From Verrucomicrobiales bacterium (GTDB lineage Bacteria; Verrucomicrobiota; Verrucomicrobiia; Verrucomicrobiales; DEV007), in contig JARGOD010000041.1 of assembly GCA_029210205.1 (NCBI GenBank), positions 1 to 35,400 on the forward strand: DNA of 35,400 nucleotides. Reading direction: 5' to 3'. Both the position numbers and the translations under genes were made by a program. The notes beneath the pieces are model-generated. The model was not told the DNA's origin, did not search any database, and worked only from the letters and a program-made list of their open reading frames with translations. Shown one piece after another: positions 1 to 35,400 of the stretch (positions are counted from its first letter, which is position 1; each line of letters opens with the position of its first letter).

Positions 1-60
1 TTCCCGGTCTTTTTTGATGAAAATTCGAAACCTTTGGCTTGCTCGCAGGTTCACTCCTGC

Positions 61-1143
61 ATGAAGCGACTCATTCTCCTCACTTTCTCAACGGCAGCTC
101 TCGTCGGCTCATCTTTCGGCCAGGGCGCTCGACCGACGGACATTGCAGCCTCTCCTCAACCGGTGGGCGATGCCGGTATCATGTGGTACACCACGTGGGA
201 CACTGCCCTCGAAGAAGCCGAACGATCAAACCGCCCGATCTTCTTCATGGCCGCCGCCGCGACCTGCTCCGGAATATCCGGCGTCTTCTGACCCGGTTAC
301 ACCCAAACGCAGAACAGTTTGTTCTCGACTAAAGAATTTATCGAAGCCTCCCGTGAGTTTGTTTGTGTTCGTCTCGAAACCTTCGAAAACAAAGAGCATG
401 AGGCGCTCGTTCGTAAACTCCTCAACGGCCGCTTTGCGAACACCGCTTTCAGCGTCCTTGCTCCGGACGGCGAAACGCAATTGACCCGGGCCAGCCGCGG
501 ACCACAAAACATCCTTGGAACGAAGGGTCGTGGGCCCTCTGCAGAAGAGGGATCAACGGAAGATGTTATTCAAGCGATGAAAGAGATCGCTGACGAATAC
601 GCTTCGAAAGGTGATCCAGGAAAACTCGTTCTTCAGGACTTTCACTCGTTCCGACAAGCGTTAAATGTTGCCTCGGGTGATCAGCGCCTGCTTCTCTTCG
701 TTGCCGCTTCTCCCGGCGACCTTGAGAAGAGCAAAGAAACGCTTCAACCCGTCTTTGCACGGGAAGACATAATCGGGCGCTTTCACCTCGATTTCGGATC
801 AGCCGCTACCGATGCCTCCTGGGCAGATACAGTTTCAGACACCTGGGCGAAATCCGGATATTTCATCATTCAATCAGACCAATTTGGTCTCAACGGAAAA
901 GCGATTTCGCAGCTTCCACTCAGCGCAGACAAAGCGGCCATTGCTGATGCTCTCCTTGCGGCGAACGAACTCTTTGCTGCCTCTGAAGAGCGGAAGGACT
1001 ACTCTTCGCATGTCAGTGATGGTCGACGTGAGGATATCTTCTTCGAGAATGAAATCCCCTACGGAGAAGACCGGGACGGCGATGGCGAGATCGACGGCAA
1101 AGGCGGCGGCAAGGGGAAAGGGAAAGGCAAGGGAAAGGGGTGA
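61..1143 (+). CDS. Exported thioredoxin-like protein with in-frame TGA (candidate selenoprotein)
   Basis: Reading from ATG 61 gives 360 residues if the TGA at 289-291 (codon 77) is decoded. Residues 1-21 form a signal peptide (MKRLILLTF... ending SSFGQ). Residues 46-100 look like the start of a thioredoxin fold of the DUF255/Trx-like kind: WDTALEEAERSNRPIFFM, then C69, then GVF-TGA-PGY. The same frame continues without another stop for 284 codons and keeps protein-like sequence (EFVCVRLETFE, FANTAFSVLAPDG). The C-terminus has an EF-hand-like DRDGDGEID loop and a Gly-Lys tail. No frame shift is needed to join the halves. A hairpin with a G-first apical loop lies 19 nt past the TGA. The alternative is a pseudogene with one nonsense mutation. 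A separate downstream gene would need a TTG start at 319 inside the hairpin, which is unlikely. I see no selA, selB, selC or selD here. Confidence 0.72.
289..291 (+). other. In-frame TGA, candidate selenocysteine codon
   Basis: The codon is TGA at position 77 of the frame starting at 61, in the context C69-SGISGVF-(TGA)-PGY. It lies where a thioredoxin-like fold places its redox-active residues, eight residues after C69. TGA is an ordinary stop elsewhere in the window (PRX-like gene, antitoxin gene, ppc), so general code reassignment does not explain it. Decoding as Sec is inferred from frame continuity and the downstream hairpin. Confidence 0.6.
308..327 (+). promoter_or_regulatory. bSECIS-like stem-loop downstream of the in-frame TGA
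   Basis: AGAACA (311-316) pairs perfectly with TGTTCT (320-325) around a GTT loop. Two more pairs (308-327, 309-326) extend it with C310 bulged. The loop G at 317 is 25 nt past the TGA. Known bacterial SECIS elements have a short apical loop with an early G, roughly 16-37 nt from the UGA, so the geometry fits. The stem is short and AT-rich at its top, so chance remains possible. Confidence 0.5.
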
Positions 1144-1156
1144 AAGACCAATAAAA

Positions 1157-1190
1157 GGGCGTCTTCAATCGTAAGGGATTCAAGACGCCT
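1157..1190 (+). terminator. Hairpin between the Trx-like and PRX-like genes
   Basis: GGGCGTCTT (1157-1165) pairs with AAGACGCCT (1182-1190), and AATC (1167-1170) with GATT (1177-1180). One C-C mismatch interrupts the stem, and the loop is GTAAGG. The plus-strand side lacks a T-run; the minus-strand side is followed by TTTTAT. It starts 13 nt after the stop at 1143 and ends 16 nt before the next start, so it is a weak or attenuating terminator. Confidence 0.55.
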
Positions 1191-1206
1191 TCGTCACACT
1201 CCAGCA

Positions 1207-1923
1207 ATGAAGCTTACCCCCCTTCTTCTCTCCGCTTGTTTCCTCTCGATTCTTCCCTCTAACGCAGAAGAAGAATTGCTCACCGCGACGATCGAAGCCC
1301 GGAAAACTGAGTTTCGCGCCAAAGCGGCTCCCGAAAAGCTCGCCGCTTACGCAGCAGGCATCGAAGCTGTCGTCAAAGCTCAAACCGTTGAGAAGGCGGT
1401 GCAGCAGGGCGCGAAGGCTCCGGACTTCACGCTACCGAATGCGAAAGGCAGCGAGGTCACCCTTTCTGAGAAACTTGCCGAGGGACCGGTCGTCCTCACC
1501 TGGTATCGCGGCGGATGGTGCCCCTACTGCAATATCCAGCTCGCCGCCTATCAGAAGGTCCTGCCTCAAATCGAGGAACTCGGTGCCCAACTCATCGCCA
1601 TTTCACCCGAGGTTCCCGACAAATCTCTCAGCACAACTGAGAAAAACAGCCTCCGCTTCGAAGTCCTTTCCGATGTGAATTCCAAGGTCGCGAAGGACTA
1701 TGGACTCGTCTTCGAACTCACTCCCGAGGTCGAAAAGCTCTACGCCGATTTTTTCGACATCGTCGAATACAATGGCGAGGAAGCCGCCAGGAACGAGCTT
1801 CCCCTCGCGGCGACTTATGTCATCGCGGAAGACGGCACCGTCGCCTGGGCTTTTCTCGATGCAGACTACACCAAGCGCGCCGAGCCGCGGGATATCATCG
1901 ATGCGCTGGATCGATTGGAGTGA
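1207..1923 (+). CDS. Exported peroxiredoxin-like (AhpC/TSA, PRX-like2) protein
   Basis: This 238-residue protein has a signal peptide (MKLTPLLLSACFLSILPSNA) and an amphipathic Ala/Glu/Lys-rich helix up to about residue 65. An AhpC/TSA-type thioredoxin fold follows: APDFTLPNAKG at 71-81 and WYRGGWCPYC with C105 and C108. The CxxC motif in the peroxidatic position is typical of the PRX-like2 group, which are thought to be thiol peroxidases or reductases. Start ATG 1207 is set by the signal peptide. It lies 63 bp after the candidate selenoprotein, with a hairpin between, so the two may be co-expressed or separately controlled. The exact substrate is unknown. Confidence 0.85.
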   Translation: MKLTPLLLSACFLSILPSNAEEELLTATIEARKTEFRAKAAPEKLAAYAAGIEAVVKAQTVEKAVQQGAKAPDFTLPNAKGSEVTLSEKLAEGPVVLTWYRGGWCPYCNIQLAAYQKVLPQIEELGAQLIAISPEVPDKSLSTTEKNSLRFEVLSDVNSKVAKDYGLVFELTPEVEKLYADFFDIVEYNGEEAARNELPLAATYVIAEDGTVAWAFLDADYTKRAEPRDIIDALDRLE

Positions 1924-1933
1924 TTTGCTTGCA

Positions 1934-1962
1934 TTGACAGCAATGCTAGCAATGCATACATT
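1934..1962 (+). promoter_or_regulatory. Promoter of the toxin-antitoxin pair
   Basis: TTGACA (1934-1939), a 17-bp spacer, then TACATT (1957-1962). This gives an expected transcription start at about 1968-1970, at the antitoxin ATG (1969), so the transcript may be leaderless. No ribosome binding site precedes that ATG. Confidence 0.6.
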
Positions 1963-1970
1963 GCTAGCAT
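1943..1970. promoter_or_regulatory. Palindromic operator over the antitoxin -10 box and start codon
   Basis: ATGCTAGCAATG (1943-1954), a 4-bp CATA spacer, then CATTGCTAGCAT (1959-1970): a perfect 12-bp inverted repeat. It covers the -10 box and the first two bases of the antitoxin ATG. Ribbon-helix-helix antitoxins of VapB/FitA type autoregulate by binding such palindromes, so this is the probable operator. Confidence 0.8.
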
Positions 1971-2223
1971 GAGCACCACCCTGACGATTCGCAACCTCGA
2001 CGAAGAGGTGAAAAAGAAGCTCCGACTCCGCGCCGCGGAGCATCAGACTTCAATGGAGGCTGAGGCGCGAGCGATCTTGACGCGGGCGGTGAATGAGCCG
2101 GAGACAATTGCTCCGCCACGAAATGCGGAGGAGTTGAAAGAACGCCTCAAGGCGGTTCGGGGGATTTGGAAAGATCGTGGGACCACTGATGAGCTAATGA
2201 AACTCACCCGGGGAGAGGACTGA
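1969..2223 (+). CDS. FitA/VapB-like ribbon-helix-helix antitoxin
   Basis: This 84-residue protein begins MSTTLTIRNLDEEVKKKLRL, a ribbon-helix-helix pattern in which the first beta strand (LTIRNL) contacts DNA and LRAAEHQTSMEAEARAIL follows as helices. This is the FitA-like antitoxin type. The C-terminal half (APPRNAEELKERLKAVRG) would thread into the toxin. ATG 1969 is chosen because homologues begin just before the TIRNLD strand, although no ribosome binding site is visible. The stop overlaps the toxin start (TGATG), so the pair is translationally coupled. Its role is to neutralise the PIN toxin and repress the operon. Confidence 0.88.
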   Translation: MSTTLTIRNLDEEVKKKLRLRAAEHQTSMEAEARAILTRAVNEPETIAPPRNAEELKERLKAVRGIWKDRGTTDELMKLTRGED

Positions 2224-2624
2224 TGAGGCCGGTGCTCGCAGATACCAACGTGATTTCCGATGTGATTCATTCCGACCCTAACTGGGAGGAATGGTCGCTT
2301 CAGAAGCTGGGAGATCATTTTGATGACCTTCTGATCAATCCCATCATTTTTGCTGAGCTCTGCTGTCGTGTCTCAAGCACCGACGAACTCGAAGAGGCTT
2401 TAGCTCCGTTCAAACTGAAGTATCAAGAGCTCCCGAGGGAAGCTCTCTTTCTGGCTTCTCAAGCATTTCTGATCTATCGCCAGAGGGGCGGCTCGAAGCC
2501 TTCGCCGCTTCCGGATTTTTTCATTGGGGCTCATGCGGCAGCCTTGGAAATTCCGATTTTGACGCGAGATGTCTGGCGTTATCAGACTTACTTTCCGGAG
2601 GTGGAGCTGATCTGCCCTGACTGA
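2223..2624 (+). CDS. PIN-domain ribonuclease toxin (VapC/FitB-like)
   Basis: This 133-residue PIN-domain protein carries the expected acidic metal-binding residues: D7 (LADTNV), E45 (IIFAELCC), D98 (PLPDFFIGAHA) and D116 (LTRDVWRY). The length is normal for the family, and every catalytic position is intact. Such toxins cleave RNA, often tRNA, in the cytoplasm when the antitoxin is degraded. The ATG overlaps the antitoxin stop by one base. The gene ends 65 bp before the 3' end of a convergent tRNA-Arg gene. The RNA target cannot be read from sequence. Confidence 0.92.
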   Translation: MRPVLADTNVISDVIHSDPNWEEWSLQKLGDHFDDLLINPIIFAELCCRVSSTDELEEALAPFKLKYQELPREALFLASQAFLIYRQRGGSKPSPLPDFFIGAHAAALEIPILTRDVWRYQTYFPEVELICPD

Positions 2625-2689
2625 TCTCTTGCCGGGATCAAGATTGAGACTTGAAGCAAGATGACGAGCGGTTTCGCTTCGCAAAAATA

Positions 2690-2761
2690 TACACCCACCA
2701 GGAATCGAACCTGGACCTTCGGCTCCGGAGGCCGACGTAATATCCATTTTACTATGGGTGC
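2690..2761 (-). tRNA. tRNA-Arg (anticodon CCG)
   Basis: Read on the minus strand it folds as a 72-nt cloverleaf: acceptor GCACCCA/TGGGTGT (with a G1-U72 wobble), D stem GTAA/TTAC, anticodon stem TCGGC/GCCGA around loop CTCCGGA, and T stem CCAGG/CCTGG with loop TTCGATT. The anticodon CCG reads CGG (Arg). CCA is not encoded. A TATTTTT run follows the 3' end and may terminate transcription. Confidence 0.93.
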
Positions 2762-2875
2762 TTATTTCTGCCGGTCGGGTCGATAGTGAACAGCGACGGG
2801 CAGGGGCGCGTAAGATGTTCCTTCCCGGCCGAAATCGCAAGTCCTATCCGATGCCGTGACCTCGGAAACTGACGC

Positions 2876-2904
2876 TTTACACCCCCTTCCCGCCGCCATA
2901 TTGT
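2876..2904 (+). promoter_or_regulatory. Promoter of proBA
   Basis: TTTACA (2876-2881), a 17-bp spacer, then TATTGT (2899-2904). Transcription would begin near 2911, leaving a very short leader before ATG 2921 or about 28 nt before ATG 2939. Confidence 0.5.
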
Positions 2905-2920
2905 CCGCCCCGTCGCTGTC

Positions 2921-3724
2921 ATGGCGGCATTTTCGAAGATGGGAGAGTCAAAAACAGGGAAACGAGTCGTCATTAAAATCGGAACCGGTGTACTGACACG
3001 CGGCTCCGGCGGTGAGATTCATCATGCGATGCTTGCCCGGCTTTCTCAGGCGATTGCCGATCTTCGTGGGGCTGGCAACGAAGTTGTTGTCGTGTCTTCG
3101 GGAGCAGTCGGAGCAGGCCTCTCAACGTTTCGGCTCGAAAAACGACCCACAGAAACTGACATGCTCCAGGCCTGCGCCGCAGCGGGACAGGCGCAACTCA
3201 TGCACCTTTATGAGACCCAGTTCAGCCATCACGGGTTGAGTGTCGCGCAGTTACTCGTGACCCATGACGACCTCAAGGACGCACGCCGCAGCGCCAATGT
3301 CCTCGCGACCGTGAATGCGATCCTTCCCTACGAATCGGTGATTCCGATCGTGAATGAAAATGATTCAGTCTCAGTCCATGAACTGAAGGTAGGCGACAAC
3401 GACGTCCTCTCCTCAATTCTGGCCCGCCTCATTGACGCTGATTTACTCGTGCTGCTGACGAGCGTCCGCGGACTCATGGGACCGGACGCCACTTCAGACG
3501 AGGATATCATTCCCCAGGTCAACGACATTGAGACCGTCCTCGACTTTGCCAGAGACGACAAAGGCGAACTTTCCGTCGGCGGCATGACGAGTAAGCTCCA
3601 AGCCGTGAAAGAAGCGGTCTCCGGCGGCGTCGAAACCGTGATCGCGAGCGGCCTCCATCCTGAACAACTCAGCGAAATCGTCGCCGGCAACGGAATCGGA
3701 ACGCGTTTTCCAGTTTCCTCATAA
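2921..3724 (+). CDS. proB: Glutamate 5-kinase (catalytic domain only)
   Basis: ProB phosphorylates L-glutamate with ATP to gamma-glutamyl phosphate, the first step of proline synthesis. The 267 residues are an amino-acid-kinase fold: VVIKIGTGVLTRGSG (phosphate loop), VVSSGAVGAG, IPIVNENDSVS (substrate site), and KLQAVKEAVSGGV near the end. The C-terminal PUA domain of the roughly 367-residue E. coli enzyme is absent, as in many short bacterial ProB proteins. The start is either ATG 2921 or ATG 2939 (MGESKTGKR); the latter leaves room for a leader after the predicted promoter. proA follows after 12 bp, so they form an operon. Confidence 0.95.
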   Translation: MAAFSKMGESKTGKRVVIKIGTGVLTRGSGGEIHHAMLARLSQAIADLRGAGNEVVVVSSGAVGAGLSTFRLEKRPTETDMLQACAAAGQAQLMHLYETQFSHHGLSVAQLLVTHDDLKDARRSANVLATVNAILPYESVIPIVNENDSVSVHELKVGDNDVLSSILARLIDADLLVLLTSVRGLMGPDATSDEDIIPQVNDIETVLDFARDDKGELSVGGMTSKLQAVKEAVSGGVETVIASGLHPEQLSEIVAGNGIGTRFPVSS

Positions 3725-3736
3725 ATCCCCGATATC

Positions 3737-5002
3737 ATGACTTCTGAAGAAATCTGCGAACAGGTTTGGCAAATGGGCAAGCAGGCCCGCGCGGCTTCTC
3801 ATGCCCTCACGAAACTCTCGACAGAGCAGAAGAACACGATTCTCCTCGCGATGGCCGACGGAATCATGGCACAGGAAGCAGAAATCATCGCCGCGAACGA
3901 GAAAGATCTCGCGACGGCCGATGAAATGGGGCTCACCGACGCGATGAAAGATCGTCTCCGCCTTGACCATGATCGCATTGCCGCGATGGCTCAAGGCGTT
4001 CGCGAAGTGGCGGAGCTCCACGACCCCAATGGCGAGATCATCAAAGAATGGACGCGCCCCAACGGCATCCGTCTTCAAAAGAAACGCACTCCCATCGGCA
4101 CGATCGGGATTATTTACGAAAGCCGACCCAACGTCACCGCTGACGCCGCTGTGCTTTGCTTCAAAACCGGAAATGCGACGATTCTGCGTGGTGGCAAAGA
4201 GGCGATTCACTCGAACCGGGCGATCGCGGCAGCACTTGCTGAAGGAGGCAAGCCCGCCGGCCTCCCCGATCATAGTATCCAACTGATTCCTTTCACCGAT
4301 CGCGAAAGCGTTCGTCATCTCTGCGAGATGGATACTTACCTCGATCTCATCATCCCACGTGGTGGAGCCAGTCTCATCGAGGCCGTCGTCGGAATGGCGC
4401 GCATGCCGGTAATCAAACATTACGATGGTATCTGCCACGCGTTCGTTGACAAGGCTGCCGACCTCGACATGGCGGAAGCGATCGTGATCAATTCAAAATG
4501 CCAGAAGCCATCGGTCTGCAACGCGCTGGAAACCCTGCTCATTCATCGCGATGTCGCCGCTGAATTTGCTCCACAGATCGCGCAGAACCTGTCTGCCAAA
4601 AACGTCGAGATTCGTGGTGATGAAACCTTCGCTTCTCTCGCTGGAGTCGATGTCGTCCCGGCGACAGAGGAGGACTGGAAAACGGAATATCTCGACTTCA
4701 TCCTCGCCGTGAAAGTCGTCGACGATCTCGATGCCGCGATAGATCATATCAATCACTACGGCTCGAAGCACACCGATGTCATCGTCACTTCAAACGAAGA
4801 GGCCGCCGATAAGTTTCAACTCGAAGTTGATAGCTCCTGCGTTTTCTGGAACGCTTCGACGCGCTTCAATGACGGCGCCGAGTTTGGTTTCGGTGCCGAA
4901 ATCGGAATCAGCACGGACAAGCTCCACGCCCGCGGGCCCATGGCCCTGGAAGAGCTTTGCAGCTACAAGTATCTCGCCTTCGGCTCCGGCCAGGTGAAGT
5001 GA
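3737..5002 (+). CDS. proA: Gamma-glutamyl phosphate reductase
   Basis: ProA reduces gamma-glutamyl phosphate to glutamate 5-semialdehyde with NADPH, the second proline step. The 421-residue length is usual. Family marks include GTIGIIYESRPNVT, TILRGGKEA, LIIPRGGASLIE and the catalytic cysteine C261 in KPSVCNALETLLIH. The C-terminal NDGAEFGFGAEIGIST and HARGPMALEELCSYKY close the fold. It lies directly after proB, and the two enzymes normally channel the labile acyl phosphate. The gene is intact. Confidence 0.97.
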   Translation: MTSEEICEQVWQMGKQARAASHALTKLSTEQKNTILLAMADGIMAQEAEIIAANEKDLATADEMGLTDAMKDRLRLDHDRIAAMAQGVREVAELHDPNGEIIKEWTRPNGIRLQKKRTPIGTIGIIYESRPNVTADAAVLCFKTGNATILRGGKEAIHSNRAIAAALAEGGKPAGLPDHSIQLIPFTDRESVRHLCEMDTYLDLIIPRGGASLIEAVVGMARMPVIKHYDGICHAFVDKAADLDMAEAIVINSKCQKPSVCNALETLLIHRDVAAEFAPQIAQNLSAKNVEIRGDETFASLAGVDVVPATEEDWKTEYLDFILAVKVVDDLDAAIDHINHYGSKHTDVIVTSNEEAADKFQLEVDSSCVFWNASTRFNDGAEFGFGAEIGISTDKLHARGPMALEELCSYKYLAFGSGQVK

Positions 5003-5013
5003 AGCTGCAGGCC

Positions 5014-5090
5014 GCTGGAGTGAGGCCTGTAGGCCTTTCCGTTGCCTTAGTCTTCCCTGTTACGAAAAGGGCTAAAGCCCTCACTCCAGC
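5014..5090. repeat. REP-like composite palindrome downstream of proA
   Basis: GCTGGAGTGAGG (5014-5025) is the exact reverse complement of CCTCACTCCAGC (5079-5090). Each arm also carries its own small palindrome next to the shared sequence: AGGCCTGTAGGCCT on the left and AGGGCTAAAGCCCT on the right. The structure resembles dispersed extragenic palindromes and could fold in the mRNA end of proBA. No second copy was noticed in this window. Confidence 0.65.
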
Positions 5091-5160
5091 CTCGACATTC
5101 GCGCTCGAGACACGCAATTGAGGCAATTGCAGACCAGTCCCCCCGCGTCGAGGATTCTTC

Positions 5161-6450
5161 ATGAGCTTGTCAAAGTCATCTCCCTCCCGTCGACACTTCC
5201 TCCGCTCGGTTGGAGCGACCCTTTCGCTCCCGGTGATGCCTTCCCTGTTGCCGAACGCTCTCGGAGCGAGCAACTCTCTCGGCACTGCCGTTGCTGAGAC
5301 GGCAAGTCCGTCACGCATGGTCGCAGTTGGCAACCTTCTCGGCTACCAGCTCGACAGCCTCTTTCCTAAGACGCCCGGCGCCAATTACGAGTCAACGCGA
5401 CTTCTCAAACCGTTTGAGTCGATCCGTGATCAAATGACCATTTATCGCGGCCTCGACCACGGCGTCAAAGGCGGACACTTTGCGGTTCATTCCTTTCTCA
5501 GCGGCGTTCTTAAAATGGATGCAAAAGGTCGTCCTGACGGAAATATCAGCCTCGACCAACTCGCTGCAGAATCTGTTCGTGGCCGTACCCGCTTCCCCTC
5601 CCTTACGGTGGGCTCCGAGGGCGGCATTCACGGCGGATGCCAGATGAGCTGGACTCGCAGCGGCACACGCGTTCCTCCCATTCCCGGGCCGCAGGAACTT
5701 TTCGAAAAACTCTTCGTTGGCGAGCCTGCCTCCCGACTCAATCACGTCAAAGATCGCCACTCACTTCAGGGATCGATTCTCGATGCGATTTCAGGCGACG
5801 CGAAAACCCTCGGAAACCGCCTCGATTCTGAGGACCGCACGAAACTCGACGAATATCTAACCTCCGTTCGTGAAGTCGAGCAGCAGCTCCAACTCAAAGA
5901 ACAATGGGTCGAAGTTCCCAAGCCGGATGCTCCGTTTGATCGACCCCGGAACATCAATCTCGTCGAAGATCTACCCCTGATCTACGATCTCATGGCACTC
6001 GCGCTTCAGACAGATTCGACTCGCATCGCGACTCTTGAAATTGGAGGTGACTTCCTGCCTCAACATCTCGGAGTTGAAGGTGGCTATCATGGTCTTTCGC
6101 ACCATGGCAAAAAGAAGGAAAATATCGATGCCCTCCTCATTATTGAAGAGTATCAGACTCAGCAGTTTGCCCGATTCCTCAAGAAACTTGATTCGATTCA
6201 GGAAGGCGAAGGGAGCCTCCTTGATCACACTTCAGTGCTGTTTGGCAGCGGTATGGGGAATGCCAATGCACACACGAATCACGATCTTCCGATTCTCCTC
6301 GCGGGCGGCGGATTTGAACATGGAACTTTCAAACAACTGCCGGCCAAGGGCGCTGGCAAAGTTCCTCTTTCGAATCTCTACCTGAGCCTCCTGCACCGTT
6401 TTGGCGTCGAGCGTGATTATTTCGGAAACAGCACCGGCACTTTTGTTTGA
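5161..6450 (+). CDS. DUF1552 family Tat-exported protein
   Basis: This 429-residue protein opens with a twin-arginine signal (PSRRHFLRSVGATLSLPVMP), so it should be exported folded. The body matches the DUF1552 family of Planctomycetota/Verrucomicrobiota: IYRGLDHGVKGGHFAVHSFLSG, TSVLFGSGMGNANAHTNHDLPILLAGGG and the closing LSNLYLSLLHRFGVE. The histidine-rich motifs suggest metal binding, but the activity is unknown. The stop at 6448-6450 lies just before the start of the DUF1592 gene, so the two are coupled. These families nearly always occur as a pair. Confidence 0.9.
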   Translation: MSLSKSSPSRRHFLRSVGATLSLPVMPSLLPNALGASNSLGTAVAETASPSRMVAVGNLLGYQLDSLFPKTPGANYESTRLLKPFESIRDQMTIYRGLDHGVKGGHFAVHSFLSGVLKMDAKGRPDGNISLDQLAAESVRGRTRFPSLTVGSEGGIHGGCQMSWTRSGTRVPPIPGPQELFEKLFVGEPASRLNHVKDRHSLQGSILDAISGDAKTLGNRLDSEDRTKLDEYLTSVREVEQQLQLKEQWVEVPKPDAPFDRPRNINLVEDLPLIYDLMALALQTDSTRIATLEIGGDFLPQHLGVEGGYHGLSHHGKKKENIDALLIIEEYQTQQFARFLKKLDSIQEGEGSLLDHTSVLFGSGMGNANAHTNHDLPILLAGGGFEHGTFKQLPAKGAGKVPLSNLYLSLLHRFGVERDYFGNSTGTFV

Positions 6451-6455
6451 GGACG

Positions 6456-8957
6456 ATGATTGATCGCTCGTTTCACGGTAGCGTTGCGCTGCTTGCCCTG
6501 CTCTTCGGGGCCACCCTCTCGCTGCGGGGCAACGACGGCGAGGTTGCCTTTCAATTCATCGGCAACAGCTGTCTTGAATGCCATGATGAGCTAACCCAGG
6601 AGGGTCACCGAAACTTCGAGGAGATCACTTTCCCGATCGAGGACGAAATGGGAATCATCGCAGTCCAGGAAATCATCGATCAACTGAATCTCGGGGCAAT
6701 GCCGCCGAAGAAAGCGGAGCAGCCCTCTCATGAAGCAAAGGCGAAAGCAATCGCTGCGCTCACCGCCGAAGTCGCTGACGCCCATTCCCGCCTCAAAAGC
6801 ACCGGTGGCCAGACTCTCCTCCGCAGGCTCAACGAGCGGGAGTATCTCAACACCCTCGAGGACCTCTTTTCCCGCCGCGTCGATACCTTTGCACCGACCG
6901 CCAAGTTCCCGACGGATCAAACCGATCATCACATCGACACGATTGGCGACGCCCTCGTCACATCCGGATTCCTTCTCGATAACTATTTCGAAGCAGCCGA
7001 CCTCGTCGTTGAAACTGCTCTTTCAACCGCCGAAAAGCCGGAAGTGAAAACCTGGAAGTTTACCGACAACTTCACGCAGGGACAGGAACTCAGCTACTCG
7101 CACAAGACCGTCTACAAATACCAGTATCTCTGCGTTTACGAAGTTCCTAACACGACCAACCACGAGGGAGGCTACGCCGGGCTTGAGCAATTTCCGGAAG
7201 GTGTTCACGAAGCGGGCTACTACGAGGTGAAAGTGCTCGCCCACTCGATGCACCGCGATAGCCCCTACGATCCTGAAATTTTCCAGATGGATCTCACTGA
7301 GCCCTTTCGACTCGGCATTGTCTCCGGTGACGCCCGCATCGGCGAACTCCATCATCCCCAGCCAGTCGAACCTCAACTCGGCGAAGTCACCGTCGCCGAT
7401 GGCAAACCGAAATGGTATACGATGAAGGTCTGGCTCGAAAAAGGTCAGCAACCCCGCTTCATTTTCCCCAACGGCATGGCGAACTGCCGCAAAGCTTTTG
7501 GCAAGATCGCCAGAGAATACAAGGACGACTGGCCGAAGCACGAGCAGAATGTCGCCAGCGGAATTTCCCAGGCCCGCCGCATCGTCCTCCAGCATGGAAA
7601 GATGCCGCACATCCGCATGCACGAGGTTCAAATCAAAGGCCCTCTCTACGACGAGTGGCCGCCCGCGCCGCAGCAAACGGTGTTCGGTAAGGACGGGTTT
7701 GATGCAAAAAACAAAAGAGAAATTCTCCATCGATTCGCCGAGCGGGCCTTCCGTCGTCCGGTGCAGGACGGAGAACTCCAACGCTTTGTTGATCTTGCCA
7801 ATCATCGCATCAAAGAAGGGCATTCCCCGCGTCAAGCGACTCTCGACGGGATCAAAGCAATCCTTTGCGCACCCTCTTTTCTGTATTTCGATGAAGCCGC
7901 CGAAAAGAAAAAGGGACGCCTCGGGGCGTGGGATCTGGCAAACCGGCTCTCCTATTTTCTCACCGCGAGCCTTCCTGACGAATCATTACGAAAGCTTGCC
8001 GCTTCAGGCGAGATCCTGAAAGAGGGGGTCATCAAGTCGGAAACGAAACGCCTCCTCGATTCGTCACGATCTGATGAATTCATCAAAGGATTCCTCGAAA
8101 GCTGGCTGAATTATCGAGCCCTCGGCGACCAGCCGCCCGACCGGAACTCATCGGCGCCGTATTACTACGACGACCTCGAGACGGCGATGAAATCGGAAAC
8201 TCATCATTTCCTGCGAGACCTCATCGAGAGAAACGGATCGATCACGAACTTTCTCGACAGCGACTATACTTTTCTAAACCGCCCTCTTGCGGAACACTAT
8301 CGAATCGACACGGCACCGTTCACTGATGCAAATGCCTACGATTTTCAGCGCGTTAGTCTTTCGGATCGCAGACGCGGCGGCCTCCTCGGCATGGGTGCGG
8401 TCCTCACCGTGAGCGCCAATGGGATCGAAACCTCGCCGGTCGTGCGAGGGGTTTATGTGATGGAAAACATTCTCGGGACACCTCCACCCCCGCCGCCGGA
8501 CGAAGTCCCCGCCCTCGAGCCTGACATTCGCGGAGCTACCTCGATTCGTGATCAGCTCGCGAAACACCGCGAACTCGCGACCTGCGCTGATTGTCACCAG
8601 AAGATCGATCCACCGGGTTTTGCGTTGGAAAACTTCGATCAAATCGGCCGCTGGCGCAGCACTTATCCCCAGACTAACAAGAAAGTCCCGGCCGTGAAAA
8701 TTGATCCCTCGGGAGAACTTTATGATGGTAGCCAGTTCAACCAGATTAGTGATTTCAAAAAGCTGCTTCTCTCTCGAAAAGATCAGTTCACGAAAAATCT
8801 GGCGGAGAAACTCCTCAGCTATGGTGCGGGACGAAGAATTGAACTTCTTGACCGGCCTCGCGTCGACAAGATCGTCGCGACGGTGAAAGAGCAGGATTAC
8901 GGCATGCGCTCCCTTCTCGAAGAAGTCGTCACCAGCGAGATATTCCTCTCTCGTTAA
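6456..8957 (+). CDS. DUF1592-type multidomain cytochrome-like protein
   Basis: From ATG 6456 (833 residues) there is a signal peptide (to about residue 25), then an N-terminal heme-binding region with CLECH (C39, C42, H43). Next come the DUF1587 region (LLRRLNEREYLNTLEDLF), a carbohydrate-binding-like region, DUF1595 (FAERAFRRPVQDGEL), DUF1592 (LANRLSYFLTASLPDESL), DUF1588 (GLLGMGAVLTVSANGIETSP) with a second CADCH motif at 710-714, and DUF1585 (EKLLSYGAGRRIE). This order is typical of PVC bacteria. It is probably an exported c-type cytochrome in an oxidative degradation pathway, partnering the DUF1552 protein. A TTG at 6447 is an alternative start; GAGG precedes ATG 6456. Confidence 0.9.
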   Translation: MIDRSFHGSVALLALLFGATLSLRGNDGEVAFQFIGNSCLECHDELTQEGHRNFEEITFPIEDEMGIIAVQEIIDQLNLGAMPPKKAEQPSHEAKAKAIAALTAEVADAHSRLKSTGGQTLLRRLNEREYLNTLEDLFSRRVDTFAPTAKFPTDQTDHHIDTIGDALVTSGFLLDNYFEAADLVVETALSTAEKPEVKTWKFTDNFTQGQELSYSHKTVYKYQYLCVYEVPNTTNHEGGYAGLEQFPEGVHEAGYYEVKVLAHSMHRDSPYDPEIFQMDLTEPFRLGIVSGDARIGELHHPQPVEPQLGEVTVADGKPKWYTMKVWLEKGQQPRFIFPNGMANCRKAFGKIAREYKDDWPKHEQNVASGISQARRIVLQHGKMPHIRMHEVQIKGPLYDEWPPAPQQTVFGKDGFDAKNKREILHRFAERAFRRPVQDGELQRFVDLANHRIKEGHSPRQATLDGIKAILCAPSFLYFDEAAEKKKGRLGAWDLANRLSYFLTASLPDESLRKLAASGEILKEGVIKSETKRLLDSSRSDEFIKGFLESWLNYRALGDQPPDRNSSAPYYYDDLETAMKSETHHFLRDLIERNGSITNFLDSDYTFLNRPLAEHYRIDTAPFTDANAYDFQRVSLSDRRRGGLLGMGAVLTVSANGIETSPVVRGVYVMENILGTPPPPPPDEVPALEPDIRGATSIRDQLAKHRELATCADCHQKIDPPGFALENFDQIGRWRSTYPQTNKKVPAVKIDPSGELYDGSQFNQISDFKKLLLSRKDQFTKNLAEKLLSYGAGRRIELLDRPRVDKIVATVKEQDYGMRSLLEEVVTSEIFLSR

Positions 8958-9074
8958 TTCGCAGGCAGTCGTCGCGCTTTTAATTGAATTTCCCGGTCAC
9001 CGGCTCTTCAGTCAGTTTCTCGGGAAATCGCCGAACTCGGCAGATATTCTGCTCTCTCGAAACGCTATCTTATC

Positions 9075-11792
9075 ATGCCCTCTTCCTCCCCCGCTGAACA
9101 ATCTAAAGTCCAACTCCTCACGAGTGGGCTGGAATCCCTCGACTCCGAAGTGCGGGAGATCATGACCTGTCTTCAGGAAGTACTCCATTCTACCGGTCAA
9201 TCCCACCTTGCCGAAAAACTTCCGTGGCTTGGAGGGGAAAGTGCCGAAGCGGCAATGGAAGAACCTCAGCAGACTTCTGAGGTCTACTCGATTGCTTTCC
9301 AGCTCCTCGATATGATTGAGGAGCAGGTCTCTCTCGCGACGAGAAAAGAGCGCGAGGTTCTTTTCGGACCTGAGACAGAGAAAGGACTCTGGCCACGTGT
9401 TCTCAAATCACTCAAGGATTCCGGTTTTGAAGAAAAAGCGATCGCGAAAGCGATGCAATCCGTTCGCGTCGAGCCGGTTTTTACGGCTCACCCGACCGAA
9501 GCGAAGCGTGCCAGTGTTCGCGAGCGTCACCGCGATCTTTACGACCAACTTCTCAAACTCGAGGAACCCGGACAGACTGCTCATCAGAAAGCGGAAGCCC
9601 GCGAAGACATGCTCACCGCGATGGAAGGTCTCTGGAGCACCGGGGAAATTCACACCGAGCGTCCAACGATCCAGCGAGAGCTGCGGAATGCGCTCTTTTA
9701 CCTCCGCGAAGTCTTCCCCGAAACGCTGGAACGCATGGATCGCAATCTTGAACATGCCTGGGAACAAGCAGGTTTCGATCCTGCAACACTTCGAGAAGCC
9801 GACGGAGGCCCGCGTATTCGATTTGGACTTTGGATCGGTGGAGACCGCGATGGTCATCCCTTCGTCACCGCCGATGTCACTCGCGACACGCTTATCGAGC
9901 TTCGCCGTCAGGCCCTGAAACTTTATCGTCGTGAACTTCGAAAGGTCGCCTATCAGCTCACCGTTTCCTCCCCCTCCCATCCGGCGCCAGAGGCGTTGAC
10001 AGAAAGAGTCAATGAACTCATCGCCGCTCTTGGCGAGGAAGGAATCTACATTCGCGACCGGAATCCCGAGGAGCCGTGGCGCGCCTTTGGTTATCTTCTT
10101 CGTGCCCAGCTCGGAGCTGATCTTGATGTCACCCCCGAGGGCTTTCGTTCCGACCTCGAACTCTTTCACAGCTCTCTCGAAGCGATCGGAGCAAACCGTC
10201 TCGCGGAGCGTTTCATCCGTCCCATCCAACGCAAATTTGCCGCCTTCGGCTTTCATCTCGCCGAACTCGACATCCGTCAGAACAGCGCGTTTCACGACAA
10301 GGCAGCCGCGCAGCTCCTCGAGGCAGCCGGCGTCGATAACGGAGAGTCTTTTGCGGATTGGAGCGAGGAAGAAAGAGTCACTTTTTTGACCAGCGAACTC
10401 GAATCGCCGCGTCCTTTCCTTCACATCGATCAGTCAGCTGGTCCCGAGGCCGATGCCGTGCGCGAGTGCTACCGCGTCCTCGTCGATCATCGCCGAAATC
10501 GGGGGCCAGGAGCTGGATCTCTCATTGTCAGCATGACTCGTCAGCTTTCTGATTTGCTCCTTATCCACCTCTTCGCCCGCGAGGCAGGATTGAGCGAACC
10601 AAATGGGGAGAGCACCGTCTGTCCGCTACAGGTCGTTCCCCTCTTCGAGACCCTCGACGATCTCGCAAATGGAGCCGGAATTGTCGATAACTACCTTTCC
10701 CATCCCGCCGTTCAAGCGAGCCTCGAAGTTTCCGGCGGCTCCGGCACGAAGAGCCAGCAGATCATGCTCGGCTACAGTGACTCCAACAAGGACGGTGGCA
10801 TCCTCGCAAGTCAGTGGGCCCTCCACGACTCTCAGGAGTCGATCTCTGCAGTGGGTAAAAAGCACGGTATCGAACTGCGATTCTTCCACGGCAGAGGCGG
10901 CACGATCAGCCGCGGTGCGGGACCAACAAATTGGTTCATGCGGGCGCTCCCTCATGGCTCTCTCACCGGCGACTTCCGTATGACGGAGCAAGGTGAAACC
11001 ATCGCGAGGAAGTATGCCTATCCTGACAGCGCCGTTTATCATCTCGAGAGCCTTCAGGCCTGTGTCACTCACGCGACCGTTCGTCATCGTATTGGCGAGC
11101 CGGTCGAAGATCCCGGGATCGACCTCATCCCGACTCTCGCGGAGTGGAGCACCGAAGCCTATCGCGACCTTCTTGAAACCGAGGGCTTCATCGCTTTCTA
11201 CCGACAGGCTACCCCGATTGATGCCCTTGAGCAGACACAGATGGGATCCCGACCTTCGCGACGAACCGGAACTGCCAGTCTCGATGACCTGCGTGCGATC
11301 CCCTGGGTCTTCAGCTGGACTCAATCCCGCTTCTATCTCCCCGGCTGGTATGGGGTCGGATCAGCACTTGATCGACTTCACCGGGAAACACCGGATGACT
11401 TTCAGCGTCTCGCCGACACCATCGCCGCTTCCACCCTTCCCCGATACATTTTCACGAGCGTCGAAACAAACCTCATGAGTGCGAATCTGGAACTCATGAA
11501 ATCCTACGCCGCTCTCGTCGAGGACGAAACGTTGCGGAAGACCTTCATGGATAAAATCGAGAATGAGTTCAACCTCGCGCGCAAGCACCTCGGGCAGCTA
11601 TTTCCCCGCGCGATCCACGAGCGTCGCCCCCGCTACGCGAAGACCCTCGGCCTCCGTGACGAACCACTCAACGTCCTCCATCGTCAGCAGATCGAACTGC
11701 TTCGCGAATGGCGAAAAACCGAAGACGATCTCCCGAGGAATCTGATCTTCTCAATCAGCGCCATTGCGAGTGGTTTGCGGACGACGGGGTGA
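9075..11792 (+). CDS. ppc: Phosphoenolpyruvate carboxylase
   Basis: The enzyme carboxylates PEP to oxaloacetate, refilling the TCA cycle. The 905 residues match the usual 880-970. Catalytic marks are VFTAHPTEAKR near residue 134 (active His), GGDRDGHPFVT, GYSDSNKDGG near 565 and FFHGRGGTISRGAGP near 602. The C-terminus ends in AIASGLRTTG, close to the family's terminal NTG. It stands alone. Its stop is one base from the stop of the convergent chrA-like gene. The upstream gap (8958-9074) holds only an 8-bp inverted repeat, ATTTCCCG/CGGGAAAT (8988-8995/9021-9028), of unknown meaning. Confidence 0.97.
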   Translation: MPSSSPAEQSKVQLLTSGLESLDSEVREIMTCLQEVLHSTGQSHLAEKLPWLGGESAEAAMEEPQQTSEVYSIAFQLLDMIEEQVSLATRKEREVLFGPETEKGLWPRVLKSLKDSGFEEKAIAKAMQSVRVEPVFTAHPTEAKRASVRERHRDLYDQLLKLEEPGQTAHQKAEAREDMLTAMEGLWSTGEIHTERPTIQRELRNALFYLREVFPETLERMDRNLEHAWEQAGFDPATLREADGGPRIRFGLWIGGDRDGHPFVTADVTRDTLIELRRQALKLYRRELRKVAYQLTVSSPSHPAPEALTERVNELIAALGEEGIYIRDRNPEEPWRAFGYLLRAQLGADLDVTPEGFRSDLELFHSSLEAIGANRLAERFIRPIQRKFAAFGFHLAELDIRQNSAFHDKAAAQLLEAAGVDNGESFADWSEEERVTFLTSELESPRPFLHIDQSAGPEADAVRECYRVLVDHRRNRGPGAGSLIVSMTRQLSDLLLIHLFAREAGLSEPNGESTVCPLQVVPLFETLDDLANGAGIVDNYLSHPAVQASLEVSGGSGTKSQQIMLGYSDSNKDGGILASQWALHDSQESISAVGKKHGIELRFFHGRGGTISRGAGPTNWFMRALPHGSLTGDFRMTEQGETIARKYAYPDSAVYHLESLQACVTHATVRHRIGEPVEDPGIDLIPTLAEWSTEAYRDLLETEGFIAFYRQATPIDALEQTQMGSRPSRRTGTASLDDLRAIPWVFSWTQSRFYLPGWYGVGSALDRLHRETPDDFQRLADTIAASTLPRYIFTSVETNLMSANLELMKSYAALVEDETLRKTFMDKIENEFNLARKHLGQLFPRAIHERRPRYAKTLGLRDEPLNVLHRQQIELLREWRKTEDDLPRNLIFSISAIASGLRTTG

Positions 11793-11793
11793 A

Positions 11794-12996
11794 TCACAGC
11801 ACCACCCACCCCAGCAACCCGGCCGCGATAACCACGGCCCAGGCAGGCAATCGCAGGACCAATAAGGCTGCCGCGATCACAATCAAAAAGACGACGTCTT
11901 TGGCTGATCCGATTGCGCCGACCCAAACCGGCTCGTAGAGCGCCGCACCTAACAAACCTACCACGGCCGCATTCGTCCCCGCGAGGGCGGAACGAACATT
12001 TTGAAATGCGACGACCCGATGCCAAAACGGCATCACTCCGAGGATCAATAACCACGCGGGAAGAAAAATTCCGAGGAGCGCGACTGCCGCCATTCCCCAG
12101 GCCCCTCCCGGACCTTCGATGAGCGAGCCCAGAAAAGCGGCAAAGGTAAACAACGGACCCGGCACTGCCTGCGCCGCGCCATAGCCAGCCAAAAACTCCT
12201 CGCGACTCACCCATCCCGGCTCGACCACTTCCTGACTCAGGAGCGGCAACACAACATGCCCTCCGCCAAACACGAGCGAGCCACTTCGATACATCGCATT
12301 GAAGGTCTCCAGAACAGCTGAACCCGGCATTAAATTAACTGCGAGCGGCAAGCCAATCAGGAAGACGAAAAATGCGATCAAACATGCCGCCCCGACCGCA
12401 TAGCCGGACTTAACAGGGTCAGCCCCCTCACTTAACCCTGTTGAGTCACGATCAGAGTTCTCTTTTTGCAAAAACAAGAGTCCGGCTATCGCTCCGAGCA
12501 CGATCACGACGATTTGCATCCACGCGGGGCCAGTTCCTAAAATTAAGCCTGCGGCGACAAGCGCGATCAGTTTTCGCTTTCGGTCAGGACAGAGCACGCT
12601 CCACATCGAGACGACCGCCTGCGCGATGACAACGACGACTGCGATCTGCAGCCCGCGCAGCCATCCTGTCTCTGCCGCGAGGCCGCCGCCAAATTTCATG
12701 ACGCCAATTCCAAAGAGGGTCAAGGCAATCGCCGATGGCATCGTGAAAGCGAACCAGGCCGCAAAGGCTCCGGCCCAACCTGCCTTTCTCCAACCAATCG
12801 AGAGCCCTAGCTGACTACTTGCCGGTCCCGGCAGAAACTGACAAAGTGCAAGCAGGTCCGCGAAATCAGCTTCTGACATCCACTTTTTTACGCCCACAAA
12901 GCGGTCCCGAAAAAAGGCCACATGAGCAGTTGGTCCGCCGAACGAGGTAAGGCCGAGGATGAGAAATTCGCGAAAAACTTCGAAAGCAGACTTCAT
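11794..12996 (-). CDS. chrA: Chromate ion transporter family (CHR, two-domain)
   Basis: This is a 400-residue hydrophobic protein with two homologous CHR domains. The N-terminal one has LGLTSFGGPTAHVAFFRDRFV and LCQFLPGPASSQLG; the C-terminal one has GSLVFGGGHVVLPLLSQEVV and GYGAAQAVPGPLFTFAAFLG. The FGGP/FGGGH and PGP motifs define the family. Members export chromate or take part in oxyanion transport, though many are unassigned. The start is ATG 12996 (MKSAFEVFREF); an in-frame ATG 18 bp upstream gives six extra residues. It is convergent with ppc and has no obvious chromate regulator beside it. Confidence 0.9.
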   Translation of the reverse strand: MKSAFEVFREFLILGLTSFGGPTAHVAFFRDRFVGVKKWMSEADFADLLALCQFLPGPASSQLGLSIGWRKAGWAGAFAAWFAFTMPSAIALTLFGIGVMKFGGGLAAETGWLRGLQIAVVVVIAQAVVSMWSVLCPDRKRKLIALVAAGLILGTGPAWMQIVVIVLGAIAGLLFLQKENSDRDSTGLSEGADPVKSGYAVGAACLIAFFVFLIGLPLAVNLMPGSAVLETFNAMYRSGSLVFGGGHVVLPLLSQEVVEPGWVSREEFLAGYGAAQAVPGPLFTFAAFLGSLIEGPGGAWGMAAVALLGIFLPAWLLILGVMPFWHRVVAFQNVRSALAGTNAAVVGLLGAALYEPVWVGAIGSAKDVVFLIVIAAALLVLRLPAWAVVIAAGLLGWVVL

Positions 12997-13339
12997 GGTT
13001 CTATCCGATGGCACTGTTTCATGGCTAACTCAATGAAGGAAACGTCACGCAACAAATCTGTTTCTCGAAGCGCCAAAATCCGGGCAATTACCGCCACAGA
13101 TCACACGATAGCTGCTGATCACGGGCGACTTTATTCCGGAACCGATGGGATTTTCGAAGATCATTGCCTCATTTGGCTCAGGGAAACAAGCACAAGGAAA
13201 ATGAACGAGCGACTAAACACGAGGTCAAAGCAGGGGGATAAAACCGGAAAATGTATCGCAATATGGACCGTCCCGTTCTTGCATCTTTCCCTGATTCCAA
13301 TCAGTTTAAGGTTCATCCTTTTTCCGCGTCTCAGCTTTC
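12997..13339. other. Intergenic region between chrA-like and dsbD-like genes, no gene seen
   Basis: This 343-bp gap separates two divergent genes and should hold both promoters. A frame is open on the plus strand, but it runs into the dsbD-like gene in another frame, has no family resemblance, and is probably chance. The only structure I see is CTGATTCCAATCAG (13291-13304), a 6-bp inverted repeat 35 bp before ATG 13340 that could be an operator or a short hairpin. Confidence 0.5.
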
Positions 13340-15481
13340 ATGAATATTTTGTCCCGTTTTCTTTCACCCCTCCTCGCCCTTTCGGTTTTGCTACCCTCGC
13401 TCGTTCGGGCGCAGTCAGTGGAGATTCGCGACAAAAATGTCGTGGCCCAGCTTGTTTCTGACCAGGACGTAATTGCTCCCGGCGAGCCTTTCACGCTGGG
13501 ACTGAGATTCGTGATCGATCCGACTTGGCACACCTACTGGATCAATCCCGGCGAGACCGGAAAAACAACAGAGCTGAACTTGTCGATGCCGGATGGGTTT
13601 TCGGCAGGCCCTCTCCAGTTCCCCGTTCCGAAGCGTTTTGTGACCGATTTCGGCTTCAACATAATTGAAGCGGGTTTTGGCTACGAAGGCACTGTGATTC
13701 ACCCCATCACAGTCACCCCGCCAGCAGACCTCAAGGTAGGCGACGAAATTACAATCACGGCGAAAGCCGATTGGCTGATGTGTGATCCTGCCACCTGCGT
13801 TCCGGGTTCAGCGACTTTCTCGATCACCCTCCCTGTTGCCGGCGTTTCTGAGAAATCGACCGAGGCGATGTCGATTCAGTTTCACCAGAAGAAAGTCCCG
13901 CAGAATGTCGACTGGGCGACCGATCTTTCTTTTGCCGACGGGAAAGTGACGGTGACGGTGGAGGTTCCCGAGGGCAGCCTCCCCCCCACTGCAAAGCTCC
14001 ATCTTCATCCCTACGATAACTTCATTTTTGACCAACTCTCCGAGCCGGAGATCTCACGGGAAAACGGCAAGACCACCTTTCTTTTCGACGCTGACGAAAC
14101 TCTGACCGAAGCACCTGAATCATTCGCTGGACTTCTCGTCGCGGAAACTGACACAACAAAGACAGGCTTCCGGGTCTCAATGGGAGACGCAGGCGCCCCG
14201 AACGAATTTTCGGAAAAATCGACTACCCCATCACAACCGACCGCCGAGACGGATGCCCTGCCTTTTGGCGGTGGTCTCATCGGAATTCTATTCGCCGCTT
14301 TTCTTGGTGGAATTATTCTGAACATCATGCCCTGCGTTTTCCCTGTCATCTCGCTTAAGGTCATGTCCTTCGTCGGTCAGGCCGGTGAAGACAGAAAAAA
14401 GGTTCTGGCTCATTCGCTCACCTTTGCCCTCGGCATCCTCGTCTTTTTCTGGATCCTGACCACGGCAATGCTCGTGATTCGTTCCGTGAGCGGTGGCGAT
14501 GTCGGCTGGGGGGTACAACTGCAACAACCCGGATTCGTCGTCGGCCTCATTTTCGTCATGGTCGTCGTCGCAATGAGCCTTTTCGGCGTCTTTGAACTCG
14601 GCACTTCGATGACCAGCATGGGCGGTGGCCTCGCGAATAAGTCAGGCTACGCCGGTAGTTTCTGGAGCGGTGCGCTCGCTGTGCTCCTTGCAACGCCCTG
14701 CACTGCGCCACTGATGGCTCCGGCGATCGGTTTTGCGCTCTCGCAATCGGCTCCGATTATGTTCCTCGTCTTCACGACCCTGGGACTCGGGCTTGCCGCC
14801 CCCTACTTTGTCTTCGCAATCTTTCCGAAGCTGCTCGATGTCATTCCTCCTCCCGGAGCGTGGATGGAAACCTTCAAGCAGTTCATGGGTTTCCCCATGC
14901 TCGCCGTCGCGGTCTGGCTCATTGGAGTTCTTTCCAAGCAACTCAATGTCGAAGGTCTTCAATGGTCACTCGCAGCCGTTTTGTTTCTTGCTGTTGCCGG
15001 ATGGATCCTCGGACGCTTCTGTGGCTTTGATCGATCAAACTCGGCTCGGATGAAAGGTCGTGTCGCTGCAATTCTCTTCTTTGCTCTCAGCATCGGCGTT
15101 GCGTGGAAAGCGACAGGGAGTCGAGCTGAGGCCAGTGAAACAGACATTCGCGAAGTGATCGCTTCGAATCAGAAAAAAGGCACACCGGTCTTTGTCGACT
15201 TCACGGCAGAGTGGTGCGTGACTTGCAAAGTGAACGAAAGAACCACGATTAAAACCGATAGCGTCCAGCAGTTATTCAAGGACAACGGTGTCGAATTTGT
15301 GATCGCCGACTGGACGAATCAGGACGCCCGCATCACCGAAGTGCTAAAGACATTTGGACGCGCCGGTGTTCCGTTCTATGTGCTCTATCCGGGCGATCCC
15401 GAAGCCGCCCCGATTACCCTTGGAGATGGTTTGATCACTCAGGGCGATATCGAAGAAGCAATCGCGAAGCTGCCCAACTAA
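13340..15481 (+). CDS. DsbD/ScsB-like thiol:disulfide interchange protein
   Basis: This 713-residue membrane protein would pass electrons from cytoplasmic thioredoxin to the periplasm. It has a signal peptide (1-24) and an N-terminal DsbD-alpha/DsbC-like domain (about 30-280) with THWYxxNPGE-like WHTYWINPGE and a cysteine pair in LMCDPATC. A membrane core (about 300-590) holds one essential cysteine in NIMPCVFPVISLK and another in LLATPCTAPLMAP. The C-terminal thioredoxin domain has FTAEWCVTCK. All three redox modules are present, in the ScsB-like rather than the classical short DsbD arrangement. Its stop overlaps that of the convergent GDPD gene. Likely clients include exported cytochromes and thiol proteins encoded nearby. 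Confidence 0.9.
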   Translation: MNILSRFLSPLLALSVLLPSLVRAQSVEIRDKNVVAQLVSDQDVIAPGEPFTLGLRFVIDPTWHTYWINPGETGKTTELNLSMPDGFSAGPLQFPVPKRFVTDFGFNIIEAGFGYEGTVIHPITVTPPADLKVGDEITITAKADWLMCDPATCVPGSATFSITLPVAGVSEKSTEAMSIQFHQKKVPQNVDWATDLSFADGKVTVTVEVPEGSLPPTAKLHLHPYDNFIFDQLSEPEISRENGKTTFLFDADETLTEAPESFAGLLVAETDTTKTGFRVSMGDAGAPNEFSEKSTTPSQPTAETDALPFGGGLIGILFAAFLGGIILNIMPCVFPVISLKVMSFVGQAGEDRKKVLAHSLTFALGILVFFWILTTAMLVIRSVSGGDVGWGVQLQQPGFVVGLIFVMVVVAMSLFGVFELGTSMTSMGGGLANKSGYAGSFWSGALAVLLATPCTAPLMAPAIGFALSQSAPIMFLVFTTLGLGLAAPYFVFAIFPKLLDVIPPPGAWMETFKQFMGFPMLAVAVWLIGVLSKQLNVEGLQWSLAAVLFLAVAGWILGRFCGFDRSNSARMKGRVAAILFFALSIGVAWKATGSRAEASETDIREVIASNQKKGTPVFVDFTAEWCVTCKVNERTTIKTDSVQQLFKDNGVEFVIADWTNQDARITEVLKTFGRAGVPFYVLYPGDPEAAPITLGDGLITQGDIEEAIAKLPN

Positions 15482-16254
15482 TTTGAAATTTCCATCATCT
15501 TGTCAGGATAGTCGGTGATCACTCCATCGACACCTTGACTCATCCACTTGGCGGCCTCTTTCGGATCATTGACGGTCCACAAAGCGACCAGAAAGCCTTT
15601 TTCTTTGAGGGTGAAGAAGGCCTTCGAGGAAAGGTCACTGTACTTCCATCCGACCCAGTCCGGTCTGAGACTTAGCAACTGCTCCACCTTCTTACTGTCC
15701 AACTTTTTCGTCCCCAGTGCCCCGATTCTTAAATTCGGCAATACCTCTGCGACTCCCCGCAGAAAGGTCCAGCTGAAGCTTTGAACTATGACCTCATCGA
15801 CAACATCCAACTTTTCGAGGACCGAAGCATAGTTTTCGGGTGCTCCTGATTTGTGCTCAATAAGTGGTGTCACACCATGCTCAAGGCAGAGCCTTAGCGC
15901 TGTTTCGAATAGAATCGGCGTCTCTCCCGCGAATGCTCCTCCTTCAAACCAACCCCCGACATCAAGCCCCTTCACTTCATCCCAACGAAGACTTTCGATG
16001 GACTCTTTACGCCCAAGGAAGCGCTTCAAATCCGCATCGTGGAAAAGGACCAGAACACCATCGCTCGTCTCCCGGACATCGAACTCAATCACCTTCGCCC
16101 CCATCTCAATGGCAGCTTTGATGGCGGAACGCGTGTTCTCAGGAGCAACTGCACTAGCACCACGGTGAGCAATAACAATAGGCTCGGCACTGGCTGGCAT
16201 GATTCCCGCAACGAGGGTTAACCAACTAACCCAACTGAATAGCTTTCTTTGCAT
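15478..16254 (-). CDS. Exported glycerophosphodiester phosphodiesterase
   Basis: GDPD enzymes split glycerophosphodiesters into glycerol 3-phosphate and an alcohol. From ATG 16254 there are 258 residues: a signal peptide (MQRKLFSWVSWLTLVAGIMPASA), then IAHRGASAVAPENT with catalytic His30, metal ligands E57 and D59 (IEFDVRETSDG) and His72 in FHDADLKRF. The end, VDGVITDYPDKMMEI, is the usual last strand and helix of the TIM barrel. A longer in-frame start at 16290 is disfavoured because it buries the signal peptide. The start overlaps the end of the amidohydrolase gene by 29 bp, so the two form an operon. Confidence 0.93.
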   Translation of the reverse strand: MQRKLFSWVSWLTLVAGIMPASAEPIVIAHRGASAVAPENTRSAIKAAIEMGAKVIEFDVRETSDGVLVLFHDADLKRFLGRKESIESLRWDEVKGLDVGGWFEGGAFAGETPILFETALRLCLEHGVTPLIEHKSGAPENYASVLEKLDVVDEVIVQSFSWTFLRGVAEVLPNLRIGALGTKKLDSKKVEQLLSLRPDWVGWKYSDLSSKAFFTLKEKGFLVALWTVNDPKEAAKWMSQGVDGVITDYPDKMMEISN

Positions 16255-17155
16255 TACCGGAAAAAATCTTAGTTCTCGCCGCCGGATCATGAAGCAGGCG
16301 TCTTACATTTTCAATCTGAAGCGAGCCGGAGCATTTCGCTCCATTTCCGACTGCGTCCGAGCAGTCCGTCCCCAGCAAAAGCTTGCTCTGATGTCTCTCT
16401 AGAAAATCGCTCGCATGGTCCTCGTCGCGATTCAGCGCATTGCGGCCCGAACCGGCTGAGAGATCGCCGTATATATTCGGGTAGTCGCTCAGATAACGAT
16501 CTGTCAGACCTCCCGCTTTCACTCTCGTTTTCGGATACATCTCAGTCTGGTCGTGGTTTGCGTCGATATTTCCCCACCAGGTCTGAGCATGGCCAATGAA
16601 ATTCACAGTGGGATAGGCTTCGAGCACTCGATGAAACCGCTCAAAACCCATGTTGTAGCGATCATGCTCGAAATGCAGCAAAACAGGCACTTCATAGGCT
16701 TTCGCGACATCGTATATCCGCTTCATCGGGGCAGAGTCACACTCAAGATGAAACTTGGATTCGCCGATACCCACCGCGCCATTCTCAAGCCACTTCTCGA
16801 GTTTAGAGATCGCACCCTCAGCATCGGGGATCTCGTTGCAGAAAAAAGCGAACGAATCCGGATGCGATTTGGCGAGACGTGCCGATGCCATCGTCCCGAA
16901 GACCCGGGCAGCCAATCCATTCGATTTTCCCAGGTGCGTCGACTCCAACGAGAGAGCTGACCCTGAGGGCAGGAGTACCGTTTTGGAAATCCCCATTGTT
17001 ATTTGATGCGCAAGAAAATCGTCATTCCGTCGACCAGAGAAATTGACGTGTTGATGGATATCAATGATTTCCTCGTCTCCAGTGGTTGCCGCACACGCCA
17101 CTCCGGACCCAAGAATCCCTAATCCCGTCGCTTTTGTGAATTGTCTTCGATTCAT
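16226..17155 (-). CDS. Tat-exported amidohydrolase-family metal-dependent hydrolase
   Basis: From ATG 17155 there are 309 residues, starting with a short Tat signal (MNRRQFTKATGLGILGSG). The body is a TIM-barrel amidohydrolase of the amidohydrolase_2 type: the metal motif HQH at 34-36 (IIDIHQHVNFSG), VLLHFEHD, FIGHAQTWWG and LLGTDCSD near the end, which supplies the last catalytic Asp. Substrates of this family vary (decarboxylases, lactonases, deacetylases), so none is assigned. It is the first gene of a two-gene operon with GDPD and is divergent from the PVC dehydrogenase gene, 47 bp away. An upstream in-frame start at 17233 would overlap that gene. Confidence 0.88.
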   Translation of the reverse strand: MNRRQFTKATGLGILGSGVACAATTGDEEIIDIHQHVNFSGRRNDDFLAHQITMGISKTVLLPSGSALSLESTHLGKSNGLAARVFGTMASARLAKSHPDSFAFFCNEIPDAEGAISKLEKWLENGAVGIGESKFHLECDSAPMKRIYDVAKAYEVPVLLHFEHDRYNMGFERFHRVLEAYPTVNFIGHAQTWWGNIDANHDQTEMYPKTRVKAGGLTDRYLSDYPNIYGDLSAGSGRNALNRDEDHASDFLERHQSKLLLGTDCSDAVGNGAKCSGSLQIENVRRLLHDPAARTKIFSGNAKKAIQLG

Positions 17156-17167
17156 AGCCTTGTCACC

Positions 17168-17199
17168 GTCAGTGCTAGCAGTAAACACTGCGCTCTGAC
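17168..17199. promoter_or_regulatory. Nested inverted repeats between divergent genes
   Basis: GTCAG (17168-17172) pairs with CTGAC (17195-17199), and inside it GCAGT (17178-17182) pairs with ACTGC (17187-17191) around AAAC. This symmetric element fills most of the 47-bp gap between two divergent start codons, so it may be a shared operator. No clear -35/-10 pair is seen for either side. Confidence 0.4.
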
Positions 17200-17202
17200 G
17201 AG

Positions 17203-19944
17203 ATGAAATCATTCCCCGTTTACGTGCTATCACTTCTCTTCTTCGTCACTCCGGGAAGTTCTGAGGAGCTTTTGCTCACCCCGGAAGAATTCCCGAGAGT
17301 TGCTCCGACGGAGCCGTCCGATGCAATTATCAGCTTTGAAGTTGAGAAAGGATTCGAGGTGATGACGGTTGCGCATGAGCCGGCAATCATGGACCCGATT
17401 TCGATGGCGTTTGATGAAAAGGGACGGGCCTATGTCCTCGAAATGCGCGGTTACTCTGAGCGAAGGGATGAGGCTCTCGGAAGAGTGCGTCTTCTCACCG
17501 ACACCAATGGTGATGGAGTTTTCGATCAATCCTCAATCTTCAAAGACGGTCTAAAATGGCCCACCGCAATCCTTTGCTATCGCGGCGGTGTGTTTGTTGG
17601 GGCTACGCCGGATGTCTTCTATTTTAGAGACAATGACGGCGACGGCATCTCCGATGAAGACCGGCATCTCTTCACTGGCTTTGGTATTGGAAAACCCGAA
17701 CTCAACATGCAGGCACTCTTCAACAGTTTCCGCTGGGGACCAGACAATCGAGTATGGGGAGCAACCGCACCCAACGGAGGAAGCGTGACGCGCCCTGATA
17801 CACCGGAATTTGGGCCAGTTTCGCTTCGCGGAGCTGATTTCTCCTTCGATCCGGAAGCCCTCGACCTGCGCCCTGAAAACGGGACTGCTCAATACGGGCT
17901 GAGCTTTGACTCCAAAGGTCGTCGCTTTGTTTGTAGTAACTCCCGTCATCTCATCCATGTCGCCTATGAACGGCAACACCTCCGTGCCAATCCCCTCTAT
18001 CCTCCCCCGCCCGCGCTCGTGGATATTCCGGATGATGGCGCGGCCGCTCCGGTTTTCCGAATCAGCCCCGATGAGCCCTGGAGGATTATCAGGACTCGCT
18101 GGCGGGTTGCTGGAGTTGTTCCGGGCCAGGTTGAAGGCGGTGGCCGCGTCTCGGGATACTTCACCTCTGCGAGCGGTGTTCACCTTTATTGGGGTAGGAC
18201 GTTTGGAAAGGGATTTCGGAACAATGCCTTTATCGGAGACGTCGGAAGCAATCTCGTTCACCGCAAACTAATCGAACCCTCACGGGACTCGTGGTCATTA
18301 GTGGGTCGTCGTGCCTCCTCCAACGAGAAGACTGAGTTTCTCCGAAGCAGAGATAATTGGTTTCGTCCCACCAGTTTTGCGACCGGCCCTGACGGATGCC
18401 TCTATCTTACTGACATGTATCGGGAAACGATCGAGCATCCCTGGTCTCTCCCCGGACCGATCAAAGATCACCTCGACCTCAATAGTGGGTTTGATCGGGG
18501 AAGAATCTACCGGATTTCTCCTCTCGGTTTTACCCCACCGGAGCCAGTTGATCTCGGCACTCTGAGCGATGATGAACTGAAAGGATTTCTTCGGGAGCCA
18601 GACTCATCGCAATGGCACGAAACGACGGCACGCCGCCTCCTCTACGAACGTGGAGTCGGAATTCCAAAGCCGACCGCTCACCCTTTTCCGGCAATCCTTG
18701 ATACCGAATCATTAACGATCACTCCTGACGAAGCGGCACAGGATATCTGGAAACAATTCGCTTATCTGAACGCACTGCGATCTCCGGAATCGCTGAGAAT
18801 GGCCTGGGAGTCTGCCTCCACCTCCCATTCCCTGATTGCAGCCGAGATTGCGACGATGGTTGGTCGCAGTCGGGACTCCCATTTAATACTTCTTGTCTCC
18901 AATGACCTCGTTTCGAAATCGCCGTCTGATTGGACCGCCCGATCTCTCGCTGGATTAGCGAAGGGAGTTCGCGCAGGCATCGAAAAGTCGAAGAAGGAAT
19001 CCCTGATCGCAGAGGGATTCTCAGCTACGGACTTCTCTTACACAAAGTTCAAAGAGCTTCCGATCTGGGCCCCTATGGCAGAGCAGTGTCGAGAGATCCT
19101 CGAGAACGAAGAGACTAATGAGCATAAGGAGGCGGCCATCTCTTTGCTGTCCCTGATTGGAGGAGAAGGATCAGAATCGTTTCTCGCCGATCTCCTCATT
19201 GCTGATGCGACCGACGAATCGCTAAAAGAGCTTCTCGCTGGATCAGTCACTGATCCTGACACTATTGCGAATGCCTTTCCGAAGCTGCCCGCAAACGCGC
19301 GTGCCGCTTCAGCGGACAAGCTCCTGAAATCAGTCAGTGCCTCAGAAATTCTTTTAGACCTTTTAGGCTCAGGGAAACTCCCACTCAGTAGAATACCAGC
19401 CGCCATCATCGGCGGGCTTCGCACCCATGGGAACAAATCGATCTCAACGAAAGCTGCGGAGATTTTACCCCCCGTCATTTCGCGGACCGACGTCATCGAA
19501 AAGTATCGGCCTGCGATTGAGATGGCCGGTGACCCCCGGGCAGGCAGGCAGATCTTTTCCCAAGCTTGCCAGTCTTGTCATCTCTCTCATGAAGGAGAAG
19601 GAATCGACCTGGGACCATCTCTCACCAGTTTTGGAACGGCAGGGCGCGCTTCTTTACTTGAGCGTATCCTCGATCCGAATCGCGAAGTTGCCCCTCAATA
19701 CGAAGCCTATCTTTTCACGCTACCCGAAGGAAAGACCCTCTCCGGAATGATCCGCTCAGAGACAACAGACAGCATCAACTTGAGACTTCCCGGCGGACTC
19801 GATGAAACTTTTTTGCGAAGCGAGGTGACTTCAATGAAAGCGATCGGCCAATCATTGATGCCGGAGGGAATCGAGAACACCGTTACGATCTCGGAAATGG
19901 CCGATCTTCTAAGCTACCTTGAAACGGCACCGCTGAAAGATTGA
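17203..19944 (+). CDS. PVC-type membrane-bound dehydrogenase with C-terminal heme domain
   Basis: This 913-residue exported protein has a signal peptide (MKSFPVYVLSLLFFVTPGSS). A beta-propeller dehydrogenase-like domain (about 45-450) follows, of the PVC 'putative membrane-bound dehydrogenase' type (SFEVEKGFEVMTVAHEP, ATGPDGCLYLTDMYRE, GRIYRISP). Two Asp-rich calcium-type loops (TNGDGVFD, DNDGDGISDED) sit early. A helical HEAT-like stretch (about 480-770) leads to a c-type cytochrome-like domain with CQSCH near 788 and the closing LLSYLETAP. Such proteins are thought to oxidise sugars or alcohols outside the cytoplasm. The substrate is unknown. It is divergent from the amidohydrolase/GDPD operon. 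Confidence 0.88.
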   Translation: MKSFPVYVLSLLFFVTPGSSEELLLTPEEFPRVAPTEPSDAIISFEVEKGFEVMTVAHEPAIMDPISMAFDEKGRAYVLEMRGYSERRDEALGRVRLLTDTNGDGVFDQSSIFKDGLKWPTAILCYRGGVFVGATPDVFYFRDNDGDGISDEDRHLFTGFGIGKPELNMQALFNSFRWGPDNRVWGATAPNGGSVTRPDTPEFGPVSLRGADFSFDPEALDLRPENGTAQYGLSFDSKGRRFVCSNSRHLIHVAYERQHLRANPLYPPPPALVDIPDDGAAAPVFRISPDEPWRIIRTRWRVAGVVPGQVEGGGRVSGYFTSASGVHLYWGRTFGKGFRNNAFIGDVGSNLVHRKLIEPSRDSWSLVGRRASSNEKTEFLRSRDNWFRPTSFATGPDGCLYLTDMYRETIEHPWSLPGPIKDHLDLNSGFDRGRIYRISPLGFTPPEPVDLGTLSDDELKGFLREPDSSQWHETTARRLLYERGVGIPKPTAHPFPAILDTESLTITPDEAAQDIWKQFAYLNALRSPESLRMAWESASTSHSLIAAEIATMVGRSRDSHLILLVSNDLVSKSPSDWTARSLAGLAKGVRAGIEKSKKESLIAEGFSATDFSYTKFKELPIWAPMAEQCREILENEETNEHKEAAISLLSLIGGEGSESFLADLLIADATDESLKELLAGSVTDPDTIANAFPKLPANARAASADKLLKSVSASEILLDLLGSGKLPLSRIPAAIIGGLRTHGNKSISTKAAEILPPVISRTDVIEKYRPAIEMAGDPRAGRQIFSQACQSCHLSHEGEGIDLGPSLTSFGTAGRASLLERILDPNREVAPQYEAYLFTLPEGKTLSGMIRSETTDSINLRLPGGLDETFLRSEVTSMKAIGQSLMPEGIENTVTISEMADLLSYLETAPLKD

Positions 19945-19996
19945 TCCGCGAAGTTGAACCGACCGCAGCCCACGGCGAGTATCAGAGAAAACTGTC

Positions 19997-20938
19997 ATGT
20001 CCGTTTTTCTCGATATCTTTCTCTCCGTCTGCCTTCCCATTCTCGTCCTTGCAGGTCTGGGATGGGGCCTCGATCGGATATTTGATCTCGACTTGAAAAC
20101 CTTGGTGAAACTGAACATTTACCTGTTCGTTCCCGCCTTCATCCTCACTCGCCTCTCAAGTTCCAGCCTCGAGAGCGAGACCGGCATTGCGGTCGTCGGC
20201 TTTACTCTCTCGGTCATTGTCGCGATGGGTCTCATCAGTTGGGTGGTCTCTGCCGCAACCGGGCTGACGCCAGCTCGTCGCTATTCGATGAAGCTGAGCA
20301 CGATGATCTACAACTCCGGGAACTGGGGCATCCCGCTGATGACGCTCGCATTCGGCGACAAGGGCGGCGTCATTCAGGTATTCGTCCTCGCAACGATGAA
20401 TGTGACCAGTTTTTCGCTGGGGATATTTCTCGCAAACGCGGGCAATGAGAAGAAGAAGGGCTGGCTCGTCCCAATCCTGAAACAACCTTCTCCGTGGGCT
20501 GTCATCATCGCCCTAACACTCCGTCATTTTGGCAACCCGATTGCAGATGTAAACTTCGTCTGGATCCCACTTACGTATCTCGCCGATGCTCTCGTCGCCT
20601 TCGCCCTCATCACACTAGGCGTACAACTCGCGAAAACTAAGCCACCGGGCATTCGCGGCCCGCTCGGCCACGCACTCATCATCCGGCTCCTTGGAGGACC
20701 GGCCGTTGCGATCCTTTTCTCTTGGTGGTTCGGCTTCGAAGGGACGATTGCTGCGATTCTGATTGTGGGTGCTGCTGCGCCCACCGCGGTCAACACCGCG
20801 CTCCTCGCCCACGAATTCGATGCTGACAGTCGTTTCGCCGCAGCGGCAGTGTTTTACTCTACGCTCGCCGCTTCGATCGTTGTCACCGCCCTCCTCTCGG
20901 TCCTTCGCGCAGGGTGGATCCCCTGGGCCATTCCATGA
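19997..20938 (+). CDS. AEC family transporter
   Basis: This 313-residue integral membrane protein of the auxin-efflux-carrier family has about ten hydrophobic segments. It carries the family's YNSGNWGIPLM motif in the first half and GAAAPTAVNTALLAHEFD in the second, the two regions that cross over in the transport core. Bacterial members move organic acids such as malate or malonate, but the substrate cannot be read here. ATG 19997 follows the dehydrogenase stop by 52 bp, so it could be read through from it. It is convergent with the GlsB-like gene, 3 bp away. Confidence 0.9.
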   Translation: MSVFLDIFLSVCLPILVLAGLGWGLDRIFDLDLKTLVKLNIYLFVPAFILTRLSSSSLESETGIAVVGFTLSVIVAMGLISWVVSAATGLTPARRYSMKLSTMIYNSGNWGIPLMTLAFGDKGGVIQVFVLATMNVTSFSLGIFLANAGNEKKKGWLVPILKQPSPWAVIIALTLRHFGNPIADVNFVWIPLTYLADALVAFALITLGVQLAKTKPPGIRGPLGHALIIRLLGGPAVAILFSWWFGFEGTIAAILIVGAAAPTAVNTALLAHEFDADSRFAAAAVFYSTLAASIVVTALLSVLRAGWIPWAIP

Positions 20939-20941
20939 TCG

Positions 20942-21208
20942 TCACTTCTTCTTACCGAAGATGAGGCGATAGACGAGCAGGATAATAATAACTCCAGCGA
21001 CCGAAATCGCGAGGGTGATAGGATCAAATGGATTCGCCGGATCAGACGAGCTGATGTCGAGAAGACCAGCGACATATTTCCCGACGATGGCACCGCCGAT
21101 ACCCAGGAGGATGGTAATAACACATCCGCCGGGATCTTTACCAGGCATGAGAAATTTTCCGAGCGCTCCGGCAACAAACCCGACGGCGATTGTGATTAAC
21201 CATTCCAT
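20942..21208 (-). CDS. GlsB/YeaQ/YmgE family membrane protein
   Basis: This 88-residue protein has three hydrophobic segments. Gly-rich motifs VGFVAGALGKFLMPGKDPGG and ILLGIGGAIVGKYVAGLL are characteristic of the GlsB/YeaQ/YmgE (transglycosylase-associated) family. A longer loop (DISSSDPANPFDP) precedes the last segment, and the tail is basic (FGKKK). Members are linked to general stress in some bacteria, but their molecular role is unknown. It lies 60 bp after the ABC operon on the same strand and may be read with it. Confidence 0.9.
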   Translation of the reverse strand: MEWLITIAVGFVAGALGKFLMPGKDPGGCVITILLGIGGAIVGKYVAGLLDISSSDPANPFDPITLAISVAGVIIILLVYRLIFGKKK

Positions 21209-21268
21209 ACCCTTACCATCGCAACTTGTGATTTCTCTGTCGAGTCACGATTTTGAAACTGAGTCGCT

Positions 21269-22003
21269 TCACCACTTCATGACCTTGTGAAGAAACTGCG
21301 AAACCTGCTCAGTCTTCGGGTCATCAAAGAGCTGACTTGAAGGTGCTTCCTCGACGCACTTTCCTTCGGAAAGGAAAAGAATGTGGTCGGCGGAGCGTTT
21401 CGCGAAACCCATCTCGTGAGTCGAAAGTACGATGCGTTGACCGCATTCGCAAAGTTCCGAAATGAGATCGAGAACCTCTGACTTCATCTCAGGATCAAGC
21501 GCAGAAGTCGGCTCGTCGAGAAGCAGGAGCGAAGGCTCATGGGCCATGGCACGGGCAAGGGCAATGCGCTGCTGCTGCCCGCCGGAGAGCTGGCCGGGAC
21601 GCTTTCCAACGTGATCAGTGAGACGGAACCGCTCCACGACTTCAGCGGCTCGCTTCGTCGCTTCCTCCTGACTGCGCCCATACACTTTGACGAGAGGAAG
21701 GACGATATTCTCAAGGGCGGTGAGATGTGGAAAGAGGTTAAACGACTGAAAGAGAAAGCCGTTCTTCCGACGAATATCGCGGAGCGATTCCTCTTTAAGT
21801 GGAAGTTTCACCCCATCCATGGTGACCTCTCCGGAGGTCGGAATCTCCAGTCCCCCGAGTAGTCGAAGGAAGGTCGATTTCCCTCCGCCTGACGGACCAA
21901 TCAAGGCGAGGACCTGCACGTCATCACTCAGGGTGAGCGAAACGTCGTCCACGGCCTTAGTTACCCCGTAAACTTTGCTGAGGTGCTGAGTTTCAATTCT
22001 CAT
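21269..22003 (-). CDS. Polar amino-acid ABC transporter ATP-binding protein
   Basis: From ATG 22003 there are 244 residues, the normal size for GlnQ/HisP-type ATPases. Walker A is GPSGGGKST, the Q-loop is in [17 protein letters not shown], the signature is [14 protein letters not shown], Walker B is [13 protein letters not shown], and the switch His is in [10 protein letters not shown] longer open frame to 22432 is rejected because those residues do not resemble a protein and overlap the permease gene. The start overlaps the permease end by 11 bp, showing coupling. No substrate-binding protein gene lies nearby. Confidence 0.95.
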
Positions 22004-22727
22004 AGGCGAATCGCTTTTCGAGATTACGACTGAGGAGTGAGATCGGGAAGGTGAGAATGAAGTAGCCGAGAATGAGAGGCAAATATGCTTCGAAGGTCGC
22101 ATAGGTGTTCGCGTTTGTTTCGCGTGCCTGCATCGTAAACTCGTGAACACTGATGACAAAAAGGAGCGAGGAATCCTTGATAAGATTTGCAAACTGCCCT
22201 GCTGAGGCCGGCAGGACCCGACGGATCGCCTGAGGAATGATGACATAGCAGTATGTCTGCACCTCAGAAAAACCGATCGCTTTTGCCGAGAGCCATTGAG
22301 ACTGCGGAATTGACTCGATCCCTCCCCGGAAAATCTCTGCGAGGTAGGCAGCGGAGAAACAGGATAGAATGACGAGCCCAACGCCAAATCGACTGTCCCA
22401 GCCGATACTGTCAGCGATGAGGTAATACCCAATCAGAATTTGGGTAAGAAGTGGAGTTCCGCGGATGATCTCGACAAAGGCGCGCGATAGCCATCGGGGA
22501 ACTCGATGCGGCGAAAGTTGTCCCGCGGTCAGGAGCGCTCCGATGACAATGCTCAGGACGAGAGCGGCTGCCGAAATGAGCAAGGTCGTCGTCCAGCCAT
22601 TCAGGAAATTTTTCCAATAAGGCGCAATCGCCGCCCACTGATACTCGTGCGAGGCGACAACCCAAAACACGAAGCAGAAGGTCGCTCCAAGGAGAATTGA
22701 AACCGTCAGACTGAGGAAAAGCTTCAA
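21993..22727 (-). CDS. Polar amino-acid ABC transporter permease
   Basis: This 244-residue membrane protein of the HisM/GlnP permease family has hydrophobic segments at about 8-30 and 45-70, and further ones to the end. The coupling EAA-type loop (EIFRGGIESIPQSQWLSAKAIGFS...IIPQAIRRVLPA) docks the ATPase. FVEIIRGTPLLTQILIGYY is a strong mark of polar amino-acid importers. It lies 6 bp after the G3E GTPase gene and overlaps the ATPase gene, so the three are probably one transcript. A single permease would form a homodimer. The substrate is unassigned. Confidence 0.93.
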   Translation of the reverse strand: MKLFLSLTVSILLGATFCFVFWVVASHEYQWAAIAPYWKNFLNGWTTTLLISAAALVLSIVIGALLTAGQLSPHRVPRWLSRAFVEIIRGTPLLTQILIGYYLIADSIGWDSRFGVGLVILSCFSAAYLAEIFRGGIESIPQSQWLSAKAIGFSEVQTYCYVIIPQAIRRVLPASAGQFANLIKDSSLLFVISVHEFTMQARETNANTYATFEAYLPLILGYFILTFPISLLSRNLEKRFAYEN

Positions 22728-22733
22728 AATAAA

Positions 22734-23867
22734 TCAGGTCGCAGTGTCTGCGGTGACGCGATGCGTCGGAACCGGCATCCCGGGGCGAAAGTGTTCAAGG
22801 TGAGCAATTCGAAAAAGGAGTCCGCCGTCTTCGGCGATGACTTTTTCAAGCGCTTTGTCAGCGGCTTCCTCGAGCGTATCCGGATCGACTTCGGCACGAA
22901 TGTTAAGCAGAAGTTCACCGTCATCGAGCGGCTCGTAAAGGTGATGGGACAACTCAGGTTCTGAGTCTCCCCGCACGAGGTTGATCGCGGCAATCTCCAT
23001 GGGGTCGCCAATCGGGTTTAAGGTCATCTTGAGATGCGCGACTTCGGCCCCGGCTTCGTCAAGCTTTTGGCGCAATGTCAAAGCGATAGACTTTAAGATT
23101 TCGTTCCCGTCAAATTCATCAATCGGCCCTCGCTCGTCGCAACGGATCTCCACGGTCGCATTGAGCCAGCCAAGAAGGGCTTCGCCTTCCCCATAGCGAT
23201 CGTAGTCGATATCGAGGAAACGGTTTGAATTCATTTCTGTGGTCATGGCAGCTTCAAACCAGGCTTCGCATCCGGTTCCCTCACGAGCGGAGATTTCGAA
23301 AATCGTTGCCTCAGGAAATTCTTTTTCCATCGCAGTGCGAAGCTCTGCGAGAGCCGCTGCATCAACGAGATCGAGTTTATTGATGACAATGAACTCAGCC
23401 TCTTCGAGTTGTTTCCGATAAATGTAGGTGACGTTTTCTGAGAATTTTCGGCCCTCTGCAACACCCAGAATTTGCGCCGCGCGAATTGGATCAACGAGGA
23501 CGCTCATGGGCGCGACCGTGTAGTCATCTCCGTAGATTTTCTGCAGCGGCAGACTCACCGTCGCGACGAGATCGGTGCAGCTCCCCACCGGCTCAGCAAG
23601 AAAGACCTCAGGCCTCGTCTCGGATGTCAGCGTCGTTGCGGCATCGATCAATGAATTGAAACGACAGCAAAAACACCCTCCGGAAATCTCTTCAACGGGA
23701 AACTGATTCGAGCGTCCGATTGCCGAATCAACGAGGCCGGCCCCCTGATCGTTCGTGATTAACCCAACACGCTGCCCGCGCTCATCGAGATACTTCGCAA
23801 ATCGCTGAATCACGGTGGTCTTTCCGGCGCCGAGAAAGCCGCCAATCATGAGATATCGAGAAGGCAT
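22734..23867 (-). CDS. G3E-family GTPase (CobW/COG0523-like metal chaperone)
   Basis: This 377-residue protein has a P-loop GGFLGAGKTT (9-18), the CxCC metal-binding motif GGCFCC (C65, C67, C68), FLAEPVG, and the guanine-specificity motif INKLDLVD. These define the COG0523 branch of G3E GTPases, which deliver zinc, cobalt or other metals to target proteins. The C-terminal half lacks an obvious His-rich CobW_C stretch and may be a distinct domain. It lies 6 bp before the permease gene. Its leader carries an inverted repeat and tandem 14-bp repeats, so it may be regulated separately from the upstream GcvH-like gene. Confidence 0.88.
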   Translation of the reverse strand: MPSRYLMIGGFLGAGKTTVIQRFAKYLDERGQRVGLITNDQGAGLVDSAIGRSNQFPVEEISGGCFCCRFNSLIDAATTLTSETRPEVFLAEPVGSCTDLVATVSLPLQKIYGDDYTVAPMSVLVDPIRAAQILGVAEGRKFSENVTYIYRKQLEEAEFIVINKLDLVDAAALAELRTAMEKEFPEATIFEISAREGTGCEAWFEAAMTTEMNSNRFLDIDYDRYGEGEALLGWLNATVEIRCDERGPIDEFDGNEILKSIALTLRQKLDEAGAEVAHLKMTLNPIGDPMEIAAINLVRGDSEPELSHHLYEPLDDGELLLNIRAEVDPDTLEEAADKALEKVIAEDGGLLFRIAHLEHFRPGMPVPTHRVTADTAT

Positions 23868-23870
23868 GGG

Positions 23871-23885
23871 GAACGCTCCGCGTTC
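23871..23885 (-). promoter_or_regulatory. Hairpin covering the G3E GTPase ribosome binding site
   Basis: GAACGC (23880-23885 read on the minus strand) pairs with GCGTTC (23871-23876) around a GGA loop. On the mRNA the GGAG that would serve as ribosome binding site occupies the loop and one stem base, 8 nt before the ATG at 23867. It could modulate translation. Confidence 0.4.
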
Positions 23886-23911
23886 AACGTCGAACTTTCA
23901 ACGTCGAACTT
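23884..23911. repeat. Two tandem 14-bp repeats upstream of the G3E GTPase gene
   Basis: TCAACGTCGAACTT occurs at 23884-23897 and again at 23898-23911. Each copy contains TTCAACGTCGAA-type near-palindromic sequence, suggestive of two adjacent protein-binding sites in the leader or promoter. A regulator cannot be named. Confidence 0.55.
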
Positions 23912-23947
23912 TGAGAGTTGGAAGCAGAACGTTTGATCGCTCTGCGA

Positions 23948-24397
23948 TCAGTATCCTTCCTCCTGCATTTTTTCGATCAGCTTCCCTAAATGAGCGACGT
24001 AGCCGTCGACATCGACACTCGTCTCTTCCGGCTTACCATTGATCGAATACAACCATCCATCCACATAAGGCGAGCTCTTTACGATACAGGCGTCCTCTTC
24101 AAGAATAGGATTGCCCCCGACAAAGCTCCCCTCCATGACGCAGAAGAGATCGCTCGCGGCTTTGAAGCCTTCCACGTAGCCAATCTGTTGTCCGGAACTT
24201 ACCGGATCGCCCTCTTTCACTTCATACTGCGCTTCGACGAGCTCGCCGAGCATGCGGGTTGCAAATTTGGTGAAGCCGACACGCCAGATGCCGGGATTGT
24301 CTTCCTCCTCCTGCATCCAGTAGTGGCTGAGCGAGTATTGAAAAGTCGCAGGAAGGCGTGCGGAAAACCGCGCATGTTTGAATCGAACAAATTCCAT
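23948..24397 (-). CDS. GcvH-like lipoyl-carrier protein
   Basis: This 149-residue protein resembles the H protein of the glycine cleavage system: VGFTKFATRMLGELVEA, GQQIGYVEGFKAASDL with candidate lipoyl lysine K79, GSFVGGNP and DGWLYSI near the end. The ordinary ESVKA context is replaced by EGFKA, and the N-terminus has a YSLSHYWMQEEED lead-in unlike classical GcvH. No gcvT or gcvP is nearby. The start follows the synthase stop by one base, so they are co-transcribed. It may serve glycine cleavage encoded elsewhere or act as a lipoate carrier with another role. Confidence 0.82.
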   Translation of the reverse strand: MEFVRFKHARFSARLPATFQYSLSHYWMQEEEDNPGIWRVGFTKFATRMLGELVEAQYEVKEGDPVSSGQQIGYVEGFKAASDLFCVMEGSFVGGNPILEEDACIVKSSPYVDGWLYSINGKPEETSVDVDGYVAHLGKLIEKMQEEGY

Positions 24398-24398
24398 C

Positions 24399-25238
24399 TT
24401 AACCGAAAAATTTAGCCTTCAGAAATTCCGAGATCATCCGGGGCTTACTGAGTTTGTAACGTTTCTTAAAGACGGCATAGCCGTCGGCCTCCATTTCATC
24501 GAGGATACGCGAATAAATACGCCGCATAAGCTCAGCGGAGCGCATCGACTTTCGGTCCTCCTCCGGCAGCGCCTTGACAGCTTTTTTGTAGAAATCACGA
24601 GCAACCCCGGTTTCATGCTTCATGAGGCGCTGAAAACAGGCCTTGTCAGGCTTTCCCTCGAGAAGGTCTTCTTTCGACAACCCAAAGCGGGCGAGGTCCT
24701 CAATCGGGAGAAAAACCCGTCCCTCCTCGGCATCTTCACCAACATCTCGCATGATGTTGGTCCATTGCAGGGCGTAGCCTAGCTGCTCGGCATAACTCTT
24801 TGAGGCGGGCTCCTGAGATCCGAACAAGCGAATACTCACCAACCCGACCGCGCTCGCGACGAGGTAGCAATAGGCCATGAGGTCCTCTTTTGTCTCGAAG
24901 GTCTGAGGATTGAGATCTTTTTCGACTCCGTCGATGATCGCCTCCAACTCACCAGCGTCGAGCTTCCGGCGGCTCTGGAGTTGGACCATTTCTGCCTCGA
25001 TGCCCGGTCGCGGATCAGAGCTTTCACCGCGGATCAAGCGTCGCCAGCGTGCCAGGCCTTCGATCCTGAATTCGTCGCTCAAACCCGGTTCATCGGCAAG
25101 ATCGTCGGCGACCCGGCAGAAGGCGTAGAAAACACGCATGTCATCACGTTTTTCACGGGGAAGGACGGCGAGAGCGAACGCCAGATTCGACCCGCTGCGG
25201 CGGACGATTTCAGAAGAAGTGGCGTTAACGAGGTCCAA
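24399..25238 (-). CDS. Squalene/phytoene synthase family protein
   Basis: It condenses two prenyl diphosphates head-to-head. From a proposed TTG at 25238 there are 279 residues, normal for the family. Both Asp-rich magnesium motifs are present: FCRVADDLADE near 45 and NIMRDVGEDAEEGRVFLP near 165. The frame stays open upstream to 25352 but then overlaps conserved lepB sequence by 88 bp. No ATG and no clear ribosome binding site exists near the domain start, so the start is uncertain. The product (phytoene, squalene or diapophytoene) cannot be settled, but a crtI-type desaturase lies 5 kb away, which favours a carotenoid. It lies within the lepA-lepB-gcvH-like run. Confidence 0.85.
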   Translation of the reverse strand: MDLVNATSSEIVRRSGSNLAFALAVLPREKRDDMRVFYAFCRVADDLADEPGLSDEFRIEGLARWRRLIRGESSDPRPGIEAEMVQLQSRRKLDAGELEAIIDGVEKDLNPQTFETKEDLMAYCYLVASAVGLVSIRLFGSQEPASKSYAEQLGYALQWTNIMRDVGEDAEEGRVFLPIEDLARFGLSKEDLLEGKPDKACFQRLMKHETGVARDFYKKAVKALPEEDRKSMRSAELMRRIYSRILDEMEADGYAVFKKRYKLSKPRMISEFLKAKFFG

Positions 25239-25264
25239 GGGAATCAGCGTGAGACGAAATTGTT

Positions 25265-26473
25265 CTAGTGAACCTTTCCGAAATGATGACCAAAGGGATA
25301 GTAAACAAAAGCAGCGCGCCCGACGATATTCTTTTCCGGAACGACGCCCCAATTACGGGAGTCAGAGCTGTTCGCACTGTTGTCACCCATCGCCCAATAC
25401 GATTTCTCTGGAAGAGTAACTGATCGAGTTCCCTGTCCCGTGTAGCCAACATATATCCCCGTTTGCTCCATGACCGACTGAATACCCGGCTCTTTCGCAA
25501 CTTCACCGTTCACCAACAGTTGAGGTGGCTCAATTTCAAGAGTGTCCTCGGGTAACCCGACAAGCCGCTTGATATAGTGTTGTGAACCCTGACGAGGATC
25601 TAAGGTGCTCTGGATGTAGCCGATATCACGGGTATTAAAAACGAAGACGTCGCTGCGAGCAGGTTTCTTCCAGTGATAAATAAACTTATTCACGACCAAT
25701 TGATCTCCCGTGTCGACAAATCCTTTCGCGATCGTTTGCCCCTTCTTGATCGGCACTGTCTTGATGAACCCCGGATTTGAACTCAGCTGACGGTTAAGCA
25801 AATTGACGATTCGCGTGTCAGTTCCCGGGGCACTGTATTTGTGCCCGTTCTTAGTCACAAGATAAGTCCGCGGAAAGAAGATGAAGTGAGTCTTCCCGTA
25901 GAAATGTTTTTCATCGAGAATTAGTGCATCGTCCTCTTTTGCGATCCATTCCACGTGGCTTCGACCATACCAAAATTTATCCCAAATCTGCTTCGGGAAA
26001 GCCGGTTTTTCGTAATCATCCGGGGCATGGTATTGACCTCCCGGGTTCACTTCCTTAGTTGGGTAGGCAATAATCCCGTTAAGTGTAGGCTGCATAGAGC
26101 CGGTCGGAATTTTGAACTGCTGGATAAAGTAGGCGCGGATCCCCATTGCGATGACCACCGCGACAAAGATGACCTCAAGGTTTTCTTTCCAGGCCGACGC
26201 ACTGTAATTTTTCACCGACTTTTTACAGGTATCTGTCAGATCATTCGCAAGCCCTTCAAGATCCTTACGTTTTGAAGACCGATCAGCGAGGGCCTCTGTA
26301 AACGCTTCCCGTTTTTCGCCGATAATGGACCTTTTCTGGTCGGTAATGAGGTCATCATTGTAGCGGAGAAACTTGCGAACGCCCTTGAGAAGGGCCTGCC
26401 CTTCTTTGACGCCTTTTTGATCGATCGGGAGATCTGCGAGCTCTTTCGAAGAGGATTTTTGAAACATAAACAT
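25265..26473 (-). CDS. lepB: Signal peptidase I (long form)
   Basis: This enzyme removes signal peptides from exported proteins. The 402 residues exceed the roughly 180-325 typical of the family. A charged cytoplasmic N-terminal region of about 95 residues precedes one membrane segment (VIFVAVVIAMGIRAYFI). The nucleophile Ser126 is in IPTGSMQPTL, the general-base lysine is in YIKRLVGLPED, and GDNSANSSDSRNWG is the conserved end box. Between the Ser and Lys boxes is an insertion of about 150 residues with an IYHWKKPARSDVFVF strand. The start is ATG 26473 or ATG 26467. It is 15 bp after lepA, the classic lepA-lepB operon. Confidence 0.94.
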   Translation of the reverse strand: MFMFQKSSSKELADLPIDQKGVKEGQALLKGVRKFLRYNDDLITDQKRSIIGEKREAFTEALADRSSKRKDLEGLANDLTDTCKKSVKNYSASAWKENLEVIFVAVVIAMGIRAYFIQQFKIPTGSMQPTLNGIIAYPTKEVNPGGQYHAPDDYEKPAFPKQIWDKFWYGRSHVEWIAKEDDALILDEKHFYGKTHFIFFPRTYLVTKNGHKYSAPGTDTRIVNLLNRQLSSNPGFIKTVPIKKGQTIAKGFVDTGDQLVVNKFIYHWKKPARSDVFVFNTRDIGYIQSTLDPRQGSQHYIKRLVGLPEDTLEIEPPQLLVNGEVAKEPGIQSVMEQTGIYVGYTGQGTRSVTLPEKSYWAMGDNSANSSDSRNWGVVPEKNIVGRAAFVYYPFGHHFGKVH

Positions 26474-26488
26474 AAGTGAACCGGGGTA

Positions 26489-28285
26489 TCAGTCCGTCTT
26501 GAGAACTTTAATGAAAGCATCCTGCGGGATATTGACCCGACCAATCGCTTTCATCTTTTTCTTTCCTTCTTTCTGCTTCTCGAGAAGCTTACGCTTACGG
26601 GAAATATCGCCTCCGTAACATTTTGCGGTCACGTTTTTCCTCATTGCAGTGATGGATTCACGGGCAATGATTTTACCACCAATCGTGGCTTGAATCGCAA
26701 CGGTGAACATTTGCTGCGGAATAACTTCCTTAAGTTTGGCAGCGAGATGACGCCCCCGATATTCCGCCTTGTCGCGGTGGACGATCACAGAAAAAGCATC
26801 AACTGATTCTCCGGCAATAAGCATGTCCATTTTAACCAGCTTTCCGGGCTGATACGCAGCATGCTCATAGTCCATGCTTCCGTAACCACGAGTCATGCTC
26901 TTGAGACGATCATTGAAGTCGACGAGGATTTCATTCAGGGGAAGAATGCAGGTCAGGAGAACTCTGGTTGAATCAAGTGTTTCTGTGTTCAACAATTCTC
27001 CACGCTTTTCAGCGACGAGTTTCATCATGTCACCGATATAGTCATTCGGTGTCATAATGTATGCCTTCACGGTCGGCTCAAGAATCTCAAAGATGTGCTG
27101 CGGCTCGGGCAGGTAGCTCGGATTATCGACCTCTATTTCCTCCCCGTTGGTCTGAACGACTTTGTAAACCACGCCCGGATAGGTCGAGATCACATCCATG
27201 TTGAATTCCCGTCGCAACCGCTCCTGCACAATCTCCATGTGAAGAAGACCAAGAAAGCCGCAGCGAAAGCCAAAGCCTAACGCGGTCGAACTTTCGGCCT
27301 GATAGCTGAAAGCGGCGTCATTGATTTGGAGCTTACCCATCGCGAGCTTCAACTGCTCGAAGTCGTCCGTTGAGATCGGGTAAATCCCGCTGAAGACCAT
27401 CGGCTGAATGTCTTTAAATCCGGCGAGCGGTTTCTCCGAAGGGTTCCTCGATTCCGTGATCGTATCACCAATCTTGACCTCGCTGGAGGTCTTCATGTTT
27501 GCGATGAGGTAGCCGACGTCACCCGCCTTGAGAGAGTCACGAGGGCTCTGTTTTGGCGTAAAAACCCCGACCTCTTTAACATCGTAGGTTTTCCCGGTAG
27601 CCATGGTCTTCATTCCCGTGCCGCGCTTCACCTCGCCGCTCATGACGCGGACGTAACTGACGACGCCACGATAGGTATCAAAGACCGAATCAAAGACCGA
27701 AGCGCGAAGAATTTCATCTTTCGGCGGGCTTGGAGGAGGGATGCGCTCAACTACCGCTTCGAGGATTTCCTGAATGCCTATACCCATCTTGGCACTGGCC
27801 TCAATGGCCTCTTCACCGGGGATCGCAAGGATATCTTCCAACTGCTTTCTCACCGCTTCGACATCGGCGTTGGGAAGGTCGATTTTGTTAATTACCGGAA
27901 TCACCCGAAGATTGGCCTCGTTCGCCAGGTGAACATTGGCGACCGTTTGGGCTTCAACTCCCTGAGCGGCGTCAACGAGCAAAAGCGCTCCCTCGCAAGC
28001 AGCGAGACTGCGACTTACCTCATAAGAAAAATCAACGTGCCCCGGCGTGTCGAGGAGGTTCAGCTTGTAGCTCTTCCCGTCAGCAGCTGGATATATCATC
28101 GTCACCGGATGGGACTTGATCGTGATGCCGCGTTCCTGCTCCAGGTCCATGGAGTCAAGCTGCTGGGCAGAGGAGTCACGCATTGCGACGGTCTGCGTTG
28201 ATTCGAGAAGACGATCCGAGAGCGTCGTTTTCCCATGATCAATATGAGCAATGATCGAGAAGTTGCGTGTCAATTCAATAGCCAT
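26489..28285 (-). CDS. lepA: Elongation factor 4 (LepA)
   Basis: This 598-residue ribosome-bound GTPase acts on stalled or mistranslocated ribosomes. The G domain has AHIDHGKTTLSDRL, the switch region GITIKSHPVTM, DTPGHVDFSYEVSRSLAACEG and NKIDLPNA. EF-G-like domains follow, and the LepA-specific C-terminal domain ends KRKLLEKQKEGKKKMKAIGRVNIPQDAFI. Length and motifs are complete. It is probably the first gene of the run lepA-lepB-synthase-gcvH-like. A possible promoter (TTTACA, 16 bp, TAGGTT on the minus strand near 28325-28350) precedes it. Confidence 0.98.
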   Translation of the reverse strand: MAIELTRNFSIIAHIDHGKTTLSDRLLESTQTVAMRDSSAQQLDSMDLEQERGITIKSHPVTMIYPAADGKSYKLNLLDTPGHVDFSYEVSRSLAACEGALLLVDAAQGVEAQTVANVHLANEANLRVIPVINKIDLPNADVEAVRKQLEDILAIPGEEAIEASAKMGIGIQEILEAVVERIPPPSPPKDEILRASVFDSVFDTYRGVVSYVRVMSGEVKRGTGMKTMATGKTYDVKEVGVFTPKQSPRDSLKAGDVGYLIANMKTSSEVKIGDTITESRNPSEKPLAGFKDIQPMVFSGIYPISTDDFEQLKLAMGKLQINDAAFSYQAESSTALGFGFRCGFLGLLHMEIVQERLRREFNMDVISTYPGVVYKVVQTNGEEIEVDNPSYLPEPQHIFEILEPTVKAYIMTPNDYIGDMMKLVAEKRGELLNTETLDSTRVLLTCILPLNEILVDFNDRLKSMTRGYGSMDYEHAAYQPGKLVKMDMLIAGESVDAFSVIVHRDKAEYRGRHLAAKLKEVIPQQMFTVAIQATIGGKIIARESITAMRKNVTAKCYGGDISRKRKLLEKQKEGKKKMKAIGRVNIPQDAFIKVLKTD

Positions 28286-28392
28286 TTCGGAGGAGCCGGC
28301 ATTGCAAAATCACCGGGCCGAAACCTAGTGTGATCCTGCTGAATGTAAACGGGTTTCCGCACTCCGGAATGACCACCGAAGGCCAAGACTCC

Positions 28393-29397
28393 CTAGACGG
28401 AGATGCCTTCCTGAGTCAGCACTTCGGACAGGGCCATCTCCATTCTTGACCGACATTCAGCCGTGGTCCGATGAAGAAAGCCATGGAGCGCCGCATCCTC
28501 TTGATTGCGGTCTTCGCACTGCTCGCTATATCGTTCAAAGGCGGAAAGGCTCGAAAGGAGGCTTGCAAGATGCTGCGGACACTCGCACTTCACTACTGAC
28601 GACATGCCCGCGATGCGAACAAGTTGCTCGTCGGTGTAGGCACGCTCCGGAATATCGCCCACGGGAAGTCTTTTGAACTCAGTATCTGGGCCGCCATCAT
28701 TTGCTATCTCCTCAACTCTGCCAGAACGGAGAGCAAGCTGGATGTCAGCGATACATGCGAGCTGGATCTCGGCCGAATCTACCGGCGCCCGGAGTGCGGT
28801 AATCTTTTTGATATCAAGGGGCTGTATGACATCGTCCTGCGCAAATCGGTAGACGAGAATTGCGCGCCGCACGTGCATCTGAGCGATCGCCTCCTGTATC
28901 TCTTTGATCTCCTCAGCGAAAATAGTGTCGTGCTCGATCACGAGAAGATCGACAGCGCCGGGGCGAAGACCTCCAAGAAGTTCGGGGAGTGAAGTGAATT
29001 CGCCAACGATGCGGAGGGCTGGAGCGGTGTCGGCTGCTTCTCTGACCGACTGTCTAATTATTGTACCAACGAGACCGATGCGACAAACGCCGGCGGGCGC
29101 GGACTCTTCGAGCCCGTCATCACCGATCCGCGACTCCATGACACTCGAAAGCCTTTCCTCCAGCTGGCTCGTCGTCAGGCTCGCAACGCTTCCGATAGTG
29201 TGGCCATTATCGACCAAAGTTTTCAACAAAGAGAGGCGTCGGATGTCAGACTGGTTGTATTGGCGACGTTTACTATCACTTCGGCGGGGCTCGACAACAC
29301 CATAACGACGCTCCCAGACGCGGAGAACGTGTGAAGAGATGCCGGTAAGCCTCGCCACAGCACTGATCTCGAAAATTTCTTCAGTTTGGTTTTCCAT
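28393..29397 (-). CDS. MerR-family regulator, LitR/CarH-like architecture
   Basis: The 334 residues begin with a MerR helix-turn-helix (EISAVARLTGISSHVLRVWERRYGVVEPRR, then NQSDIRRLSLLKTLVDNGHTIGSVA). A Rossmann-like middle part (about 105-215; CRIGLVGTIIRQSVREAA, VDLLVIEH) resembles a cobalamin-binding fold but lacks the expected ExHxxG cobalamin motif. A C-terminal helical part has CECPQHLASLLSSLSAFERYSEQC. The family includes photoreceptor-type repressors of carotenoid genes. It is divergent from an ECF sigma gene followed by crtI, with a repeat-bearing 135-bp spacer between. Control of that pair by this regulator is inferred. Confidence 0.85.
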   Translation of the reverse strand: MENQTEEIFEISAVARLTGISSHVLRVWERRYGVVEPRRSDSKRRQYNQSDIRRLSLLKTLVDNGHTIGSVASLTTSQLEERLSSVMESRIGDDGLEESAPAGVCRIGLVGTIIRQSVREAADTAPALRIVGEFTSLPELLGGLRPGAVDLLVIEHDTIFAEEIKEIQEAIAQMHVRRAILVYRFAQDDVIQPLDIKKITALRAPVDSAEIQLACIADIQLALRSGRVEEIANDGGPDTEFKRLPVGDIPERAYTDEQLVRIAGMSSVVKCECPQHLASLLSSLSAFERYSEQCEDRNQEDAALHGFLHRTTAECRSRMEMALSEVLTQEGISV

Positions 29398-29448
29398 GAT
29401 GTTTAAAAAAGACGGTGTCTCCGGAGGTGTTACGAACCTGAGAACGCT

Positions 29449-29529
29449 TTGACAATAAATTCAAAAAAAATACTTGTCGAGCTAATGTTCATAGACAAGA
29501 CTTAGTCGTAAATTCAAAATCCTAGACAA
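29449..29529. promoter_or_regulatory. Repeat-rich regulatory region between MerR and ECF sigma genes
   Basis: The 11-bp direct repeat TAAATTCAAAA occurs at 29456-29466 and 29509-29519. TAGACAA occurs at 29492-29498 and 29523-29529, 31 bp apart. GACAA also occurs at 29451-29455, with an inverted TTGTC at 29474-29478. CTTGTC (29473-29478) and GACAAG (29494-29499) make an inverted repeat. A possible promoter for the sigma gene is TTGACA (29449-29454), 16 bp, TACTTG. These are candidate operators for the MerR regulator or the ECF factor. Confidence 0.5.
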
Positions 29530-29532
29530 CTC

Positions 29533-30156
29533 ATGAACAACGAGACTAACAGAAAACATGACCGCCAAGCTGAAGCTGCTCTCATGCAACGTGTCGCCGC
29601 TAAAGACGAAGCAGCATTCGCAGAGTTATCCGAAAAATACTCAGCGCTCATTTTCTCGACTGCTTTTAAAGTGCTCAATCACTACGAAGACACTGAGGAC
29701 GTGATGGCCGAGGTTCTGAATACGATCTGGAAGAAGGCGGATACTTACCACTCCAAGAAAGGAAGTCTTGTCACTTGGATTTGCACCACCGCAAGAAATC
29801 GAGCTATCGATCGCGTCCGAAGCGTGCAGCGTCGAAGCGCGCTCTATGACCGATTTGAGGAAAAGGTAGAGGGAGAGGCGCCGGAAAAAAGGACAACCGG
29901 GCGTGAAGATCTCTACAAATCTGACGCGCGGCGGGTCCTTCAGTCAGCAGTGGTCTCACTTTCTCCGGAACAGCGTGAAGTTATTGAACTTGCCTACTTC
30001 GAAGGACTCACTCAAAAGCAGATCGCAGAACGAATCGACAGTCCTCTCGGCACTGTAAAAGCAAGAATTCGCCGCGGGGTAGAGCGTCTCAGACTCTCAA
30101 TCAACGACAGGCTCAAGGGTGAAGGGCAGCTTCTCCTTTCGAGCGTGACAGATTAA
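29533..30156 (+). CDS. ECF-type RNA polymerase sigma factor
   Basis: This 207-residue sigma-70 family protein has only regions 2 and 4. Region 2 is ALIFSTAFKVLNHYEDTEDVMAEVL and TYHSKKGSLVTWICTTARNRAIDRVR (to about 97). Region 4 is LSPEQREVIELAYFEGLTQKQIAERIDSPLGTVKARIRRGVERLR (about 142-188). No anti-sigma gene is adjacent, which is unusual for this class. Instead crtI follows 36 bp later on the same strand, and a MerR regulator lies divergently. The arrangement resembles LitR-LitS in Streptomyces, where light relieves repression of a sigma factor that drives carotenoid genes. Activation of crtI is inferred. Confidence 0.9.
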   Translation: MNNETNRKHDRQAEAALMQRVAAKDEAAFAELSEKYSALIFSTAFKVLNHYEDTEDVMAEVLNTIWKKADTYHSKKGSLVTWICTTARNRAIDRVRSVQRRSALYDRFEEKVEGEAPEKRTTGREDLYKSDARRVLQSAVVSLSPEQREVIELAYFEGLTQKQIAERIDSPLGTVKARIRRGVERLRLSINDRLKGEGQLLLSSVTD

Positions 30157-30192
30157 GGTCCCGCTATCCCAATTCGACGCCCCTTTTTCACC

Positions 30193-31764
30193 ATGGAGAA
30201 ATCGTCTTCGAAGCATGTTGTTGTCATTGGCGCGGGCCCCGGAGGTCTTACCTCCGCGATGCTCCTCGCAAACCGCGGTTTTCAAGTCACTCTCATAGAG
30301 AAAGAGAAAGTTGTCGGTGGTCGCAGTCGCGAACGTAAGTTGGGGCCCTACTCGTTTGATACGGGACCGACTTTCCTCCACCAGAAATTCGTCCTCGATG
30401 AAATGTTCGGTGAGGTCGGCAGAAAGTCCGAGGATTACCTCGATTTCATCAAGCTCAATCCAATGACCCGCCTCACATGGGGTGACACGGAGCTTCACAC
30501 TTATCCAACTCGCGAGCAGATGGAGGCGGAGGTCGAGCGAATTTTTCCGGGCGCAGGCGAGGGATATCGTCGCTTCATGAAGGATCATGAAAAGAAGCTC
30601 CGTGATGTTTATCCTGTTCTGCAGCGGCCGTTCGGGTCGGTGACCTCTTATTTCAGCCCACTGCTGTTGAAGTCGCTTCCCTACATCACGACAAAGAAGT
30701 CGGTTTTTGATGTTCTCGGGGAGTACTTCGAAGACGAGCGCCTTCGCCTCGCCTTCACTTTTCAGGCCAAGTATCTCGGAATGTCACCTTGGAAGTGCCC
30801 TGCGCTCTTCTCCATTCTAGCTTTCACCGAGTATGAGTTCGGTATCTATCACGTCCAGGGAGGACTCTGCAAAATTTCGGAGGCAATGAAGGAAGTGATC
30901 GAAGAGGATGGCGGCGAAATCCGGCTCGATTGCGAAGTTGAGGAGATTCTTCAGGAAGGAAAACGCATGACGGGCGTCAAGCTGACAACAGGGGAAATCA
31001 TTGAGGCTGATGACGTCGTCGTTAACGCAGACTTTGCCCAGGCGATGACGACCCTTCTCAATGGCAGCTCGATAAAGCCGGAGAAAATGAAGAAGAAAGC
31101 CTTCTCCTGCTCCACCTTCATGCTCTACCTCGGCGTCGACAAACTTTACGATGAGGAGCCTCACCACCACGTTCTCTTCGCGGAAGATTACGCAAGGAAT
31201 GTGAATGACATCCAAAGTGAAGAGAGAATTTCGGATGATATGTCGATTTATATCCGAAATTCGTCGATTACCGACCCGCATGTCGCCCCCGAAGGCCACT
31301 CTGCGCTTTACATTCTCGTCCCGACTATTAACCGCCGCCACGATCAGGACTGGGATTCTTTCAAACAGGAATATCGCGACAAGATCATCGCCCGCATTGA
31401 AGAGAAGACGTCCATGAAGGACCTAAGCGATCACATCGTTGAAGAAGAGATCCTCACGCCGACGAACTGGCAGGAAGACGGCGTTTTCATGGGCGCTACC
31501 TTCAACTTGTCACATCACTTGGGCCAAATGCTTTACCTGCGCCCCCACAACCAATATCAAGGATTCGAAAACTGCTTTCTCGTTGGCGGCGGCACTCATC
31601 CAGGTTCGGGTCTTCCGACAATTTATGAGTCAGCAAGAATCAGCACAAATCTTATCTGCGATCATTACGATGTGCCCTACGAGCAGGTTGACTACGCGAC
31701 TGAATACCTCAATGGAAAATATCCCAGGGCAGAGCGGGCTCAACCTGTCGCTTTGACCACATAG
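30193..31764 (+). CDS. crtI: CrtI-type phytoene desaturase/carotenoid oxidoreductase
   Basis: This 523-residue FAD-dependent enzyme introduces double bonds into a carotenoid precursor. The N-terminal dinucleotide-binding motif is VVVIGAGPGGLTSAMLLANRG, followed by EKVVGGRSRERKLGPYSFDTGPTFL. The C-terminal signature FENCFLVGGGTHPGSGLPTIYESARIS closes the FAD site and is typical of bacterial phytoene desaturases. The subgroup (CrtI, CrtN or CrtD) is not certain. It follows the ECF sigma gene by 36 bp, so they are likely co-transcribed. The matching synthase gene is in the lepA run. It is convergent with the TrmJ-like gene. Confidence 0.88.
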   Translation: MEKSSSKHVVVIGAGPGGLTSAMLLANRGFQVTLIEKEKVVGGRSRERKLGPYSFDTGPTFLHQKFVLDEMFGEVGRKSEDYLDFIKLNPMTRLTWGDTELHTYPTREQMEAEVERIFPGAGEGYRRFMKDHEKKLRDVYPVLQRPFGSVTSYFSPLLLKSLPYITTKKSVFDVLGEYFEDERLRLAFTFQAKYLGMSPWKCPALFSILAFTEYEFGIYHVQGGLCKISEAMKEVIEEDGGEIRLDCEVEEILQEGKRMTGVKLTTGEIIEADDVVVNADFAQAMTTLLNGSSIKPEKMKKKAFSCSTFMLYLGVDKLYDEEPHHHVLFAEDYARNVNDIQSEERISDDMSIYIRNSSITDPHVAPEGHSALYILVPTINRRHDQDWDSFKQEYRDKIIARIEEKTSMKDLSDHIVEEEILTPTNWQEDGVFMGATFNLSHHLGQMLYLRPHNQYQGFENCFLVGGGTHPGSGLPTIYESARISTNLICDHYDVPYEQVDYATEYLNGKYPRAERAQPVALTT

Positions 31765-31777
31765 CGGGACAGGCAGC

Positions 31778-32503
31778 CTAGCTTCCACTATCGCGCTTTA
31801 GCGCACTCAACATCCCATGCAGCAACTTCACTTCCTGCGGCGTAGCATTGGCTTTGGTGAAGAGTATTCGCAGCAATTGGATACTGTGAGGTTTCATCTC
31901 TTCGGTTAGGAAAAACTCTTTTTCGTCAAGAGTTTCAAATAATCTCGCCAAGAAGCCTTCCAGTTCTTCGCGAGTTGCGGTTTCCTCCGAGAGAGTTGTG
32001 GGCTCATCGATGGCACTTCTTCGCCACTCCCACCCTAGTAACAACACTGCTTGCGCGAGGTTCAGAGAACTAAACTCAGGATTAGTTGGAAAACGCAACA
32101 GAGTATCAGCCCGGGCAATGGATTCACCATCCAGGCCCGAGGCTTCCGGCCCGAAGAGAACAGCGACGGTGCCTTCTCCCTTTGTTGCCAACTTTATTTC
32201 CGCAGCAGCGGCCTCCGCGTTCAAGACAGGTATGGTCTGGGAACGCTCCCTCGCCGTCGTGGCGAAAACACGATGGCAATCGGCGATCGCTCCATCCAGA
32301 GTCGCGAAAACTTCAGCGCGATCGATTACAATATCTGCATCAGCTGCCGTCGCTCGAGCTGCATCTTGAGGCCAGCCGTCACGCGGATTCACGAGGCGGA
32401 GCTTCGAGAGTCCACAATTAAGCATGGCACGGGCGCACATACCGATGTTTTCGCCGAGCTGTGGCTCAACAAGGATAATGACGGGGTCTTGATTGCCTGA
32501 CAT
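31778..32503 (-). CDS. trmJ: TrmJ-like SPOUT RNA 2'-O-methyltransferase
   Basis: This 241-residue SpoU/SPOUT family protein opens with VIILVEPQLGENIGMCARAMLNCGL and has AVLFGPEASGLDGESIARADTLLRFP and the NPEFSSLNLAQAVLLLGWE knot motif, which match TrmJ/LasT-type enzymes that methylate nucleotide 32 of tRNA from S-adenosylmethionine. Length and motifs are complete. It starts only 26 bp from the start of a divergent zinc-ribbon gene, so the two promoters must overlap or lie inside the coding regions. The RNA target is inferred from the family. Confidence 0.9.
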   Translation of the reverse strand: MSGNQDPVIILVEPQLGENIGMCARAMLNCGLSKLRLVNPRDGWPQDAARATAADADIVIDRAEVFATLDGAIADCHRVFATTARERSQTIPVLNAEAAAAEIKLATKGEGTVAVLFGPEASGLDGESIARADTLLRFPTNPEFSSLNLAQAVLLLGWEWRRSAIDEPTTLSEETATREELEGFLARLFETLDEKEFFLTEEMKPHSIQLLRILFTKANATPQEVKLLHGMLSALKRDSGS

Positions 32504-32529
32504 GTGTGGGTGTGCGAGTGTTTACTTCA

Positions 32530-32775
32530 ATGGAAGTCCCTGAAGTCATCGTCTGCGTGGATTGCGGTCAATCAGCGCATCGGCTAACCATTCCTCCTGA
32601 AGAAGGCTGGGAGATCGGAGACTATGTCGCGTATCGATGCTCTGGATGCAACGATCGTTGGGATTTGGTTGTCTGTCATGAAGACGCCGGTGAAATCGCG
32701 CCTGATTCGTTCGCCGCTGAAGCCCGCGCCATCTTGCAAGCCAGAGCCGATAATCAAGCCACCGGAGAAAATTAA
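32530..32775 (+). CDS. Small zinc-ribbon protein of unknown function
   Basis: This is an 81-residue protein from ATG 32530 (MEVPEVIVCVDCGQ). Two CxxC pairs, C9/C12 and C37/C40 (CVDCG and CSGCNDRW), form a zinc-ribbon-like arrangement, followed by an acidic and Ala-rich tail. A longer in-frame start at 32506 adds eight residues and would meet the divergent trmJ start. Its stop is one base before the DCC gene start, so the two are coupled. I do not recognise a named family. A role in nucleic-acid or metal binding is possible. Confidence 0.75.
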   Translation: MEVPEVIVCVDCGQSAHRLTIPPEEGWEIGDYVAYRCSGCNDRWDLVVCHEDAGEIAPDSFAAEARAILQARADNQATGEN

Positions 32776-32776
32776 T

Positions 32777-33187
32777 ATGGAAACCAACCGCGAAAAACAC
32801 GTTCTTCTTTTCGACAGCGATTGCCCGATGTGCACCTTTCAGAGTCGAACCCTGAGTTGGCTTGACTGGTTTAATCAGGTCGAAATGATCCCCCTGAAAG
32901 ATCCTCGAACTGCCGAAATTGCGCCCGATATCACACGGGAGGATTTGCTGGAGGCAATTCATTGCATCACACCGCAGGGAGAAATCCATCGCGGAGCCCG
33001 GGCGATTCGATTCCTCGGGATACGGATTCCTCTTCTCATTCCAGTAGGTTTGTTCCTCTACGTCCCAGGGGTGATCTGGATCGCCGAAAAAGTCTATGCC
33101 TGGGTTTCCCGCAATCGTCACCTCCTCAGTAAGCTTTTCGGCTGCAAAGGCGCCTGCACTATTCTTCCGGAGAAGAAGGAGGGGTGA
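32777..33187 (+). CDS. DCC-family (DUF393) thiol-disulfide oxidoreductase-like protein
   Basis: This is a 136-residue protein from ATG 32777, preceded by GGAG at a good distance. It opens with LLFDSDCPMCTFQSRTLSWLDW, giving the CxxC pair C16/C19 of the DCC family; here the usual DGxC is DSDC. A middle hydrophobic stretch (IPLLIPVGLFLYVPGVIWIAEKVY) may be a membrane or buried helix. A further cysteine pair lies near the end (GCKGAC). A thioredoxin-like fold is known for the family, but no substrate is. Its end overlaps the convergent secretin-like gene by 29 bp. Confidence 0.82.
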   Translation: METNREKHVLLFDSDCPMCTFQSRTLSWLDWFNQVEMIPLKDPRTAEIAPDITREDLLEAIHCITPQGEIHRGARAIRFLGIRIPLLIPVGLFLYVPGVIWIAEKVYAWVSRNRHLLSKLFGCKGACTILPEKKEG

Positions 33188-34184
33188 GCACTTGAGGAGT
33201 GCCTTTGATTTCCTGAACTTCCGGGACAGGGACCTTTTCAACAGGGGGGCCGATCTCTACTTTGACCATGACCGCAGATCGACCGTTGTAGGGATCAGGC
33301 GCTCCAAAGAAGCGATTATTGAACTCCTCGCTCGCGCCGGTGAATCCATAGGCACGTCCGACTTGCTTGTTGTTCACAGTAAGGGTCGTTTTGAATTGCC
33401 TCAGGTCAATTTCCACGGGGTCGTAGCGAGATTCTCCGCTCGTGTTTTCTTCCCCAATTCTTAGCCTCGGAATCATATCCAGTTTTACTTTTCCCAGTTC
33501 AACGCGTGGTCGAATCACTACAGCAGTTGAAATGCGAGTTGTTAAATTGATCGGTATTGGAATCGCCTCCGCATTGATAAAAGGACTGAAGAACACTGGA
33601 TTTCCGACCGCTCCGCTAACGGGAACGACTCCAATTCCACCCGAAGGAAAAATCGCCGCACCATAATCGATGCGACTATCAAGCGAGCTGTTTTTGACAG
33701 TCACCGAACCGTCAGAGTTGATCGTTTGGGTCGTGTCGCTGATAAATCCAAAGAAATGTGTTTCAAATCTCGTGGGAACCGCGGGAACAAAGGTGAATCC
33801 TCCGTATGGCTCGACGATAATCATGGCCGGAGCAAATCCCGTCGGCAGAGGAACTTCCTGGCCAACGATGATCTGAGTCCGCTTTGAAGGAAGACCATGC
33901 ACAAAGCGAAAACCGAGCGCTATCGATGGATTGGCAAAATCTGCCGACGCCAGCGCAGCCTCAGCACCTGCAATCCCCGCAGGAGTATCAATGACAAGGA
34001 CAGTCCCATTGTGTGGCAGAAGAACAAATTTTCCGACCGGACTGAGAGCCTCTTTAAGTATTGGACGAACCTCTTCCAGATCTGAAAAGGCAACATCGAT
34101 TTCTTTTTTGATCGTCTCCTGAGCAGGCAACCAAACAGAAACAGCACCTATGATCCCTGTCAGCACTGCGATCCTCACCTTCAT
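33159..34184 (-). CDS. Exported secretin-related protein
   Basis: This 341-residue protein has a signal peptide (MKVRIAVLTGIIGAVSVWLPA). Residues about 25-85 (IDVAFSDLEEVRPILKEAL, LPHNGTVLVIDTPAGIAGAEAAL) resemble the N-type domain of secretins. Residues about 95-260, with IIVGQEVPL, alternating beta strands and VVIRPRVELGKVKLDMIPRLRI, resemble part of the secretin channel domain. The tail is Pro- and Glu-rich (GPPVEKVPVPEV...TPPSSPEE). It is shorter than a full secretin and no type II secretion or pilus genes are near. It may be an assembly or orphan outer-membrane protein. Confidence 0.65.
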   Translation of the reverse strand: MKVRIAVLTGIIGAVSVWLPAQETIKKEIDVAFSDLEEVRPILKEALSPVGKFVLLPHNGTVLVIDTPAGIAGAEAALASADFANPSIALGFRFVHGLPSKRTQIIVGQEVPLPTGFAPAMIIVEPYGGFTFVPAVPTRFETHFFGFISDTTQTINSDGSVTVKNSSLDSRIDYGAAIFPSGGIGVVPVSGAVGNPVFFSPFINAEAIPIPINLTTRISTAVVIRPRVELGKVKLDMIPRLRIGEENTSGESRYDPVEIDLRQFKTTLTVNNKQVGRAYGFTGASEEFNNRFFGAPDPYNGRSAVMVKVEIGPPVEKVPVPEVQEIKGTPQVLTPPSSPEE

Positions 34185-34228
34185 CCTTAGAGCCTAACAG
34201 GAATGGTGCGAAACGAAGACACAAAAAA

Positions 34229-34254
34229 GGCACCCCTTTTCCGGGGTGCCTTTT
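34229..34254 (-). terminator. Strong bidirectional rho-independent terminator
   Basis: GGCACCCC (34229-34236) pairs perfectly with GGGGTGCC (34243-34250) around TTTTCC. On the plus strand TTTT follows; on the minus strand a six-T run follows (complement of 34223-34228). It sits 29 bp after the MFS gene stop on the minus strand. Confidence 0.93.
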
Positions 34255-34282
34255 GCGTGAAATTAATGAATCGTCAAAGCGA

Positions 34283-35400
34283 CTAGACCTCGTCGATACG
34301 GAGAGGACGGTAGCCTCCCTTAGCTTTGAAGTAGAAGAAAAGCAGCAGGAAGATCACTGCCATAATCGCAGGGATGAATGCATCAGCGCGGAGAGTCTTG
34401 CGATCTCCTTCGATGCTGGCCGCAGCTGCCATCGCTTCTGCCTCAGTCAACTCCTTGCCTCCATCGAGCTTCTCCTTGATCGCTCCCATTTTCTTTCCAT
34501 CAAGAGCACCGCTCTCGAAGACGAAAAACTTGCTACTGACGTCGTTGCCGTCAGAATCGACAGCCTTGTAGTCAGCATAAACGGCAGGATCCGCCGCTTT
34601 AAGCGCTTCGGTCGAAAAGTGGTCTTTTGCAAAACCAAGACCAACCGATCCGATGAGACCAGCAGACATCATCCCGATTCCGCCCATGAGAGACATCGCA
34701 ACAGCTCCTGACTTCGGAAAACGGTCACCAACAACAGCGAGCATCGTCGGCCAGAAGAAGGTCTTTCCGATCGCGTAGACCGCGAGTGCGACAAAAGCGA
34801 GGCCGAAGCTTGTGATGTTACTCGCGAGATTCAAACCGATGACGGCGAATATCGAGCAGACGAACAACAAGCCAATCGGAGAAAGGCCAAGCTTGTTCTC
34901 AATGAAGTCAGCACAGAAGCGCAGACCGAACATGATCAGAGAAGTGAAGACGAAGAGGATCTTACCCTGCTCAACGGTGAGGATGTTACCAGTGATGTTC
35001 TGGATCCATCCATCGGTTCCCAACTCAACCGCTCCAATGAGAGCGTGGGTGATGAAGAGAACGAGCATCAGGAAAGCTCCGATCGAAAACTTGGTGAGAT
35101 AGGCAATTCCAGCGATTGACGCAATACAGACAGCCCAGCCGATCCAGGTCGGGAAGCTTGGGGTGAAGACACCACCGGCGAAATTCACGAACATACCAAC
35201 GAGAAGGCAGACAACGAGGCCGCCGAGAATACCGACGTCCTTGAGCATCTCTCCGAAGCTGAGGCCCTTTTCGGAAGCTTCCGACTTAGGGAACTTCTGC
35301 CCCATGAACATGATGCCATAGATGACGGTCGGCACGAGGAAGAGTGCGAGCTGGATTTTCCAGTCGAGTCCACCCATGGTCCATCCGATCAATCCACCGA
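34283..35400 (-). CDS. MFS transporter (partial, cut at window end)
   Basis: This is the C-terminal part (about 372 residues) of a major-facilitator transporter. The frame continues to the window edge with no start. It has at least nine hydrophobic segments, with motifs such as IGKTFFWPTMLAVVGDRFPKSGAVAMSLMGGIGMMSAG typical of sugar or nucleoside symporters. Between the last two membrane segments is a charged extramembrane stretch of about 85 residues (from KDHFSTEAL to RKTLRADAF). The protein ends RPLRIDEV. The substrate cannot be assigned. A strong terminator follows it. Confidence 0.85.
   Translation of the reverse strand, partial: GGLIGWTMGGLDWKIQLALFLVPTVIYGIMFMGQKFPKSEASEKGLSFGEMLKDVGILGGLVVCLLVGMFVNFAGGVFTPSFPTWIGWAVCIASIAGIAYLTKFSIGAFLMLVLFITHALIGAVELGTDGWIQNITGNILTVEQGKILFVFTSLIMFGLRFCADFIENKLGLSPIGLLFVCSIFAVIGLNLASNITSFGLAFVALAVYAIGKTFFWPTMLAVVGDRFPKSGAVAMSLMGGIGMMSAGLIGSVGLGFAKDHFSTEALKAADPAVYADYKAVDSDGNDVSSKFFVFESGALDGKKMGAIKEKLDGGKELTEAEAMAAAASIEGDRKTLRADAFIPAIMAVIFLLLFFYFKAKGGYRPLRIDEV

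What the first reader, a model, noticed from the sequence alone, without database searches (positions are those of the whole stretch)
61..1143. Candidate selenoprotein: thioredoxin-like frame broken only by one TGA
Codons 1-76 and 78-360 lie in the same frame and both look like one exported Trx-like protein. The only stop between is TGA, at a redox-relevant position (C69 ... codon 77). No start codon supports a second gene except a TTG inside a hairpin. If Sec is inserted here, this would be a selenoprotein with a CxxxxxxxU spacing I do not recognise from the well-known families.
Basis: partly seen in the sequence, partly recalled or inferred. Interest (0 to 1): 0.85.

Follow-up and report, generated by a model that had tools for sequence, protein, structure and literature searches.

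The report
New bacterial selenoprotein without cysteine form
The gene appears to read one stop codon as the rare amino acid selenocysteine: it would make an exported thioredoxin-like protein, and in every relative examined from two bacterial phyla the same stop codon is kept at that place and never replaced by a cysteine codon.

Summary
Frame 61-1143 is broken only by TGA at 289-291. In 169 of 169 family matches covering this codon (the window's own included) it is TGA; none has Cys, Trp or another codon (partly duplicate set, 102 distinct contexts, Verrucomicrobiota and Planctomycetota, down to about 28% identity). A hairpin 20-39 nt from the U of UGA keeps pairing by compensatory changes (96.8% paired; covariation 0.640 against 0.241 shuffled, at most 0.172 when slid), and synonymous sites under it are nearly frozen. 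The genome has tRNA-Sec, SelA, SelB and a SelD that itself carries a TGA, followed by a hairpin with the same AGUUU loop. The window protein reaches no NCBIfam or Pfam cut-off, and a 2026 inventory of 119 prokaryotic families does not list it. In the predicted model Sec lies at the start of the active-site helix of a Thioredoxin_7-like domain (U-P-G-Y), with a nearly invariant Cys eight residues earlier. The closest known relative is the VPGUxxT family. Function beyond "exported selenol oxidoreductase" is inferred.

The parts
61..1143 (+). selenoprotein gene, 360 residues, Sec at residue 77, ordinary TGA stop at 1141-1143
61..123 (+). N-terminal hydrophobic signal-peptide-like segment (about residues 1-21)
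   Evidence: sequence; helix 2-20 in the model, low confidence; similar N-termini in the rows of A1, judged by eye. No signal-peptide program was run.
178..540 (+). N-terminal thioredoxin-like domain (about residues 40-160), Thioredoxin_7-like; borders are approximate
   Evidence: model; Foldseek; PF13899 matched at E up to 1 in 34 of 34 members, best E 0.0013
265..267 (+). Cys69, candidate resolving residue; C at -8 in 167 of 169 matches
289..291 (+). recoded TGA, Sec77, in motif G-V-F-U-P-G-Y
308..327 (+). bacterial SECIS-like hairpin: core stem 311-316 with 320-325, loop 317-319 (GUU), further pairs 308-327 and 309-326
628..990 (+). second thioredoxin-like domain (about residues 190-310), no Cys in the window protein; borders are approximate
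   Evidence: secondary structure of the model; long Foldseek matches to tandem thioredoxin proteins, poorly superposed
1063..1140 (+). C-terminal GEDRDGDGEID acidic stretch and Gly/Lys-rich tail
   Evidence: low pLDDT

Best explanation
The gene encodes an exported selenoprotein of a family that I find in no database or inventory searched. Shown by sequence: the UGA at codon 77 is kept in every relative examined, a SECIS-like hairpin under compensatory selection follows it, and the genome has the Sec machinery, so SelB and Sec-tRNASec most likely insert Sec at codon 77. Inferred from the model and profiles: Sec77 sits at the N-terminal, nucleophilic position of the active-site helix of a thioredoxin fold (U-P-G-Y/K). 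The usual second Cys of CxxC is missing. A longer loop before the helix brings Cys69, which could resolve an oxidised Sec as a Cys69-Sec77 selenenylsulfide. I think it most likely works outside the cytoplasm as a selenol-based thiol or peroxide oxidoreductase. That last step is inference (about 0.5); the Sec insertion itself I hold at about 0.97.
For:: of 176 loci examined, 171 cover the codon; 169 are family matches and all 169 are TGA (168 relatives and the window; duplicates between collections not removed; 102 distinct 24-residue contexts); 29 of 29 distant planctomycete loci (L080-L108) have TGA in the same alignment column; hairpin 96.8% paired over 58 sequences against 73.6% shuffled, 77 cells with both sides changed against 31.0, covariation 0.640 against 0.241 (0 of 500 shuffles for each of the three), and at most 0.172 in the six slid controls; the 12 highest of 327 nine-codon windows for excess codon identity start at codons 75-86; tRNA-Sec (anticodon TCA), selA, selB, and a SelD (378.1 bits against 125) with TGA in its active site; that SelD is followed by a hairpin with the same AGUUU loop; a second selenoprotein, VPGUxxT type 2, in the same genome (339.5 bits against 275); 66 of 72 family-positive genomes of the order are in the selA-positive list; 16 of 30 window ORFs of at least 230 aa end in TGA, so TGA is an ordinary stop (mechanical ORF count); model pLDDT 85; helix 78-84 starts right after residue 77.
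Against: No Cys homologue was found, so the usual Cys/Sec-pair argument is absent. Two of five measures do not exceed shuffles (pairs changed on both sides 4 against 3.7, 331 of 500; pair types 10 against 8.6, 80 of 500). The window hairpin alone is weak (-5.9 kcal/mol, z -1.41, 20 of 200 shuffles as stable) and misses the published -7.5 kcal/mol limit; 67 of 136 distinct stretches pass it. 14 of 136 stretches break at least one of four core pairs and 7 lack the loop GU. Six of 72 family-positive genomes are not in the selA list, though some may not have been re-searched. In one search five of 14 control genomes also score over the tRNA-Sec cut-off, so presence there rests on the TCA anticodon as well. 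Two members lack the Cys at -8 (L170, L171). Foldseek matches are partial (TM by query length 0.19-0.29). No partner gene is widely conserved nearby. Nothing experimental.
Confidence: 0.9

Rival explanations
1. TGA is read as a standard amino acid by near-cognate or suppressor-tRNA readthrough (for example Trp), with the hairpin as a readthrough stimulator.
For: A conserved hairpin and conserved UGA would also be seen in programmed readthrough.
Against: None of the 169 matches has a sense codon there; a Cys lies at -8 in 167 of 169; the hairpin loop is like that behind the TGA of the genome's own selD; the gene occurs mostly with selA (66 of 72).
Confidence: 0.03
2. A pseudogene, sequencing error, or assembly error at 289-291.
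For: A single stop in one draft genome (86.6% complete) could be an error.
Against: Same TGA in many genomes of two phyla; low dN/dS downstream of the stop (0.056 and 0.028, dS saturated).
Confidence: 0.005
3. Two separate genes: a 76-residue exported peptide and a second protein started from TTG 319 (or another site).
For: TTG at 319 gives a 274-residue ORF.
Against: That codon is CTG in 12 of 37 relatives; a protein from there would lack the first strand and the active-site helix of the modelled domain; the stop is TGA in all 169 matches, never TAA or TAG. I did not test for a ribosome-binding site.
Confidence: 0.02
4. It is a true selenoprotein but simply a divergent branch of the known VPGUxxT family.
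For: hhalign joins four distant members (A5) to five VPGUxxT proteins (A4) at probability 94.6, Sec aligned with Sec; NF041382 matches weakly in 15 of 34 members (best E 0.0005) and in 1 of 4 distant ones.
Against: The main set A1 joins them at probability 37 only; no VPGU, no C or T at +3, a longer loop with an added Cys; 14.7 bits against a cut-off of 350 for the window protein; the genome has a separate VPGUxxT type 2 gene, of which a relative has a Cys form (L142).
Confidence: 0.2

Closest known systems
VPGUxxT thioredoxin-like (seleno)proteins, types 1 and 2 (NF041382, NF041383)
   Same: Thioredoxin_7-like N-terminal domain, Sec at the aligned position, VPG or ISG-like residues before it; a type 2 gene is in the same genome
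   Different: U follows VPG directly and is UxxC or UxxT; the C-terminal part of type 2 matches MsrA weakly (PMSR E 7e-4) instead of a second thioredoxin-like domain; a Cys form exists (L142); curated cut-offs not reached by the window protein
Trx7/PDZ (seleno)protein (NF041199)
   Same: Thioredoxin_7-like start; weak match in 18 of 34 members (best E 0.011)
   Different: CxxU motif according to PMC13188914 Table 1; 11.5 bits against 300 for the window protein
AGR2, ERp19 and DsbD gamma type thioredoxin domains (PDB 9i3f, 1sen, 1uc7)
   Same: fold of one domain (Foldseek, TM by target length 0.57-0.62)
   Different: no Sec and no longer active-site loop (both recalled, not tested)
Hypothetical selenoproteins GOS_B and GOS_C (NF041374, NF045500)
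   Same: selenoproteins of unknown function found in marine metagenomes (PMC2398784)
   Different: GOS_C is UxxC with a Trx-like fold; neither model is among the matches of this family

Membership tests
bacterial selenoprotein | in-frame UGA conserved, with coding constraint on both sides | tested here: met
bacterial selenoprotein | SECIS hairpin just downstream: 3-9 nt loop, 4-16 bp stem, G in the first two loop positions, spacing 16-37 nt (criteria as given in PMC13188914) | tested here: met
   loop GUU closed by A-U; six core pairs; 24-25 nt from UGA to the loop. In the wider set 130 of 136 keep the loop G
bacterial selenoprotein | SECIS energy at most -7.5 kcal/mol (same source) | tested here: inconclusive
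   window -5.9, not met; 67 of 136 distinct stretches pass
bacterial selenoprotein | genome encodes tRNA-Sec, SelA, SelB, SelD | tested here: met
bacterial selenoprotein | Cys homologues at the Sec position (customary support, not part of the definition) | tested here: not met
   0 of 169; searches; only the best five candidates per genome were scored; nothing in plasmids or viral contigs
bacterial selenoprotein | selenium actually present in the protein | not testable with these tools
   needs 75Se or mass spectrometry
VPGUxxT (NF041382/NF041383) | score over curated cut-off | tested here: not met
   window protein 14.7 bits against 350 for type 1; type 2 not listed for any of 34 members, and E 0.21 in 1 of 4 distant ones
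VPGUxxT (NF041382/NF041383) | VPGU motif with C or T three residues on | tested here: not met
   residue before U is F 115 or W 54; +3 is Y 126, K 42, F 1, of 169
Pfam Thioredoxin_7 (PF13899) | gathering score 27 bits | tested here: not met
   window protein 13.9 bits; 34 of 34 members match at E up to 1, best E 0.0013 (bit scores of the other members are not shown)
thioredoxin fold | beta-alpha-beta fold with active site at the N-terminus of the active-site helix | tested here: met
   predicted model pLDDT 85, strand 60-65, helix from 78; Foldseek matches to PDI, AGR2, DsbD gamma. A prediction with Cys in place of Sec, not a solved structure

The most novel reading that the evidence does not exclude
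A selenium-obligate enzyme family: its reaction cannot be carried out by sulphur, so across two phyla Sec is never exchanged for Cys and the gene is lost with the Sec machinery rather than adapted. It would be invisible to homology methods that start from Cys proteins, and about half invisible to SECIS energy filters.
Probability: 0.35. Interest if true: 0.82.

Novelty: new variant of a known kind. Interest (0 to 1): 0.72.

Why it matters
Nearly all known selenoproteins have Cys versions, and one of the two standard ways of finding them relies on that (PMC13188914 and PMC12013277, passages). A family that is Sec in every member examined, in two phyla, challenges the view that Sec is an optional upgrade of Cys. 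It gives a place to test what selenium does that sulphur cannot. It also shows a likely blind spot in annotation: such a gene looks like two ORFs cut by a stop.

Tried and rejected
Cys, Trp or other sense forms at codon 77 were sought in 387 genomes of the phylum, 392 Planctomycetota and 386 genomes of the order, sets that overlap in part, and in the one genome-contig scan. None was found. The searches scored at most the five best first-look candidates per genome, so a distant Cys form could have been passed over. Match rows without a TGA were checked: five loci do not cover the codon (L045, L146, L148, L149, L152); L147 holds the TGA in one row and the rest of the match in a second row in another frame; L150 and L151 are generic thioredoxins, not members. 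Two rows (G1073:C62, G802:C39) were not fetched; by their coordinates they do not cover the codon.

A conserved gene neighbourhood was sought in 43 loci. The largest shared neighbour clusters reach 10 of 43 loci, all Roseibacillus or Akkermansiaceae by name. One cluster that looks like sulfatases (my reading, no family scan) reaches 6 scattered loci at varying places. The AhpC/TSA neighbour is shared by 3. Viral contigs gave 27 pattern matches and no relative; plasmids gave nothing. A profile search of the PDB sequences gave nothing meaningful (best E 0.026, a sulfatase). A weak NCBIfam match to CT795 (NF053728, 3 of 34 members, E 0.00025) was not followed up; I take it for chance. A covariance model of the hairpin finds the window element by construction and one weak other site (17376-17418, E 0.089). 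The first pattern search for VPGU proteins failed and was redone. Literature searches. None of the listings or passages seen describes this family. Supplements could not be opened; the list of selenoprotein candidates of two planctomycetes in PMC4807772 (its S9 Table) was not seen and could include a member.

Parts used: A1 holds 34 of the 43 sequences at hand, A2 41 of 43, one search used 37 of 43 (rows with N or partial rows dropped), A3 58 of the 68 distinct stretches (some close duplicates left out by hand), A4 5 of 7 VPGUxxT loci, A5 4 of 29 distant loci.

Full report
What was claimed. A thioredoxin-like frame at 61-1143 broken only by a TGA at codon 77, possibly Sec, with a C-x7-U spacing. 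The frame, the codon and the spacing are as described. The window is the start of contig C167 of a 4.9-Mb, 86.6% complete genome in 195 contigs. Its closest relatives are in genomes named Verrucomicrobiales MAGs.

The TGA is not an accident. One scan of genome contigs with peptide patterns away from codon 77 gave 43 relatives. 42 cover the codon and all 42 have TGA, at 45-80% identity. Profile searches found the family in 3 of 387 genomes drawn from the phylum (own included), in 54 of 392 Planctomycetota at E up to 1e-4 (two of them weak generic thioredoxins, G449 and G682) and in 72 of 386 genomes of the order (own included). In 29 of 29 distant planctomycete loci (L080-L108) the same alignment column is TGA. 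I then fetched the remaining match rows, all but two that do not cover the codon, and counted every locus held. Of 176 loci examined, 171 cover the column: 169 TGA, one gap (L150), one TGC (L151); the last two are not members. Five loci do not cover it. The set holds duplicates between collections and the window itself; it has 102 distinct 24-residue contexts and 136 distinct 48-nt stretches without N. Downstream of the TGA dN/dS is 0.056 and 0.028 for L003 and L004, with saturated dS; for L005 it could not be computed.

The hairpin. In 37 relatives, window included, the codons under it are nearly frozen: ACG, CAG and AAC at codons 83-85 in 37 of 37, TTC at codon 88 in 36 of 37. Codon 87 is TTG 25 times and CTG 12 times. 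The twelve highest of 327 nine-codon windows start at codons 75-86. In the distant members the sequence there differs but most fold a hairpin at the same distance. On 58 sequences, six core pairs are 96.8% paired against 73.6% in shuffles; covariation is 0.640 against 0.241, and at most 0.172 when the partners are slid. Two other measures of that call do not exceed the shuffles: pairs changed on both sides (4 against 3.7) and pair types (10 against 8.6). RNAalifold finds five of the six pairs by itself. Over 136 distinct stretches, 122 form all four pairs tested, and 129 keep both loop G and U. Loop, stem and the 24-25 nt spacing fit the published bacterial SECIS model (PMC13188914, passages). 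The energy does not in half the cases: 67 of 136 pass -7.5 kcal/mol and the window, at -5.9, fails. Folded alone, the window hairpin is not significantly stable (z -1.41).

The machinery. The genome has tRNA-Sec (61.5 bits, gathering score 47; anticodon TCA), SelA (511.6 bits), SelB (290.2 bits against 242.25) and SelD (378.1 bits against 125). Controls over the cut-off: 5, 2 and 1 of 14 genomes for tRNA-Sec, SelB and SelA. SelD is read through a TGA after SSCGG and is followed by a hairpin with the same AGUUU loop. Of 20 genomes with the family that were checked, 15 have tRNA-Sec, 18 SelB and 19 SelA over the cut-off. In the order, 66 of the 72 family-positive genomes are in the selA-positive list of 114. 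The selA search took 372 genomes rather than 386 and does not list all negatives, so I cannot tell whether the other six were examined; they are 54-87% complete.

What the protein is. It has a hydrophobic N-terminus, then two thioredoxin-like domains in the model (pLDDT 85, pTM 0.82). Foldseek's best matches are tandem thioredoxin proteins of the PDI and QSOX type, poorly superposed (rmsd 13-20), and single domains such as AGR2, ERp19, a Methanosarcina domain (3ira) and DsbD gamma (rmsd 3.7-5.7). Strand 60-65 is followed by a long loop and by helix 78-84, so residue 77 is at the N-terminus of that helix. Profile comparison aligns this Sec with the Sec of VPGUxxT proteins (probability 94.6 for four distant members; only 37 for the main set). 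Against these the family has a longer loop with a Cys at -8 (167 of 169), no Cys or Thr at +3 (Y 126, K 42, F 1), F or W before the Sec, and no Cys form seen. By contrast a VPGUxxT gene in a relative (L142, from the genome that holds L005) has Cys at the Sec codon. The window protein is far below its NCBIfam and Pfam cut-offs. For the other 33 members only E-values are shown (best 0.00025 for CT795 and 0.0005 for VPGUxxT type 1 in NCBIfam, 0.0013 in Pfam). For the four distant ones the best NCBIfam E is 0.0014.

Mechanism. Shown: conserved UGA, conserved hairpin, machinery present. Inferred: Sec insertion (about 0.97), nucleophilic role of Sec77 (about 0.85), resolution by Cys69 (about 0.5), work outside the cytoplasm (about 0.85, from the N-terminus only). 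The substrate is unknown: peroxide, a protein disulfide, or a selenium or metal compound are all open. Neighbouring genes give no hint.

Novelty. Table 1 of PMC13188914 (119 families; section 7 parts 1 and 2 of 3 read) does not list it. PMC2398784 (passages and section 7), PMC12013277 (passages), PMC9312934 (passages) and PMC4807772 (passages) do not describe it in the parts seen; supplements were not open to me. It is a new selenoprotein family on a known fold by a known recoding route, hence 'new variant of a known kind'. The unusual part is the absence of any Cys form in all members examined.

Noticed in passing
L074 (G000:C104) 3044-11738: Selenium cluster: selD with its own TGA, selA, an ABC transporter (substrate-binding protein just over the cut-off of TIGR04553 'putative selenate ABC transporter', 252.4 against 250 bits, with PhnC- and PhnE-like genes below their cut-offs) and selB.
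   Followed up: partly
L141 1432-2373 (G000:C148): Second selenoprotein of the same genome: VPGUxxT type 2 (339.5 bits against 275); the TGA is followed by a hairpin with a GGUC loop.
   Followed up: partly
L136 (- strand), L137, L138: VPGUxxT-like proteins of three planctomycetes have a second in-frame TGA 116-120 codons on, before FW, where others have CFW; a weak MsrA (PMSR) match was seen in L137. Possible double selenoproteins.
   Followed up: partly
L151 (G449:C38, - strand): A generic thioredoxin-like frame with an in-frame TGA in DSV-TGA-GVRC, not a member of this family; perhaps another selenoprotein.
   Followed up: no
window 1969-2624: FitA-like ribbon-helix-helix antitoxin and PIN-domain toxin pair (PF22513, PF01850).
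   Followed up: no
window 1207-1923: AhpC/TSA peroxiredoxin-like protein directly downstream; neighbour in 3 of 43 loci only.
   Followed up: partly
hairpin positions 28 and 31 (window 316 and 319): In A2 the loop letters switch together (A..U to G..C), one of the two changes being synonymous, in members of both phyla. Distant members also have AGUCU, so the coupling is not strict.
   Followed up: partly
window 1063-1095: Strongly conserved GEDRDGDGEID stretch near the C-terminus, resembling a calcium-binding loop (recalled resemblance, not tested).
   Followed up: no
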